Shown here piece by piece: positions 1-64,000 of a stretch of DNA of 64,000 nucleotides (position 1 is the first letter of the stretch; every line of letters begins with the position of its first letter). A model generated the notes under the pieces. It ran no database searches and had not been told where the DNA came from. It worked only from the letters and a program-made list of their open reading frames with translations. Made by a program: the position numbers and the translations under genes. This DNA comes from Synechococcus sp. CCY 0621 (lineage in GTDB: Bacteria; Cyanobacteriota; Cyanobacteriia; PCC-6307; Cyanobiaceae): the NCBI RefSeq assembly GCF_019038465.1, contig NZ_JAFKRH010000031.1:248001-312000 (forward strand). The letters run 5' to 3'.

Positions 1-1238
1 ACCTCAGCTTCGGGCTGCAGCAGGGGGTCGACTGGGTGGCCCTCAGCTTCGTGCGCAACCCCTCCGACATGCTGGAGATCCGCGAGCTGATCCGCAGCCA
101 GGGCCACAACACCCCGGTGGTGGCCAAGATCGAGAAGTTCGAGGCCATCGATGCCATCGACGCCATCCTGCCCCTCTGCGACGGGGTGATGGTGGCCCGC
201 GGGGACCTCGGGGTGGAGATGCCCGCCGAGGAGGTGCCGCTGCTGCAGAAGGAGCTGATCCGCAAGGCCAACAGCCTCGGCATTCCGATCATCACGGCCA
301 CCCAGATGCTGGATTCGATGGCCTCCTGCCCGCGGCCCACCCGGGCCGAGGTGAGCGATGTGGCCAACGCCATCCTCGACGGCACCGATGCGGTGATGCT
401 CTCCAACGAGACCGCCGTGGGCGACTATCCCGTGGAGGCCGTGGCCACCATGGATCAGATCGCCCGCCGTATCGAGCGCGACTACCCCCAGCGGGTGCTG
501 GACAGCCACATGGCCACCACCATCCCCAACGCCATCTGTCAGGCGGTCAGCAGCATCGCCCGCCAGCTCAACGCCGCCGCGATCCTGCCCCTCACCAAGA
601 CCGGCTCCACGGCCCGCAGCGTCAGCAAGTTTCGCCCCAGCACGCCCATCCTGGCGATCACCTCCGACGTCACCGTGGCCCGCCAGCTGCAGCTGGTGTG
701 GGGGGTCAACCCGCTGCTGATCCACGATGAGCCGAGCAGCAGCCGCACCTTCAGCGTGGCCATGGCCGCTGCCAAGGAGCTGGGTCTGCTGAGCGCCGGC
801 GATCTGGTGGTTCAGACCGCCGGCACCCTGGAGGGGGTGAGCGGCTCCACCGATCTGGTCAAGGTGGGCATCGTCTCGGCCGTGATGGGCCGCGGAGTCG
901 GCATCGGCAGCGGCACGATCAGCGGCAAGGTGCGCCTGGCCAGCACTCCTGAGGAGGCGGCCCGTCTTGAGCCCGGTGAGATCCTGGTGGTGCGCGAAAC
1001 GAGCGCCGCCTATCTGGAGGCGATTCGCAAGGCCCGGGGGGTGATCGCCGAGGAGGAGGGTCGCCAGAGCCATGCGGCCGTGATCGGCGAGCGGCTGGGC
1101 GTGCCCGTGATCGTGGGCGTGGCCAATGCCACCCTCGAACTGCGCATGGGGGAGGTGGTCACCCTGGACGTTCAGGATGGGGTGGTGCACCGGGGTGCCC
1201 AGAGCACCCACCCCTCCGCGGTGCCGTCGTTCCTCTAG
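1..1238 (+). CDS. pyk: Pyruvate kinase, 5' end cut by window
   Basis: Converts phosphoenolpyruvate and ADP to pyruvate and ATP, the last step of glycolysis. The frame is open from base 3, so the N-terminus lies outside the window; the first in-window start-like codon (GTG at 36) is internal. Visible family signatures are VAKIEKFEA (the catalytic lysine region), GVMVARGDLGVE, the ATQMLDSM motif and the DAVMLSNETAVG segment. After the regulatory domain there is an extra C-terminal module (from about base 895) with GTISGKV and an EEEGRQSHAAVIGERLGVP stretch, which is the swivelling PEP-utiliser domain seen in the long pyruvate kinases of cyanobacteria and bacilli. The module ends at the TAG. A permease gene follows 27 bases later on the same strand, possibly co-transcribed. 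Confidence 0.95.
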   Translation, partial: LSFGLQQGVDWVALSFVRNPSDMLEIRELIRSQGHNTPVVAKIEKFEAIDAIDAILPLCDGVMVARGDLGVEMPAEEVPLLQKELIRKANSLGIPIITATQMLDSMASCPRPTRAEVSDVANAILDGTDAVMLSNETAVGDYPVEAVATMDQIARRIERDYPQRVLDSHMATTIPNAICQAVSSIARQLNAAAILPLTKTGSTARSVSKFRPSTPILAITSDVTVARQLQLVWGVNPLLIHDEPSSSRTFSVAMAAAKELGLLSAGDLVVQTAGTLEGVSGSTDLVKVGIVSAVMGRGVGIGSGTISGKVRLASTPEEAARLEPGEILVVRETSAAYLEAIRKARGVIAEEEGRQSHAAVIGERLGVPVIVGVANATLELRMGEVVTLDVQDGVVHRGAQSTHPSAVPSFL

Positions 1239-1265
1239 AACCGAAGCCCCTCCGGCTGCTCCGCC

Positions 1266-2495
1266 ATGGCCTCCAAGCTGCCCCTGAGCGAAACGGTGGC
1301 CATGGCGTTGCTGACGCTGCGTTCGAATCGCCTGCGCAGCCTGCTCACCATGCTGGGCATCGTCATCGGCAACGCCTCGGTGATCACCCTGGTGGGCGTC
1401 GGCCGGGGCGCCCAGAACCTGGCCGAGAGCCAGCTCAGCACCCTGGGCGCCAACGTGCTGTTTGTGGTGCCCGGCAACAATGACACGCGGCGCCAGGGGA
1501 TCGAGATGCCCCGCACCCTGGTGCTGGAGGACGCCAAGGCCATCGCCGAGCAGGTGCCAAGTGTGCGCCGGGTCGCCCCCCAGATCACCCTCAATGAGGT
1601 GGCCCAGGCCGGTGGTTTCAGCTCCTCGGTATCGGTGTCGGGCGTGACGCCCGAGTTCCTGCCGGTGCGCAGCTTTGAGGTGGCCAGGGGCCGCTTCATC
1701 GACCAGCGTGACGTGCAGGGGGCCCGCAACGTGGTGGTGATCGGCCCTGACCTGCAGGAAAAGCTGATGCCCACCGGCGAAGCCCTGGGGCGCCAGCTGC
1801 GCATCCGCGACAAGTCGTTCGAAGTGATCGGCGTACTGGCACCGAAGGGCGCCGTGTTCGGATCCAACCAGGACGAGAACGCCTACATCCCGCTCACCAC
1901 CATGGTGAGCCAGCTGAGTGGGCGTGATCCCACCTTCGGCATCAGCCTCACGTTCATCAGCGTGGAAGCCCGCGACGAAGCCAGCACCGGAGCTGCAGCC
2001 TTCCAGATCACCAACTTGCTGCGCCAGCGGCACCGGCTGTTGCGGGAGGACGACTTCGCGGTGCGCTCCCAGAAGGATGCCCTCACCATCGTCGGCACGA
2101 TCACCGGCGGCCTCACCCTGATGCTGGGGGCCATCGGTGCGGTGTCCCTGCTGGTGGGGGGAATCGGAATCATGAACATCATGCTGGTGTCGGTGAGCGA
2201 ACGCACCGAGGAGATCGGCCTGCGCAAGGCCCTCGGCGCCCGCAGCAGTGACGTGCTGCTGCAGTTCCTGGTGGAGTCCCTGGTGCTCGCCAGCCTCGGT
2301 GGCGTCATCGGCAGTGCCCTGGGGCTGGGCACGGTGGCCCTGGTCGGGGCCCTCACCCCACTGCCGGCCACGATCGAAGCGAGCACGGTCCTGCTCACGG
2401 TGGGTCTGTCCGGCTCGATCGGTCTGTTCTTCGGCGTGGTGCCGGCACGGCGCGCGGCACGGCTGGATCCGATTGCGGCCCTGCGAAGCCTCTGA
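1266..2495 (+). CDS. MacB/FtsX-type ABC transporter permease
   Basis: A 409-residue inner-membrane permease of the MacB family. An N-terminal segment (about residues 20-45, LRSLLTMLGIVIG) is the first membrane helix. It is followed by a soluble extracytoplasmic MacB-PCD-type domain of about 220 residues and three C-terminal helices (about 275-405) containing the typical SERTEEIGLRKALGAR motif. These permeases pair with an ATPase of the LolD/MacB type and transmit mechanical force for lipoprotein, peptide or envelope-lipid export rather than forming a channel. No ATPase or membrane-fusion partner is adjacent, so the partner must lie elsewhere and the substrate cannot be read from the sequence. 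It starts 27 bases after pyk. Confidence 0.88.
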   Translation: MASKLPLSETVAMALLTLRSNRLRSLLTMLGIVIGNASVITLVGVGRGAQNLAESQLSTLGANVLFVVPGNNDTRRQGIEMPRTLVLEDAKAIAEQVPSVRRVAPQITLNEVAQAGGFSSSVSVSGVTPEFLPVRSFEVARGRFIDQRDVQGARNVVVIGPDLQEKLMPTGEALGRQLRIRDKSFEVIGVLAPKGAVFGSNQDENAYIPLTTMVSQLSGRDPTFGISLTFISVEARDEASTGAAAFQITNLLRQRHRLLREDDFAVRSQKDALTIVGTITGGLTLMLGAIGAVSLLVGGIGIMNIMLVSVSERTEEIGLRKALGARSSDVLLQFLVESLVLASLGGVIGSALGLGTVALVGALTPLPATIEASTVLLTVGLSGSIGLFFGVVPARRAARLDPIAALRSL

Positions 2496-2504
2496 TCTGC
2501 AGCG

Positions 2505-2606
2505 TCATCCCTGCGTCATCGCAGCGAGGCCGGCGGCACCAGCCACCCAGAGGGCCAGAGAGAACAGAAGAAAATCTTTAGAGTGGCAATCCGTCGCCTT
2601 CGTCAC
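2505..2606 (-). CDS. Possible 33-residue single-helix protein
   Basis: A short frame on the minus strand opens with GTG at 2606 and ends at TGA (2505-2507). It encodes a hydrophilic start (MTKATDCHSKD) and one hydrophobic helix (FLLFSLALWVAGAAGLAA) with a short polar tail. The size and shape resemble small thylakoid subunits, but the sequence matches none I recognise and no clear ribosome site supports the start. It fills most of the gap between the permease and the DUF1830 gene. Chance is a real alternative. Confidence 0.22.
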   Translation of the reverse strand: MTKATDCHSKDFLLFSLALWVAGAAGLAAMTQG

Positions 2607-2651
2607 CAAATCCCCACAGCCGGAATGTCTTGATGGTATTGAAGCCGCCGG

Positions 2652-2981
2652 ATGCAGGTGTTGGAACAGTTGGCCAGGACGGAACAGGTGGATTGCGGCT
2701 ACCGGAATGGATCCGACCGCATGATCATCCTGCGCTGCATCGGGCCGGAACAGTTCTTCCTGGAACGGGTCGTCTTTCCTTTTGAACTCCTGACCTTTCA
2801 ATGTCCATCCAGGAGCGAAGTCGAGATCTGGACCCATGGTCTGGGCGGCCCCGAACTGCTCGAATCGATCGAGGCCCGCGAACTGGTCATGGAATCGGCT
2901 CCGATTCCCGACTCTGCCGTGGCTGTCCACGACCCTGCCGTGGGTGGCATTGAGACCAACCCCTGGCTGCAGGCGGGCTGA
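2652..2981 (+). CDS. DUF1830 protein
   Basis: A 109-residue soluble protein with the hallmarks of the DUF1830 family, which is known almost only from cyanobacteria. [16 protein letters not shown] block is followed by [15 protein letters not shown] and [16 protein letters not shown]. The function is unknown. The conserved core covers about residues 15-80; the tail is acidic and variable. It lies on its own between the permease and ftsH, all on the plus strand, with about 155 bases upstream that could hold its promoter. Confidence 0.85.
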
Positions 2982-3079
2982 GCCGAGCGGAACCGACCGC
3001 CGAGGACGTCAAGCTTGACGCCGAAAGGCTCCCGCTGCAGGGCCGGCCGCTCTTAAGGTTGTGCAAAAGCTTCACAACC

Positions 3080-5056
3080 ATGAATCAGCGCTGGCGTGTC
3101 CTTACCCTGTGGCTGTTGCCGATCGCCGTGGCCCTGTTCCTGGGCTGGCAGTTGCTGAGTTCAGGGGGACGGCTGGCGCCCGGGCCCACCGGTGACACCA
3201 CTGCGCCCCGCAATGCCGCCGTGGCCCGCATGAGCTACGGCCGCTTCCTCGATTACGTCGAAGCGGGCAGGGTCACCGCAGTCGACATCTACGACGGGGG
3301 CCGCACCGCTGTGATCGAAGCGGTCGATCCCGACCTCGACAACCGGGTGCAACGGCTGCGGGTGGATCTTCCCGGCGTCGCCCCTGAGCTGATCAACAAG
3401 CTCAAGGACCAGGGCATCAGCTTCGATGTCCATCCCCCGAAGTCGACGCCACCGGCCCTGGGCCTGCTGGGCAACCTGCTGTTCCCACTTCTGCTGATCG
3501 GTTCGTTGATCTTCCTGGCCAGGCGTTCCTCGGGCATGCCCGGTGGGCCTGGTCAGGCGATGCAGTTCGGTAAGTCCAAGGCTCGTTTCGCCATGGAAGC
3601 CGAAACCGGTGTCAAGTTCGATGACGTGGCCGGCGTCGAGGAAGCCAAGCAGGACCTGCAGGAAGTGGTCACCTTCCTCAAGACCCCGGAACGCTTCACC
3701 TCCGTTGGGGCCAAGATCCCCCGCGGCGTGCTGCTGGTGGGCCCCCCGGGCACCGGCAAGACCCTGCTGGCCAAGGCCATCGCCGGCGAGGCCGGGGTGC
3801 CCTTTTTCTCCCTATCGGGTTCGGAATTCGTCGAGATGTTTGTCGGTGTCGGCGCCAGCCGGGTGCGCGACCTGTTCAAGCGGGCCAAGGAGAACAGCCC
3901 CTGCCTGATCTTCATCGATGAGATCGATGCTGTCGGTCGGCAACGCGGTGCCGGAATCGGTGGCGGCAACGACGAGCGGGAGCAGACCCTCAACCAGCTG
4001 CTCACCGAGATGGATGGCTTTGAAGGCAACAGCGGCATCATCATCATCGCGGCCACCAACCGCCCCGACGTTCTCGACTCAGCCCTGATGCGGCCCGGCC
4101 GTTTCGATCGCCAGGTGCAGGTGGATGCCCCCGACATCAAGGGTCGCCTGTCGATCCTGAAGGTGCACAGCCGTAACAAGAAGCTGGCCGAGGATGTCTC
4201 CCTGGAGATGATTGCCCGCCGCACGCCGGGCTTCACCGGCGCCGACCTGGCCAACCTGCTCAATGAGGCGGCGATCCTCACGGCCCGGCGCCGCAAGGAA
4301 GCCACGGGCCTGGCGGAAATCGACGACGCCGTCGATCGGATCATCGCCGGCATGGAGGGCAAGCCCCTCACCGATGGCCGCAGCAAGCGCCTGATCGCCT
4401 ATCACGAGGTGGGCCACGCCCTGGTGGGCACCCTGGTGAAGCAGCACGACCCCGTCCAGAAGGTCACCCTGATTCCCAGAGGCCAGGCCCAGGGACTCAC
4501 CTGGTTCGCCCCCGACGAAGAGCAGATGCTGGTGAGCCGGGCCCAGCTGCGGGCCCGCATCATGGGGGCCCTCGGCGGCCGTGCCGCCGAGGATGTGGTG
4601 TTCGGCCATTCCGAGGTCACCACCGGCGCCGGCGGTGACATCCAGCAGGTGGCCTCGATGGCCCGGCAGATGGTCACCCGCTTCGGCATGAGTGAACTGG
4701 GCCCGATGTCGCTGGAGGCCGGCAACCAGGAGGTGTTCCTGGGCCGCGACCTGATGACCCGCAGCGATGTGTCTGATGCCATCGCCCACAAGATTGATGG
4801 GGCCGTGCGTCACATTGTTCAGAGCTGCTACACCGACACCGTCAAGTTGGTGGCCGAGCATCGCGCCTGCATGGACCGGCTGGTGGAGCTGCTGATCGAG
4901 AAGGAAAGTCTCGATGGCGATGAGTTCCGCCTGATCGTCTCGGAGTTCGCCACCATTCCCGACAAGGACCGTTTCTCCCCCCTGCTCACAGCGGCGGACC
5001 TGGCGTCGGCCAACCATCAGGAAGTGGCTGTTGCGGATGCCGCCGAGGCCCCCTGA
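3080..5056 (+). CDS. ftsH: ATP-dependent zinc metalloprotease FtsH
   Basis: Membrane-anchored AAA protease that extracts and degrades damaged membrane proteins; in cyanobacteria FtsH complexes turn over photodamaged D1 in photosystem II repair. From the ATG at 3080 the protein has 658 residues: a first helix at about 7-25, a lumen-side domain, a second helix at about 130-155, Walker A GPPGTGKT at 221-228, Walker [11 protein letters not shown], an AAA second region of homology ([12 protein letters not shown]), and the zinc site HEVGH at 442-446. A TTG at 3059 would add seven residues but is less likely. The gene ends at a strong hairpin shared with the convergent clpP gene. Cyanobacteria have several FtsH paralogues; I cannot say which one this is. 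Confidence 0.96.
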
Positions 5057-5085
5057 GGCGAGGAGTTATCGCCACCCACTCATGG

Positions 5086-5113
5086 AAAAGGCCTGCATCT
5101 GCAGGCCTTTTTT
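5086..5113. terminator. Bidirectional intrinsic terminator between ftsH and clpP
   Basis: A near-perfect inverted repeat, AAAAGGCCTGCA-TC-TGCAGGCCTTTT, has an 8 bp GC-rich core flanked by A and T runs. On the plus strand the hairpin is followed by a run of six T (end of ftsH). Read on the minus strand it is followed by four T (end of clpP). It therefore suits termination from both sides. Confidence 0.88.
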
Positions 5114-5170
5114 GTGGTTGATTGCGTTGTTGAGATCAACGCGGTCAACAACATTGATCATTTATCAGCG

Positions 5171-5761
5171 TCAGACCGGACGGATGGGACGCTTTTCGAT
5201 CACCTTATCGATCAAGCCGTAGGCCATCGCTTCGGCCGGGGACATGAAGAAATCCCGGTCGGTGTCGATCTGGATCTGCTCGAGGTCACGGCCGGTGCGG
5301 CTGGCCAGCTCCCGGTTGAGCTTGTCCTTGAGGTAGAGGATCTCGTCCGCCTGGATGCGGATGTCGCTGGCCTGGCCGCGGGCCCCACCGAGGGGCTGGT
5401 GGATCATGATCCGCGAGTGGGTCAAACTGCTGCGCTTGCCTTTGGCTCCGGCGCAGAGCAGGAAGGCTCCCATGCTGGCGGCGAGGCCCACGCAGACGGT
5501 CTGAACATCGGGTTTGATGTGCTGCATGGTGTCGAAGATCCCAAGGCCGTCGTAGACCGAACCACCCGGAGAATTGACATACAGGAAGATATCCTTTTCG
5601 GGATCCTCCGCCTCCAGAAACAGCAGCTGCGCCACCACGCGGTTGGCGGATTCGGCCGTCACCGGTTCCCCGAGGAAAATGATCCTCTCCCGCAGCAGGC
5701 GGGAATAGATGTCGAAGGCTCTTTCACCGCGACCCGACTCCTCGATGACGATCGGGATCAT
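5171..5761 (-). CDS. clpP: ATP-dependent Clp protease proteolytic subunit
   Basis: Serine peptidase subunit of the Clp protease, 196 residues, the normal size. The catalytic triad is complete: Ser96 in GLAASMGAF, His121 in [10 protein letters not shown] and Asp170 in DTDRDFFMS, so this is an active ClpP and not a ClpR. The [13 protein letters not shown] oxyanion loop is present. It is monocistronic, without clpX or clpR beside it, which among cyanobacterial paralogues suits the stand-alone ClpP1 type (inference). It is convergent with ftsH across a shared terminator and divergent from thf1. clpS, which encodes the adaptor, lies about 2.5 kb away. Confidence 0.95.
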
Positions 5762-5856
5762 GGGCTCCAGACAGACGATTGAAACGATCCTACCCAGCCG
5801 CGGAACGGGTCGAGTGCCTGCAGCGCTATGGTCGCAGCAACGAAGAATCCAACCGC

Positions 5857-6552
5857 GTGAGCGCTGCTCTCACCGTCGCTGACAGCAAGCGTGCCTTCCA
5901 TGGCGCCTTCCCCCATGTCATCGGTCCCCTCTACCGGCGCATGGTTGACGAATTGCTGGTGGAGCTCCACCTGCTGAGCCGCCAGAAGGGCTTCCAGAGT
6001 GACCCCCTGTTCGCCGTTGGGCTTGTTCAGGTGTTCGACGGCTTCGCCCGCGGTTATCGGCCCGAGGACCAGAAGGGACCCCTGTTTGAGGCCCTGTGCG
6101 CTTCCTCCGGCTACGACGGCCCCGATCTGCGCCGCCAGTGCGATGAGGCCCTTGCGGCCATGGGGCGCCACAGCCAGCAGGAGGTGCGCCAGTGGATCGA
6201 AGCCCAGGGGGAAGGGGCACCAGCACCGGTAGCCACAGCCCTGGCCAGCATCCGCCGGTCGGATTTCCACTACTCACGCCTGATGGCCGTGGGGTTGCTC
6301 ACTTTGCTGGAGCAGGCCCTCGCCGACGACGCCATGGAGCCCCAGGCCCTGCGCCAGCTCGCCCACGACATCGGTGCCTCGATCGGCCTGTTGCGCGACC
6401 GGCTCGACAAGGACCTCTCGCTCTACGCCAGCAACCTCGAGAAGATGTCCATGGCCGTCGAGCTGATGGAGGAAACCGTGGCCGCCGAGCGCCGCCGGCG
6501 CGAACGGCAGGAGATCACGGGATCACCCGAAGGCGTCCCCTCAGCCAGCTGA
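5857..6552 (+). CDS. thf1: Psb29/Thf1 thylakoid formation protein
   Basis: Psb29/Thf1 is a soluble thylakoid-associated protein needed for photosystem II assembly and repair, and it is known to stabilise FtsH complexes. The start chosen is GTG 5857, giving [19 protein letters not shown], which matches where family members begin; the frame is open further upstream to 5779. Visible signatures include [19 protein letters not shown] and the [18 protein letters not shown] segment. The C-terminus (about 190-220) is a charged coiled coil with [23 protein letters not shown]. Its 3' end overlaps the convergent gene by 38 bases. Its placement next to ftsH and clpP fits its role in protease-dependent repair. 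Confidence 0.92.
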
Positions 6553-7918
6553 CCCCACCTGGGCCCGGGGCAGCCTCCATCGCCAACTGGTCGGCGCGAC
6601 GCACCAGTTCCGGCAGCGGTTCGGGCAGCAGGCCCAGCTGATCCAGGCCCTGGGGGCGGACCCGCAACCACAGCGAACCGGAGCCGGGTGCCTGTTCTCC
6701 GGTGGTGGCCATGGTCTGCCAGCGGGACGGAACCGGTCCGAGAAATAGCAGCAGCTGGGGCCTGGGCCCGTTGTCCCCGATCCAGCGCCAGCCACCGAGC
6801 ACCACGCCATCCTCCCGCCGCCAGGTGGCCGTCCGGTCCTGGGACGCTGATCCAGTAACGGGCACCTCCTCCAGGGCCTGGGCCTGCAGGGAACGGGCCA
6901 GACCGAGCAACAGCTGTCGCCAGGCCTGACGGTCGGTGCCAACTGCCACCTGGAGCTCAAGCGACGCCTGGAAGGGGCCGCTGGCCTGGGGCTGGAGCCG
7001 CAGACGGAACGGGGATCGCCGCAGCAACGCCAGGCCCTTGGTGTCGATGCCGTAGCGCGCCGCCAGGGGATCCCGGATCAGCTGACGGGACAGCAACCCA
7101 CGAAACAACTGTTCCAGGGAGGATCCCTGAAGTTCCAGCAGCAGGTCGGGTGGCAGGGGCGGCAGGGTGGAGGCCGCGCCGTCGGGGGCCCGGACGGATT
7201 CGGCCCGACCTGCCGCCGCGGCACGGTCGGTGGCTTCACCCCGCCAGTGCAGCTCGGAGGACTCCAGCGACAGGGACAGGCAACCCTCCTGGTACGCCTC
7301 CAGCAGTGGGGCCAGGGGGCCCACCAGCGCCCCGAGGCCGGAGGCGTTCCAGAACACCCCCTGACCGCTCTCCAGCCGGGGCAGACAGGCGCTGTAAAGG
7401 CCTCGCCCGGCCCGCTGATCGGGCCGCAACTGATCCTGGAGCAGGCGCCGCGAGAGGGCATCCGGTGCTACCACAAGCAGGTTCCCCACCCGCAGGCCAT
7501 GGGCGGGCAGGGGGCGCTGGGAGCCGGCACCGGCATTGTCCTGGACGGCCAGGTAAGCCCCGCCGTCGGCATGGGGCCCCCAGAACTGCCACCAGGTGCG
7601 GCGTTGCTCCCGCCACAGCCGGTTGGCCGGCGTGTCCCCGAAGCGCTCGCGCCAGAGGGCTGGGACGGGCCGCTCCGGACTGGCGGCAAAACTCTGCAGC
7701 AGGCTGCTGGCCGCCATCAGCTGCTCCAGACCCTGGGCCCTGGGCCTGGGCCAGCGCCACAGGGTCAGGCTCGGCAGCAGCAACAGCAACAGCAGCGTGG
7801 CCGTGGTGGCTGGCAGTGGGGGCAGCGGCAGCGGGGGCAGCGGCAGCCGTGGCAGCGGCAGCCGGGGCAGGGCCGGCGCCGCCAGAGAACGTCGCAGACG
7901 ATCGAACGGACGACTCAT
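6515..7918 (-). CDS. Unknown membrane-anchored protein with LP-rich N-terminus
   Basis: A 467-residue protein I cannot assign to a family. Residues 1-35 are a repetitive Leu-Pro tract (LPRLPLPRLPLPPLPLPPLP), followed by one strongly hydrophobic helix (about 38-53). A long soluble domain then resembles cyanobacterial anchored proteins of the DUF3352 style only in general layout. The LP tract comes from a GGCAGC-type minisatellite at about 7810-7885. The 3' end overlaps thf1 by 38 bases. It is probably a thylakoid or plasma-membrane anchored protein facing the lumen or periplasm. Confidence 0.7.
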   Translation of the reverse strand: MSRPFDRLRRSLAAPALPRLPLPRLPLPPLPLPPLPATTATLLLLLLLPSLTLWRWPRPRAQGLEQLMAASSLLQSFAASPERPVPALWRERFGDTPANRLWREQRRTWWQFWGPHADGGAYLAVQDNAGAGSQRPLPAHGLRVGNLLVVAPDALSRRLLQDQLRPDQRAGRGLYSACLPRLESGQGVFWNASGLGALVGPLAPLLEAYQEGCLSLSLESSELHWRGEATDRAAAAGRAESVRAPDGAASTLPPLPPDLLLELQGSSLEQLFRGLLSRQLIRDPLAARYGIDTKGLALLRRSPFRLRLQPQASGPFQASLELQVAVGTDRQAWRQLLLGLARSLQAQALEEVPVTGSASQDRTATWRREDGVVLGGWRWIGDNGPRPQLLLFLGPVPSRWQTMATTGEQAPGSGSLWLRVRPQGLDQLGLLPEPLPELVRRADQLAMEAAPGPGGVSWLRGRLRVIP

Positions 7919-8013
7919 GCAAACGCCGACAGGGTTCGGCCTAGGTGGGTGATGCCCTGCTCTGCTTGAGCCACGGAGCGAAAAGCCAGCGACACCAGGC
8001 TCAGTGAAAGGGC

Positions 8014-8181
8014 TCAGGAGCGGGGGCGGCCCTCGGTGGAGCGACGGCGGCGCCGGTCACGCCATTCGACCGTGGACAGGTAAATGACGCCGATGCTCAC
8101 GAAGAGGAGCAGAGCGGAGGCCAGACCCGCCAGCAGGGTGGTGGTGGGGAAGGCCAGATCAGAAACCGATGCTGTTGTCAC
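8014..8181 (-). CDS. Small single-helix membrane protein downstream of petN
   Basis: A 55-residue protein when started at GTG 8181: a short polar N-terminus ([12 protein letters not shown]), one hydrophobic helix ([21 protein letters not shown]), then [13 protein letters not shown], a strongly basic stroma-side tail. The start overlaps the 3' end of petN by 23 bases in another frame, so translation may be coupled. I do not recognise the family. Its size and position suggest a small thylakoid protein, but that is inference. Confidence 0.55.
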
Positions 8182-8260
8182 CGTTGCGGCCCCACACCAC
8201 CATGGCGATCGAGAAGGTGAAGATGGCCGCCAGGGCGGACCAACCAAGGGTGATCAACAT
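8159..8260 (-). CDS. petN: Cytochrome b6f complex subunit VIII
   Basis: PetN is a one-helix subunit essential for the stability of the cytochrome b6f complex in the thylakoid. The 33-codon gene runs from ATG (8258-8260) to TGA (8159-8161). It contains the diagnostic [12 protein letters not shown] sequence preceded by a [11 protein letters not shown] helix start. The C-terminal extension DNSIGF after WGRNG matches the slightly longer PetN of picocyanobacteria. It is divergent from clpS with 63 bases between the starts, an arrangement I recall from marine picocyanobacteria. Confidence 0.93.
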
Positions 8261-8323
8261 CGAGCCCGAATCAGGGGTGAGCGCATGTTACCTACGCTGG
8301 TGACCGGCAGCCGCTGAAGGCCC

Positions 8324-8617
8324 ATGGTCGTCGCTCCAACGAGAAGTCCCGCCCAGGCAGGGCAGCGCCTCCAGCAGCGCTACCCCCAGGTGAACGTCAT
8401 CGTCCTCGACGATGACGTCAACACGTTTCAGCATGTGGTGGAAGCCCTGGTGCGACACCTGCCCGGCATGCAGCCCGATCAGGCCTGGAGCCTGGCCCAC
8501 CGGATCGATGGGGAAGGTTCGGCGGTGGTCTGGAGTGGTCCGCTGGAGCAGGGGGAGCTGTACCACCAGCTGCTCAGCGCCGAAGGGCTGACCATGGCAC
8601 CGCTGGGCCAGGGCTGA
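8324..8617 (+). CDS. clpS: ClpS adaptor
   Basis: The ATP-dependent Clp protease adaptor binds N-degron substrates and the ClpA/ClpC N-domain. The protein has 97 residues. The core NVIVLDDDVNTFQHVVEAL carries the substrate-pocket Asp/Asn pair of ClpS (DDxxT/N type). It is followed by the helix that in other ClpS ends in the AHxxG motif, here AHRIDGEGSAVVW. It sits 10 bases upstream of the DUF2103 gene, so the two are likely one transcript, and is divergent from petN. Confidence 0.92.
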   Translation: MVVAPTRSPAQAGQRLQQRYPQVNVIVLDDDVNTFQHVVEALVRHLPGMQPDQAWSLAHRIDGEGSAVVWSGPLEQGELYHQLLSAEGLTMAPLGQG

Positions 8618-8626
8618 GGAACGGCG

Positions 8627-8902
8627 ATGGCTCGGCTGGTGATCACCCACAGCACCTACGTGGAGGGTCTGATCCCGCTGCTGCGGCGTCTGGCCACCCT
8701 GCCGGACATCGACACGATCACTCCGGCGGTGATCTCACGGGTGAAGGGCCGCAGTATCGGCTTGCGGCTGCGGGTCTCGAGCCCGATCACCGGAGGACAC
8801 AAGCTGCTGGCCCGCAGGGGCAGCACGGCTCAGGAGGTCTTTGTGGTCACGCGCCTGAACCGGGATCAGCTGCAGGAGGCCTTGGATCGGCTGACGAACT
8901 GA
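8627..8902 (+). CDS. DUF2103 family protein
   Basis: A 91-residue basic protein of the DUF2103 family, annotated elsewhere as a predicted metal-binding protein. The conserved opening RLVITHSTYVEGLIPLL and SRVKGRSIGLRLRVSSP with LARRGSTAQEVFVVT identify it. Function unknown. It follows clpS by 10 bases; the pairing is common in cyanobacteria. Its last 56 bases overlap the 3' end of the gene on the other strand. Confidence 0.83.
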   Translation: MARLVITHSTYVEGLIPLLRRLATLPDIDTITPAVISRVKGRSIGLRLRVSSPITGGHKLLARRGSTAQEVFVVTRLNRDQLQEALDRLTN

Positions 8903-9323
8903 GCAGGCTGGTGGGGGCGACCCGCTCGTAGACAGCCGGGGTGCGGAAGCGGCCATAGGCCCCGCTCTGGCGGAACCAGCTTGCCCCTTCCACCTCCTGC
9001 AGATCGTGGGGCCGCAGCCCCCAGCGACGCTCCAGGTAGGCGGCCGCAGCGTCCGTATCGAAGCTGGGTTGGCCCCAGGCCACAACGGCCAGGGCCAGGG
9101 CCCGGATCCTCACAGCACCGGCGGGACTCTCCTGGATGTCCTCCTCCAGCAGAAAGGTGCGGAAGTCACCCTGGCTCTCCTCTTCCAGGGGGTACTTCTG
9201 CAGATAAAGAGCCCTGGCACGGGGGAAGATGGGGCCCGGGGCGCGGGCCAGGAGGCGCTCGAACGACGACTGGAAGTTCGGAAGCTCGCTGATCACGGCG
9301 GCGGATGGACGTTGCACCAGCAT
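8847..9323 (-). CDS. Hypothetical protein, 158 aa
   Basis: A soluble protein I do not recognise. The N-terminal two thirds (ELPNFQSSFERLLARAPGP onward, acidic middle FRTFLLEEDIQES) have ordinary protein composition, with an AYLERRWGLRPHDL helix. The last 30 residues are Ser/Pro-rich and overlap the DUF2103 gene, so the C-terminus is the least certain part. It is divergent from the nitroreductase gene. The codon pattern is consistent with a real gene but no motif proves it. Confidence 0.5.
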   Translation of the reverse strand: MLVQRPSAAVISELPNFQSSFERLLARAPGPIFPRARALYLQKYPLEEESQGDFRTFLLEEDIQESPAGAVRIRALALAVVAWGQPSFDTDAAAAYLERRWGLRPHDLQEVEGASWFRQSGAYGRFRTPAVYERVAPTSLLSSSADPRPPAADPGSGA

Positions 9324-9370
9324 GCCTGCCTGGTGAGCCCGCCATGATGCGGATCCCCAGCCACGTTCCC

Positions 9371-10018
9371 ATGGCCTTCACCCCTGAGGACCTCGCCGGA
9401 GCCCTGCGCTGGCGCTACGCCACCAAGAGTTTCCAGGCCGGAGCCAGGATTCCATCAGCCACCTGGTCGGCCCTTGAAGACACCCTGGTGCAGAGCCCTT
9501 CCAGCTACGGGCTGCAGCCCTGGAAGTTTCTGGTGATCGAGGACCCAACCCTGCGCGCGACCCTGAAACCCCACTCCTGGGACCAGACCCAGATCACGGA
9601 CTGCTCCCACCTGGTGGTCTTTCTGGTCCGCCGGACGATCGAGGAGGCCGATCTGGATCGGCTGATCCAGGCCACGGCCGACGCCAGGGGGCTGGACCCC
9701 GAGCAGCTGGCCCCGTATCGGGCGATGATGGCCAAGGATCTGATCCATGGCCCCCGCAGCGCGGTGATCGATCGCTGGGCGAGCAACCAGGTGTACATCG
9801 CCCTCGGCACCTTTCTGACGGCGGCGGCGCTGCTGTCCGTGGACACCTGCCCGATCGAAGGCTTTTCCCCGGCCGATTACGACAGGATTCTCAAGCTGGA
9901 AACCAGCCCCTACCGAAGTTGTGTTGTCTGTGCGGCGGGCTACCGCGATCCCGAGGACCGCTATGCAGCCCTCGCGAAGGTGCGTTACTCAGCAGAGGAT
10001 CTGATCGAGACGCTCTGA
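9371..10018 (+). CDS. NAD(P)H-dependent nitroreductase family oxidoreductase
   Basis: FMN-dependent oxidoreductase of the nitroreductase (NfsB-like) family, 215 residues from ATG 9371; ATGs at 9344/9347 would add eight or nine residues. Signatures are LRWRYATKSFQAG with the FMN-phosphate Arg/Lys set, the SSYGLQPWKFLVIED block and the C-terminal VVCAAGYRDPEDRYA flavin loop. The physiological substrate is unknown; members reduce quinones, nitro compounds or flavins. An AT-containing inverted repeat (TGATCAA...TTGATCA, 10016-10035) overlaps its stop codon but has no T run. Confidence 0.9.
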   Translation: MAFTPEDLAGALRWRYATKSFQAGARIPSATWSALEDTLVQSPSSYGLQPWKFLVIEDPTLRATLKPHSWDQTQITDCSHLVVFLVRRTIEEADLDRLIQATADARGLDPEQLAPYRAMMAKDLIHGPRSAVIDRWASNQVYIALGTFLTAAALLSVDTCPIEGFSPADYDRILKLETSPYRSCVVCAAGYRDPEDRYAALAKVRYSAEDLIETL

Positions 10019-10044
10019 TCAAAACCCGTTGATCAAAGCAGAAA

Positions 10045-10230
10045 GGGGTGGACCGCCGTGCCGTCTTGCCCCAGTGTTCGACCTGGATGAACCAGGTGGG
10101 GAGTCAGGGGCGGGGCTTCGTTTCCGGCCGTGAAGCCGGTATACGTTGCCGTCGCTGAAGACTCCCCGCGTCGAAAGGGAGTCAGATCAGAAAACTGTGA
10201 AAGGCAGTCACCAACACAGCAGTCCGAACC
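10045..10230 (-). ncRNA. ssaA: Candidate 6S RNA beside purK
   Basis: The 216-base gap after purK holds a strongly folded element of the size of cyanobacterial 6S RNA (about 185 nt). The two ends pair over 11 positions: GGACTGCTGTG (10225 to 10215) with CACGGCGGTCC (10060 to 10050). Two of these pairs are U-G on the minus strand but would be C-A mismatches on the plus strand, so the RNA reads on the minus strand, as purK does. Internal hairpins include ACCTGG/CCAGGT, GGCTTC/GAAGCC and an apical GGGGAGTC/GACTCCCC stem. 6S RNA binds RNA polymerase holoenzyme and is known to lie next to purK in several cyanobacteria. The exact ends are estimates. Confidence 0.72.
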
Positions 10231-10234
10231 CATC

Positions 10235-11512
10235 CTAAGTGGGTTGGTCCGGCAGCGGCCAGATGGCCCGCACCTCCGCCAGCCGGCGCTGTTTCTCCAG
10301 CTCACGCTCGGTGTCGTTGCGGCCCTCGAGCAGCAGGGTGAGGTGGCCCAGCTTGCGGCCGGCCCCGCCGCCTTGCTTGCCGTACCAGTGCAGGTGGGCG
10401 CCGGGAAGCGCCTCAAGGGCGCGGCGCCGTTCCAGCTGGTCGGCATCGCCTCCCTCCGGCGCCAGCAGGTTGACCATCAGGGCACCGGGCACCACGGCGT
10501 CGGTGCTGCCCATCGGCAGCCCGGCGACGATGCGCACCTGCTGGGAGAACTGGCTGGTGCGGCAGGCCTCGATCGTCAGGTGGCCGGAGTTGTGGGTGCG
10601 GGGGGCCAGCTCGTTGACCTGCAGGCCCGAGGGCCCGTAGAAGAACTCGATCGACAGCACGCCCACGTAGTCGAGGGCGGTGAGCAGGGAAGCGGCCACG
10701 TTGCGGGCGAACACCTCGACCCGGTGATCCACCGGCGCAGGGAAGAGCACCCAGTCGCAGACACGGCGGTGCTGGTGCGTCTGCACCAAGGGATAGCAAG
10801 CCACCGTGCCGTGCTGGTCGCGACAGGCCACCAGCGCCAGCTCCTGCTCGAAGCGCACCAGCTCCTCGAGGATCCAGTCGTCGGGGACGACCCTGGCGAG
10901 CAGCGCCTCCAGTGCGGCCAGGTCGGCCACGGGCACCGTGCCCCGGCCGTCGTAGCCCCCGCGGCTGGCCTTGGCCATCATCGGGAAGTCAAAACCCTGG
11001 GGCAGGCGGGGAGCGGCTGGCGAGGGGAGGGAACGGGGCAGTGTCGGCGGCATCAAGGCCTGCCCCCCATCCGCTGGGGTGGAGGAGGGCTGGAACACAT
11101 CGGCCAGGGGGAACCAACGGGGGGACGGCAGGTGCAGCTCGGCCAGAAGGCGCCGCTGGCCCGCCTTGTTCACCAGGGGCTGGAGGGCGTCAAGGCCTGG
11201 CAGGAACTGGAGGCCAGGCCCCTCAAGCGCCCGTAGGGCCTCCAGGGGAATCCACTCGTTTTCGAAGCTGATGGCGTGGCAACGGCTGGCCAGCTCCCGG
11301 GTGGCGGCCACGTCATCGACGGGGGCCAGGACCACACTGGCCGCCTCGCGGGTGGCCGGATCGTCGGCGCCGGGGGTCTGCACATGCAGGGCGACGCCAA
11401 GGTCCCGGGCGGCATGGGCCAGCATCCAGGCCAGCTGGCCGCCCCCCACGATGCCGATGGCATCGATCGCAGCGGGTTCTGTCTGGGGATCGGTGTCAGG
11501 GATGGTCTGCAC
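10235..11512 (-). CDS. purK: N5-carboxyaminoimidazole ribonucleotide synthase
   Basis: ATP-grasp enzyme of purine synthesis that turns AIR, ATP and bicarbonate into N5-CAIR. The 425-residue protein shows GIVGGGQLAWML at the N-terminus (PurK-type nucleotide fold), SFENEWIPLEAL, MAKASRGGYDGRGT (the ATP-grasp loop) and the metal-site region LSIEFFYG with NELAPRTHNSGH. It is longer than E. coli PurK (about 355 aa) because of a Pro/Ser-rich insert at about residues 150-185 and a C-terminal extension. The candidate 6S RNA begins right after its TAG on the same strand. Confidence 0.95.
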   Translation of the reverse strand: MQTIPDTDPQTEPAAIDAIGIVGGGQLAWMLAHAARDLGVALHVQTPGADDPATREAASVVLAPVDDVAATRELASRCHAISFENEWIPLEALRALEGPGLQFLPGLDALQPLVNKAGQRRLLAELHLPSPRWFPLADVFQPSSTPADGGQALMPPTLPRSLPSPAAPRLPQGFDFPMMAKASRGGYDGRGTVPVADLAALEALLARVVPDDWILEELVRFEQELALVACRDQHGTVACYPLVQTHQHRRVCDWVLFPAPVDHRVEVFARNVAASLLTALDYVGVLSIEFFYGPSGLQVNELAPRTHNSGHLTIEACRTSQFSQQVRIVAGLPMGSTDAVVPGALMVNLLAPEGGDADQLERRRALEALPGAHLHWYGKQGGGAGRKLGHLTLLLEGRNDTERELEKQRRLAEVRAIWPLPDQPT

Positions 11513-11587
11513 CCTGCAAGGTCATTCGAACCGTGGTCCAGCCTGCCACTAGGGCGTCAACGCCCAACCTCAGAGCCGGGAGGATCC

Positions 11588-12484
11588 TCACTGCAGGGGG
11601 TTCTCGGCGGCGAAGGCGTAGCGGAGCAGGCTGAGCAGCAGCACGATCAGGAACAGAGCAAGCCCCACGGTGCAGGCGTAGCTGATCTCCAGCTCCGAAA
11701 AAGCCTGGTCGTAGACGTAGTAGACGATCGTGCGGGTGCTGTCGGCCGGCCCCCCCTGGGTCATCAGGTACACCTCCTCGAACACCTTGGTGGCCCCGAT
11801 GGCTGAAATCACCGCCACCAGGGTGATGTAGGGCCTGAGCAGGGGCAGGGTGATGTCCAGGTGGCGGCGCCAGCCCTCGCTGCCATCCAGGGCCGCCGCC
11901 TCGTAGAGATCGGCGGAGATGCCCTGCAGGCCGGCCACGAAGATGACCATGTAGTAGCCGAGGCCCTTCCACAGGGTGACCAACATCACGGAAGGCAGGG
12001 CCAGGCCCGTGGAGGTGAGAAAACCGATCGGCATGAAGCGATCGCCCAGCAGGGCGCCGAGCCAGCCATTGACCAGACCGTTTTCCGCATAGAGCCAGCG
12101 GAAGGCGATCGCCGCCACCACCAGGGACACCAGCACCGGGGTATAGAAGGCGCCGCGGAACCAGTGGATGCCCGGCAGCTGGCGGTTGACCAGCACCGCC
12201 AGGCCGAGGGCCCCGAGGACGATCGGTGGCACCACCCCCACCAGATAGAGAAAGGTGGTGCCGGTCACCCGCAGCAGCATCGGATCGGCCAGCAGCCGGC
12301 GGAAGTTGGCCAGGCCCACGAAGGTGAGCGGCTCGCTCACATCCAGCCCCGTGCGGGTGAAGCTGATCACCAGGGCCATGGCCGCTGGAATCAGCACCGA
12401 CACCGCCAGCAGCAGCAGGGCGGGGGCCAGAAACGCCCAGGCAGAGCGGCCGGGTGCCGGCGCAGATGGGGTGGGTGTGGCCAT
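11588..12484 (-). CDS. Carbohydrate ABC transporter permease (MalF/UgpA type)
   Basis: Six-helix inner-membrane permease of the binding-protein-dependent sugar ABC family, 298 residues from ATG 12484. The cytoplasmic coupling (EAA) loop is clear: YEAAALDGSEGWRRHLDITLP. The closest general relatives are UgpA, MalF and cyanobacterial glucosylglycerol/trehalose permeases, so a sugar or compatible solute is likely. No second permease, binding protein or ATPase is adjacent, so the rest of the transporter lies elsewhere. A small GGGCGT-CA-ACGCCC hairpin (11552-11565) lies just beyond its stop. Confidence 0.88.
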   Translation of the reverse strand: MATPTPSAPAPGRSAWAFLAPALLLLAVSVLIPAAMALVISFTRTGLDVSEPLTFVGLANFRRLLADPMLLRVTGTTFLYLVGVVPPIVLGALGLAVLVNRQLPGIHWFRGAFYTPVLVSLVVAAIAFRWLYAENGLVNGWLGALLGDRFMPIGFLTSTGLALPSVMLVTLWKGLGYYMVIFVAGLQGISADLYEAAALDGSEGWRRHLDITLPLLRPYITLVAVISAIGATKVFEEVYLMTQGGPADSTRTIVYYVYDQAFSELEISYACTVGLALFLIVLLLSLLRYAFAAENPLQ

Positions 12485-12566
12485 CGGTGCATCCTGCCGG
12501 ACGTGGGGCGTTGCACAATCGGCAGCCAGGCTGGAAGCCACCGATGCCGTTCGATCCGCCATCACG

Positions 12567-14396
<1,830 letters not shown>

Positions 14397-14423
14397 CCTC
14401 AGCCCACCCTTGAAACCCCGTCC

Positions 14424-15566
14424 GTGCCGCAGGACCACCGCACCATCACGGTGTCCCTGAGCGCCGATCCCTATCCGATCCTGATCGGTGAGGGCCTGCT
14501 CGGCCGCCTGGGTTCCTTCCTGGTCGAGCGCGGCTTCCAGAGCGGCACCCGGGTGCTGGTGGTGACCAACCCGGAGGTGCAGGGGTTCCATGGTGCTGAA
14601 GCGCTGACGGGCCTTGAGTCCAGCGGGTTCGTGGTGCGGACCCTGGTGCTGGAGGCCGGCGAAGAACGCAAGACCCCCGCCACGGTGGCGGCGATCCACG
14701 ACGCCGCCTTCGCCCACCGCCTGGAACGGAGCTCCCTGATCGTCGCCCTGGGGGGCGGTGTGGTGGGCGACATGGCCGGATTTGCCGCCGCCACCTGGCT
14801 GCGGGGCATCGCTGTGGTGCAGGTGCCCACCACCCTGCTGGCGATGGTGGATGCCGCCATCGGCGGCAAGACGGGGGTGAACCACCCGGGGGGGAAGAAC
14901 CTGATCGGCGCCTTCCACCAACCGAAGCTGGTGCTGATCGACCCGCAGGTGCTGGTCACCTTGCCGGAGCGGGAGTTCCGCGCCGGCATGGCCGAGGTGA
15001 TCAAGTACGCCGTCATCGGCGATGAGCAGCTCTTCAACGACCTGGAGCAGGCAGCCGAGCGGGATCCCCAGGGCGGCCTGGCCAGCCGCGAAGCCATCGG
15101 GCCCGAGCTGCTGCAACGCCTGCTCGAGCGCTCCGCCGCCGCCAAGGCCCGGGTGGTGGCCGCCGACGAACGGGAAGGGGGCCTGCGGGCGATCCTCAAC
15201 TACGGCCACACCCTCGGCCATGCGGTGGAAAACCTCAGTGGCTACGGCACCTGGCTGCACGGGGAAGCGGTGGGCCTGGGCATGGTCGCCGCCGGTGACA
15301 TCGCCGTGGCGATGGGTCTGTGGGGCCAGGCGGATCAGGACAGGCAGCGCCGGCTGGTGGCGGCCGCTGGGCTGCCGATGGGCTGGCCGGCCCTCGATCC
15401 GGAAGCGGTGCTGACCTCCCTGCAGGCGGACAAGAAGGTGCGTCAGGGGAAGGTGCGCTTCGTGCTGCCCACCGGTGTGGGATCGGTCGCGATCCGCGAC
15501 GACGTCGATCCCGCCACGATCAGAGCCGCCCTGGCGGTCGCCGCTTCGAACGTGGTTGTTCGCTGA
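14424..15566 (+). CDS. aroB: 3-dehydroquinate synthase
   Basis: Second enzyme of the shikimate pathway, converting DAHP to 3-dehydroquinate with NAD and a divalent metal. It has 380 residues from a GTG start. Signatures are [13 protein letters not shown], the NAD-binding [47 protein letters not shown] and metal ligands in [12 protein letters not shown] and [10 protein letters not shown]. It follows recQ by 27 bases. Confidence 0.96.
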
Positions 15567-15630
15567 CAGGGAAGGCGCGGGCCCCCTGGATCGGAGACCA
15601 TCACCGGAAGGTTTTTATTCCTCACGGCCC

Positions 15631-16719
15631 ATGAGCAGTCGTCCCAGCCGGTTCACCACCTTTCTGAGCCAGCCCCTGCGACGACTCGGCGCCCTGGCCA
15701 GGACCATCGGGCTCGGCGGCCGGGACGAGTCGGCCGGGCCGGAGTCATCACCCGCTCCGGATCCTTCCCCTGAGGCAGTGTCCCCACTCCCCGCCAGCCC
15801 TGCCGTGGCGGCCCCGAGCGGGGGCGGCGGAGAGGCTTCCTGGGTGGCCTTTCTGCCCCGTGATCCCCAGTGGTCCCAGGTGCGCTGGTCGATCAACCCG
15901 GCCGACAGGAGCCGGGCCCAGGCCGATGGCGCCACCCAGCTTTGCCTGCGTGTCGCCGACGTGACCGGACTCGACGGCGGTTCCACCCATCCCCACACCC
16001 TCCAGGAAGTGGTGGTCGAAAGCCAGGCCACCGAGTGGTACCTGCCAGTGCCCCTGTCCGGTCGCGACTACAGGGTGGAGCTCGGCTTCCGTAAGGGAGG
16101 CAGCGGCGGCTGGATTTCCATGGCGTTTTCCGCCACGGCCCACGTCCCCGTTCTGGACAGCCCGGCCATCAGCGTGCCCGACCCCTTCGTGGCCTTCTCC
16201 ATGCCTCCGGCGGTTGACGGCACGCCCGCTCCTGCGCCGACCGGGGAGATCATCAACGACCTGCACGAGCGGCTTTACCAGAGCGCCACCAGCCCTTGGC
16301 GCCCCCTCGGAAGGGGGTCGGAGGCGTTTCATGAGATCGATTCCGCTTCCGGTCTGTATGGCGGCGGCGACTTCTCGGCTTCCGGTGCGGGCCCCTGGGC
16401 CTCCGGCCGCAGCGGCTCCGGCATCGGCGGTGTGGCCGCTCGCCAGCGCTCCTTCTGGCTGGTCGCCGATGCCGAACTGATTGTGTACGGCGCCACTGAT
16501 CCCTCGGCCCGACTGACCATCGGCGGGGAGGAGATTCCCCTGTCGTCTGATGGCACCTTCCGGCTCCAGGTGCCCTTCCGGGATGGCCAGCAGCTCTATC
16601 CGATCGAGGCCCTGGCCGCCGACGGGGAGCAGAAGCGCAGCATCACCATGGAGTTCCGTCGCACCACCCCCCACGCCAAAGTGAACCCCAAGGCGGACGC
16701 CCAGTCGGAGTGGTTCTGA
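15631..16719 (+). CDS. DUF4912 domain protein
   Basis: A 362-residue protein with a low-complexity Pro/Ser/Ala N-terminus (about 25-70) and two DUF4912-like beta domains. The first contains WSQVRWSINPADR, LCLRVADVTGLDG and DYRVELGF. The second (about 265-350) has FWLVADAELIVYGATDPSA and a LTIGGEEIPLSSDGTFRLQ strand pair. Members of this family are often linked to carbohydrate-related or cell-surface proteins, but the function is unknown. There is no signal peptide. A Gly/Ser-rich linker lies at about 230-265. It is downstream of aroB by 64 bases. Confidence 0.75.
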   Translation: MSSRPSRFTTFLSQPLRRLGALARTIGLGGRDESAGPESSPAPDPSPEAVSPLPASPAVAAPSGGGGEASWVAFLPRDPQWSQVRWSINPADRSRAQADGATQLCLRVADVTGLDGGSTHPHTLQEVVVESQATEWYLPVPLSGRDYRVELGFRKGGSGGWISMAFSATAHVPVLDSPAISVPDPFVAFSMPPAVDGTPAPAPTGEIINDLHERLYQSATSPWRPLGRGSEAFHEIDSASGLYGGGDFSASGAGPWASGRSGSGIGGVAARQRSFWLVADAELIVYGATDPSARLTIGGEEIPLSSDGTFRLQVPFRDGQQLYPIEALAADGEQKRSITMEFRRTTPHAKVNPKADAQSEWF

Positions 16720-16786
16720 GCCGCCTGCATGGCACTGACGCAGTTACTTGGCCCTTGATAGGGGGATTGAACGGCAAGGCCGCCGA

Positions 16787-17977
16787 TCAGACGCTCGGCT
16801 GGCGCAGAAACAGGGGTGCTGGCTCAGGCCTCGGAGCCTGACCCGACACCGGTGACCCCCAGCGGAAGGCCAACCAGCGGAAGTCACCGAGCCCGGCGGG
16901 ATCCACCAGCCGCAACAGACACTCCCGCCGTTGCAACAGCTCCGCCAGCCGAGACCCCGGCTCGTGCTGAAGCGCATGCAGACGGCTGGCCAAGCCCAGC
17001 GCCAGCAGGGCCTCCCCCTGGCGGCAGCCGCCGAGGGGCCGCCAGCCTGCGGCCAGGGCCGCCGTCTCCAGGCTTTCGAGGCAGAGATGGGCCGTCAGGT
17101 CCCACAGACCAGGCTCCAGCAACGGGTTGTCACTGGCCTGCTGGCGCCGGTAGGCCATCAACGTGCCGCTGGAGCGGTGGGGAGCGTAATAGCGGCGTGC
17201 TTCGTGGGCATAATCGATCACCAGCAACCATCCCTCGCTCAGCGCTTTGCCGCAGGCGGCCAGCCAGGGCTCCAGCCCGGGATGGAGCTCCGTGCTCCAG
17301 CCCTGAGGGCGGCTTCCATCGAGGGGGAGAAGGCCGAGGGATTCCAACTGCTCAAGCACAGGCCCTTCCAGGGGCTCGGCGGCCTCCAGGCTCAGGCTGT
17401 CCCCCCGCAGAACGACCCGCTGGCGGCACCAGTGATCGTCCTGGCGCTCGATCCGCTCGATGGCGAGGGCGTCAAGCACTTCATGGGCCAGCACCACACC
17501 CCGCAGGGGAGCGCTTGCCAAGGCATCGAAATCGATCCAGCGCACCGCCAGCGGACAGGCACGGAGCCGCTGGCGCTGCCGCTGGGCCATGCCGGCATTC
17601 GGCTCCACCAGCACCAGTTCGGTGCGCCCGGCCAGTTCGGGCCAGCCGGCGTGGAGCGCCTCGGCCAATTGCTGGGCCAGGTGTCCCTCACCCGGTCCGG
17701 TCTCCACCAGGGCCAAGGGGGCCTCCGCCGGCAACAGGGCCAACCACTGGGCCACCTGGGGGGCGAGCAGCTGGGCGAAGTCAGCCCCGAGCGAGGGGGC
17801 GGTGGCGAAGTCCCCTCGGGGGCCGATGGTCAGGCGGCCGCTGCCATAGGCGCCGACCTCCGGATCATGCAGGACCCAGTCCATGTAGGCGTGGAACGGC
17901 ACCGAACCGCCCGCCGCCCGCAGCCGCTGGCCGAGCCATTCGGGTACCGGCGTGGGGCTTCGAAGGGGGGTCTGCAC
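16787..17977 (-). CDS. MidA/NDUFAF7-like SAM-dependent methyltransferase
   Basis: A 396-residue Class I methyltransferase of the COG1565 (DUF185) family; the mitochondrial member NDUFAF7 methylates an arginine in complex I. Visible are the N-terminal FHAYMDWVLHDPEVGAYGSG, GDFATAPSLGADFAQLL, the SAM-binding ALVETGPGEGHLAQQL, LAHEVLDALAIERIER and the WLLVIDYAHEARRYY block. The substrate in cyanobacteria is unknown; NDH-1 is a possible target by analogy only. It is divergent from the TPM gene, with 50 bases between the starts. Confidence 0.9.
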   Translation of the reverse strand: MQTPLRSPTPVPEWLGQRLRAAGGSVPFHAYMDWVLHDPEVGAYGSGRLTIGPRGDFATAPSLGADFAQLLAPQVAQWLALLPAEAPLALVETGPGEGHLAQQLAEALHAGWPELAGRTELVLVEPNAGMAQRQRQRLRACPLAVRWIDFDALASAPLRGVVLAHEVLDALAIERIERQDDHWCRQRVVLRGDSLSLEAAEPLEGPVLEQLESLGLLPLDGSRPQGWSTELHPGLEPWLAACGKALSEGWLLVIDYAHEARRYYAPHRSSGTLMAYRRQQASDNPLLEPGLWDLTAHLCLESLETAALAAGWRPLGGCRQGEALLALGLASRLHALQHEPGSRLAELLQRRECLLRLVDPAGLGDFRWLAFRWGSPVSGQAPRPEPAPLFLRQPSV

Positions 17978-18027
17978 GCGGCGTCAGGGTGACTCAGTGA
18001 GAATGCTGAACGATGGGAGCACGAGCG

Positions 18028-18912
18028 ATGGCGACAGGCACACCGGCAGCGGCGGGAACGCCACGGGATCACCGGGGACGCAGCTGGCGCGGTGGACTCG
18101 GACCGCGGCTGGCGGCAGGCCTGGCCACCCTCACCCTGGTGCTGGTGACCTGGCTGCTGCCGGGTCTGGGAGCTGCGGCCTACGCCGCTGACAACCCCCA
18201 GCTGTTGCCCGATCACCCAACCCCGGTGATCGACCTGGCCAAGGCCCTCACGGACGGTGAACGTGGCGAACTGGAGGCCGAACTGGAGAGCTTCGAAGCC
18301 TCCAGCGGCTGGAAGCTCAGGGTGCTGACCCAGTACGAGCGCACCCCAGGCCTGGCGGTCAAGGGCTTCTGGGACCTGGACGAGCGCAGCCTGCTGCTGG
18401 TTGCCGATCCCAGGGGCGGCAACTTGCTGAACTTCAACGTGGGCGAAGCCCTGTTCGCCCTGATGCCTCGCACCTTCTGGGTGGAACTCCAGACCCGTTA
18501 CGGCAACCAGTTCTACGTCCGTGACCACGGCGAGGACGGCTCGATCCTGTCGGCCATCCATGCCGTCAAGGGGTGCCTGGCCATCGGTGGTTGCCAGGTG
18601 GTGCCGGGCTTACCCCAGGAACAGTGGATTCTCACGCTCTGCACGTCGATCCTCGGGGGCCTGATCGTGGGGTTCGCCGCCTTCCCGCGTCAGGAGGGGC
18701 GCCGGGTCGAATGGACCTGGGTGTTGCTGCTCTCTCCCCTCTGGGTGATCCTGTTCGTGGCCCTGGGCATGGGGCCGATCATCACCCGCACCAACGACGT
18801 GCTGCCATTGCTGCGCAACGTGCTGGGGTTCCTTGGAGCTTCAGTGGTGGCCTACCTGATCGCCCAGAAAACCCTGGGCGGCGTACGCCTGCAGGGCAAG
18901 GGCGAAGGCTGA
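18028..18912 (+). CDS. TPM-domain membrane protein, Psb32-like
   Basis: A 294-residue protein with an N-terminal basic segment and a hydrophobic signal or anchor (about 27-50) ending near YAADNPQ. It then has a TPM domain (about 55-180: TPVIDLAKALTDGERGELEAEL, then WKLRVLTQYERTPG) and three C-terminal helices. TPM-domain proteins in cyanobacteria and plants include Psb32, which protects photosystem II. ATG 18028 is preferred over 18013 because GGGAG stands eight bases ahead of it. Assignment to Psb32 itself is uncertain. Confidence 0.82.
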   Translation: MATGTPAAAGTPRDHRGRSWRGGLGPRLAAGLATLTLVLVTWLLPGLGAAAYAADNPQLLPDHPTPVIDLAKALTDGERGELEAELESFEASSGWKLRVLTQYERTPGLAVKGFWDLDERSLLLVADPRGGNLLNFNVGEALFALMPRTFWVELQTRYGNQFYVRDHGEDGSILSAIHAVKGCLAIGGCQVVPGLPQEQWILTLCTSILGGLIVGFAAFPRQEGRRVEWTWVLLLSPLWVILFVALGMGPIITRTNDVLPLLRNVLGFLGASVVAYLIAQKTLGGVRLQGKGEG

Positions 18913-18940
18913 ACGCCCCGAACCGGTTCGGGAATCCTGC

Positions 18941-19687
18941 TCAGGGTGCGGTGGAAGGGCCTCCCACCCGCTCCAGCTGGCAGGAGAGGCTGGAATCGTT
19001 ACAGGCCGGAGGCAGCTGACGAATGGCGACGTCTTCCCAGACAGCGGCCGCTTCGTTACGCAGCTGGGCCAGGTTCTGCTCGTAGAAGCGGCGCAGGTCG
19101 TTGAGGCGCTTGACGGGTTGCCCATAGAAGCTGCGACCGGCCAGGGTTGGGAAGGAGGCCCACTCAGGGGCCAGACGGGCCGCCAGGTCGGGGCTCAGCT
19201 CACCCCGGTCGGCCAGGTGCAGGGCGCCGCGGCGCTGCACCAGAAACAGGGCGGCCTGGTCCTGGGACTCGGGGCCGAAGTCAGGGATGCCCATGGCGCG
19301 GGTGACCATGTCCCAGGTGAAGGGCATGAACTGGTAGGCACCTGCCGCCGCACTGGCGTAACGGGCGGTGCGCATCACCCGGTTGGGATGACGGTCGAGG
19401 GAATCGAACAGGCTGCCGCCGAAGAGGATGCGGTAACCAACCTCCTGGCCGTTGGCCCAGGTCCCTTCGGCGTAGCGGATGGTGTTGAGCAGGGCCCGGC
19501 GTTCCGGGGTGATGGCGAAGACCCGGGGCGCGGCCGGCAGTGGCGTCATCATCGCGACCCTGGCGGGGGCCACACGGGCCTCAGGGCCCAGCTGCCAGGC
19601 GAGAGAGGCCTCAGCGGCAGTGGCTGGGCCAGCAAGGCTCAGGCCAGCAAAGGCGAGGACAAGGTGACGGCGCTGAAGGTTCGGCAA
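18941..19687 (-). CDS. Exported lambda-endolysin-type muramidase (GH104-like)
   Basis: A 248-residue exported protein with a signal peptide (about 1-25, LVLAFAGLSLAGPATAAEA) and a lysozyme-fold domain like the lambda R transglycosylase. The catalytic Glu is Glu74 in TIRYAEGTWANG, followed by GYRILFGGSLF, RHPNRVMR, SAAAGAYQFMPFTWD, DFGPESQDQAALFLVQRRGAL and a C-terminal SFYGQPVKRLNDLRRFYEQ segment. It would cleave peptidoglycan glycan strands. Cellular use (wall remodelling) is more likely than phage lysis because it has a secretion signal and no phage genes are near. The start is TTG. Confidence 0.85.
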   Translation of the reverse strand: MPNLQRRHLVLAFAGLSLAGPATAAEASLAWQLGPEARVAPARVAMMTPLPAAPRVFAITPERRALLNTIRYAEGTWANGQEVGYRILFGGSLFDSLDRHPNRVMRTARYASAAAGAYQFMPFTWDMVTRAMGIPDFGPESQDQAALFLVQRRGALHLADRGELSPDLAARLAPEWASFPTLAGRSFYGQPVKRLNDLRRFYEQNLAQLRNEAAAVWEDVAIRQLPPACNDSSLSCQLERVGGPSTAP

Positions 19688-19988
19688 GAGAAACGGTCGT
19701 AAAGGACAAGTGGGGGAAAAATCCGTTAGATGGAGAACGGAATTAATCCGACGGAATGTGCTTGATGTGACCAGGTCTTCTGGGGAACGGCATCAGGAAG
19801 AACCAGCGATCCCGTGGCGAGGAATAGTGATTCCATGCACCAGGACTTGGCGGTAATTTGCCGATGAATGTGCCGAAACGATTTGATGTACGTGACGGTC
19901 AAACAACTGTCCACTGGTATCAAGAATGACGCTTTGCATTCGAGTTACAGCCAGGCACTGAAGTTCTTCGACGTCGATGAACAGATGA
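19688..19988. other. Longest gene-free gap (301 bases), AT-richer
   Basis: No convincing gene. The base composition is visibly lower in GC than both neighbours. It holds a terminator-like hairpin near the left end (19715-19741, minus strand). A few short open frames (for example minus strand 19726-19923) have no recognisable motif. It could be an old insertion scar or the 3' region of the glycosyltransferase transcript. Confidence 0.5.
19715..19741 (-). terminator. Probable intrinsic terminator after the glycosyltransferase gene
   Basis: On the minus strand TCCGTT-(8 nt)-AACGGA forms a 6 bp stem and is followed directly by TTTTT then C residues. It lies downstream of the glycosyltransferase gene and just upstream of the muramidase start, so it would separate the two transcripts. 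Confidence 0.5.
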
Positions 19989-21128
19989 TCAAATCCTGAA
20001 GCCAGACCCCATAGGCAGTGCTGATCGTCCATCCAGCAGCGAAACGATCGCCCGGGCGGCGGTCGAAGCCCCATCGAGCGGCAGGGGGCCGTGCCGGGGG
20101 GGCTGCAGGGGCTGATCCAGCTGCCAATCGCCCAGGCGGAAGGCCTCCTGGCTCAGCAGCCGGTGCCAGCCGTGGTTGCGCAGGTCCTCCTCCAGCACGG
20201 GCGCTTCGGCGAATCCGCTCCGGTGCACCAGGTGGATGCCCACCCCCTGGCTGAAGGCCTCACAGAAGCTGCTGTAGCCGGGTTTGGTGATCAGCCGTCC
20301 CGCCAGGGGCATCAGGTCGAGGGGCCGTATCCCCGCCGGCAGACAACGGCCGTTGGGCACCGTGGCCAGCAGCGGCTCCGGCCCGATGAACACGTGCTCA
20401 GGCCAGCGGGCCAGCAGGGCCGGGTCGATGGCCATGCCGAGGCCCCCGAAGCTCACCAGCACCACCCGCTGCCGATCAGGCGGCAGGTGCAGCTCGCGGG
20501 CAAGCCACTCCAAATCAAGCCGGGGCCTGGAGCTCGTCAGGCCCAACATCACCTCCGGCAGACCCCAATCCATCGGCAGGGAGAGGGGGCAACGGAGCAG
20601 CAGATCCCCCTGGGCGTAGAGCTGCCGATGGTGTTCGACGAAGGGCTGGAAGGGGGGGCCCATGGGGGCGTGGATCGTGTCCCAGCCGAAGCTGGCCAGC
20701 CACACCAGGGGCACCTGCAGGCGTTTCGCCAGCAGGGCCGCCGCCGGGGGCACATCCCCGAGCACCAGGATTGGCTGGTGCTGGGCCTCCAGCCAACGGG
20801 CCTCGCGCTCGACCAGGTCGGGCAGATCCAGCTCCAGGTCATGGAGCGCCGCCAGGGTGGCGGCGGCGTCAGCCCCCAGGGCATCCGCCTGGATCACCCC
20901 CACGTCCCAGCGACAGAGGCGGTGCTCGAAGGGAACCTCGCCCATGGAAAGCTGCAGGAACGCTTCGGGCAGTGCGGTGGAGAGCACCAGACGCCAGTCG
21001 GGCTTCAGGGCAGCCAGTTCACAGAGCACCGACGCCGTGCGGGAACCGTGGCCGAAGCCATGGCTGCTGATGCAGGCGTGAATCAGCAAGGACTCAGCAC
21101 GCCTGCCGCTGGCAGGGAGGCCGTCCAC
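19989..21128 (-). CDS. Glycosyltransferase, GT-B fold (MurG/UGT-like)
   Basis: A 379-residue protein of the GT-B superfamily. The N-terminal ISSHGFGHGSRTASVLCEL is the glycine-rich acceptor loop of MurG-like and UGT-like enzymes. The C-terminal half shows VVLVSFGGLGM and LITKPGYSSFCEAFSQGVGIHLV, the nucleotide-sugar binding region. Donor and acceptor are unknown. The open frame starts with GTG 21128, overlapping the phosphoesterase by 46 bases; a TTG at 21089, right before LIHACISSHG, would cut the overlap to seven bases and fits family lengths. The overlap suggests translation coupled to the upstream phosphoesterase gene. Confidence 0.82.
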   Translation of the reverse strand: MDGLPASGRRAESLLIHACISSHGFGHGSRTASVLCELAALKPDWRLVLSTALPEAFLQLSMGEVPFEHRLCRWDVGVIQADALGADAAATLAALHDLELDLPDLVEREARWLEAQHQPILVLGDVPPAAALLAKRLQVPLVWLASFGWDTIHAPMGPPFQPFVEHHRQLYAQGDLLLRCPLSLPMDWGLPEVMLGLTSSRPRLDLEWLARELHLPPDRQRVVLVSFGGLGMAIDPALLARWPEHVFIGPEPLLATVPNGRCLPAGIRPLDLMPLAGRLITKPGYSSFCEAFSQGVGIHLVHRSGFAEAPVLEEDLRNHGWHRLLSQEAFRLGDWQLDQPLQPPRHGPLPLDGASTAARAIVSLLDGRSALPMGSGFRI

Positions 21129-21967
21129 AGGGTCTGCTCGTAGTGGAGGGCGCCATCGATGCCATACCAGCGGTGACTGATATGGCGCAGGTCACCGTTG
21201 TCGTCAAACACGACCCAACTGAAGTGGCGCAGGGCCCGCCCCTGCTGATCCACCCCGTGACGGGGCACGGAGGCGGTGTTGAGGAAAGCTGTGCCCTGGG
21301 CGTCGCGGCGGAAGCTGAGCCTCTCCCCCTGGTGGTGGCACAGGGCGTGGTGCATGTGGCCGAAGATCACCAGCGGCAGGGGTCGGCGGCGGCGAATCTG
21401 GTCCACCGCCAGGGCCAGATCCTGATCGCCCCAGTCGCAGGCGGGGGCCTTCCAGTCGCGGGCGCAGAGGTCGTCCACCTGGCTGCCCAGGCCACTGGGG
21501 CCGGAATGGGCCAGCAGCACCAGCGGCAGCTGGGGATCGGCCGATAGGGCCGCCCGGGTGATGCGTTCGGCGGACTCCTGCAGGCCCACCGGCCCATAGA
21601 CGGCTCTGACAGCCTTCGAGAGGTGGTAGCCGCCACCGGCGGTCCCGGGACGGGCCCCCACCACGGCCAGGCCCGGGGGACGCAGCTCCCTGAGGCCCCA
21701 GCCGCAATGGAGATCACCCAGAAGCTCCATCTGGTGCCGCAGGGTGCGACCGCTGCCGTCCTTGCCCGCATCGTGGTTGCCGAGCACGCAGGCCACCGGC
21801 AGCTCGAGGGTGGCGAGCCGTTCGGGGATGCGACTTTTGCCGTCGCTGAAATCTCCCACCAGCAGCAGGGCATCCGGACGGATCCGATCCAGCACCTCGT
21901 GGTCGCTGCGGTCCCACTGATCGTGCAGATCCCCGGCGATGGCGATGTTCAGCTCAGCCAATACCAA
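21083..21967 (-). CDS. TIGR04168-type metallophosphoesterase
   Basis: A 294-residue calcineurin-like phosphoesterase. The metal motifs are complete: GDLHDQWD, VGDFSDGK, LGNHDAGKDG, AHSGPSGLG and FGHMHHALCH. The overall pattern matches the TIGR04168 subfamily, seen in cyanobacteria and plants, with unknown substrate. It starts with TTG and precedes the glycosyltransferase in a two-gene unit; it is divergent from nadA with only 23 bases between the starts. Confidence 0.87.
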   Translation of the reverse strand: MVLAELNIAIAGDLHDQWDRSDHEVLDRIRPDALLLVGDFSDGKSRIPERLATLELPVACVLGNHDAGKDGSGRTLRHQMELLGDLHCGWGLRELRPPGLAVVGARPGTAGGGYHLSKAVRAVYGPVGLQESAERITRAALSADPQLPLVLLAHSGPSGLGSQVDDLCARDWKAPACDWGDQDLALAVDQIRRRRPLPLVIFGHMHHALCHHQGERLSFRRDAQGTAFLNTASVPRHGVDQQGRALRHFSWVVFDDNGDLRHISHRWYGIDGALHYEQTLWTASLPAAGVLSPC

Positions 21968-21990
21968 CCGCTTCCTAGAGTGGGATCATC

Positions 21991-23037
21991 GTGCATGAGA
22001 AGGGGCATCGGTTGGTCTTCACGCAGACGCTGACCCAGGCACCGCTCCACCATGACCCCCAACAGGGCGATGTTGCTGCTGCGACCGCCGCAGGAACCAG
22101 GCCGTTTCCTCCTCGCCACGAACTGGCTGCCGCCATCGAGGCGTTGAAAAAGGACCGCAACGCCATCATCCTGGCCCACTACTACCAGGACGACGCCATC
22201 CAGGACTGCGCCGATTTCATCGGTGATTCCCTTGAGCTCTCCCGCAGGGCGGCCAGCACCGAAGCCGATGTGATCGTCTTCTGCGGCGTTCACTTCATGG
22301 CCGAGACCGCCAAGATCCTCAACCCGGGCAAGACCGTGCTGCTGCCCGACCTTGAGGCCGGTTGCAGCCTGGCCGATGCCTGTCCGGCCGAGGCCTTTGC
22401 CGACTTCCGCCGCCGCCACCCGGACCACATCGTGGTGAGCTACATCAATTGTTCGGCGGCGGTGAAGGCCCAGAGCGACCTGATCTGCACCAGCAGCAAC
22501 GCCGTGCACCTGGTGCGGCAGCTGCCGGCCGACCGGCCGATCCTGTTCGCCCCCGACCAGAACCTGGGCCGCTGGGTCGCCCGCGAGAGCGGCCGGGAGC
22601 TGACCCTCTGGCCGGGAAGCTGCATCGTCCACGAGACCTTCAGCGAGCAGGCCCTGCTGCAGCTCCGCCTCGAACACCCCGAAGCCGAGGTGATCGCCCA
22701 TCCGGAGTGTCAGCAGCATCTGCTGGATCTGGCCGACTTCATCGGCTCCACCAGCAAGCTCCTGCAGCGCACCGAAACCAGTGCCGCCCCCTCCTTCATC
22801 GTGCTCACCGAGCCGGGCATCCTGCATCAGATGCGCCGCCGCTCCCCCGGTAAGACCCTCTATGAAGTCCCGGGAGCGGACGGCTGCAGCTGCAACGCCT
22901 GTCCCTACATGCGCCTGAACACGCTGGAGAAGCTGTGGCAGTGCCTGCACACCATGGCGCCGGCCCTCGAACTTGATGAGCAGATCCGCCAGCGGGCCCT
23001 GGTGCCGATCGAGCGCATGCTGGCGATGAGTGCCTGA
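21991..23037 (+). CDS. nadA: Quinolinate synthase
   Basis: [4Fe-4S] enzyme that condenses iminoaspartate with dihydroxyacetone phosphate to quinolinate in NAD synthesis. It has 348 residues from GTG 21991. Signatures are [29 protein letters not shown] (first cluster Cys), [22 protein letters not shown] (second), [21 protein letters not shown] and [15 protein letters not shown] (third cluster Cys). The N-terminal 40 residues are not conserved and the true start may be later, for example TTG 22012, given how close the divergent gene lies. Confidence 0.95.
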
Positions 23038-23052
23038 GGCACGGCCCCTGGC

Positions 23053-24138
23053 TCAATAGCTGTAATTGGCCACGAACAGGGAGGCGGCGTCATCGGAGGG
23101 TTCGGAGCCGGCCACGTAGGTCCCGCGAGCCGCCGCGCCGTTGGCCCGGGCCCGGGCCAGCAGAGCCGCCTGACCCGCCGCCGTGTCACTCCCCTGCCAG
23201 TGGCTCAGGCACGAGTGCTGCAGCGCGCGGCCGTAGGAGAAACCCAGGTGCCAGGGAGCGTCGGGGGCCGCATGGTGAATCGCCGAAAGGAACACGCTGG
23301 CCTCCTCCTCGCCCAGGCCGCCTGAGAGGAACAGGATCGCCGGCACGGCGGGGGGAACACTGCGCCGCAGGGTGCGTACGGTGAAGGCGGCCACCTGCTC
23401 GGGATTGGGGCGCTCGGAGCTGTCGGCGCCGGGCAGGGTCATCGAAGGCTTGAGCAGGGTGCCCTCCAGGAACACCCCGTTCTGGCCCAGGGCCTCGTAG
23501 ACGCTGCGCAGCACCCACTCCTGCACCGCCGCGGTGGTGAGGATGTCGTGGTCACCGTCCATCAGGATCTCCGGCTCCACGATCGGCACCAGCCCCTCCT
23601 CCTGGGCCGTGCGGGCGTAGCGGGCCAGGCCCCAGGCGTTCTCGCGCACGCACAGCTCCGAGGGGCAGCCATCGGCGCTGATGCGCAGCACCGCGCGCCA
23701 TTTGGCAAAGCGGGCGCCACGGGCGTAGGCCCGGGCTGCCCGTTCCCGCAGCCCTCGCAACCCGGTGCACCAGGTCTCGCCGGGCAGGCCGCCCGCCAGG
23801 GGCTCGACGCCCAGATCCAGTTTGATCCCCGCCACCAGCCCCTGGGCCTGGAACAGCTCGAGGATCGATCCACCCGGCTGGCCCGGCAGGTCGGCGGCCT
23901 GCTGAAACAGGGTTTCCTCGTAGAGGATCACGCCGCTGATCGTCTCGCCGAGGCCGGGGGCGGTGGCCAGCAGGGTGCGGTAAGCGCGGCGGTTGTCCTC
24001 GCTGTTGGCCAGACCGATCGCTTCGAAGCGTTTGCCAATCGTGCCGGTGGATTCATCGGCCGCCAGCAGACCGGTGCCCGGCCTCGCCAGGGCCAGGGCG
24101 GTGGCCTCCAGGTCCTCGCGATGGGTGTCGAGTGCCAT
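23053..24138 (-). CDS. fda: Fructose-bisphosphate aldolase class I
   Basis: Schiff-base (metal-independent) aldolase splitting fructose 1,6-bisphosphate, 361 residues from ATG 24138. Signatures are GLLAADESTGTIGKRF, SGVILYEETLFQQ, AGIKLDLGVEPLAG, ARFAKWRAVLRI, VPIVEPEILMDGDH, FLEGTLLKPSM (the active-site lysine) and ILFLSGGLGEEEAS. Many cyanobacteria carry class II as the Calvin-cycle enzyme, with class I as an extra, stress- or mixotrophy-linked form. It converges with nadA (15 bases between the stops). Confidence 0.95.
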   Translation of the reverse strand: MALDTHREDLEATALALARPGTGLLAADESTGTIGKRFEAIGLANSEDNRRAYRTLLATAPGLGETISGVILYEETLFQQAADLPGQPGGSILELFQAQGLVAGIKLDLGVEPLAGGLPGETWCTGLRGLRERAARAYARGARFAKWRAVLRISADGCPSELCVRENAWGLARYARTAQEEGLVPIVEPEILMDGDHDILTTAAVQEWVLRSVYEALGQNGVFLEGTLLKPSMTLPGADSSERPNPEQVAAFTVRTLRRSVPPAVPAILFLSGGLGEEEASVFLSAIHHAAPDAPWHLGFSYGRALQHSCLSHWQGSDTAAGQAALLARARANGAAARGTYVAGSEPSDDAASLFVANYSY

Positions 24139-24256
24139 GGGGCCGCAGAACATCACTGACCCATGGCTAGGGGGCTGCGCCCTCGCCGTCAACGGGGCAG
24201 GTTCGCCAGGATGCCGGCACCCACCGCCATCGGAGCCATCCGGGCCTGCGCGCACC

Positions 24257-25306
24257 ATGGTCCTGCCGGCCGACGGCCTGATCCAACTCACACCCGAGGG
24301 GCTCTACTGTCCGGCCGCTGAAGCCTGGATCGACCCCTGGCGGCCGGTCAGCCGCGCCCTGATCACCCACGGCCACGCCGACCACGCCCGGCCGGGCTGC
24401 AGCGAATACTGGGCGGTGCGGGCGGGCGAGGGCGTGCTGCGGCAGCGTCTGGGGGCCGGCATCACCCTGACCGGGGTGGACTACGGAGAGGTGCGGCGCC
24501 TCGGCGGGGCCATGGTGTCGTTCCATTCAGCCGGGCACGTCCTGGGCTCGGCCCAGATCCGGATCAGCGCCGGCGGAGAGAGCTGGCTGATCAGTGGCGA
24601 TTACAAGCGGGATGAAGACCCCAGCTGCGCCCCGTTCGAACCGGTGGCCGCCGACGTGCTGATCACCGAGGCCACGTTCGGGCTGCCGATCTACCGCTGG
24701 CGCCCCGGCCGGCAAGTGGCGGCCGAGATCCTGGCCTGGTGGCGCGAGGCCCCCCAGCAACCCTCGCTGCTGTTCGCCTATGCCTTCGGCAAAGCCCAGC
24801 GGCTGCTGGCGGAACTGGCCGCCCTGGGGGTGGAGGAGGAGGTGCTGCTGCACGGGGCGGTGCAGGCCCTGATGGCGCCTTACCGGAGCGCTGGGGTGGT
24901 GCTGCCCCCGACACGGCCGCTGAGTGAGCTCCCCCGCGGCGAATCGCTGGCGGGGCGCCTGGTGATCGCTCCGCCATCGGCCCATCGCTCCCCCTGGATG
25001 AAGCGGTTCAAGGCTCCCCAGACCGCCTTCGTCAGCGGCTGGATGGCGGTGCGGGGGGCCAGGCGGCGGCGTGGGTTCGAGCGGGGTTTCGCCCTCAGCG
25101 ATCACGCCGACTGGGACGGCCTGCTGCGCACCGTGCGGGACACCGGTGCCGGCCAGGTGTACGTGACCCACGGCAACAGCGACGGGCTGGCCCGTTTTCT
25201 GCGGGAGGAGCGAGGCCTGGCGGCGGAACCGCTGGGGCGGGCGTTTGAAGGCCTGGAGAGCGAAGAGGGTGAGATGGAAGGTGCGGCAGCGGCATCGGTG
25301 CCCTGA
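24257..25306 (+). CDS. Ligase-associated DNA exonuclease (metallo-beta-lactamase fold)
   Basis: A 349-residue nuclease of the mRNA 3'-end processing / SNM1-like metallo-beta-lactamase family, of the type named ligase-associated DNA damage response exonuclease. The metal site ITHGHADHARPG is present, with FHSAGHVLGSAQ, WLISGDYKRDEDP and the C-terminal ALSDHADWDGLL and VYVTHGN. The start is ATG 24257. Its stop is four bases before the DNA ligase start, so the two are certainly co-transcribed. The ligase-associated helicase lies 5.4 kb further on the same strand. Confidence 0.92.
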   Translation: MVLPADGLIQLTPEGLYCPAAEAWIDPWRPVSRALITHGHADHARPGCSEYWAVRAGEGVLRQRLGAGITLTGVDYGEVRRLGGAMVSFHSAGHVLGSAQIRISAGGESWLISGDYKRDEDPSCAPFEPVAADVLITEATFGLPIYRWRPGRQVAAEILAWWREAPQQPSLLFAYAFGKAQRLLAELAALGVEEEVLLHGAVQALMAPYRSAGVVLPPTRPLSELPRGESLAGRLVIAPPSAHRSPWMKRFKAPQTAFVSGWMAVRGARRRRGFERGFALSDHADWDGLLRTVRDTGAGQVYVTHGNSDGLARFLREERGLAAEPLGRAFEGLESEEGEMEGAAAASVP

Positions 25307-25310
25307 GCCC

Positions 25311-26954
25311 ATGCAGGCCTTCGCCGACCTCATCCAGCAACTGGAGCGCGCCGCCGGCACCCGATCCCGGGTGGACGCGCTGGCAAACCATCTTGAGGCG
25401 GTTGGGCCGGCCGATGGCGCCTGGGCCCTGGCCCTGTTGCTGGGCAAGCGGAAGCGGCGGCTGATCACCGGCCGAAGATTGCGGCAGATCTGCCTGGAGC
25501 GTTCCGGGCTGCCCGAGTGGTTGTTTGAGTCCTGCCATGCCCAGGTGGGGGACTCGGCCGAGACCATCGCCCTGTTGCTCCCCCAGCTGAGCCTGCCGCC
25601 GGCCCCGCCCCTGGAGCTGCCCCTGGCCGAATGGATGGAACATCGGCTGCCAGCTCTGGCCGTTCTGGAGGCCGAGGCGCAGGCGGAAGCCGTGCTGGCG
25701 ACCTGGGCGGCCCTGCCCGACGGCCAGTGTTTCCTGTTCAACAAGCTGCTCACCGGCGGCTTTCGGGTGGGGGTGGCCGCCGGCCTGGTCACCCGGGCGC
25801 TGGCCCAGGTGTCAGGGCTGGAGGAGGCGGAGCTGGCCCACCGGCTGATGGGCGGTTTCGAGCCCTCCGCCGCGGCGATGGAGGCCCTGCTGGCGCCCCT
25901 GGAGGCCGATGCAACTGCCCCGATCAGCCGTCCCTATCCCTTCTGCCTGGCCTCCCCCCTGGAGGCGGAACGCCTGGCCGCCAGCGACCCCGCCGGCTGG
26001 CAGGTGGAGTGGAAGTGGGACGGGATCCGGGCCCAGCTGATCCGGCGCAGCGGCCAGACCTTTCTCTGGAGCCGCGGTGAGGAGCTGATCAATGCCAGCT
26101 TCCCTGAGCTGGAGCCCGTCGCCGAGCTTCTGGAGCCAGGCACGGTGCTGGATGGGGAGCTGACTGTCTGGCCGGCACAGGCCACCCAGCCCGCCGGATT
26201 CGGCCCCCTGCAACGGCGGCTGGGGCGCCAGAAACCCGGCGCCGCCCTGCTGCGGGAATGCCCGGCGGCCTTCGTCGCCTATGACCTGCTGGAAAAGGGG
26301 GGACAGGACCTGCGCCCCGACCCCTTGAGCCAGCGCCGCGCCGCCCTGGAGGACCTGGTGCGGCGGCTGCCGGAGACGGCCTCCACCCCCGCCGCCGGGC
26401 TCCTGCGCCTCTCCCCTCTGCTGCCGCTGGGGTGCTGGGACGATCTTGAAGCCCTGCGCCAGCAGGCTCGATCGGTGGGCGCCGAGGGGCTGATGCTCAA
26501 GGCCCTCGATTCGGCCTATGGCGTCGGCCGGCGCCGCGGACTGTGGTGGAAACACAAGCTGGAGCCGATGGAACTCGATGTCGTGCTGCTTTACGCCCAG
26601 GCCGGCAGCGGCCGCCGCGCCAATCTCCACACCGATTACACCTTCGGTCTCTGGGACGGCGACGGCCGCCTGGTCACCTTCGCCAAGGCCTATTCGGGGC
26701 TCGACAACAGCGAGATCACCGAGCTGGACCGCTGGATCCGCCGCCACACCACCGAGCGCTTCGGTCCGGTGCGGGCCGTCGATCCGCTGCAGGTCTTCAC
26801 CCTGGGATTCGAGGGGCTGCAACGCTCCAGCCGCCACCGCAGCGGCCTGGCTGTGCGTTTCCCACGCATCCTGCGCTGGCGTCGCGACCGCACCCCCGAA
26901 TCGGCCGACAGCCTCTCCAGCGCCCTGGCCCTGCTGGTGACGTCAGCCCGTTAG
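25311..26954 (+). CDS. ATP-dependent DNA ligase
   Basis: A 547-residue ligase with an N-terminal DNA-binding domain, adenylation domain and OB domain. The adenylated lysine is Lys235 in EWKWDGIRAQ. LWSRGEELINASFPEL, VLDGELTVWP, FVAYDLLE, GLMLKAL and WWKHKLEPMELDVVL are the remaining nucleotidyltransferase motifs. This is the bacterial ATP ligase of the four-gene ligase-associated repair set (exonuclease, ligase, DEXH helicase, PdeM phosphoesterase), not the NAD-dependent replicative LigA. PdeM is not present in the window. Confidence 0.93.
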   Translation: MQAFADLIQQLERAAGTRSRVDALANHLEAVGPADGAWALALLLGKRKRRLITGRRLRQICLERSGLPEWLFESCHAQVGDSAETIALLLPQLSLPPAPPLELPLAEWMEHRLPALAVLEAEAQAEAVLATWAALPDGQCFLFNKLLTGGFRVGVAAGLVTRALAQVSGLEEAELAHRLMGGFEPSAAAMEALLAPLEADATAPISRPYPFCLASPLEAERLAASDPAGWQVEWKWDGIRAQLIRRSGQTFLWSRGEELINASFPELEPVAELLEPGTVLDGELTVWPAQATQPAGFGPLQRRLGRQKPGAALLRECPAAFVAYDLLEKGGQDLRPDPLSQRRAALEDLVRRLPETASTPAAGLLRLSPLLPLGCWDDLEALRQQARSVGAEGLMLKALDSAYGVGRRRGLWWKHKLEPMELDVVLLYAQAGSGRRANLHTDYTFGLWDGDGRLVTFAKAYSGLDNSEITELDRWIRRHTTERFGPVRAVDPLQVFTLGFEGLQRSSRHRSGLAVRFPRILRWRRDRTPESADSLSSALALLVTSAR

Positions 26955-26965
26955 CGATCAGCGGT

Positions 26966-27559
26966 TCAGCGGTAAACCGTGCGGCCATCACCGGGAAGCA
27001 GCACCGGGGCGGCCGGGTCGATGCGCCGGCCCAGGCTGAGCTCCGGCGGGCCGGGATCGTCCCCCTCCTCCCAGCGCTCCAGCGACAGGACGCGGCCCTC
27101 CTCCCCCTCGTAATCACCGAAGCGGCAGCCCTGCAGGCGGCGGTTCATCACCCGGGCGGCGGCGCTCACCGAGGCCCGGCCCGTTTCCTTGAGGTGATAC
27201 AGCTGGCCGCGACAGCGCAGGTGATCGGGAAAATCGGCGCTCAGACCCTCCAGCTCCGAGGCCGGAGCGTCCTCCAGCCAGCTCACCTCCAGCCAGTCGT
27301 CCTCACAGACGCTGAGCCAGCGACCATCGCTGCCGTCGCGCAGCAGATACTCCAGCCACTGGAAGCCGCCGTCGTCGTAGAGGAGCCGGTCCTCCACCAC
27401 CCAGTCGCGGCCGTCGTACTGGACGATGTCGCCGGTGGTCAGGTTGAACAGGGTGCGTCCCAGCAGCTTGGGCGCCTGGCGACGCAGACGCGAGCGGCGC
27501 AGCAGCAGCAGGGCAACGGCGGCCAGCAGCAGCAGGGGCAGGAGGAACCAGACAGCCAT
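26966..27559 (-). CDS. DUF4178 domain protein, membrane-anchored
   Basis: A 197-residue protein with one N-terminal helix (WFLLPLLLLAAVALLLL) and a beta-rich DUF4178 domain: LTTGDIVQYDGRDWVVEDR, FQWLEYLLRDGSDGRWLSV and LYHLKETGRASV. DUF4178 genes are repeatedly found with DUF350 membrane proteins and polyamine aminopropyltransferases, as here. It is the last gene of a four-gene minus-strand unit and converges with the DNA ligase (11 bases between the stops). Confidence 0.85.
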   Translation of the reverse strand: MAVWFLLPLLLLAAVALLLLRRSRLRRQAPKLLGRTLFNLTTGDIVQYDGRDWVVEDRLLYDDGGFQWLEYLLRDGSDGRWLSVCEDDWLEVSWLEDAPASELEGLSADFPDHLRCRGQLYHLKETGRASVSAAARVMNRRLQGCRFGDYEGEEGRVLSLERWEEGDDPGPPELSLGRRIDPAAPVLLPGDGRTVYR

Positions 27560-27619
27560 CGGTACGCAGTGGCCGGACCATCACGGCCAGCTGGCTCAGC
27601 TTATGGATGCGGGCACCGA

Positions 27620-29167
27620 TCAGTTCTCCCGCCAGCGCCCTTGGCGCTGGTAGTCGGCCAGCACCGGCCGGTGCAGGCGGTTGGGCAACACCCGCTCCCC
27701 CGGCGGCAGGGCCAGATCCCGGCTCAGGGGGAAGAGCCGGTCGAGCTGCCCCTGGTCGATCCAGCGGCCCTGGAAGGGAAGCACCGCCTGGGGCGGCCGC
27801 AGCTGGCCCCGGTGGGCCAGCACGAATCCCCAGGGGCCGAAGCTGGGCACATCCACGCCGTAGGGCCGAGTGGTGAGGTTCAGCTCCGTCAGGGTGGCCT
27901 GGATCGAGGCCAGCACCTTGGGGCTGAAGAAGGGCGTCGAGGCCTGGGTGACCAGCAGGCCGTCGGGGGCCAGGCGCCGCAGCAGGCGCCCGTAGAAGGT
28001 GACGCTGTACAGACGCGCCAGCGGCGGCGTGGCCGGGTCGGGGAAGTCGGCGATGATCACGTCGTAGGTGCCCCGCAGCTGCCGCACCCGCTCGAAGGCG
28101 TCGCCGATCAGGAGCCGCACCCGCCGGTCCTCCAGGCTGGCGCCGTTGAGGCGCCGCAGGAAGGGTTGCTCCCTCGCCAGGCGCACCATGGCTGGATCGA
28201 GTTCCACCACATCCACCTGCCGCACGCCGGGCCAGCGCAGCACCTCCCGCAGGGCCAGGCCATCGCCCGCCCCCAGCAACAGCACCCGCTGCGGCCGGCC
28301 CTGCAACGCCATCGCCGGATGCACCAGGGCCTCGTGGTAGCGGTACTCATCAAGGCTCGAGAACTGCAGCTGGCCATCGAGGAACAGGCGCAGGTCGTCG
28401 CGGCGGCGGGTCAGCACGATGCGCTGGTGGCGGCTCTGCAGACGGCTCACCACCGGATCGTCGTAGAGGCCATCCTCGATCCGATCCCCAAGCGGAACCA
28501 ACCCCCAGCCGGCCAGGGCGATCACGGGGAAAGCCACGGCGATCGAGCGGCGCCAGCGGCGCCCCACCGGGAACACGACAGCGATGGCCACGCAACTGGC
28601 CAGGGGAACCAGGGCCAGCAAGCCGGCGGTGGGCAGCAGGCCCAGCCAGGGGAGCAGCACCAGGGGGAACAGCAGGGCCCCCACCAGAGCCCCCAGGTAA
28701 TCGAGGGCCAGCACCCGGGCCAGGGCCACCCGCAGCTGCTGGCCGCACTCCAACAGCCGGGTCAGCAGCGGCACCTCCATGCCACCGAGCACCCCCACCA
28801 GCACGGTGCAGACCACCAGGCCCAGCCACACCGGCCCGCCGACCCGGAAGAGGGCGAACAGGGCCAGGGGCGCCAGCAGGCACAGGGGAGCCAGGGCCAG
28901 TTCCACGGCCAGAAACCACTGCAGCAGGGCGAAGCCGGGCTCGGGGCCAACGGCCAGGAACTGGCTCAGCCAGGCGCCCAGCCCCATGGCGGCCAGGAAC
29001 GTGCCGATCACCACGCCGGTGGCCAGGGCGTGGTCGCCCAGCAGGTAGCTGGCCTGGGTGGCCAGCATCAGTTCCAGCACCAGGCTGACAGTGGAGGAGA
29101 TGGCCGCCGCCGCCAGCAGCACCCGCACCTGCAGGGATGTGAGGGCCGCAAGGCGACGCGGTGTCAC
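27620..29167 (-). CDS. Membrane-fused polyamine aminopropyltransferase
   Basis: A 515-residue protein with about six or seven N-terminal helices (15-215) and a C-terminal spermidine-synthase fold (about 245-480): FLDGQLQFSSLDEYRYHEAL, LLLGAGDGLALREVL, VDVVELDPAMVRLA, LLIGDAFE and IIADFPDPATPPLARLYS. The fold uses decarboxylated SAM; whether the fusion makes a soluble polyamine or modifies a membrane target is unknown. The GTG start overlaps the stop of the 77-residue gene by four bases (GTGA), so translation is coupled. DUF4178 follows after 60 bases. Confidence 0.88.
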   Translation of the reverse strand: MTPRRLAALTSLQVRVLLAAAAISSTVSLVLELMLATQASYLLGDHALATGVVIGTFLAAMGLGAWLSQFLAVGPEPGFALLQWFLAVELALAPLCLLAPLALFALFRVGGPVWLGLVVCTVLVGVLGGMEVPLLTRLLECGQQLRVALARVLALDYLGALVGALLFPLVLLPWLGLLPTAGLLALVPLASCVAIAVVFPVGRRWRRSIAVAFPVIALAGWGLVPLGDRIEDGLYDDPVVSRLQSRHQRIVLTRRRDDLRLFLDGQLQFSSLDEYRYHEALVHPAMALQGRPQRVLLLGAGDGLALREVLRWPGVRQVDVVELDPAMVRLAREQPFLRRLNGASLEDRRVRLLIGDAFERVRQLRGTYDVIIADFPDPATPPLARLYSVTFYGRLLRRLAPDGLLVTQASTPFFSPKVLASIQATLTELNLTTRPYGVDVPSFGPWGFVLAHRGQLRPPQAVLPFQGRWIDQGQLDRLFPLSRDLALPPGERVLPNRLHRPVLADYQRQGRWREN

Positions 29168-29397
29168 TTGGCCGCGCCTGGTCCGCGCCCCTGGAAGCCG
29201 GACCAGTCCTGGCGGCGGGTCGGGGCGGCCACCCAGCGTCCGGCCCGGTAGCTGCCGCCATAGCGCACACCGCTGCCGGCGGCGGGGGTGCCGTCCTGGC
29301 CGAGGCGCCAGAGGCCGGGGCGGGTCACGGCCGTGACGGTGCCGACGGCGACCACCGCCACGGCCAGCAACAGAATCAGCCCGCGTTCATCGGCCAT
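29164..29397 (-). CDS. Small membrane protein, 77 aa, unknown
   Basis: One N-terminal helix (LILLLAVAVVAVGTVTAV) and a Gly/Arg-rich tail with YGGSYRAGRWVAAPTRR. No family recognised. It starts one base after the stop region of the 344-residue gene and overlaps the aminopropyltransferase start by four bases, so it is firmly part of this operon. The aromatic/glycine tail recalls small proteins sometimes encoded beside DUF350 genes, but no motif settles it. Confidence 0.62.
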   Translation of the reverse strand: MADERGLILLLAVAVVAVGTVTAVTRPGLWRLGQDGTPAAGSGVRYGGSYRAGRWVAAPTRRQDWSGFQGRGPGAAK

Positions 29398-29398
29398 C

Positions 29399-30433
29399 TC
29401 AGCGGCCCTCCACCGCCCCAGCCAGGGGCAGAACGGGCACCGGCCAGGCGGTCATCCGACCATCCTCGACGCTGAGCTGCAGCCATTCGATCTCCCAGCT
29501 GTCGCCATCCGCCAGGAATTTCTCTGGCAATTTCACCCGAAAGCGGTAGCTGCCGCGCTCCGGAAGCCGCAGGTGCAGGGTGTGGCGGACGGACAACCAG
29601 TGGTCGCCATCGTCGGAACGGTGGGCCACCGCCACCATCTCGCGATGCTGCAGGGTGGGGCGCCCTTGGGCGTCGCTCACCCGCAGCTCCAGGGCCGCCG
29701 GGCCAGGGGGCTGCCCCAGCGGTGGATTGTCGTGGGGCAGCTCCCAGCGCGCCACCACGCCCAGCCGCAGCAACCCCGGGCCACCTGCCCCACAGCGGAT
29801 CGCGGCACTGGCGTCCTGGCTGCGCTGGACCCAGCGGCCCCGGCTGACGCCGTAACAGGCCAGCTGCAGCACCTGAACCACCGCCAGCGCCAGCACGGCG
29901 GTGAACAACAGCAGCGGGGCCTCAACACTGTGGTTGCGGACGCTGCCGCGCACGACAACCGGATTGGGCAGCGGACGGCCCGCTTCATCAAGCAGATCCT
30001 GAACCTGCACGGCCAGCTGGAAGCGGCCGCTCTGCCCTGGCCGCATCGCCAGAGCCAGGCCCGCATCGTCTTCCTGCCAGGTGCCGCTCTCCCCACCCTC
30101 CGCCCAGGTGCCACTGGCACGCCAGCCGTCCTTGGTGAGGTCCAGCACGGTGCGTCCGGTTGCATCGAGGAGGGCCACGTCCAGCTCGATCGAGCTGTTG
30201 GGGGGAATCTCGGCCGTCAGCGCCAGACGGGGGCTGCCCAGCCAGCCGTCCTGCAGCTCAAAAGGGGCGCTCAGCACCCGCTGACCCTCCGGCACCACCA
30301 TCACCAGCCTCCGAGGCCCCTCCAGGGCCGACAGCAGCAGCACCAGCAGGGGCAGCAGCGGCAGCACCAGGCTGGCCATGGGCCAGAGCAGCAGGGCCGG
30401 ATCGCGCCGCCCGCCCAGGGACACTGGCGCCAT
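29399..30433 (-). CDS. Unknown membrane protein with extracytoplasmic beta domain, 344 aa
   Basis: First gene of the minus-strand module. An N-terminal helix (about 13-38, ALLLWPMASLVLPLLPLLVLLL) leads to a beta-rich domain (about 40-165: LTAEIPPNSSIELDVALLD, FQLAVQVQDLLDE). A second helix (about 172-195) is followed by a soluble C-terminal beta domain (HTLHLRLPERGSYRFRVKLPEK). No family recognised. Its position upstream of the 77-residue, aminopropyltransferase and DUF4178 genes and divergent from DUF350 makes it part of the same membrane module. Confidence 0.7.
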   Translation of the reverse strand: MAPVSLGGRRDPALLLWPMASLVLPLLPLLVLLLSALEGPRRLVMVVPEGQRVLSAPFELQDGWLGSPRLALTAEIPPNSSIELDVALLDATGRTVLDLTKDGWRASGTWAEGGESGTWQEDDAGLALAMRPGQSGRFQLAVQVQDLLDEAGRPLPNPVVVRGSVRNHSVEAPLLLFTAVLALAVVQVLQLACYGVSRGRWVQRSQDASAAIRCGAGGPGLLRLGVVARWELPHDNPPLGQPPGPAALELRVSDAQGRPTLQHREMVAVAHRSDDGDHWLSVRHTLHLRLPERGSYRFRVKLPEKFLADGDSWEIEWLQLSVEDGRMTAWPVPVLPLAGAVEGR

Positions 30434-30487
30434 CAGGAGCTCGCCTCCTGTGCATCCCTACGGTGGTGGCGGCGTTGCAACGAGGGG

Positions 30488-30697
30488 ATGGTCAAACCAC
30501 TACTCCAGATGCTGCTGATGGTCGGCTGGACCTTTCTGGGCATCATCCTCATCTACCTCGGGCTGCTGCTCTTCGATCGCCTCTCCCCGATCGATTACCG
30601 GGCCGAGATCCGCCGCGGCAACATTGCCGCTGGGGTGGTGCTGGGGGCGGTGATCCTGGCCATTGCCGCCGTGGTGGTGGCCGTGCTCTCCACCTGA
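30488..30697 (+). CDS. DUF350 membrane protein
   Basis: A 69-residue, two-helix protein: MLLMVGWTFLGIILIYLGLL, then FDRLSPIDYRAEIRRGNIA, then GVVLGAVILAIAAVVVAVL. The charged EIRRGNIAAG loop between the helices is the DUF350 (YjfL/UPF0719) signature. Members usually have several such repeats; this is a single unit. It is divergent from the 344-residue gene by 54 bases and 13 bases upstream of the helicase start. Confidence 0.85.
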   Translation: MVKPLLQMLLMVGWTFLGIILIYLGLLLFDRLSPIDYRAEIRRGNIAAGVVLGAVILAIAAVVVAVLST

Positions 30698-30710
30698 TCC
30701 GCCGCCCCCC

Positions 30711-33221
30711 TTGACCCGTTCCTTCGCGGCAGCGCTGCGGCCCATCGAGGACTGGTTTTCTCGCCGCGGCTGGCGGCCGATGCCGTTCCAGCGCCAGTGC
30801 TGGCGGGCCTACCTGGAGGGGGACAGCGGCCTGATCCAGGTGCCCACCGGCTCCGGCAAGACCTACGCCGCCGTCATGGGGCCGATCGCGGCGATGCTGA
30901 CCGAGAGGGGGGGCGCCGAACCGGATGGCGGGCTGCGTCTGGTGGTGCTGACGCCCCTGCGGGCCCTGAGCCGCGACCTGCTGCTGGCGATCCGGGAACC
31001 GATCGAGACCATGGGCTGGCCGTTGCGGGTGGGACTGCGCAACGGGGACACCAGCAGCCACGAACGCGGCAAGCAGCTGAAGGCGCCGCCGCAGATCCTG
31101 ATCACCACCCCCGAGTCTCTCTCGCTGCTGCTGGCCGGCCCCCGGGCCGAGGCGCTGTTCGCCGACCTCGAGGCAGTGGTGATCGACGAATGGCACGAGC
31201 TGATGGGCAGCAAGCGGGGCTCCCAGAGCGAGCTGTGCCTGAGCTGGCTGCGGAGTCGGCGACCGGCCCTGCGCACCTGGGCGATCAGCGCCACCATCGG
31301 CAACCTGGAGGAGGCGGCCCGCGCCGCGGTGGGTGTCGGCGTCGAGCCCCGGATCATCACGGCACGGATACGGCGGGATACCCAGATCCGCAGCCTGCTG
31401 CCCGACACGATCGACGGCTTCCCCTGGGCGGGTCACCTGGGCCTGCGCATGTACGAGGAGCTGGTGGCGGCCATGGAGCCGGATGTCTCCACCCTGCTGT
31501 TCACCAACACCCGCAACCAGGCCGAGCGCTGGCACCAGTGCCTGCGCTTCGCCTGCCCGGAGATGGAAGGGTCCCTGGCCCTGCACCACAGCGCCATCGA
31601 CCGGGCCGCCCGTGAAGCCATCGAGGCGGGGGTGAAGGCCGCCGCGATCCGCTGGGTGGTCTGCACCAGCTCCCTCGATCTGGGGGTCGACTTCCAGCCG
31701 GTGGAGCGGGTGGTGCAGATCGGCAGTGCCAAGAACCTGGCCCGGCTGCTGCAGCGGGCGGGCCGTTCGGCCCATGCCCCCGGCGGCACGGCCCAGGTGC
31801 TGTTCATGCCCACCAACGCCCTGGAACTGCTGGAGGTCTCCGCGATGCGCCGCGGGCTGGGGGAGGGGCTGGTGGAACACCGCCGCCCGCCGCAGGAGCC
31901 GCTCGATGTGCTGCTGCAGCACCTGGTGACCCTGGCCTGCGGCCCGGGCTTCGAGCCCGAAGCCACCTTTGAGGCCGTGCGCCGCAGCTGGAGCTATCGC
32001 CAGCTGGAGCGCAGCCGCTGGGAGTGGTGCCTGCGCTTTCTCGAGGACGGGGGCGATTGCCTCGGGGCCTATCCGCGCTACCGCAAGCTGGAGCGGGAGC
32101 CGGCCGAGCCCGCAGGAAACGGCGAGCAGAGCTTCGTGGTGCGGGAGACGGCGGTGGCCCGCCTGCACCGGCTCAACATCGGCACGATCAGCGCCGATCG
32201 GGCCGTGACCGTGCGCTTCGTGCGTGGGGCCGTGCTGGGGCATGTGGAGGAAGTGTTCATCGGCCGGCTCAAACCCGGGGATGTCTTCTTCTTCGCCGGC
32301 CGCCAGCTGGAGTTCGTGCGGCTGCGGGAGATGACCGCGATGGTCAAGGCCACGACGCGCCGCAGCGCCATGGTGCCGGCCTGGGGCGGCGGCCAGATGG
32401 CCCTCTCCGACCTGCTCAGCGCCCATCTGCGCCAGGAGGTGGATCGCTGCGCCCGCGCCCTCGACGGGGAGAAGGGATTCACCCTGGACACAGGCGAGCT
32501 GCGGGCCCTGCGGCCGCTGCTGGAGCGGCAGGTGCTGCTCTCCGCCCTGCCCCGCAGCCAGCAGTTTCTGGTGGAGGTGTGCCACACCCGGGAGGGCAGC
32601 CATCTCTACGCCTACCCCTTCGAAGGACGCTTCGTGCATGAGGGCCTGGGCTTCCTCTGGTCGTGGCGGCTGGCCCGCCACCATCCCGGCACCTTCACGG
32701 TGTCGGTGAACGACTACGGCTTCGAACTGCTGGCGGCCCGGGACTACCCCTTCGAGGTGCTGCTGGAGCTGCACGGGGACACCCTGCTGGATCCTGAAGG
32801 GCTGCTGGAGGATCTGGAGCGGGCGATCAACCTGTCAGAGCTCTGCCGCCGCCGCTTCCGCTCCATCGCCCAGGTGAGCGGGCTGGTGGTGAACGGCTAT
32901 CCCGGCCAGGCCCGCTCCGGCGGCCAGCTGCAGATCAGTGCCGCTTTGCTCTTCGATGTGTTCGAGCGCCATGAGCCGGGCAACCTGCTGCTGGCCCAGG
33001 CCCGCAGCGAAGTGCTGCAGGAGCAGCTCGACCTCGGACGCCTGCTCAGCACCCTGCAGCGGTTGCGGGCAAGTGAATGGCTGCAGCGGCGCCTGCCGAG
33101 GCCGGGCCCGATGGCCTTCCCGCTGCTGGCGGAGCGTCTCAACAACCGGATGAGCAACGAATCGCTGCTGGAGCGGCTCCAGAAGCTGCGGCAACAGGCG
33201 GAACGGGCCGAGGGGCCGTGA
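30711..33221 (+). CDS. Ligase-associated DEXH-box helicase (Lhr-like)
   Basis: A large superfamily 2 helicase, about 836 residues from TTG 30711, which gives MTRSFAAALRPIEDWF. Motif I QVPTGSGKTYAAV, motif II VVIDEWHELMGSKRG, motif III AISATIGNLEEA and motif VI LLQRAGRSAHAPGG are clear. This is the helicase of the ligase-associated DNA damage response set and is expected to work with the exonuclease and ligase at 24257-26954. Only the plus-strand DUF350 gene lies directly upstream. It ends 53 bases before the tRNA. Confidence 0.92.
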   Translation: MTRSFAAALRPIEDWFSRRGWRPMPFQRQCWRAYLEGDSGLIQVPTGSGKTYAAVMGPIAAMLTERGGAEPDGGLRLVVLTPLRALSRDLLLAIREPIETMGWPLRVGLRNGDTSSHERGKQLKAPPQILITTPESLSLLLAGPRAEALFADLEAVVIDEWHELMGSKRGSQSELCLSWLRSRRPALRTWAISATIGNLEEAARAAVGVGVEPRIITARIRRDTQIRSLLPDTIDGFPWAGHLGLRMYEELVAAMEPDVSTLLFTNTRNQAERWHQCLRFACPEMEGSLALHHSAIDRAAREAIEAGVKAAAIRWVVCTSSLDLGVDFQPVERVVQIGSAKNLARLLQRAGRSAHAPGGTAQVLFMPTNALELLEVSAMRRGLGEGLVEHRRPPQEPLDVLLQHLVTLACGPGFEPEATFEAVRRSWSYRQLERSRWEWCLRFLEDGGDCLGAYPRYRKLEREPAEPAGNGEQSFVVRETAVARLHRLNIGTISADRAVTVRFVRGAVLGHVEEVFIGRLKPGDVFFFAGRQLEFVRLREMTAMVKATTRRSAMVPAWGGGQMALSDLLSAHLRQEVDRCARALDGEKGFTLDTGELRALRPLLERQVLLSALPRSQQFLVEVCHTREGSHLYAYPFEGRFVHEGLGFLWSWRLARHHPGTFTVSVNDYGFELLAARDYPFEVLLELHGDTLLDPEGLLEDLERAINLSELCRRRFRSIAQVSGLVVNGYPGQARSGGQLQISAALLFDVFERHEPGNLLLAQARSEVLQEQLDLGRLLSTLQRLRASEWLQRRLPRPGPMAFPLLAERLNNRMSNESLLERLQKLRQQAERAEGP

Positions 33222-33274
33222 GCCAAGGGACCAAGCGCCGGGGCTGGGAAGAAAGACGGGGCTCGTGATAAAGA

Positions 33275-33359
33275 CGGAGGGGGTGGGATTCGAACCCACG
33301 GAATCTTGCGATTCGCCGGTTTTCAAGACCGGAGCCATCAACCACTCGACCACCCCTCC
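33275..33359 (-). tRNA. tRNA-Ser (anticodon UGA)
   Basis: An 85-nt tRNA on the minus strand. Acceptor stem GGAGGGG pairs with CCCCTCC. The anticodon stem CCGGT/ACCGG encloses loop CTTGAAA with anticodon TGA. A long variable arm (GAATC-gcaa-GATTC) marks it as class II serine. The T arm has GGGTTCGAATCCC. No CCA is encoded. Confidence 0.97.
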
Positions 33360-33377
33360 AGGATGGACGGCCCGACC

Positions 33378-34559
33378 CTACAGCCGGTTGGGCAGCCCCT
33401 TGCAGCCCCCAGGCAGGGTGAGACGGGAACGGGCCCCGGACCAGGCCGCCAGGTAGGCGCGGTTGTCCGGATCCAGCTGCCGAACACCGCTGAGATTGAT
33501 ATTCTCCACCTGGGCTCCGGTGCCGATGCCGGCGGTGTGATCGGTCTCCATGTGGGCCTGATGCGGGGTGGCTAACAGAGCATCCCCGTAGAAGAACCTT
33601 GTGGCCTGAAGACAGGCCCCCTGGAGATTGGCGCCACCCAGGTTCACCGCGGCCAGGTTGGCTTCGGCCAGGTCGGCGCCGGAGAGATCGGCGCCGGAAA
33701 GATCGGCACCGTTGAAGTCGATGGCACGCAGGTCGGTGCCGGCAAGATCGGCTCCCCGCAGCATGCTCTGCAGGCGGATCACGGGAACCCCCTTCGGCCG
33801 GTCTTCCTCATAGCTGCCCTCGCCATCGAGGATGGCGCGCCCCAGCCGCTGGTCGCGGCGCAGGGGGGTGAGCAACCTGGCGTGGGAGAGGAAGCGCAGG
33901 ATCCTGGCCTTGCCATCGCCATCGATGCTGCTCAGCACGGCGGCCAGGCGCCCCTCCGCCAGCATTCGCTCCAGGGGCCAGTCCTCCAGCAGGCCCTCCT
34001 CGTCGCTGATCAGCTCCGAGATGCCGTGGATGAAGCTGTCGATCGTCTGGGCCTGGGTGATGCGGTTCTGCTGGGTGGTGAGCCGCTGATCCACCATCAC
34101 CTGACGCCAGGCGATCATCAGGGCCACCAGAGCCACCAGGATCGAGCCGACGGCCCCGATCACCCCCTCGCCGAAGGCCCCGATCGCTTCCCAGTCGCCG
34201 TTGCGGTAGATCGCCAGCAGCGAGTCGAACCAGCCGAGGGCCAGGGGAATCGACAGCAGGGCCAGCACCAGGGCCACGGTGGCCACCAGCCGAACGGTGG
34301 GGGGGTCTTCGAGGTGGCGGGCCAGGAGCTGCCAGAGCGGAGGCAGCAGTTGGCGCAGGGCCAGCACCACCGTCAGCAGGGACGCCGGCACGGCCAGCCA
34401 GGCCAGCCCCAGCAGCAGGGCCGCCAGCAGAACCAGAAGGGTGAGCAGCAACTGCAGGCCGGCCCCATGGCGCAGGCGCGTCCAGGGGCCACCCGCCCGC
34501 AGGGCCAGGGGCGGAGCAGCGGCGGCGGCCAGGGAGCGATCGTCCGGTTTGGTGCTCAT
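33378..34559 (-). CDS. Pentapeptide-repeat membrane protein
   Basis: A 393-residue protein with four hydrophobic stretches in the N-terminal half (about 34-70, 88-112, 132-150), a cytoplasmic middle, then a run of A(D/N)LXX pentapeptides (about 268-322: GADLAGTDLRAIDFNGADLS and onward). It ends in a short tail. Pentapeptide repeats form a right-handed beta-helix; the function of membrane-fused forms in cyanobacteria is unknown. It overlaps the upstream CAX gene by four bases (ATGA), so the two are translated from one mRNA. Confidence 0.87.
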   Translation of the reverse strand: MSTKPDDRSLAAAAAPPLALRAGGPWTRLRHGAGLQLLLTLLVLLAALLLGLAWLAVPASLLTVVLALRQLLPPLWQLLARHLEDPPTVRLVATVALVLALLSIPLALGWFDSLLAIYRNGDWEAIGAFGEGVIGAVGSILVALVALMIAWRQVMVDQRLTTQQNRITQAQTIDSFIHGISELISDEEGLLEDWPLERMLAEGRLAAVLSSIDGDGKARILRFLSHARLLTPLRRDQRLGRAILDGEGSYEEDRPKGVPVIRLQSMLRGADLAGTDLRAIDFNGADLSGADLSGADLAEANLAAVNLGGANLQGACLQATRFFYGDALLATPHQAHMETDHTAGIGTGAQVENINLSGVRQLDPDNRAYLAAWSGARSRLTLPGGCKGLPNRL

Positions 34560-35683
34560 GGCAGGGGGCTGCTCTGGAAGAAGAAACCAGCCGCGAGGAT
34601 GGCGTAGGCCGCCAGCAGCAGCACCCCCTCAAGCCAGTCGGAACGTCCGTCGAGGCTGACCAGATTGCTCACCAGAACGGCGGTGGCCACCGCCACCACC
34701 TCATAGACGTTGAAGCTGAGGTCGAGGGGATGGCCGAGCAGGGGGGCCACCAGCAGCAGCACCGGCACCACCAGCAGCCCCACCAGGAGGGTGGAGCCCA
34801 GGGCCACCGACACCGCCAGGTCCATCTTGTCCTTGCGGGCCATGCTCACGGCGGTGAGGTACTCGGCGGCACCGCCCAGCAGGGGCAGCAGCACCACACC
34901 GGTGAACAGGGCCGAGAGTCCGAGGGATTCGGTGACGGTCTCGACGACGCCCACGAACAGTTCGGAGGCATAGGCCAGGCCCACGGTGGCCGCCAGCAGC
35001 ACGGCGACCCAGGGGAGCAGGGGCGGCCGATGAGCAGCCTCGCCGCCATCGCCGGGGTCCTCTCCAGCCACGACCAGGTCAGCCTCGGCCACGGCGTAGA
35101 GGGTGCGATGGGTTTTCAGGGAAAACAGCAGCGTGAGGGCGTAGACGGCCAGCAGCACCCAGGCCACGAAGAGGGAAAAGGACTCGGCGGCACCCGCATC
35201 CAGCCCCCCGGCCTCGCCGCCCACCATCCCCCGCAGGCTCGGGATCAGAATCGCCAGGACCGCCAGGGTCATGGCCGAGCCATTGACCCGGGCCACCACC
35301 GGCTGGAAACGCTGCTCGCTGCGCCCAATGCCCCCGACCAGCATGGACAGACCCAGGGCCAGCAGCAGATTGGCCATGACCGTGCCGGTGATGCTGGCCT
35401 TGACGATGTCGACCAGGCCGGCCCGCAGGGCCGCCAGAGCAATGATCAGCTCGGTGGCGTTGCCGAACAGGGCATTGAGCAGGGCCCCGATCGAAGGTCC
35501 AAGGGTGAGGGACAACTCCTCGGTGGCGGTGCTCAGCAGGATCGCCAGGGGGATGATCGACAGGATCGAGGTGACGAAGACGACCCCGTCCCCCCAATGG
35601 AACCGGTCGGCGGCCGCTGCGACTGGCAGCATCGCCAGCAGGCCGATGGCGATGCGCAGACGGGCAGGCATGAAGCGGTGCAA
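34556..35683 (-). CDS. cax: Calcium/proton exchanger, CAX family
   Basis: A 375-residue antiporter with about 11 helices. The two inverted CaCA repeats each show the ion-binding motif: GNATELIIALAALRAG in the first half and GGAAEYLTAVSMARKDK in the second, joined by an acidic loop (about 205-220, EADLVVAGEDPGDGGE). It would move Ca2+ or Mn2+ out of the cytosol against protons. The start may be ATG 35683 or 35671. It is coupled to the pentapeptide gene downstream. Confidence 0.93.
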   Translation of the reverse strand: MHRFMPARLRIAIGLLAMLPVAAAADRFHWGDGVVFVTSILSIIPLAILLSTATEELSLTLGPSIGALLNALFGNATELIIALAALRAGLVDIVKASITGTVMANLLLALGLSMLVGGIGRSEQRFQPVVARVNGSAMTLAVLAILIPSLRGMVGGEAGGLDAGAAESFSLFVAWVLLAVYALTLLFSLKTHRTLYAVAEADLVVAGEDPGDGGEAAHRPPLLPWVAVLLAATVGLAYASELFVGVVETVTESLGLSALFTGVVLLPLLGGAAEYLTAVSMARKDKMDLAVSVALGSTLLVGLLVVPVLLLVAPLLGHPLDLSFNVYEVVAVATAVLVSNLVSLDGRSDWLEGVLLLAAYAILAAGFFFQSSPLP

Positions 35684-35824
35684 TACGGTGACTCATTGTG
35701 ACCGACTGTTGACCAGTTGGGCCATGGCCTTGCCCAGCATCAGCATGAGCTCGGCAGCAATCAGGGGTTCCGACTGCCTGCACCGTCGTGTTGTTGACCG
35801 CGCAACAGGACCTTTCGGCCCAGA

Positions 35825-37132
35825 ATGTCCGCAGCAGCATTCTCCTGTTTGCCCGACTCCCTGCAAGCCTCCATGGCCCCAAAGAACCCACAGGCGATGA
35901 ACACTCCTGTCATGGGTCCTGATGCCGGGGATTTCGAACCCACCGGCAACACCAAAATCAAGCGGCGCAGACAGCGTTTGCCATCCATAAAAACGGTCGC
36001 GTCCATTCAGCAGGTTTTCACTCTCATTGCAATTGTCAATGGGCTCGTGCTGCTGTACCTGGTCATCGCGGCCATCCAGCTGCTGTTGGTGCCTGGCGCG
36101 CAATCGGCGGAGATTTATGTCTCGCTGATTCTGACGCTGTTGCTGGTCATTCTGGCGATCATTTCCTACCAGATCATCGCCAGACGGATTATTCTTCCGA
36201 TCGCTCGGCTTGTCCGCGAAGCCAGTGAGATTGAGAGCGGTGACAGGACAAGTCTGCTCACGATCCGGAGCAACGATGAGATATCAAAGTTGGCTCAGAC
36301 CTTCAACATGGTCCTGATCAAGATGCGGCAGGCACTGATCGCTGGAGAAGCCAGCAATCAGCAATTGCTGGAAGCTAATCGCCAGATTGAGGCCTCAATC
36401 AACTATGCGGGACTACTGCAACGTTCGATCCTTCCGGATCGGCAGCTTCAGGAAACCTTTGGCGACGATTACTTCATTCTCTGGCTGCCTCGGGACACCG
36501 TTGGTGGCGATTACTACATCTTCCACTCGGAAGGTGGCCACTGTCTCGCAGGCGTGGCCGACTGCGCCGGGCACGGGGTCTCAGGAGCCATGATGACGAT
36601 GCTGGCCAGGGCGGGGATTGATCGCTCCATCATGGAAGTGGGCATCTCGTCCCCAGCCGCGATTTTGGGTTGTACGGACGGCGCCATGCGCAACCTGTTG
36701 CATGGCGCCAGAATGAGCAAGTCGATCGCGACCAGCATGGACATTGGACTGGTACGCCTTGACTTTGAAGCCAGGACACTTAGATTTTCAGGTGCCAAGA
36801 TCAGTCTCTACTGGAGCGATGGGCAAACCATGCACATGCTTAGGGGAGACCATCGGGCTATCTGCGATCAGCGTGTCGGGTCCTACACGGATCACGATAT
36901 CCCGTTACTGCCGGACTGCACCTACTACTTGACCACCGACGGCCTGCTCGACCAATCTGGAGGTGACAATGGCTTTTCCCTCGGTACACACCAGTTCAAG
37001 GAATGGCTGATCCAGTTGGCCCGCCAGCCGCTCGAGTTGCAGCGTCAAGCTCTCGCCGATTCCCTTGAAAAGTTCCGAGGCCGTCACCCCCAGAGGGATG
37101 ACATCACGATCCTTTCCTTCCGTTTCGCTTAG
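35825..37132 (+). CDS. siaA: SiaA-like PP2C/SpoIIE phosphatase with HAMP
   Basis: A 435-residue membrane protein. Two helices (about 64-88 and 97-118) flank a loop of only about ten residues. A HAMP domain (about 119-170), a short coiled coil (EASNQQLLEANRQIEASINYA) and a SpoIIE/PP2C-type phosphatase domain (about 195-435) follow; metal-binding motifs are RDTVGGDYY, GVADCAGHGVSGAMM and DGLLDQSGG. In Pseudomonas, SiaA dephosphorylates SiaC, freeing it to activate SiaD. Pseudomonas SiaA carries a large extracytoplasmic sensor between the helices; it is missing here. It is the first of four tightly spaced genes in an AT-richer block. Confidence 0.85.
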   Translation: MSAAAFSCLPDSLQASMAPKNPQAMNTPVMGPDAGDFEPTGNTKIKRRRQRLPSIKTVASIQQVFTLIAIVNGLVLLYLVIAAIQLLLVPGAQSAEIYVSLILTLLLVILAIISYQIIARRIILPIARLVREASEIESGDRTSLLTIRSNDEISKLAQTFNMVLIKMRQALIAGEASNQQLLEANRQIEASINYAGLLQRSILPDRQLQETFGDDYFILWLPRDTVGGDYYIFHSEGGHCLAGVADCAGHGVSGAMMTMLARAGIDRSIMEVGISSPAAILGCTDGAMRNLLHGARMSKSIATSMDIGLVRLDFEARTLRFSGAKISLYWSDGQTMHMLRGDHRAICDQRVGSYTDHDIPLLPDCTYYLTTDGLLDQSGGDNGFSLGTHQFKEWLIQLARQPLELQRQALADSLEKFRGRHPQRDDITILSFRFA

Positions 37133-37143
37133 GGAGCCGCCTG

Positions 37144-37224
37144 ATGTTCCAGCCAAGCAAAAGCATGTCCTTGTCAGCACCGGTCACGACCAATCCAGTG
37201 TTTGCAATGGAGCTGCAGCGATGA
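37144..37224 (+). CDS. Possible 26-codon leader frame between siaA and siaB
   Basis: ATG 37144 has a good ribosome site (AGGGAG seven bases ahead) just after the siaA stop. The frame encodes MFQPSKSMSLSAPVTTNPVF plus six residues and stops in an ATGA overlap with the siaB start at 37221. The layout suggests translational coupling. It could be a real micropeptide, a leader, or the remains of a longer siaB N-terminus in another frame. Confidence 0.35.
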   Translation: MFQPSKSMSLSAPVTTNPVFAMELQR

Positions 37225-37769
37225 CCATCAGCACCACCAGCCTGATGTCGCTGAGGGAGTACTTCAGCAACCAGCAAATTCTCATCTGTTTCAATGGACC
37301 GATCTCCACGAACCTGATCGGCGAGATCGGATCAGCCCTCAAGGAACATATTGAATCCAACCATGCTCCCGAACTGGAGGTGATGGATGTCTTCAGTGTC
37401 TACATCGAGATGAGTCAGAATATCAGGAACTATGCAACCAGCCACGGCTTCAGCGACTCCGACTCCTCAGCCACGGTCGTCATTGCGGCCGCCGAGGCTG
37501 GCCATTACGCCGTGTGTGCAGGTAACCTCGTGGAGATGGGGGATGGTCAGGCTCTACTGGAACGGATCCACGAACTCGCGGCCTGCGACAAGGCCCAGCT
37601 GAAGCTGCTTTACAAACAGCAGTTGCGTCAGCCCCACACCCAGACTCCCGGACAGGGCGCCGGCCTTGGACTCATTGAAATCGCCAGGCGCTCGAGCCAA
37701 CCCATGGAGGCCTCCCTTGATCCCTTGGAGCCCGGTCGAGCCTTCTTCAGCCTTCGGGCCATCATCTGA
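37221..37769 (+). CDS. siaB: SiaB-like HATPase-type protein kinase (DUF6272)
   Basis: A 182-residue cytoplasmic protein from ATG 37221, with GGAG eight bases ahead. It resembles anti-sigma-factor-type kinases: an N-box-like VYIEMSQNIRNYA and a glycine-rich ATP lid GQGAGLGLIEIARRSSQP. SiaB phosphorylates SiaC on a threonine, opposing SiaA. The SiaB family is variable in sequence, so the call rests on fold motifs, size and position between a SiaA-like phosphatase and a DUF1987 gene. Confidence 0.82.
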   Translation: MTISTTSLMSLREYFSNQQILICFNGPISTNLIGEIGSALKEHIESNHAPELEVMDVFSVYIEMSQNIRNYATSHGFSDSDSSATVVIAAAEAGHYAVCAGNLVEMGDGQALLERIHELAACDKAQLKLLYKQQLRQPHTQTPGQGAGLGLIEIARRSSQPMEASLDPLEPGRAFFSLRAII

Positions 37770-37773
37770 TCCC

Positions 37774-38169
37774 ATGAGCAGCAGCGAAGAACTCAATCTC
37801 TCTGTGCCAGGCTCCCAATCAAGCCCGTCGATCAGGGCCGATTGGAAAGCGGGCGTCGTGGTCATGAGCGGCGAGTCCTACCCAGAGAATTCGTTTGAGC
37901 TGTACGACCAGTTGATTCAGTGGATTGACTCCTATCTGTCCAGCGCCGAGCACGCCCTGACGCTTGAGTTGCACCTCAATTATCTCAATACCAGCAGTAT
38001 TAGGTTCATGATCGATATCTTTGATTCACTCCAGACAGCCTTTGAGAATGGCAAGGAAGTTTTGGTGCAATGGATGTTTGATGATAGAAACCCTCGTTCA
38101 GCCGAACTGGGTTCCGAATTCAAGGAAGACTATACTTTTCCTTTCTTGATTCTCTCTATCAACGCCTGA
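37774..38169 (+). CDS. siaC: SiaC-like phosphoprotein (DUF1987)
   Basis: A 131-residue protein of the DUF1987 family. The diagnostic MSGESYPENSFELYDQL is at about 31-47, followed by ELHLNYLNTSSIRFMIDIFD, where Thr73 of NTSS corresponds to the phosphorylated threonine of SiaC (Thr68 in P. aeruginosa). Unphosphorylated SiaC binds and activates the diguanylate cyclase SiaD. It starts four bases after siaB and ends one base before siaD. Confidence 0.9.
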   Translation: MSSSEELNLSVPGSQSSPSIRADWKAGVVVMSGESYPENSFELYDQLIQWIDSYLSSAEHALTLELHLNYLNTSSIRFMIDIFDSLQTAFENGKEVLVQWMFDDRNPRSAELGSEFKEDYTFPFLILSINA

Positions 38170-38170
38170 C

Positions 38171-39016
38171 ATGCTGGAACCCTCCTATCCAAAATCCGAT
38201 GATCAATTGGAGAAGGAGGTCATGGCAATTCTTGCTGATGATCGCTATGAGGACGATCCTGTACGTCATCTGTTAGCTCGCCTATGGAACCGGATTGAAG
38301 AGCAAGTGGATCGCCTCGAAAGGGTAGCTGATATTTCCGATCTTTACCAGTCGCATGTACTGGAAAGCAACCGTAGTCTGACAAATCGGTACGAGAAGCA
38401 GCTACGGCAGATCAAGCGGGTTGTTCGTATTTCCGATCTTTATCAAGCCTCCTTGAAAGAATTGAACCTCTCGCTTTTTGAGGCCTCCACCCATGATGCA
38501 CTGACGGGGATTTCCAACCGACGCTTCATGGCAGAGCGCTGTCTTGAGGAAGATCAGCGGGCCGCCAGGCATGGCTCCACCTATTCGATGATCATTCTGG
38601 ATGTGGATCACTTTAAGCTGGTCAATGACGAGTATGGCCATGCCACTGGGGATCTGATGTTGGTTGATTTCGTCAAAGCCCTCTCCAACAGCCTTCGTCA
38701 CTATGACATCATCGCTCGATGGGGAGGAGAAGAATTCATGGCTCTTCTGATTGATGCCGATCTTTCAACAGCAGAACTCGTCGCTAAACGGATGTTGGCC
38801 AACATTCGCGAGATGCGAGTGTCCATCGATGACATGGAACTGAACATCACGGCAAGTTTGGGTCTGACAGAACACAAGCCCGATGAGAACTATGACGCCA
38901 CTTTTCGTCGTGCTGACAAGGCCCTGCTCATGGCAAAGAACTCAGGACGTGACCGCTTGGTGGTGATTGATCCGAACTATCCTCTCAGCCATCGTGAAAT
39001 CAGCACACTGGTTTGA
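38171..39016 (+). CDS. siaD: SiaD-like diguanylate cyclase
   Basis: A 281-residue cytoplasmic cyclase. The N-terminal 100 residues are coiled-coil-like and contain two copies of a RVxxISDLYQ motif (51-60 and 83-92, period 32). The GGDEF domain has DALTGISNRR, DVDHFKLVNDEYGH and the active site GGEEF at 185-189. An inhibitory RxxD site (RHYD, 176-179) lies exactly five residues ahead. It makes c-di-GMP and would be activated by SiaC. It is the last gene of the operon, with one base separating it from siaC. Confidence 0.9.
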   Translation: MLEPSYPKSDDQLEKEVMAILADDRYEDDPVRHLLARLWNRIEEQVDRLERVADISDLYQSHVLESNRSLTNRYEKQLRQIKRVVRISDLYQASLKELNLSLFEASTHDALTGISNRRFMAERCLEEDQRAARHGSTYSMIILDVDHFKLVNDEYGHATGDLMLVDFVKALSNSLRHYDIIARWGGEEFMALLIDADLSTAELVAKRMLANIREMRVSIDDMELNITASLGLTEHKPDENYDATFRRADKALLMAKNSGRDRLVVIDPNYPLSHREISTLV

Positions 39017-39049
39017 ACGGCTACGTCAACCACCAATTCGCTAAAAACC

Positions 39050-39100
39050 CCTAAGCAGTCAAGTGCCAATTCTGCTCTCGAGCGTGCTTTAGGATTGTTT
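39050..39100 (+). terminator. Possible terminator after siaD
   Basis: CCTAAGCA (39050-39057) pairs with TGCTTTAGG (39085-39093) with one bulge, closing a 27-nt loop, and is followed by a T-rich stretch (ATTGTTTTC). The long loop makes it weaker than a standard terminator, but it sits where the operon should end. Confidence 0.33.
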
Positions 39101-39139
39101 TCATTGCGGCCGGTTGCATTCAACCCCTTGGTCTGACGC

Positions 39140-41497
39140 TCAGCTGTCGGGTTTGGCCAGCGGCAGCAGGCACTTGTCGGAATCGCAGCCAGCGGGGCCG
39201 GCCTCAATCAGCTCACCCCCGTCATACTTCTGGAGGGCCAGGAAGAAATCCCCACACTGGCGGCGCTGCTCCACCTCAAGGACCATGCGGTGATAGGTGG
39301 CTTGGTCGATCGGCTCGAACGGCAATCTGGGGAAGGTGGCATTGGCATCGAAGCGGGCCAGCAGGGCGGCGGAAATGTATCCCTCACCCTGCTCAATGGC
39401 CTGGTGAATCGCGGCGGCCAAAGCCTCGATTTCATGCTCGCGGAACTCCACCGTGGCCGAGGTGTTGTGGGTGGTGAAATGACGTTGCACCTGCATGTAG
39501 AAATCGAACTGGGCCAGGGCCGAGAAGTTGTTGATCTCCACCTGATCAGCGCCAGGCAGGTTGGCCCAGCTCACCTCGGTGGGGATCTCCACCAACCACT
39601 CGGTGCAGCGCGGGTCGAAGGGGTCATTCAGCAGGCGGCCCTGCTCGTCCTTGTCCGACTGGGAGGGAACGATCGCGTAGCCATAGTCCATGCAGGCCAG
39701 GGCCACCGGATCGTTCTTGCGGAAGGTGATGCGGCGGATGAAGCGCTGGGCCTTGGGGGGATGCCAGCCGGGGCTGGCGCCGGTGAGCAGGCTCTTGGTG
39801 CCCGCCGGTTGGACGGTGGTGCAGCGGTTGGGACGGCGCATGCCGTGCCGATCGCAGTAGTCCCAAACCGCGTCATGGACACACTGCTTCCAGCGCGACA
39901 GGTAGGCCGCTTCCTCGGCCCGGAAGGCACGACCCTCCTCGGAGTCGGGCCGGCCGGCTTCCCACCACTGCAACCAGGGGGTGCCGAAGGCATGGACGAA
40001 GAAATCGAACAGGCCGGTGAAGCTGACACCCACGATCGGATCCCAGGCCCGGCTCTGGCGGTAGCGCTCAACCTCGAAGCGGTGGTTCAGCAGGCAGGCC
40101 ACCGCCAGACCACCGGCCTTGAAGGCGTCGGCCTGGGCCTGGTGGTCGGCCGGGTCGATCCGGTTGAGGTGGATCTCGGCCAGGTTGCAGTGGAAATCGG
40201 CGCCGAGGATCTCACCGCAGGGGTTGAGTCCGTAGCGGCTGAGCCGGTGCTCGAGCTCTGCGTCGCTGATCTGCGGATGATGCAGCTGCAGCCAGCGGCC
40301 GGCCTCCTCCTTGCCCTGGTCGCAGTAGATGCCGATGAACTCGGTGCGCAGCTGGGGGGTGGTGAGCAGGTCGGCATTGGAGCGGGCGATCGCCTCGGGG
40401 GCGAACTGGATGGCGCCCTCCCCCGACTGGAACTGCTTGTTGACCGCTTCCAGCACCACCTCGCGGCTGGGGCGAACGTGAAACACCCGGGTGTGGTTGG
40501 CCATGCGCAGGGCATCGCGCTCGGGATCAATGCGCCAGTTGCCCTGGTCGTCCTGCTGCCAAAGGTTCTCCTTGGCACCGAGAGCGGAATCGTCATCGGC
40601 GCAGAACTGGCGCATGCCGGCGCTGCGGCGGATGTTGCCGGCCACGATCGTCACCGCCGCCTCATCGATCAGCAGGCAGCACTCCACCGAGGTGAGCTGG
40701 CGGCCCCGGGCCTTGTTGAGGATCTGGGCGACGCGGCCATAGAGGTCCCTCAACTTGACGGGATTGGCCATGCCGCCGAAGCCCTTGAGGGTTTCGCCCA
40801 CGGGCCGCACATCGGAGAGATCCACCGTCACGTGGACGGGGCCGTCGAAACGCTCATCGCTGCAGAGGTTGAGCAGCAGCCGGTAGCTCTCCACCCAGCC
40901 GGCACGGGTGTCACCCACTCGGACGCTGACCTGCTGACCTTCGATCGTGTGGGTGGTCTGCTGCTGGCGGGAGCCGATCGGCGTCACGCCGATGTCGGAG
41001 ACCCCATCGATGACGAGGGTGTTGCGGACCTTCGGCAGTCGGCTGATCAGATGGGGCTCGATGATGGCGCCGGTGCCACAGCCCATCATCGCCAGGTCCA
41101 TCATCAGGGCGAAGGCTTCCCAGTCCACCAGGTTGGTGGAGGTGCAGTTGTAGGCACCGGAAAAGTTCTCGGCTTGCTCGATCCACTCGGTGCCGCCGAT
41201 CCAGAGCCAGCGTCCGGAGGGGAGCGCCATCTGGTGGCGCTGCATGCGCCGGATCAGCTCCACCTCCTCGGGAGCCAGGGAACCCAGCACCCGCAGGCCC
41301 TCGAGGTTGCGCTCAGCCACCTCATGCCAGCTCTCCCTGCCGCCGCTTGGGGTCTTGCGGCTGTAGGTGCGATAGAAGACCGGATAGGCCGCCGGGGCGG
41401 TGAGCGGGAAATCGACCACCGGCGTGAGGGTGTCGTCGCTTGCCGATGACGTCGCCGCCGTGGCGGGGGTGGCTGGACGGGCGGCGGACAGGGTCAC
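39140..41497 (-). CDS. nrdJ: Adenosylcobalamin-dependent ribonucleotide reductase (class II)
   Basis: Makes deoxynucleotides using a B12-derived radical, oxygen-independent. It has 785 residues from GTG 41497 (MTLSAARPATPATAA); the frame is open to 41566. Signatures are FYRTYSRKTPSGGRESW, the N-terminal redox Cys in AYNCTSTNL, the MMGCGTGAI loop, NPCGEILG with the thiyl Cys at 427, QPAGTKSLLTGASPGWHPP and the C-terminal CDSDKC pair. The form is the monomeric triphosphate reductase of picocyanobacteria. No intein interrupts it. It converges with the sia operon. An inverted repeat lies 57 bases upstream of the start. Confidence 0.95.
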   Translation of the reverse strand: MTLSAARPATPATAATSSASDDTLTPVVDFPLTAPAAYPVFYRTYSRKTPSGGRESWHEVAERNLEGLRVLGSLAPEEVELIRRMQRHQMALPSGRWLWIGGTEWIEQAENFSGAYNCTSTNLVDWEAFALMMDLAMMGCGTGAIIEPHLISRLPKVRNTLVIDGVSDIGVTPIGSRQQQTTHTIEGQQVSVRVGDTRAGWVESYRLLLNLCSDERFDGPVHVTVDLSDVRPVGETLKGFGGMANPVKLRDLYGRVAQILNKARGRQLTSVECCLLIDEAAVTIVAGNIRRSAGMRQFCADDDSALGAKENLWQQDDQGNWRIDPERDALRMANHTRVFHVRPSREVVLEAVNKQFQSGEGAIQFAPEAIARSNADLLTTPQLRTEFIGIYCDQGKEEAGRWLQLHHPQISDAELEHRLSRYGLNPCGEILGADFHCNLAEIHLNRIDPADHQAQADAFKAGGLAVACLLNHRFEVERYRQSRAWDPIVGVSFTGLFDFFVHAFGTPWLQWWEAGRPDSEEGRAFRAEEAAYLSRWKQCVHDAVWDYCDRHGMRRPNRCTTVQPAGTKSLLTGASPGWHPPKAQRFIRRITFRKNDPVALACMDYGYAIVPSQSDKDEQGRLLNDPFDPRCTEWLVEIPTEVSWANLPGADQVEINNFSALAQFDFYMQVQRHFTTHNTSATVEFREHEIEALAAAIHQAIEQGEGYISAALLARFDANATFPRLPFEPIDQATYHRMVLEVEQRRQCGDFFLALQKYDGGELIEAGPAGCDSDKCLLPLAKPDS

Positions 41498-41553
41498 GGT
41501 GGGTATGGCCAGTGCGTGCTGGAAACCATAACGCCACCCGTGGGGTCTGCAAC

Positions 41554-41579
41554 GGCACCATGGCACCAGCCACGGTGCC
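41554..41579. promoter_or_regulatory. Inverted repeat upstream of nrdJ
   Basis: GGCACCATGG and its near-complement CCACGGTGCC, separated by six bases, lie 57 bases upstream of the nrdJ GTG and 64 bases upstream of the divergent methyltransferase. It might be an operator or a 5'-leader hairpin; it does not resemble a B12 riboswitch or an NrdR box. Confidence 0.3.
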
Positions 41580-41643
41580 TCTGACCGCTGGTGGGGCCGC
41601 AGCTGGGTAGAACAGCGATCAGGCGGATAGGGAGGTTGGCGCC

Positions 41644-42336
41644 ATGGAGCGGATCTGCGAGCCGGAGCTGATGGAGGACGTCCAGCAGGCGGAGGCCTAC
41701 GCCGCGGCTGACTTCTCCAGCGGCGACCGGGCGGTGCTGGGCCGGATCGACGACCTTCTCGGCTCCCTGGGGACGGGGGACGGGGAGAGGCTCAGCTTCG
41801 TGGATCTGGGCTGCGGGCCCGGCAACATCACGTTCCTGCTGGCCGAGCGCTGGCCCAAGGCCAGCGTGCTGGGCCTCGATGGCTCCGCTGCGATGCTGGC
41901 CATCGCCGAGCGGCGGCGGCGCGCCGATCCCACCGCCTGGCGACACCTGCGCTTCCGCCAGCAGCGCCTGCCAGGCCGGCAGCTGGCGGGACCCTTCAGT
42001 GCTGTGGTCAGCAACAGCCTGCTGCACCATCTGCATGACCCGGGCGTGTTCTGGCGGAGCGTGCGGCAGCTCTCAGGACCGAGCACCCACCTGTATGTGA
42101 GGGATCTGCGGCGGCCCGCCAGCGATCGCGAGCTGGAGGACCTGGTGCACCGCCATGCCGGCTCGGCGCCGGAAGTGCTGCGGCGGGACTACGGCCATTC
42201 GCTGCGGGCGGCGTTCACCCGCGCCGAGGTGCTGGCCCAACTTGAGAACGTCGGACTCGAAGGGCTGCAGGTCCGGGAGCTGGACGACCGCTATCTGGAG
42301 ATCCAGGGACCCAGCCTGCCTGGCAGGCTGGCCTGA
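41644..42336 (+). CDS. Class I SAM-dependent methyltransferase
   Basis: A 230-residue methyltransferase. The SAM-binding motif [17 protein letters not shown] is at about 51-67, then [15 protein letters not shown] (the acidic ribose-binding residue) and a [15 protein letters not shown] post-motif. The substrate cannot be told. Its stop overlaps the prfC start by one base (TGATG), so the two are translationally coupled; a link with translation is possible. Confidence 0.87.
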
Positions 42337-43988
42337 TGGTCACCAGCTCCTCCCCTGCCCCAGCTCCTGATTACGACGCCGCGGCACTGGCGGCAGCGGT
42401 GAGCCGGCGACGCAATTTCGCCATCATTTCCCACCCCGATGCGGGCAAGACCACCCTCACCGAGAAGCTGCTGCTCTACGGGGGGGCCATCCAGCAGGCC
42501 GGGGCGGTGAAGGCCAAGGGAGAGCAGCGCAAGGTGACCTCCGACTGGATGGAGCTGGAGAAGCAGCGGGGCATCTCGATCACCTCCACCGTGCTCCAGT
42601 TCGACTACGCCGGCAGCACGATCAACCTGCTCGACACCCCCGGCCACCAGGACTTCTCCGAAGACACCTACCGGACCCTGGCTGCCGCCGACAACGCCGT
42701 GATGCTGGTGGACGCGGCCAAGGGCCTCGAACCGCAGACCCGCAAGCTGTTCGAAGTCTGCCGGATGCGGCGGATCCCGATCTTCACCTTCATCAACAAG
42801 ATGGACCGGCCGGGCCGGGACCCGCTGGAGCTGGTCGATGAAATCGAGCAGGAGCTCGGGCTGGCCTGCTGGCCGGTGAACTGGCCGATCGGCAGCGGCG
42901 ACCGCTTCCGCGGCGTGATCGACCGGCGCTCCCAGGATCTGCTGCTGTTCGAGCGGGCCGAACGGGGGCGGCAGAGCCTGGAGCGGCGCCTGGTCCCTGG
43001 CGATCCAGGCCGCAGCGAGCGGGTGGAGGCGGAGCTGCTGGATCTGGCCGTGGAAGAACTGGAGCTGGTGGAGGGCGCCGGGGCGGAACTGGATCTGGCG
43101 CGGGTGCACGCCGGCGAACTGAGCCCGGTGTTCTTCGGCTCGGCCATGACCAATTTCGGTGTCCGGCCCTTCCTCGATGCCTTCCTGGAGCTGGCCCAGC
43201 CCCCAGTGGCCCGGGAGAGCGACCAGGGACCGGTGGATCCGCTGCGGCCGGAGTTCAGCGGCTTCGTGTTCAAGCTGCAGGCCAACATGGACCCCCGCCA
43301 CCGGGACCGGGTGGCCTTCGTGAGGGTCTGCAGCGGCCGCTTCGAGAAGGACATGAACGTTCGCCACGCCCGCAGCGGGCGCACCATCCGCCTGTCACGC
43401 CCCCAGAAGCTGTTCGGCCAGGACCGGGAGGTGGTGGAAGACGCCTACCCCGGCGATGTGATCGGCCTCAACAACCCCGGCATGTTCGCCATCGGCGACA
43501 CCCTCTACACCGGCCCCCGGGTGGAGTACGAGGGCATTCCCTGCTTCAGCCCGGAGATCTTCGCCTGGCTGCGCAATCCCAATCCCTCGGCGTTCAAGAG
43601 TTTTCGCAAGGGGGTGAATGAGCTGCGCGAGGAGGGCGCCGTCCAGGTGCTCTATGACACCGACCCCAGCAAGCGGGATCCGATCCTGGCGGCGGTGGGC
43701 CAGTTGCAGCTCGAGGTGGTGCAGTACCGGCTGGAGAACGAGTACGGCGTCACCAGCCGACTGGAACCTCTGGAGTTCAATGTCGCCCGCTGGGTGAGCG
43801 GCGGCTGGCCGGCCCTGGAGAGCGTCGGCCGCCTGTTCAACTGCAAGACGGTCCGGGACGCCTGGGACCGACCCGTGCTGCTGTTCCGCAACGACTGGAA
43901 CCTGCACCAGCTGCAGGAGGACCATCCCGCCCTGGAGCTGCATGGGGTGGCACCGGTGGTGAGTGGCGTGGAGCCGATCGCCCTCTGA
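42336..43988 (+). CDS. prfC: Peptide chain release factor 3
   Basis: GTPase that recycles RF1/RF2 from the ribosome after termination. It has 550 residues. G1 is [17 protein letters not shown]2/switch around [15 protein letters not shown]3 [16 protein letters not shown] and G4 [12 protein letters not shown]. Downstream domains carry the RF3-type [15 protein letters not shown] and [18 protein letters not shown]. The length is in the usual RF3 range. Confidence 0.95.
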
Positions 43989-44055
43989 CCCGGGGCCGCC
44001 GCCGGCCGCCACGGGAGGAAACCCTCCCTCGCGCCAGACGATCGGAGGGGGCAGA

Positions 44056-44337
44056 ATGAAGCAACAATTCGTCACGCCGCCACGCACGGTCACAGCGATG
44101 CCTCGATCCGTGACGCCACCCCCGCTCTGGCTGGTGCGTCCCCGCAGCGACGGGGGCAGCGATTACGTCAGTTTCCAGCCCTCCCAAGGGGCCGTGGAGA
44201 TGCGGGAAGGCAGCCACCTGCCGCCCCAGATGCCCTTGCTGAAGCGGCGCCGTTCCCTGGCGATCGAAGAGGCTGAAGCCTGCACGCGCCGACTGCAACA
44301 GGAAGCGGGATATCACCGCAGTGAACCGCTTTTCTAG
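44056..44337 (+). CDS. DUF1651-like protein
   Basis: A 93-residue protein from ATG 44056 (a second ATG at 44098 would give 79). LWLVRPRSDGGSDYVSFQPS followed by PQMPLLKRRRSLAIEEAEA and a final GYHRSEPLF fit the DUF1651 pattern of short picocyanobacterial proteins, which end in a positively charged helix and a GWxxxxP-like end. Function unknown. The match is by eye and moderate. Confidence 0.62.
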   Translation: MKQQFVTPPRTVTAMPRSVTPPPLWLVRPRSDGGSDYVSFQPSQGAVEMREGSHLPPQMPLLKRRRSLAIEEAEACTRRLQQEAGYHRSEPLF

Positions 44338-44361
44338 CCTCGGCTCGATACGCTCGGTGGT

Positions 44362-45048
44362 ATGAACCAAGGATCCGACCAGGCCAAGCCGGCCCCTGAC
44401 GCTTCCGATCCGTACGAGCGGCTCGGCGTCGCTCCCGATGCCTCCTTCGACACCGTCCAGGAGGCCAAGCTGGCACGGCTCGACGAGGCCGGCGACGATC
44501 CCCTGGTCCGCTCCCGCATCGAAGCCGCCTACGACGCGGTGCTGATGGACCGGTTGAAGGAACGCCAGCAGGGCCGGGTCAGCAGCGCCGCCCGTTCCGC
44601 CTCCCAGCGGGAGCAGGCCTCACCGCCCCCGAGCCGGCCGGCCCTCTCCGCCCTGCCCAGCCTGCCCCAGCTGCCCCCCTCCCGGATCCCCCGACCGAGT
44701 TTCTCCCTGCCCCAGCTGCAACTGGCCACGGGCCGGGAACTGTGGTTCCCCTTGGCAGCCGATGGCGTGCTGCTGCTGCTGCTCGTGCTGATGCCCGGAG
44801 CCGCCCCCGAACTGTTGACGGCCCTGGCCACAGGGGTCACCCTGCTCAACCTGCAGCGACGCAACGGGCGGTTCCTGGCTGCGGTGGGCTGGTCCTTTGC
44901 CCTGCTCTGCCTGGGTCTGGTGCTGGGCGGCCTGCTGGCGGGCGGTCTCGGAGCCGCCATCAGCCAGTCCCTACCGGCGACCACCCTGCAACTGCAGAGC
45001 ATCCCTGCCATCCTGCTGCTGCTGCTCGGTGCCCTGCTGATCGCCTGA
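44362..45048 (+). CDS. CPP1-like membrane protein
   Basis: A 228-residue protein of the CPP1-like (DUF3353) family. The N-terminal DPYERLGVAPDASFDTVQEA is a J-domain-like segment without the HPD triplet. A Ser/Pro-rich linker (about 75-115) and about four helices (130-228) follow. The plant relative CPP1 is a chaperone-like protein for protochlorophyllide oxidoreductase; the role in picocyanobacteria is inferred only. It is monocistronic, converging with hslO. Confidence 0.85.
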   Translation: MNQGSDQAKPAPDASDPYERLGVAPDASFDTVQEAKLARLDEAGDDPLVRSRIEAAYDAVLMDRLKERQQGRVSSAARSASQREQASPPPSRPALSALPSLPQLPPSRIPRPSFSLPQLQLATGRELWFPLAADGVLLLLLVLMPGAAPELLTALATGVTLLNLQRRNGRFLAAVGWSFALLCLGLVLGGLLAGGLGAAISQSLPATTLQLQSIPAILLLLLGALLIA

Positions 45049-45081
45049 ATCCGCCCTGAGCGGCTCAGTCCGCAGCAGTGC

Positions 45082-46029
45082 TCAGACCAAAGGGGCCAGC
45101 TCGTTGATCAGCTCCTGCAACTCAGGGGCCTCCACCCGATACACCGCATTGCAGAAGTGGCAGGTCAGCTCCGCCTGGCCATCCTCATGGAGCATGTCGG
45201 TGAGTTCGTCGCGCCCCAGGAGCTTGAGAGCGCTGACGCTGCGGTGGCGGCTGCAGGGGCAGTGGAACTGGACGGACTGCTCGATCGAGTCCGCCCCGAG
45301 GGGCTGGGGATCGAGGTCCGGGAAGATGTCCTCGAACAGGGCATGGAGCTGGTGGGCATTGTCGGCAAGCCGCTCGCTGAAGCCGGTGATCTCGCGGCAG
45401 CGCTCCTCCAGCAGGGCCACCAGGGCCGGTTCCCGCGCCGCCTTCGGCAGCACCTGCACCAGCACACCCCCGGCACAGCGCACGCCGCTGCTGTCGATCG
45501 TCTCGCCCACGAACAGGGCCGAGGGGGTCTGCTCGGAGTGGAGCAGGTAGGAGGCCACGTCCTCACCGATGCCGCCGCTCACCAGCTCGACGGTGCTGCT
45601 GAAGGGTTCCCCCTGGCCCCGGTCCCGCACCACGTGCAGGTAACCGGTGCCGGTGGCCCGGCGGAAGTCGAACTGGTGGCCGCCGGCCGCATCCGTCAGC
45701 AGGTCCAGCTCCAGCTCAGGCCGGCCCACGTAGCCGCGCACGGTGCCATCCCGCCCTGCATCCACCATCAGGCCCCGCAGGGGGCCATCGGACTGAATGC
45801 GCAGGTTGACCCGGCCATGGGCCACCTTCATCGAGCTGGCCAGCAGCAGGCCCGCGGTCATCGCCCGCCCCAGCAGGGCTGTGGTGAGGAAGGAGAGGCC
45901 ATGGCGGTGGCTGGCCTGGCGGATGGCCGAGGTGGTGGTGACCGCCACCATCCGGATACCGCCGCCGGCACCGGTGGCCCTCAGCATGCGATCCCCCATC
46001 AAGCCTTTCCCCTGCAATCCGGTGGTCAT
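45082..46029 (-). CDS. hslO: Redox-regulated chaperone Hsp33
   Basis: Holdase chaperone switched on by oxidation and unfolding, 315 residues from ATG 46029. The substrate-binding part has [17 protein letters not shown] and [12 protein letters not shown]. The C-terminal redox switch has both zinc Cys pairs: [10 protein letters not shown] and [10 protein letters not shown]. Its ATG overlaps the stop of the upstream ABC ATPase gene (ATGA), so the two are coupled. Confidence 0.94.
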
Positions 46030-46679
46030 CGTAAGGAGCCGGAATGGAGCGCCTCCAGGGGCCTGAGGCTTCCCTGCTCCAGACGCCAACCCCGCTCGAC
46101 CACCCCCCGGAACAGTTCCGGTTCGTGGGTGACCACGAGCAGGGCCCGTTCCTTGGCGAGGTCGGCGATCAGCTGCAGCACCTCCTCCCGCACCGTCCAG
46201 TCCAGGCCGGCGGTGGGCTCATCCAGCAGCAGCACCCGGGCATCGCGCACCAACTGAACCGCCAGGGCCAGGCGGCGCTGCTGGCCACCGCTGAGGCGCT
46301 CCGGCGCCTGCTGCAGGGAAAGGCTGCCGAGCCCCACCTGCTCCAGGACGGCCTCGGCCTTCTCGGCGGTGAGACGGCGCTGGCCAAGCTTCAGTTCCTG
46401 ACCCACCGTCAGGCCGAGGAAATGGCGTTCCGGGAACTGGAACACCAGGCCGCACAGCCAGCGACGCTGACGACTGCTGAGTTCTTCGCCCTGCCAGAGG
46501 AAGCGACCGGCATCGGCTTCGGCCAGACCGCAGATCACCTCCAGCAGGGTGGTCTTGCCACTGCCGCTGCGGCCGGCCACCAGGGCCGGAGTTCCCACCG
46601 TCAACTGCAGGGAGACGTCGGCCAGCACCGGCGACGGCGCCGTGGCGGGGTGGTACCGCAGACCGAGGACATCGAGCAT
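46026..46679 (-). CDS. ABC transporter ATP-binding protein
   Basis: A 217-residue stand-alone ATPase. Walker A is [13 protein letters not shown], signature [13 protein letters not shown], Walker [14 protein letters not shown], then the H-loop [19 protein letters not shown] is like the Q-loop of cobalt/nickel or ECF-type (CbiO/EcfA) ATPases, which suggests a cofactor or metal transporter, but no membrane partner is adjacent. It is coupled to hslO. Confidence 0.88.
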
Positions 46680-46759
46680 GGCACCAGCATGCCGTCCGGC
46701 GCTGCGGCGGTGGAGCGTGTTGGATGGGGGGACATGCGCGCCGTTCGCCCCTTTTCCCC

Positions 46760-47206
46760 ATGGATGTCCGATTTCGCGAAGTGGATCCGTTCAACTGCTG
46801 GATCTGGCTGCACTTCGCGGACCAGCCGGGTGGCGCCGAGCGCGGCTACGTGGAAACGGCCCTCGACAGCTGGTTCTTTCTGGGCAAGCTGGGCGCCTTC
46901 AACGCCGAAAACCTGCAGACCCATGAAGGGGGCGTGGATCTCGGCTGGCTCGCCTATGACACCGAGGCGGCGGAGCGCTGCCTGCCGGCCCTGATGCACA
47001 ACATGGGGCCGATGGAATACCAGGACGACTGGGCGCGCTGCTGGGTCGACCTGGGCACCAGCGATGCCCTGGCCCTTGATGTGCTCATCAACGCCCTGCG
47101 CCAGCTCGACAATGACGTGCTGGAAATCACCGAGCTGGTGATCGGCGGCCTGAACGAGGACTGGCCGATCGAGGAGGAGCCCGAGAGCCCGTTCTTCGGG
47201 GACTGA
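46760..47206 (+). CDS. DUF3531 protein
   Basis: A 148-residue acidic soluble protein: DVRFREVDPFNCWIWLHF, ALDSWFFLGKLGAFN, then NMGPMEYQDDWARCWVDLGT and ITELVIGGLNEDWP. The pattern matches DUF3531, confined to cyanobacteria and plastids; function unknown. The start is ATG 46760. Its stop overlaps the rsmE start by one base (TGATG), a link with ribosome maturation that may be functional. Confidence 0.85.
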   Translation: MDVRFREVDPFNCWIWLHFADQPGGAERGYVETALDSWFFLGKLGAFNAENLQTHEGGVDLGWLAYDTEAAERCLPALMHNMGPMEYQDDWARCWVDLGTSDALALDVLINALRQLDNDVLEITELVIGGLNEDWPIEEEPESPFFGD

Positions 47207-48009
47207 TGGGACGGGAGTTGCGCCGACTGCTGATCGCTCCGGAGCGGATCGCCGCCCTGACGGCCGGGGGCCAGGAGCCGGCCTGGCTGGCTCTGGAGCC
47301 CCAGGAAGGCCACTACCTGGAGCGGGTGCTGCGCTTTCGGCCCGGCGACCGGCTGGCGCTGGTGGATGGTGTCGGCCAGCTGTGGACGGCGGTGCTCGAA
47401 CCGGAACGGCGGCTGCGGCTGGAGCAGCCGCCGGAGGCGCCCCTGCATCGGCAGGCGCCGATCATGCCGCTGCTGGAGCTGGCCATGGCCATCCCCAGAC
47501 GGGAGGCGGATCTGGTCTGGCGCATGGCCACGGAACTGGGCGCCGACCGGCTCCAGCCCCTGCTGGCCGAACGAGGCGCCCCCGGTGAGCGCTGTCCGCT
47601 GGAGCGCTGGCGGGGGATCGTGCGGGAGGCCACGGAGCAGTGCGAACGCCTGTGGCATCCCCAGCTGAACTCCCCCTGCGAGGCCGGGGCCTGGCTGGCG
47701 CGGCCGGCCTCCGGCATCGCCCTGCTGGCCACCACCCGCCGGGACGCTCTGCCGCTGTGCAGCCAGAGGTTGCGGCACCTGGCCGAGGGGGCCAGCGACA
47801 GCGCCCTCCCCGCCGGGATCCGGCTGGCGATCGGGCCTGAGGGGGGGTGGAGCCCGGAAGAAGAGGAGCAGGCCGAAGCGGCCGGCTGGCACCCCGTCAG
47901 CCTGGGGAGATCGATCCTGCGCACGGCCACGGCTGCGGTGGCTGGCCTGGCCCTGCTGGCCGACTGGCGGGCGCTCAGGAGCGCATCATGCCGGCCGCCA
48001 TCTCCTTGA
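47206..48009 (+). CDS. rsmE: 16S rRNA (uracil1498-N3)-methyltransferase
   Basis: SPOUT-family RNA methyltransferase acting on U1498 in 16S rRNA, 267 residues. The N-terminal PUA-like part has EGHYLERVLRFRPGDRLAL. The knotted SAM site shows LAIGPEGGWSPEEEEQA and VSLGRSILRTATAAVAGL. It is coupled to DUF3531 upstream and overlaps the convergent gene by 35 bases. Confidence 0.94.
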   Translation: MGRELRRLLIAPERIAALTAGGQEPAWLALEPQEGHYLERVLRFRPGDRLALVDGVGQLWTAVLEPERRLRLEQPPEAPLHRQAPIMPLLELAMAIPRREADLVWRMATELGADRLQPLLAERGAPGERCPLERWRGIVREATEQCERLWHPQLNSPCEAGAWLARPASGIALLATTRRDALPLCSQRLRHLAEGASDSALPAGIRLAIGPEGGWSPEEEEQAEAAGWHPVSLGRSILRTATAAVAGLALLADWRALRSASCRPPSP

Positions 48010-48343
48010 AGACGCCCAGATTGGCCCCGGGCGTGCGGCGCTTCATCGGGGTGGCCCCCCCCGCGGTGACGCAGTCGGGGGCGAAGGTGGCCAGCGACGG
48101 GGCGGGGCGGAGCGCCTCGGCGGCGGCCAGTTCGGCGGCGATCGCCTCGGCGGTGGTGAGGCCGGAGACGGGGGGAAGGGAGGCTTCTGCCTCAGCTGGC
48201 GCGGTGGGCTGGGCCTCAGCCGCCTGGGGGGCCAGCTTCGCTTCGGGCTTGGGCGCCGCCTTGGGAGGGGCCACCAGCGCCGGGGGGTCGTTGCCTTCGC
48301 CGCCACCCAGATCAAGGAAGAACTTGGGTCGTTTGAAGACCAT
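47975..48343 (-). CDS. Conserved-looking hypothetical protein, Ala/Pro-rich
   Basis: A 122-residue protein from ATG 48343, opening VFKRPKFFLDLGGGEG. An Ala/Pro/Glu-rich low-complexity middle (about 25-85) is followed by a compact C-terminus FAPDCVTAGGATPMKRRTPG and GVFKEMAAGMM. The ordered ends with a disordered middle suggest a real small protein, but no family is recognised. It overlaps rsmE by 35 bases. Confidence 0.6.
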   Translation of the reverse strand: MVFKRPKFFLDLGGGEGNDPPALVAPPKAAPKPEAKLAPQAAEAQPTAPAEAEASLPPVSGLTTAEAIAAELAAAEALRPAPSLATFAPDCVTAGGATPMKRRTPGANLGVFKEMAAGMMRS

Positions 48344-48434
48344 TCGGAGCACCACTGGATGCAGCGATTATCCGCCGAAGCCGGCATCAGCGAGCGGCTC
48401 GCTTAGATCTGTGCAACACAGTCGGGCCGTTGTC

Positions 48435-49199
48435 ATGGAGTTGCTACCGCCCCAGGACCCCTCGCACTGGCTGGCGGCCCTGGCGATCAATGGCCTGTTG
48501 ATCGCGCTCGCCCAGCGGCTGCCCCTGCTGACGCGGGCCGGCTGGGTCCATGCCGGGGTGCTCGGCACCCTGCTGTTGGGAAGCCTGGGCTGGCGCGGTT
48601 GGCTGGCGGTGGTGGCCTACCTGGCCCTGGGCAGCCTGGTGACCAAGCTGGGCTTCCGCCGTAAGCGGGAGCTGGGGCTGGCGGAGGCCCGCGATGGCCG
48701 GCGAGGGCCGGAGAACGTCTGGGGCTCAGCCCTGGTGGGAACTGTGCTGGCCCTGCTGGCCTGCCGGGCGCCGGCGGCCGCGGTACCCCTGCTGCTGGCT
48801 GGTTTTGCCGCCAGCTTCTCCGCCAAGCTCGCTGACACCTTCGGCAGCGAGATCGGTAAACGCTGGGGCCGCCACACGGTACTGATCACCAGCCTGCGTC
48901 CGGTGCCGCCCGGCACCGAGGGGGCCATCAGCCTCGAGGGCACCGCCGCCAGCCTGGTGGGCAGCGGCCTGATGACCGTGGGGATGCTGGCGTTGGGGCT
49001 GATCGGGGGCTGGCCCACGGCGCTGCTGGTGAGCGGCGTGGGGCTGGTGGCCACCCTGGCCGAAAGCGTCGTCGGTGCCAGCCTTCAGCAGCGCTGGGAC
49101 TGGCTCAGCAACGAGGTGGTCAACGGGCTGCAGACGCTGCTGGCGGCCCTGCTGGCCATGGGCCTGGTGCAGTGGCTTCCGGCCCCTGGGTCGGGCTGA
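48435..49199 (+). CDS. DUF92/VTE6-like phytyl-phosphate kinase
   Basis: A 254-residue membrane protein with about seven helices of the DUF92 (TIGR00297) family, whose plant and Synechocystis members (VTE6) phosphorylate phytyl phosphate for tocopherol and phylloquinone. Signatures are GWVHAGVLGTLLLGSLGWRG, KLGFRRKRELGLAEARDGRR, GFAASFSAKLADTFGSEIGK and SLEGTAASLVGSGLM. Start ATG 48435. The 3' end overlaps the convergent sigma-factor gene by 80 bases. Confidence 0.87.
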   Translation: MELLPPQDPSHWLAALAINGLLIALAQRLPLLTRAGWVHAGVLGTLLLGSLGWRGWLAVVAYLALGSLVTKLGFRRKRELGLAEARDGRRGPENVWGSALVGTVLALLACRAPAAAVPLLLAGFAASFSAKLADTFGSEIGKRWGRHTVLITSLRPVPPGTEGAISLEGTAASLVGSGLMTVGMLALGLIGGWPTALLVSGVGLVATLAESVVGASLQQRWDWLSNEVVNGLQTLLAALLAMGLVQWLPAPGSG

Positions 49200-50115
49200 G
49201 GGCCTGCTGGCGCCAGGCGAGGGCGGCGCGCCGCAGGCGATCGAGAACAGCATCGCAGCGGCGCTGGGCCTGGCGGGCGGGCATGCCGAGCTGCCGGCCC
49301 AGCTCCACCCAGGTGCAGCCCACATCGATCCGGCCCACGAGCAGCTGCCGCTCCCGGGGATCGAGATCCGCCAGCTGCTGGCGCAACCACTGGCGCTCGG
49401 CGCGTTGGGCCTCGTTCGCGATCGCCAGCTCCTCGTCCCCGCCGATGGCGGCGGGGGACGCCAGCAGATCCAGCAGGCAGCCGGCCGCGTCGCTGTCGCC
49501 GCCGTCCTGGCGGAAAGGGGCATCCAGGCTGCGGACCCTGCCGGCGCTGCGCACCTGCAGGGCCTCCTCGAGCCGGGCCGGATCACACGCCAGCCGATCA
49601 GCAAGGGCGGCGGTGGGCAAGGGCTCCAGCCCCTTGCGACGGCGGGTTTCCTGAAGGCTGAGCACCTGCTGGTGCAGATCCCACAGGGGGCGGGGCGGGC
49701 GCACCATGGGCTGGCGATCCCGCCGCTCCCTCCGGATCGCCCCCTGGATGTATGGGACGGCGAAGCTGCTGAGGCTGACGTTGCGATCGGGATCGAAGGC
49801 CTCGACCGCCCGGATCAGGCCGAGGCTGCCCACCTGGGCCAGATCCTCGAAGGCCAGGCCGGTGTCGACGCCCTGGCGTCCGGCAATGCTGAACACCAGC
49901 GGCAGGTTGTCTTCCACCACCAAGTTGCGCCAGCGCAGCCGGCTGAGCGGATCGGTGGCCTCCGCGAAGGCCTTGAGCCGGCGGCGGTTGCGGCTGCGGC
50001 GATCCACGATCGCCTCGGGGATGTCGCGGCAGCCCGCGCAGAGGTCCGGCTGCGGCGCCCGGCGGCTCGCCAGCAGCACAGGGGCCGGAGGAGGGGGTGG
50101 CGGAGGGCGATCCAT
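49120..50115 (-). CDS. Alternative sigma-70 family RNA polymerase sigma factor
   Basis: A 331-residue sigma factor with a Pro-rich N-terminus. Region 2 is RNLVVEDNLPLVFSIAGRQG with LAFEDLAQVGSLGLIRAVEA and FDPDRNVSLSSFAVPYIQGA. Region 3 has PLPTAALADRLACDP. Region 4 is short (LDPRERQLLVGRIDVGCTWV, then GRQLGMPARQAQRRCDAVL). It lacks the region 1.2 of primary factors and looks like a cyanobacterial group 2/3 factor of the alternative class; the exact Sig letter cannot be given. The C-terminal 30 residues are Ala/Pro-rich and overlap the VTE6-like gene. Confidence 0.85.
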   Translation of the reverse strand: MDRPPPPPPPAPVLLASRRAPQPDLCAGCRDIPEAIVDRRSRNRRRLKAFAEATDPLSRLRWRNLVVEDNLPLVFSIAGRQGVDTGLAFEDLAQVGSLGLIRAVEAFDPDRNVSLSSFAVPYIQGAIRRERRDRQPMVRPPRPLWDLHQQVLSLQETRRRKGLEPLPTAALADRLACDPARLEEALQVRSAGRVRSLDAPFRQDGGDSDAAGCLLDLLASPAAIGGDEELAIANEAQRAERQWLRQQLADLDPRERQLLVGRIDVGCTWVELGRQLGMPARQAQRRCDAVLDRLRRAALAWRQQALSPTQGPEATAPGPWPAGPPAASAAR

Positions 50116-50283
50116 GGTGATGCATCCAGCAGGGTCCGTTTCTTCAGAGTCGCGGCCATCCGCCTGCGGAGGTTCACCGGAGGGGGGGAGTTCGCTTCCT
50201 CCGATCGGGTGATGCCGTCGGGGCCGACTGGGTGCAGCGCCGTGGGGTGCAGCGTGCCGGTCGCAGCGAGCCTGAAGCAGGGG

Positions 50284-50955
50284 TCAGTGCGCCGCCGTCA
50301 CGCTGCTGTGGGGGGCCAGCTCGGCCCATTGCAACAGGGCGCCCCAGGCGCGCAGGCGCCGGTAAAGCTGGCCGTGGCCGTCGCTATTGAGGTGCAGGCC
50401 ATCGCTGCACAACCCATGCAGCCAGAGAGGGTCGGCCAGCAGGCCATCAAGCAGGGGCAGGAACGGCACATCCGCCTCCATGCAGGCTTCCTCCAGCAGG
50501 CCCTCGTAGAGCCGCACGCTGGCCAGGTCGTACCAGAGCATCCCGGCGAAGGGCATCACGGCTTCGTCCACCGGCGTGAGGCCGAGCACGAACACCGGAG
50601 CGATGGCCTGCAGCCTGGGCAGCAACTGCTGCAGGCCGAACAGGAAGGCCTCCGGCGCCAGCTGGAAACGGCCGTCGGGCCGTCCCACCCGGGCGGTGTC
50701 GTTGAGGCCGATCGACAGCAGGATCCCCTGGGGGCGCTGGCGGCGCAGCTCGCCCCGGTGGCCCACCTCCGCCTCGGCGCGGGCGGCCAGCCGCTCCAGG
50801 CCATCGCCACGCACCCCGAGGCCGTAGAGCACGGGCCCCTGGGGCAGATCCATCCAATGGCGGCGCAGGCGCTCGCACCAGCCACCCTGCTCCGGATCGC
50901 CCCAGCCGTAGACCCCGCTGTCGCCGAGCACCACCAGCTTCTTCGGCACCGGCAT
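50284..50955 (-). CDS. GDSL-type (SGNH) esterase/lipase
   Basis: A 223-residue SGNH hydrolase from ATG 50955 (a GTG at 50988 is also possible). Block I LVVLGDSGVYGWGDP has the nucleophile Ser. The Gly block is YGLGVRGDG, block III LSIGLNDTARVG and block V CSDGLHLNSDGH with the catalytic Asp/His. No signal peptide. It follows the aminotransferase gene on the same strand, with a gap of 12 to 45 bases depending on the start. Confidence 0.88.
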   Translation of the reverse strand: MPVPKKLVVLGDSGVYGWGDPEQGGWCERLRRHWMDLPQGPVLYGLGVRGDGLERLAARAEAEVGHRGELRRQRPQGILLSIGLNDTARVGRPDGRFQLAPEAFLFGLQQLLPRLQAIAPVFVLGLTPVDEAVMPFAGMLWYDLASVRLYEGLLEEACMEADVPFLPLLDGLLADPLWLHGLCSDGLHLNSDGHGQLYRRLRAWGALLQWAELAPHSSVTAAH

Positions 50956-50999
50956 CGGGGCGGCCGTCCGTGGGAGAGGGTCCAGCACCGGCGGGGGGC

Positions 51000-52178
51000 T
51001 CAGAGGCTCGCGCCGAAGCGCCGCAGCCGCTCCAGACCATCATCGATCGTGGCAGGGGAGGCGGCACAGGACAGGCGGATGCAGCGGTCGTCGCCAAAGG
51101 CGGCACCGGGCACCACCGCCAGGCCCACCTCCTCCAGCAACCGGCCGCAGAGGGTCATCGAGTCGAGGCCCCAGGCGCTCACGTCCGGGAAGGCATAGAA
51201 GGCCCCCTCAGGGGGCAGCAGCTTCAGACCCTGGATCGCCATCAGGCCATCACTGAGCCGGGCACGCCGTCGGCTGAACTCGGCCGCCATCTCCCGGACG
51301 CAATCCCGCGAGCCGCTGATCGCCGCCAGGGCGCCGTACTGGGCAAAGGTGCAGACGTTGCTGGTGCTCTGGCTCTGCAGGGCGCTGGCGGCGGCCACCA
51401 CGTGGCGGGCCCCCGCCAGCCAGCCGATCCGCCAGCCGGTCATGGCCCAGCCCTTGGCGAAGCCGTTGACGATGAAGATCCGCTCGGCCAGATCGGGGGC
51501 CACTGCCGCCAGGCTGTGGTGCCTATGGCCCGGCGAGAGCAGCATCTCGTAGATCTCGTCACACACCACCGCCAGGCCGGGATGGCGGCGCAGCACGGCG
51601 GCGATCGCCTCCAGTTCGGCGCGGCTGAGCACCATGCCGGTGGGATTGGAGGGGCTGTTGAGCACCAGCAGCCGGCTGAAGGGTGTGATCGCCGCCTCCA
51701 GTTGCTCGGGGCTGAAGCGGAAGCCGCCGCTGGCGTCAGTGATGAGGCAGCGGACGCTGGCGCCGGCCAGCTGGGCCATTTCCGGGTAGCTCAGCCAGTA
51801 AGGCGCTGGCAGCAGCACCTCGTCGCCGGGATTGAGCAGAACCTGGAACAGGTTGTAGAGGGCCTGCTTGCCGCCGTTGGTCACCAGCACCTGATCGGCC
51901 TGGGTGGGAACAGCGTTCTCCTGGCTCAGTTTGGCGGCGATGGCCTGGCGCAGCTGGGGTTCGCCGGCCACCGGTCCATAGCGCGTGTGGCCGGTCTCGA
52001 GCGCCTCGGCCGCCGCCTGGCGGATGAAGGCGGGGGTGTCGAAATCGGGCTCACCGGCGCTGAGGCTGCAGATGTCCTTGCCGCCTGTGCGCAACTCACG
52101 GGCCTTGGCGGTGATGGCGAGGGTGAGCGATGGCTGCAACGCCTGCGCCCGGGCGGAGAGCGACAACGGGGCCGGCAT
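51000..52178 (-). CDS. aspC: Pyridoxal-phosphate aminotransferase, aspartate type
   Basis: Class I aminotransferase likely acting on aspartate or prephenate, 392 residues from ATG 52178. Signatures are ICSLSAGEPDFDTPAFI, TRYGPVAGEPQLRQAIA, VTNGGKQALYNLFQVL, LNSPSNPTGMVLSRAEL, VVCDEIYEMLLSPG and the PLP lysine in VNGFAKGWAMTGWRIGWLA. The C-terminal CIRLSCAASPATIDDGLERL carries the carboxylate-binding Arg. It heads a two-gene unit with the GDSL esterase. Confidence 0.93.
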   Translation of the reverse strand: MPAPLSLSARAQALQPSLTLAITAKARELRTGGKDICSLSAGEPDFDTPAFIRQAAAEALETGHTRYGPVAGEPQLRQAIAAKLSQENAVPTQADQVLVTNGGKQALYNLFQVLLNPGDEVLLPAPYWLSYPEMAQLAGASVRCLITDASGGFRFSPEQLEAAITPFSRLLVLNSPSNPTGMVLSRAELEAIAAVLRRHPGLAVVCDEIYEMLLSPGHRHHSLAAVAPDLAERIFIVNGFAKGWAMTGWRIGWLAGARHVVAAASALQSQSTSNVCTFAQYGALAAISGSRDCVREMAAEFSRRRARLSDGLMAIQGLKLLPPEGAFYAFPDVSAWGLDSMTLCGRLLEEVGLAVVPGAAFGDDRCIRLSCAASPATIDDGLERLRRFGASL

Positions 52179-52244
52179 GGCAGTGTGCGGCGTCTGGAGG
52201 GCGCGATTCGGCAATCCGGCCATCTTGCCCTACGCCCCGCGGCC

Positions 52245-52925
52245 ATGGCCAAGAATGGCGCGATGGCCCCCGCTCCCCTGCAACCGTCTCCCCTGCAACC
52301 GTCCCTCCTGGGTGACACCCTCGCGGCAGGGGCGACGCCCAGCCTCGAAGGGCTGCAGCGGAGCTGCCAGGACTGCAGCCGCTGCGGGCTGGCCGCGGGC
52401 CGCCAGCAGGTGGTGATCAGCCGGGGCGATCCGGCGGCACGGCTGATGGTGATCGGCGAAGGGCCCGGTGCCCAGGAGGACGCCAGCGGCCGACCGTTCG
52501 TGGGGCGGGCCGGCCAGTTGCTCGACCAGATGCTGGCCAGTGTGGGACTGGACAGCGAGCGGGACGCCTACGTCTGCAACGTGGTGAAGTGCCGCCCCCC
52601 CGACAACCGCAAACCGACGGCCCAGGAGATGGCAGCCTGCGCCCCCTGGCTGGCCGTTCAGATCGCCGCTGTGGATCCCGCCGTGGTGTTGCTCACCGGT
52701 GCCACGGCCCTGGAAGGGGTGCTCGGCATCAAGGGAGGCATCTCCCGCCTCCGCGGCCAGTGGCACCCCTGGCAGGGCCGCTGGGTGATGCCGGTGTTCC
52801 ACCCCTCCTATCTGTTGCGCAATCCCTCGCGGGAGCAGGGCTCTCCCAAATGGCTCACCTGGCAGGACCTCAAGGAGGTGCAGCGGCGGCTGGAGCAGGA
52901 CCAGCCGCCGCCACCCACTTTGTGA
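52245..52925 (+). CDS. Uracil-DNA glycosylase, family 4 (Fe-S)
   Basis: A 226-residue glycosylase that removes uracil from DNA. Iron-sulfur ligands are CQDCSRCGLA near the N-terminus and Cys in VVKCRPPDNRKPT and AACAPWLAV. The catalytic motif is GEGPGAQEDASGRPFVGRAG, and the HPSYLLRN motif is present. It has a repetitive short N-terminal leader (PLQPSPLQPS). Start ATG 52245 or 52263. It is divergent from aspC and 30 bases upstream of ispG. Confidence 0.93.
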   Translation: MAKNGAMAPAPLQPSPLQPSLLGDTLAAGATPSLEGLQRSCQDCSRCGLAAGRQQVVISRGDPAARLMVIGEGPGAQEDASGRPFVGRAGQLLDQMLASVGLDSERDAYVCNVVKCRPPDNRKPTAQEMAACAPWLAVQIAAVDPAVVLLTGATALEGVLGIKGGISRLRGQWHPWQGRWVMPVFHPSYLLRNPSREQGSPKWLTWQDLKEVQRRLEQDQPPPPTL

Positions 52926-52955
52926 CAGGCTTTGGCCATCACCGGCCCACGCGAG

Positions 52956-54209
52956 ATGACCGGCAGCCTGGCCACACTGACCACCACCGCTCCGGGGACT
53001 TCCCCCCTTCCGGCCGACTGGGCCAGTGATCCCCGCTTCGAGACGGTGATCCGCCGCCGCCGCACCCGCAGCGTCCGGGTCGGCGCGATCTGGGTGGGCA
53101 GCGAGCACCCCGTGGTGGTGCAGTCGATGATCAATGAGGACACCCTGGATGTGGAGGGGGCCACCGCCGGCATCCGCCGCTTGCACGAGGCGGGCTGCGA
53201 GATCGTGCGCCTCACCGTGCCGAGCCTGGCCCACGCCAAGGCGGTGAAGGAGATCCGCCAGCGGCTGGAGGACAGCTACCAGCCCGTGCCCCTGGTAGCG
53301 GACGTGCACCACAACGGCATGAAGATTGCCCTGGAGGTGGCCCAGCACGTCGACAAGGTGAGGATCAACCCCGGCCTGTACGTGTTCGACAAGCCCGATC
53401 CCAACCGCACGGAGTTCACGGCCGAAGAGGTGGCGGCCATCGGCGAGCGCATCCAGACCACCCTCGAACCGCTGGTGAGCCTGCTCAAGGAGCAGGACAA
53501 GGCCCTGCGCATCGGCGTCAACCACGGCTCCCTGGCTGAGCGGATGCTGTTCACCTATGGCGACACACCCCTGGGGATGGTGGAGAGCGCCATGGAATTC
53601 ATCCGCATCTGCGACCGGCTCGACTTCCACAACATCGTCGTGTCGATGAAGGCTTCCCGGGCCCCGGTGATGCTGGCGGCCTACCGGATGATGGCGTTCC
53701 GCATGGACGCCGAGGGCTTCCACTACCCCCTGCATCTGGGGGTCACCGAGGCGGGCGACGGCGACTACGGCCGCATCAAGAGCACCGCGGGCATCGCCAC
53801 CCTGCTGGCCGAGGGCCTCGGGGACACGATCCGGGTGTCGCTCACCGAGGCACCGGAGAAGGAGATCCCTGTCTGCTATTCGATCCTGCAGGCCATGGGT
53901 CTGCGCAAGACGATGGTGGAGTACGTGGCCTGCCCCAGCTGCGGCCGCACCCTGTTCAACCTGGAGGACGTGCTGCACACCGTGCGCAACGCCACCGCCC
54001 ACCTGACAGGGCTCGACATCGCCGTGATGGGCTGCATCGTCAATGGGCCCGGCGAGATGGCCGATGCCGACTATGGCTACGTGGGCAAAACACCCGGCAC
54101 CATCTCCCTTTACCGCGGGCGGGAGGAAATCCGCCGGGTGCCGGAAGCCGAAGGGGTGGAGGCGCTGATCGCCCTGATCAAGGAGGACGGTCGCTGGGTC
54201 GACCCCTGA
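52956..54209 (+). CDS. ispG: 4-hydroxy-3-methylbut-2-enyl-diphosphate synthase
   Basis: [4Fe-4S] enzyme of the MEP isoprenoid pathway, making HMBPP from MEcPP; in cyanobacteria it uses ferredoxin. It has 417 residues from ATG 52956. Signatures are [73 protein letters not shown] and cluster Cys in [14 protein letters not shown] and [19 protein letters not shown]. It precedes the ctp gene by 69 bases. Confidence 0.96.
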
Positions 54210-54278
54210 ACAGGGGGCCCATCCCCGGCAGCGGCGCTACGTTGGAAAGACCTTTCAGCCTCCTTGAGGATCCCCAGC

Positions 54279-55610
54279 ATGGGAAGAGCTCGCGCCACCG
54301 TCGTGGTGCTGGTTGGTCTCGGTGCCTGCGCCGCCACCGCGGTGATGGCCCGGGAAATGGTGCTGGCCCCCACGGGAACCGTGTCGATCAGCGACAGCCC
54401 CAAGGAGGTGATGGACCAGGCCTGGCAGATCGTGTTCCGCGACTACCTGGACACCACAGGCAAGTACACACCTGAACAGTGGCGCAAGCTGCGCCGCAGC
54501 GTCCTGTCCAAGAGCTACAGCACACCCAAGGATGCCTACGAGGGCATCCGCGGCATGCTCGGCACCCTCGACGATCCCTACACCCGCTTCCTGGATCCGC
54601 GGGAATTCAAGGAGATGCAGATCGACACCTCCGGCGAGCTCTCCGGGGTGGGCATCCAGTTGAGCGTCGATAAGGAAACCAAGGAACTGGTGGTGATCTC
54701 GCCGATCGAGGGCTCACCGGCCTCGCGGGCCGGTGTGCAGCCCAAGGACGTGATCGTCTCGATCGACGGCAAGAGCACCAAGGGGATGAGCACCGAGGAC
54801 GCGGTGAAGCTGATCCGCGGCAAGGCCGGCACCACCGTGAATCTGGTGCTGCGCCGCAAGGGCCAGAACCTCGACACCCCCCTCACCCGGGAGCTGATCG
54901 AGATCCACGCCGTCAACCACCAGGTCAACACCGCCCCCGACGGCACCAAGATCGGCTACATCCGCCTGAAGCAGTTCAGCGCCACCGCCACCAAGGACAT
55001 GCGGGCGGCCGTGCGGGACCTGGAGGCCCAGGGGGTGCAGGGCTACGTGCTCGACCTGCGCAGCAACCCCGGCGGGCTGCTGGTGGCGAGCGTCGAGATC
55101 GCCCGCCAGTGGATCAACGAAGGCATCATCGTTTCCACCAAGACCCGCGACGGCATCCAGGACGTCAAACGGGCCACTGGCCAGGCCCTGACCACCAAGC
55201 CGATGGTGGTACTCGTCAACGAGGGTTCGGCGAGCGCCAGCGAGATCCTCTCCGGCGCCCTGCAGGACAACAACCGCGCCGTGCTGGTTGGTCAGAAGAC
55301 CTTCGGCAAGGGGCTGGTGCAGTCGGTGCGCGGCCTCTCCGATGGATCCGGCATGACGGTGACCATCGCCAAATACCTCACACCCCGCAACCGGGACATC
55401 CACAAGCACGGCATCAATCCGGACGTGCCGGTGAAAATGACCGAGCTGGAGGTGCAGCGCCTCAAACTGGAAGACATCGGCACCAACCGCGACAGCCAGT
55501 ACCGGGCGGCCGAATCCACCCTGCGCAAGCAGCTGCAGGCCAGCGCCGTGCTGCAGAAGGCTTTCCAGCCCGGCAGTGCCAACCTGCCGGCGGCCCTTGC
55601 CAAACCCTGA
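54279..55610 (+). CDS. ctp: C-terminal processing peptidase (S41)
   Basis: Exported or thylakoid-lumen serine protease with an N-terminal signal anchor (about 7-24), 443 residues from ATG 54279. Tail-specific features: DDPYTRFLDPREFKEMQ, a PDZ domain (about 100-185, SGVGIQLSVDKETKELVVIS), DLRSNPGGLLVASVEIA and the catalytic Ser/Lys dyad in VNEGSASASEILSGAL and VGQKTFGKGLVQS. Cyanobacterial Ctp paralogues process the D1 C-terminus (CtpA) or other proteins (CtpB/C); the paralogue is not decided here. Confidence 0.94.
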   Translation: MGRARATVVVLVGLGACAATAVMAREMVLAPTGTVSISDSPKEVMDQAWQIVFRDYLDTTGKYTPEQWRKLRRSVLSKSYSTPKDAYEGIRGMLGTLDDPYTRFLDPREFKEMQIDTSGELSGVGIQLSVDKETKELVVISPIEGSPASRAGVQPKDVIVSIDGKSTKGMSTEDAVKLIRGKAGTTVNLVLRRKGQNLDTPLTRELIEIHAVNHQVNTAPDGTKIGYIRLKQFSATATKDMRAAVRDLEAQGVQGYVLDLRSNPGGLLVASVEIARQWINEGIIVSTKTRDGIQDVKRATGQALTTKPMVVLVNEGSASASEILSGALQDNNRAVLVGQKTFGKGLVQSVRGLSDGSGMTVTIAKYLTPRNRDIHKHGINPDVPVKMTELEVQRLKLEDIGTNRDSQYRAAESTLRKQLQASAVLQKAFQPGSANLPAALAKP

Positions 55611-55845
55611 TCCACACGGGCCGGGCACCACGCCCGGCTCGGTCTGGGACCTCAAGCCTTGGTGGTGTCAGCCCTGGAGCATCCTGCTCACGGGGCTGAT
55701 CATGATCGGGGTGAGCTGGATGGTGCTGCACCTCTGGTGGATCACCACCGGGGTCGCCGTGGTGATCGGCGCCTGGTGGTTGCTGTTTCTGGTGCTGATG
55801 CCGGCGGCCTGGAAACGGTCGCAGGCCAGCGGCGGCGGGGCCTGA
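55597..55845 (+). CDS. Small two-helix membrane protein (DUF6737-like)
   Basis: An 82-residue protein with the conserved SVWDLKPWWCQPWSILLTG opening and two helices ending in WWLLFLVLMPAAWKRS. The pattern resembles the cyanobacterial DUF6737 family. The start is not obvious: TTG 55597 or GTG 55576, both inside the end of ctp. The ctp-to-small-protein overlap suggests coupling. Function unknown. Confidence 0.7.
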   Translation: MPNPDPHGPGTTPGSVWDLKPWWCQPWSILLTGLIMIGVSWMVLHLWWITTGVAVVIGAWWLLFLVLMPAAWKRSQASGGGA

Positions 55846-55855
55846 ACTCCAGCTT

Positions 55856-56023
55856 TCAGGCGACGGGCTGCATCAGCCCGCCGCCGGGGGAAGAGTCGTC
55901 GTCGTCGTTGTTGCCGGCATCGGACTGGAACAGGGCGAAGAAACCGAGGCCGAGGACCCCCAGGAAGGCCGGCAGCAGCAGGGGGTTCTGGGTGGGACCC
56001 ACGACCTCGATCAGCTCACCCAT
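55856..56023 (-). CDS. 55-residue single-helix protein, acidic tail
   Basis: ATG 56021-56023 to TGA 55856-55858. MGELIEVVGPTQNPLLLP leads to a helix FLGVLGLGFFALFQSD, followed by a DAGNNDDDDSSPGGG acidic tail. It looks like a small thylakoid or photosystem-associated protein but matches none I recognise. It converges tightly (10 bases) with the DUF6737-like gene. Confidence 0.6.
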   Translation of the reverse strand: MGELIEVVGPTQNPLLLPAFLGVLGLGFFALFQSDAGNNDDDDSSPGGGLMQPVA

Positions 56024-56082
56024 GGGGCCACGTAACGAAAGATGTCGCCATCTTAACGTTCCTTCTCATTCCCGTGGGCGGT

Positions 56083-57324
56083 TCAGTCGAAGACGTGGCC
56101 GTGCTCGTAGCGCTCCGCATGGCCCGCGGCCTCGGTGAGCGCAGCCACGTTCTCGCGGGTGAAGAAACCGTCGTAGCCCAGGCAACGCTCCACGTACTCG
56201 GTGATCAGTAGGGAGTAGGGGGAGCTGCGCGAGAAAATCTGACGCAGGTTGGGCTGGTCGCCGCATTCCCCCACCATGTCGGCGAGGAAGGGGATGCCCA
56301 GCTCACGCAGGGTGCGCACCACCACGTCAACGTTCTTTTCCCCGTTGCTCTCGCCATCGACCACCTCGTAGGCGATGTGATGCATGCGCCGCCCGAAATT
56401 GCGAACGTAATCCTCGGTGGGCATGGGCAGGTTGGACAGGGAATTGAGATAGGAGGGGGTGTTGTTGGCGGTGAAGACCCGGGCGGGGGAGAGCTTGTCA
56501 TCGCCCACCGAGGGGTGGCGGGTGACGTTGGTGGAGGAGTTCATCTCGGCGATGTCATAGGAGCCCCAGTAGTAGTAGGGCACCATCGTCAGGTACTCGA
56601 GGATGGCATCCTCCCGCTCACCGGCCAGCACCCTGGTGGCCAGGTGATCGATGCCCAGGATCTTGCCCTCCAGACCGTGCTCCCGGTGGCGGCGGGCGGC
56701 GTCTGTCAGGGGCGCCAGAGCGTCGTCATCGAGCAGCACCTGATCGCCCAGATCCAGGGCTGCCAGGCCATCGAGGGGCCGGTCCACATACCCAACCCGG
56801 TTGTAGGTGTAGTCAGAAAGAAACGTGAAGCAGAGATGCTTGGAGGCGTAGAAGGGATTGACTGTCTCGCCCGGATAGGCGAAGCGGATGTTCTGGGGTT
56901 CGAGGATGGCGCGCAGGTCGTGGCAGCAGGACACCTGGAAGATCTCGCCGATGTAGCGGGCGTTGGGCTTGTCGATCGAGAGGGGATACATCGCGTTCCA
57001 GCGCGTCACCTCATCCTCGAAATCGTCAAACAGCGGCTCCAGCACGATCAGGCGCGGGAAGGCCTCGCCCCCCTTGAGCAGATAAATGCGGTGGGTGGCG
57101 TTGATCCAGCACTCCTGGTAGCGGTAGGGGCCGGTGAGCGCCAGCTCCGCCAGGTAGGGCAGGCCGTTGCCGTGGTCCACCTGGATCACCAGGGCCGCCA
57201 TCGGCCCCACCACCTGCTCCAGCCCCGAGCTGGCCCGGCGGGCATAGACGCGGGGCAGGAACTCCTCGAAGAAGGTGGTGTTCCGCTTATCGCCCTTGGG
57301 CCGGTAGCTGGCGAGATCGATCAT
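56083..57324 (-). CDS. HPPD-like VOC-family dioxygenase, unusual
   Basis: A 413-residue protein whose C-terminal half resembles 4-hydroxyphenylpyruvate dioxygenase. Candidate iron ligands are His in KILGIDHLATRVL, His in RRMHHIAYEVVDG and Glu in LLITEYVERCLGYDGFF, the last standing where HPPD has its FFEIIQR Glu, followed by FFTRENVAALTEA as in HPPD. The N-terminal half (FPRLIVLEPLFDDFED and following) is divergent and lacks HPPD hallmarks. The product could be homogentisate for tocopherol and plastoquinone pathways, or another oxygenation. The VTE6-like kinase is 7 kb away. Confidence 0.72.
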   Translation of the reverse strand: MIDLASYRPKGDKRNTTFFEEFLPRVYARRASSGLEQVVGPMAALVIQVDHGNGLPYLAELALTGPYRYQECWINATHRIYLLKGGEAFPRLIVLEPLFDDFEDEVTRWNAMYPLSIDKPNARYIGEIFQVSCCHDLRAILEPQNIRFAYPGETVNPFYASKHLCFTFLSDYTYNRVGYVDRPLDGLAALDLGDQVLLDDDALAPLTDAARRHREHGLEGKILGIDHLATRVLAGEREDAILEYLTMVPYYYWGSYDIAEMNSSTNVTRHPSVGDDKLSPARVFTANNTPSYLNSLSNLPMPTEDYVRNFGRRMHHIAYEVVDGESNGEKNVDVVVRTLRELGIPFLADMVGECGDQPNLRQIFSRSSPYSLLITEYVERCLGYDGFFTRENVAALTEAAGHAERYEHGHVFD

Positions 57325-57390
57325 CGGTGGAGCGGAGCAGCCCCTCTGCTAGCAAGAAGCGGGCTAGGTCCCAAGCCTCAGCGTTGCCCC

Positions 57391-60300
57391 TCACACCACC
57401 AGCACCGCAGCGTTCTTCGCGCTCTGCTCCTCGGCCCGCTGCTCCGGGGTGAGCCCGTCGGCCTCGGGGATCTGGCCGGCCATGGCGGCGAGCCATTCCA
57501 TCAGCTGCTCCAGCTGCTGGGCGGGGGCGAGGGCCCCCAGGCCCCGGGCGAGCACTTTGGCGGTGCTGCCGGCGCCGCCCTGATACACCAGCCGGCCGTG
57601 CAGGTGCTGGGGCAGGGCCTGGCGCAGGCGGCGGAAGGCGGGTTCCTCCATCGGCGTTTCCAGGGCGATGTTGGGCTTCTCCGGCTTGATGCGCGAGAAG
57701 CCGCAGCGGCGCGCCAGCAGCTTCAGTTCCATCAGCTGCAGCAGGCTCTGCACCGGGGCCGGAATCGGGCCATATCGATCGGTCCAGCCAGCGGCCAGCT
57801 CCACCAGGGCCGCCTTGCCGCCACATTCCGCGGCGGCCCGGTAGGCGGCCATCTTCTCATCGGCCTCGGTGATCCAATCGGCCGGGATGAAGGCCGTCAC
57901 CGGCAGGTCGATCTGGGTCTCGTCCACCGCCGGGATGTCCTGGCCCTGGATCTCGGCCAGGCAGTCCTGCAGCATCTCCATGTAGAGGTCGAAGCCGATC
58001 GCCTCCATCTGGCCGCTCTGCTCCACGCCCAGCAGGTTGCCCACGCCGCGGATCTCCATGTCGCGCATGGCCAGCTGGTAGCCGGAACCCAGCTGGGCGA
58101 ATTCCTGGATCGCCCGCAGCCGCTGGCGGGCGGCATCACTGAGTGAGGCATCGCCCGGATAGAACAACCAGGCGTGGGCCTGGATGCCGCTGCGGCCCAC
58201 CCGGCCCCGCAGCTGGTACAGCTGGGCCAGGCCGAACTTGTGGGCGTCCTCCACCAGGATCGTGTTCACCCGGGGGATATCCAGGCCGCTCTCGATGATC
58301 GTGGTGCAGAGCATCACGTCGGCCTCGCCGGCGTTGAAGGCCACCATGGCACTCTCCAGCTCCCCCTCCGGCATCTGGCCGTGGGCCACCTGCAGCCGCA
58401 GCCCCGGCAGCATCGCCCGCAGCTGACCCGCCACCTCCTCGATGCCCTCCACCCGCGGCACCACGTAGAACACCTGGCCGCCGCGGTCGAGCTCCTGGCG
58501 GATGGCGCTGCGCACCGCCTCCTCATCGAGGCTGGCCAGGTGGGTCTTGATCGGGCGTCGCAGCGGTGGCGGCGTGGTGATCAGGCTCATCTCCCGCACC
58601 CCCGACAGGCTCATGTACAGCGTGCGCGGGATCGGGGTAGCGGAAAGCGTCAGCACGTCCACGTCCTTTCGCAGCGCCTTGATCTTCTCCTTCTGGTTCA
58701 CACCGAAGCGCTGCTCCTCGTCCACCACCAGCAGACCGAGCTGGCGGAAGCCCGTGCCCTTGCCCAGCAGCTGGTGGGTGCCCACCACCACGTCGGTGGC
58801 GCCGCTGGCCAGGCTCTCGAGGATCGTCTTGCGCTCTCCAGCGGTGCGGAAACGGTTGAGCAGGGCCACCTTGAGCGGGTAGGGGGCAAAGCGCTCGCTG
58901 AGGGTGCGCCAGTGCTGCTGGGCCAGCACGGTGGTGGGGGCCAGCAGGGCGCACTGCTTGCCTGCGGTGACCGCCTTGAAGATGGCCCGGATCGCCACCT
59001 CCGTCTTGCCGAAGCCCACATCGCCGCACACCAGCCGGTCCATCGGCTGGTCCCGCTCCATGTCGCGCTTGACGTCCACGATTGCCTTGAGCTGGTCGGG
59101 GGTGGGGTCGTAGGGGAAGGAATCCTCCAGTTCGCTCTGCCAGGGACCATCGGGGGGGAAGGCGAAGCCCGGTGCCTGGTGGCGCTCGGCATAGAGCTTG
59201 ACCAGGTCCATCGCCACCTTGGCCACCGCCTTGCGGGCCCGCTCCTTGGCCTTGGTCCAGGCCGTGCCGCCCATGCGGTTGAGTTCCGGCGGGCTGTCGC
59301 TGCTGGCCCGGTAGCGGCCGAGACTGCCCAGCTGGTCGGCGGCCACCCGCAGCAGCCCGTCGGCGTACTGCACCACCAGGTAGTCGCGGGCCTCGCCGCC
59401 GATGGCCAGCTTCTCCAGTTTCAGGAACCGGCCGATGCCGTGGTTGCGGTGCACCACGAAATCGCCGGGCAGCATCTTGTTGGGATCCACCGTGCGGCTG
59501 GCGGCCTTGCGGCGCCGGCGCACGTAGCCCCCGGCCGCCAGGCTGTGCTGGCCGAAGATCTCCCGGTCGGTGTACAGCACCAGCTTCCAGGCCGGCAGCT
59601 GGAACCCCTCCAGTTCGGCGGTGCCGCGCAGCTTGAGGGCCACCGGGGTGGCCTGCTCCACCAGCCGCTCGATGGCCGGGAAGTCACGGGCGTTGGGCAC
59701 GAAGCGGGTGACGCAGTCGTGCTCCTCCAGCAGGGCCACGGCCCGTGACGGCTGGGCCGAAACGATCCAGAGCCGGGCCTTGTCGCGCAGGTGCCCCTTG
59801 ATCTGCTCCGCCAGGCGGCCGAACTGGTTGGGATGGGCCGGCAGCGGCCGGCTGGAAAGGTCGAGGTCGTTCGGGTGGCGGTCGCTCTCGTGCAGCTCCG
59901 CCAGATCGAAGCCCGGGAAGGCTTCCACCGCCGCCAGGGCCGCCGCAATCGGCCGGTGCAGGCGGGCGGGCAGGGGCAGGGGGGTGCCGTCGCCACCGCC
60001 GTCGCCGCTGACTGTGGCTTTCACCACCTCGCCGTGGTGCTCGGCGGCATGGTCGTACCACTGCTGGCCGTGGGCCAGGCACTGGCGCCGCTCATCGATC
60101 GCCACCAACGTGCCGGCGGGCAGGTAGTCGAGCAGGGTCGCCGGCCTGTCCCAGGCCAGGCCCATCAGCCGCCGCATCCCCTCCGGCGTGCCGCCCTCCA
60201 GCAACTGGTCGAGGGCAGCGGGCTCCAGCAGCCGCTCCAGGCCCTCGGGCATCTGCTCCCGCAGGGCCTCGGCGATCAGGGGGGCGTAGCTGGTGGGGGT

Positions 60301-60996
60301 GAGGCGCACCCGCTCGATCACATCGAGGGAGCGCTGGGTGGCGGGGTCGAACTCCCGCAGCTTCTCGAGGTCTTCACCGAAGAGCTCCAGCCGCACCGGC
60401 AGCTCGGCGCTGACCGGGAAGACATCGACGATGTCGCCGCGGCGGCTCCAGGTGCCCTCCTGCTCGATCGTCGGCACCTTCTCGTAGCCGAGGCCCGCCA
60501 GGGTGTGGGCCAGCTGCTCCAGATCCAGCCGGTCGCCGCGGCGCAGGGTGAGGCAACGGGCCGCCAGCAAAGGCGGCGGCGGCAGGTGGGGCTGGAGGGC
60601 GCGCTCGGTGGCCACCACGGCGAAGCGGCCGCCGCTGGCGGTTGGGGCGCCATCCCCGTCGCCCACCAGTTCGGCGAGCACCTGCAGCTGGCCCCAGGTG
60701 ATCTCGCTGGTGGGATCGAAGGGCTCATAGGGGGAACCCTCGCTGGTGGGATAGAGCTGGCACAGCGGCCAGCCCATCAGCTCCAGCAGGGAGGCCCAGC
60801 GTCCCGCCTCCTCCAGGGTGGGCACGATCACCAGGAGGGGGGCCTCGCTGCTGCCCGCCAGAGCGCTGGCCACCAGGGCCCTGGCCGCCCGCCCCGCCCC
60901 ACTCAGCCGCAGCCGCTCGGGCCGCTCGCAGCGCGCCCTCACCTCAGCGGTGAGGGTGGCGGCCTGCAGCTGGCGCACGAGGGCGTGGAGGGGCAT
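57391..60996 (-). CDS. mfd: Transcription-repair coupling factor
   Basis: A 1201-residue DNA translocase that removes stalled RNA polymerase and recruits UvrA. The N-terminal UvrB-like domain is at about 1-330, with the RNA polymerase-interacting CarD-like domain around 490-570 ([20 protein letters not shown]). The RecG-like motor has Walker [63 protein letters not shown] and [16 protein letters not shown]; the TRCF domain is at the C-terminus. The length is typical. Confidence 0.97.
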
Positions 60997-61071
60997 CGAA
61001 AGGCGGGATCAAACCGATGCTGATCTTGGCAACCCGTTTGCGTTCATGCTGGGGTGACGGTTCGCCCCGCG

Positions 61072-61953
61072 ATGGCCCGCTTCCGCTGTCCCACCTGCCG
61101 CAGTCGACCCCTGAGGCTGGAGTATCCCTTCACGGGGATCCCCCGCTGCGGACGCTGCGGCGACCTGCTGGAGCCGAAGCCCCGCCACGGCCGCGCCTGG
61201 ACCCTGGCCCTCGGGGTGGCGGCGCTGGTGCTGGGGGGGGCCGCCTTCCCCGGCTTGCTGGAGCAGGCGGGGAGCCTGCCCGAGCAGGCCCCGGATGTCA
61301 CCACCCGCCTGTTGGAGCGTTTCGAGCCGGCCCCCGATCCACGCCTGCGGCCGATGGCCCTGCTGGAGGGCGGGCTGCTGGCGAACCTTCAGGAGGCCGA
61401 CCGGCAGTGGATTCCCACCGCCGAGCCCCTGGCAGGGGGCGGCACTCGCTTTCTCTACCGCCGGCGGGCCGGTGAACCTGAACTCTCGGTACCTGAACTG
61501 GAGGCCCTGATCGACTCCCCACCGGACCACGGCGAGAAACACCGGGCCATCGCCGAACTGCTCAACGTTCTGGACCAGGTGGGGGTGCAGGTGGAACTGG
61601 TGGAGCCAAGGAAGACGGGGGCCGCAGGGGAATGGGATCACGCCGCCCGTACCCTGCGGATCAAGCCCGCGGTGGTGGCCAAGGGAACGGTGGACTTCGC
61701 CCAGGTGCTCAACCACGAGGCGATCCACGTGGCCCAGAGCTGCGCGGCCGGCGGCCTGCGCGCTGTCCCCAGAACCCTTGGCCTGGGTCAGGAGGTCCCG
61801 CCGGAGCTGCGGCTGCATCTCGACGATCCCCTCTACTCCGGGGCCTCCGACTGGGAAAAGGCCCTGGAGCGGGAGGCCTACGCCAACCAGCGGCAACTGG
61901 AGATCGGCACCACCTTGATCCGCACCCATTGCCGGACCCGATCGGCGGGTTGA
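61072..61953 (+). CDS. Zinc-ribbon / HExxH-like membrane protein, unknown
   Basis: A 293-residue protein from ATG 61072. It has an N-terminal zinc ribbon (FRCPTCRSRPLRLE, IPRCGRCGDLL), one helix (about 42-65), then a soluble domain containing LNHEAIHVAQSC, a possible metallopeptidase-like HEAIH motif with a later Glu in ALEREAYANQ. This is the layout of a membrane-anchored metalloprotein. The family is unrecognised but the zinc ligands and HExxH are clear. Confidence 0.78.
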   Translation: MARFRCPTCRSRPLRLEYPFTGIPRCGRCGDLLEPKPRHGRAWTLALGVAALVLGGAAFPGLLEQAGSLPEQAPDVTTRLLERFEPAPDPRLRPMALLEGGLLANLQEADRQWIPTAEPLAGGGTRFLYRRRAGEPELSVPELEALIDSPPDHGEKHRAIAELLNVLDQVGVQVELVEPRKTGAAGEWDHAARTLRIKPAVVAKGTVDFAQVLNHEAIHVAQSCAAGGLRAVPRTLGLGQEVPPELRLHLDDPLYSGASDWEKALEREAYANQRQLEIGTTLIRTHCRTRSAG

Positions 61954-61975
61954 AGGCCAGGCCCGGCCCGGGGCC

Positions 61976-63040
<1,065 letters not shown>

Positions 63041-63069
63041 TCAGGCCATTGTCGCCAGTTGAAATGGGC

Positions 63070-64000
63070 TCAGTGACCAGGAGCCTTCTGGGCCTGATTG
63101 AGGCGTTGCCGCAGCCTGCGGCTCCAGCCGAACGCGATGGCACCACCCAGCAAGGGCAGGGGCCCCGGCACGGGAACGTTGCGCAGGGCGGTGGGGTTGA
63201 AGGGCCTGCCGTTGATGACGGCATTGACGCGATTATTGCCGTTGTCCGAACCAAAGCTCAGGGCAGATCCGTTGTTGATGACGATCAGGGACCCCGTGAT
63301 GCTGGAAGGATTGCGATTGCCAGAGCGATTCAGCGTGGCCGTCCCGCCGCCCGTTAACAGGAAAGTGCCGAAGACATCCGAGCCACTCAGACTCAGATTG
63401 GAGCCAGGGCGAGCAAAGTTGAAGATGATCTTGGCCGGATCCACATCCCCCTGCAGCGTCCAGTCTTGGTTGGTGCTCAGACTGGTGGGCATGTTGAAAA
63501 CAAAGTAGTCGCGCCCGGATCCCACAAAGTTCAGATCAACATTATTGCCAACGGTCTGGACGTTGTAGTAGTTGATACCTCCGGTGCCGGACAGCGCACC
63601 GGTGAGCGTCAAGCTGCCTGAGAGGTTGACGGCATCGTTGAACTGGCAGGAGCTGAGCGCCACGGTGCAATTGGACGCGTTGATGCCGTCGATGTAGGTG
63701 GCCACGGCTAGGGCATCCGCTTCAGCCTGAACGGTCCAGGCATTGCTGATCACCGTGGTGCCGGGGCCGTTGGTGACGGTGGCAGACTGGGATCGGAAGA
63801 TCTGATTGGCCTGGATTGATCCCGCATTGAGCCGGGCATTGCCGCCCACCAGCGCTGAGCCGTTGGATGGCTGGGCAGGCGCCGCTGGGGCGACGCTGCA
63901 GCTCGCCGGCACCGATACCGTGCTTCCCCCATTGAGTTGGTTCGGCGAATTATTGCTGGTGCCCAGGGTGGACTGCACGGTGCTTGATGTGATGTTCACC
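63070..64000 (-). CDS. PEP-CTERM-type exported protein with choice-of-anchor-A-like domain, cut by window
   Basis: C-terminal 309 residues of a protein whose start lies beyond the window. It is Ser/Thr/Asn/Gly-rich, with repeating beta strands (DAVNLSGSLTLTGALSG, KIIFNFARPGSNLSLSG and VFGTFLLTGGGTATLN) as in choice-of-anchor-A domains. The C-terminus is VPGPLPLLGGAIAFGWSRRL then a basic tail, a PEP-CTERM-like sorting signal of cyanobacteria. It would be exported and processed by an exosortase-like system at the cell surface. Confidence 0.82.
   Translation of the reverse strand, partial: VNITSSTVQSTLGTSNNSPNQLNGGSTVSVPASCSVAPAAPAQPSNGSALVGGNARLNAGSIQANQIFRSQSATVTNGPGTTVISNAWTVQAEADALAVATYIDGINASNCTVALSSCQFNDAVNLSGSLTLTGALSGTGGINYYNVQTVGNNVDLNFVGSGRDYFVFNMPTSLSTNQDWTLQGDVDPAKIIFNFARPGSNLSLSGSDVFGTFLLTGGGTATLNRSGNRNPSSITGSLIVINNGSALSFGSDNGNNRVNAVINGRPFNPTALRNVPVPGPLPLLGGAIAFGWSRRLRQRLNQAQKAPGH

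Follow-up and report, generated by a model that had tools for sequence, protein, structure and literature searches.

Organization and identity of the sia locus

The window analysed here, 64,000 bases of Synechococcus sp. CCY 0621, carries siaA, siaB, siaC and siaD at positions 35825-39016, all in a single orientation and with a small frame, ORF26, between the first two (Table 1). From ORF26 onward the spacing is -4, +4 and +1 bases, and the order siaA-siaB-siaC-siaD is also found in the loci of relatives. The domains of all four genes (Pfam SpoIIE and HAMP, DUF6272, SiaC (DUF1987), and GGDEF) score above cut-off, while the NCBIfam equivalog cut-offs are passed by SiaB, SiaC and SiaD and failed by SiaA. 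ORF coordinates, Pfam and NCBIfam thus bear out the original prediction of a SiaABCD-like four-gene set in one orientation with spacings of -4 to +4 bases. Sequence comparison identifies the cluster as the SiaABCD orthologs of a picocyanobacterium, the nearest named relatives being found in Cyanobium, Synechococcus and Aphanothece strains. We rejected an assembly artefact or contamination, as the genes lie inside a contig of 418,287 bases and share their flanks with the loci of relatives, and likewise a pseudogene, as the reading frames are unbroken and show purifying selection (dN/dS 0.02-0.19 for the 21 of 24 sia comparisons with a finite value). The downstream neighbour that marks the site is a class II ribonucleotide reductase-like gene, which we take to be nrdJ, and the other flank in the window's clade is presumably cax, a Ca2+/H+ antiporter-like gene; both names are presumptive assignments from sequence.

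Table 1. Coordinates of the sia genes, associated features and flanking genes in the window.
Feature	Position	Strand	Description and evidence
siaA	35825..37132	+	435-codon frame; PP2C (SpoIIE-type) phosphatase with two-helix membrane hairpin and HAMP; Pfam, NF038263, 6k4e
SiaA membrane hairpin	35978..36238	+	Two predicted helices and short loop; alignment of 25 Cyanobiaceae SiaA, model helices
ORF26	37144..37224	+	26-codon frame; GGGAG upstream; stop overlaps siaB start (ATGA)
siaB	37221..37769	+	SiaC threonine kinase (DUF6272); PF19788, NF038264, 6kko
siaC	37774..38169	+	DUF1987 phosphoprotein; PF09345, NF038265, 6k4f, 6kko/6kkp/7e6g
siaD	38171..39016	+	Diguanylate cyclase; GGDEF, NF038266, 7e6g chain A
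nrdJ	39140..41566	-	Downstream neighbour marking the site; presumed name
cax	34556..35683	-	Other flank of the site in the window's clade; presumed name

The start of siaA is more likely downstream of ATG 35825: of 14 main-clade sequences (the window's own being one of the 14), 8 have an in-frame stop directly ahead of the position that corresponds to TTG 35849 (codon 9). ATG 35825 is therefore probably not the start, and TTG 35849, ATG 35873 and ATG 35897 are the more likely candidates. A frame of 26-32 codons ending at the siaB start occurs in 14 of 15 main-clade genomes, and such a frame arises by chance in 6.5% of simulated gaps. We rejected ORF26 as a conserved peptide, since its sequences are almost wholly different between subclades and the frame alone is kept; it is a probable translational-coupling frame, and ORF26, siaB, siaC and siaD are probably translated as a coupled unit. 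A scan for terminators found none (mean of 2.8 in shuffles), and a scan for promoter-like matches returned five (versus 2.0), none of them upstream of siaA. The upstream genes in other genera, read by eye, offered nothing that points to a neighbouring output gene.

Conservation of the switch and a compact SiaA

That the second and third genes belong to the SiaB and SiaC families, as had been claimed, was confirmed by profile searches, and SiaB, SiaC and SiaD each match P. aeruginosa proteins of solved structure. SiaB scores 130 bits against PF19788 and 250.9 bits against NF038264 (cut-off 225), and matches 6kko chain A (E=5.2e-58). Its Glu63 aligns with Glu61 of Pseudomonas aeruginosa SiaB, predicted to be catalytic (PMC7647112), and Glu is present at this position in 28 of 29 aligned Cyanobiaceae sequences, the remaining locus (L107) having Lys. 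SiaC reaches 123.2 bits against PF09345 and 186 bits against NF038265 (cut-off 150), with matches to 6k4f and 6kko/6kkp/7e6g at E about 1e-38. The conserved threonine of its NTSS motif is indeed there, as Thr73, the equivalent of Thr68 of P. aeruginosa, and NTSS is found in 29/29 Cyanobiaceae sequences. SiaD scores 138.4 bits for GGDEF and 305.1 bits against NF038266 (cut-off 290), and its residues 12-265 match 7e6g chain A (E=1e-70). Its sequence contains two putative SiaC-binding stalk motifs, S56/Q60 and S88/Q92 (motifs starting at 55 and 87), the anticipated RxxD as a predicted product-inhibition site (R176-x-x-D179), and a GGEEF starting at 185; the roles of these elements have been described for P. 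aeruginosa (PMC8457831). RxxD-x5-GGEEF is present in all 29 Cyanobiaceae sequences, and one stalk motif is degenerate in six of them (L104, L108, L110, L112, L114, L115).

SiaA departs from this picture. It scores 69.3 bits for SpoIIE and 43.1 bits for HAMP, its residues 167-434 match 6k4e (E=3e-88), and it has the PP2C aspartate motifs GDYY, DCAGHG, TTDG and RDD, whose metal aspartates are invariant in 25/25 aligned Cyanobiaceae sequences. In a full-length SiaA equivalog the two membrane helices enclose an outside sensor domain; here, two membrane helices with a short connecting loop are followed by HAMP and PP2C, and the outside domain is absent from all 29 SiaA proteins of Cyanobiaceae whose N-terminus could be read, a point that the original prediction had overlooked. 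We file the protein as a variant and not as an equivalog because it scores 405.6 bits against NF038263 (cut-off 700), matches only model positions 290-657 of 658, and has a hairpin instead of the outside domain. A structural model of SiaA begun at 35978 places the predicted helices at 10-37 and 44-87, and I10, Q11, F14 and N21 are invariant in the 25 aligned Cyanobiaceae SiaA, the Gln and Asn lying in or next to helix 1.

Distribution and origin of the module

SiaC is found in 32 of 400 Cyanobiaceae genomes. In 28 of these 32 the cluster adjoins nrdJ on the siaD side, across five genera and even where the likeness between the sia proteins is just 45-65%; G148, G140, G180 and G054 are the four without adjoining nrdJ. 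At four loci of sia-less relatives the nrdJ-cax gap measures 70-190 bases and holds no sia sequence (L100, where about 1.2 kb separates the two genes, is not counted among these empty sites), and sia remnants occur in G286 and G200. In our tree, the Cyanobiaceae sia proteins form a single clade inside proteobacterial diversity with a support of 92, a label that, like the others in this tree, may shift by one node on re-rooting; some inner nodes are weak. A plasmid search for siaB retrieved 15 of 72,556 records, all from proteobacterial genera and all below 60% identity. These sequence comparisons are best fitted by one old acquisition, probably from Proteobacteria, and then losses: the module would have entered an ancestor of several Cyanobiaceae genera once, beside nrdJ and most likely from Proteobacteria, and would have been lost repeatedly thereafter. 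Of the earlier claim of acquisition, the foreign origin thus stands, on the nesting within proteobacterial proteins and the patchy distribution, and the use of GC content as its evidence does not.

The sia tree broadly agrees with the nrdJ tree, and groups such as g45, g23, the main clade and G189/G150 recur in both. Some exchange between lineages may have occurred, because both trees split genus g9, and G121 and G062 change place from one tree to the other. An alternative to descent and loss is that a real module spread within the Cyanobiaceae through homologous recombination at shared flanks. This would agree with those two displaced genomes and with the nrdJ flank common to 28/32. It would agree, too, with the synonymous divergence of the sia genes, whose dS, compared within each genome pair, is 1.1 to 8.6 times the value for nrdJ, cax and prfC, an excess that allele exchange could also explain. 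We nevertheless regard this alternative as unlikely, given the groups that recur in both trees; moreover, genes less bound to GC-ending codons would also be expected to show raised dS. The base composition raises another alternative, namely that the module came recently from an AT-richer donor whose composition it still carries. The sia genes are much lower in GC than their neighbours, as had been observed from the sequence: GC is 0.49-0.58 versus 0.66-0.71, and GC3 0.55-0.73 versus 0.86-0.91, in the six neighbours measured, the comparison being with the window, in which 50 coding-like ORFs selected by script have a median GC3 of 0.853. This gap, the patchy distribution and a synonymous divergence above that of the flanks would all suit a recent arrival, which we nonetheless hold to be very improbable. 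The nrdJ site common to five genera contradicts it; all four sia genes lie below nrdJ in GC3 at 25/25 loci, and their composition follows that of the host (Spearman 0.64 between sia and nrdJ GC3 across the 25 loci); and among the proteobacterial sequences sampled, the nearest ones are rich in GC. Native nrdJ is AT-shifted as well over its last 100 codons, in 16/16 sia-bearing loci versus 9/15 without siaC, and a similarly low GC3 is seen in several further c-di-GMP genes of this genome (two of the six PilZ loci, L021 and L025, being left out of this comparison because the script chose a wrong frame for them). Low GC, which the original prediction took as a mark of acquisition, is not borne out as such, and the synonymous sites of the sia genes, much diverged also among close relatives, further count against that reading.

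Our best explanation, which we consider highly probable as a whole, is therefore that the locus holds an old, orthologous SiaABCD partner-switching module with a compact SiaA, putatively derived from a single proteobacterial acquisition beside nrdJ, and that low GC is a lasting trait of this locus and not the trace of a recent import. A c-di-GMP switch of the proteobacterial kind would thus have settled in picocyanobacteria, and the sia locus provides a worked example against taking low GC alone as recent gene transfer.

Proposed mode of action

Our analysis establishes anatomy and residues, and the biochemistry of the switch is carried over by orthology from P. aeruginosa (PMC8457831, PMC7647112, PMC12834913). 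By this analogy, unphosphorylated SiaC would bind the two stalk motifs of SiaD and keep the cyclase in an active, c-di-GMP-producing dimer; SiaB would phosphorylate SiaC at Thr73 and so turn SiaD off, SiaA would take the phosphate off SiaC and turn SiaD on again, and c-di-GMP itself would limit SiaD through RxxD. As candidate receptors, PilZ gave six matches in the genome and is the sole family found among PilZ, MshEN and ComFB, the latter two giving no match in the genome.

Because just a membrane hairpin precedes HAMP and PP2C, the input of SiaA is most likely the membrane state or something intracellular, and not an outside ligand. Inputs reported for P. aeruginosa SiaA are surfactant, carbon availability and membrane perturbation on cooling (PMC7647112, PMC12834913). 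We tentatively suggest, as a possibility somewhat short of an even chance, that SiaA of the Cyanobiaceae acts as a minimal sensor in the membrane, whose hairpin, with its invariant Gln and Asn, directly reads membrane state (cold, fluidity or surfactant) and, via HAMP, sets PP2C so that the cyclase is on. Loss of the outside domain might also be taken to mean that SiaA has no true input and works as a constant phosphatase, with regulation through protein amounts or the ATP supply of SiaB; this seems doubtful to us, as hairpin and HAMP are kept and a plain anchor would need no invariant polar residues such as those in or beside helix 1 in the 25 sequences. If SiaA is a minimal sensor, membrane helices alone would do the sensing that in Pseudomonas has been ascribed only to the first 336 residues taken together; with the switch retained and the outside domain shed, this lineage offers a natural and direct way of testing whether membrane helices are enough for sensing.

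Comparison with known systems

SiaB and SiaC of the window show weak profile similarity to the slr1658/slr1659 superfamily regulators, but with scores of 14.5 and 18.8 bits against a cut-off of 100 they are not members. Azospirillum plasmids (NC_013857, NZ_CP029831) similarly carry PP2C, SiaB, SiaC and a diguanylate cyclase in one run, encoding proteins 37-43% identical to those of the window; however, a histidine kinase gene lies between their siaC and the cyclase, and in their SiaA, a longer protein, roughly 130-140 residues separate the helices. SiaABCD of P. aeruginosa (PA0172-PA0169) has the identical four-gene order; the window's SiaB, SiaC and SiaD are equivalogs of its proteins, and the window shares with it the NTSS Thr, the stalk Ser/Gln pairs, RxxD, GGEEF, the predicted SiaB Glu and the PP2C aspartates. 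It differs in that the window's SiaA is without the outside domain (a 435-codon frame versus a 658-position model), ORF26 stands between siaA and siaB, and the site adjoins nrdJ in a cyanobacterial host.

The sia cluster and its switch residues

The window (G000:C31:248001-312000, in a source genome of 3.23 Mb and 101 contigs) has as its nearest named loci those of Cyanobium, Synechococcus and Aphanothece strains, so that "picocyanobacterium" is a fair label for the organism. The original prediction of PP2C, HATPase-like kinase, DUF1987 and GGDEF genes in a single orientation is borne out by Pfam matches (HAMP and SpoIIE in SiaA, DUF6272 in SiaB, the SiaC family, GGDEF in SiaD) and by NCBIfam's narrow models, which SiaB, SiaC and SiaD each pass. 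The NCBIfam SiaA model did not reach its cut-off, its match beginning only at position 290 of 658. Solved P. aeruginosa chains (6k4e, 6kko, 6k4f/6kkp and 7e6g) are matched by the four proteins, for SiaA across the phosphatase part only. At the profile level SiaB and SiaC also weakly resemble the superfamily regulators slr1658 and slr1659, possibly remote relatives of the pair.

Features of the sia locus, in window coordinates
Feature	Position	Strand	Basis
siaA, 26-codon frame, siaB, siaC, siaD	35825-39016	+	ORF reading
cax (upstream flank)	34556-35683	-	putative name from sequence
nrdJ (downstream flank)	39140-41566	-	putative name from sequence
nrdJ 3' end, facing the sia genes	39140-39440	-	

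In the window, Thr73 of SiaC lies within NTSS, Glu63 of SiaB occupies the predicted catalytic position, the PP2C aspartates of SiaA are present, and SiaD has R176-x-x-D179, GGEEF and both stalk motifs, S56/Q60 and S88/Q92, equivalent to S50/Q54 and S82/Q86 of P. aeruginosa SiaD; the roles of these residues are those assigned in excerpts of PMC8457831 and PMC7647112. NTSS and RxxD-x5-GGEEF occur in 29 of 29 Cyanobiaceae sequences and the SiaB glutamate in 28 of 29. At the remaining locus (L107, genome G195), Lys replaces the predicted catalytic Glu and the rest of the motif is intact, which may reflect a sequencing error or an inactive kinase. In the alignment, six of the 29 SiaD sequences (L104, L108, L110, L112, L114, L115) have a degenerate copy of one SiaC-binding stalk motif, for which two SiaC per dimer, not four, would be predicted.

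The Sia proteins are under purifying selection: dN/dS was 0.02-0.19 in 21 of 24 comparisons (four genes against six relatives), the other three (siaD against L062 and L066, siaC against L067) giving no ratio because dS was saturated. Those saturated values aside, dS of the sia genes exceeded that of nrdJ, cax and prfC by a factor of 1.1 to 8.6 for the same genome pairs; the protein sequences are well kept despite this raised synonymous divergence.

Base composition

Measured composition confirms that the sia locus is AT-richer than its surroundings, which had been read as a mark of acquisition. Patchily distributed genes tend to have a higher AT content than core genes. At every one of the 25 loci where nrdJ is complete, all four sia genes fall below it in GC3 (by 0.17 on average, range 0.09-0.30), and sia GC3 tracks nrdJ GC3 (Spearman 0.64, n = 25, relatedness not corrected for); against partial nrdJ stretches, siaA or siaB is sometimes not lower (L028, L040, L048, L049, L051). 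In the proteobacterial relatives that the tree places nearest, the sia genes are GC-rich (GC3 0.75-0.94; L072-L074, L136, L141). Low values recur elsewhere in the genome, in four of the 11 genes measured among its 13 other GGDEF matches (0.53-0.70, all <=0.70) and in three of the four PilZ genes measured in the correct frame (0.57-0.68; the fourth 0.84). The reading as a sign of import is therefore not supported, and AT-richness is instead a lasting property of the sia locus and of some of the genome's c-di-GMP genes.

The 3' end of nrdJ shows a local composition gradient. GC3 of its last 100 codons is below that of the preceding 100 at 16 of 16 sia-bearing loci; at 15 loci lacking siaC it is lower in nine, equal in two and higher in four.

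Distribution, insertion site and origin

SiaC (PF09345) was found in 32 of 400 Cyanobiaceae genomes, source genome counted, and in six of the family's 59 genera. Among 386 genomes drawn from the phylum it occurs in six, as four strong matches (the source genome and three of its genus) and two weak ones, both outside Cyanobiaceae. In 28 of the 32 siaC-bearing genomes nrdJ directly follows siaD (27 of 30 among L001 and L027-L055, plus L114; L113 not). It is not adjacent in G148, G140, G180 and G054, the last of which keeps prfC, a marker beyond nrdJ, near the cluster. Upstream, both the main clade of 15 close relatives and G062 have cax as the neighbour.

Among 20 genus members without siaC, nrdJ was found in 18, at 21 places. 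Four of these loci (L085, L087, L088, L089) have cax and nrdJ 70-190 bases apart and no trace of sia in the interval, and at L100 about 1.2 kb separates the two, with no sia match inside; the remainder have neither arrangement, several being contig ends. Decaying copies were also seen: G286 (L082/L117) has a siaD remnant adjoining nrdJ (residues 92-280, the cyclase half only), and in G200 (L111) siaA and siaC are both broken. These patterns are most simply explained by a single arrival at the nrdJ site before several genera split, followed by repeated loss.

A tree of the SiaA PP2C domain, SiaB and SiaC (46 sequences, LG+G4, ultrafast bootstrap, Firmicutes root) places all Cyanobiaceae in one group (support 92), beside G819, which belongs to the same class as Verticiella, with Verticiella itself, Aromatoleum and Azoarcus close by. 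Since SiaC occurs in just 10 of 369 genomes of that class, Verticiella's counted, sampling of the donor group is too sparse to name a donor. The nrdJ tree (26 sia-bearing loci and 15 without siaC) recovers most groups of the sia tree, some nodes being weak; G121 and G062 differ in position between the two.

The short frame before siaB

Between siaA and siaB of the window lies a frame of 26 codons (37144-37224). Of the 15 main-clade genomes, 14 have here an ATG frame of 26-32 codons whose TGA stop overlaps the siaB start codon (ATGA); in the fifteenth (L051; longer copy L061) a 25-codon frame ends one codon earlier and still touches that start. The peptide drifts among close relatives while the frame persists. 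Genomes of another genus, g23, have similar frames of 35 (L029) and 32 codons (L114) with unrelated peptides, and other genera show short gaps, direct overlap or no such frame at this junction. Because only 6.5% of simulated versions of the window's siaA-siaB gap yield such a frame, its recurrence at differing lengths suggests a kept frame, in related genomes uncorrected for phylogeny. Its likeliest role would be translational coupling.

Output and comparison with known systems

Matches in the genome number 14 for GGDEF, 7 for EAL (including one fragment that contains a stop) and 6 for PilZ. The MshEN and ComFB families include known cyanobacterial c-di-GMP receptors; a profile search of the genome matched neither. 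By analogy, one might guess that c-di-GMP from SiaD controls attachment or aggregation. Excerpts of the limited literature searched contained no description of a SiaABCD module in cyanobacteria; an excerpt of PMC9239204 refers to SiaABCD as a case in which a phosphatase-kinase system and a c-di-GMP system have merged. The sia clusters on Azospirillum plasmids (L132, L133) differ in having a histidine kinase gene between siaC and the cyclase.

Membrane helices of SiaA were located by hydropathy scan. Outside Cyanobiaceae they lie 264-291 residues apart at eight loci (L072-L076, L078, L136, L143), about 255 at L135 and L138, and 128-175 at L132-L134, L140 and L142; L137, L139 and L144, with one helix or none, were left out. 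The nearest sister, L141, shows one helix; immediately upstream, a different frame encodes the second helix along with a portion of the outside domain, and this copy is therefore broken or misread. Three of five such proteins scanned gave Cache-type hints (L136, 42.2 bits; L075, 29.4; L074, 19.9), all below the 45-bit cut-off, and L072 and L132 gave no such hint. Cyanobiaceae SiaA frames with a readable N-terminus are all 385-465 codons long (29 of 29; G198, partial, G180, running off its contig, and G200, broken, were left out), with helices 13-25 residues apart; L114 shows a single helix at the scan threshold, its hairpin being present in the aligned sequence. Ile10, Gln11, Phe14 and Asn21 are invariant among 25 aligned sequences. 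An AlphaFold2 model (mean pLDDT 83.4, pTM 0.66) predicts helices at 10-37 and 44-87, leading through a HAMP stretch with a long helix to the phosphatase part.

According to excerpts of PMC12834913, P. aeruginosa SiaA senses membrane perturbation upon cooling, replacing its first 336 residues with those of CusS abolishes the response, and polar residues of its first helix are likened to the DesK sunken-buoy motif. Compared with that protein, cyanobacterial SiaA has kept the membrane part alone, and the membrane-sensing question thereby becomes testable.
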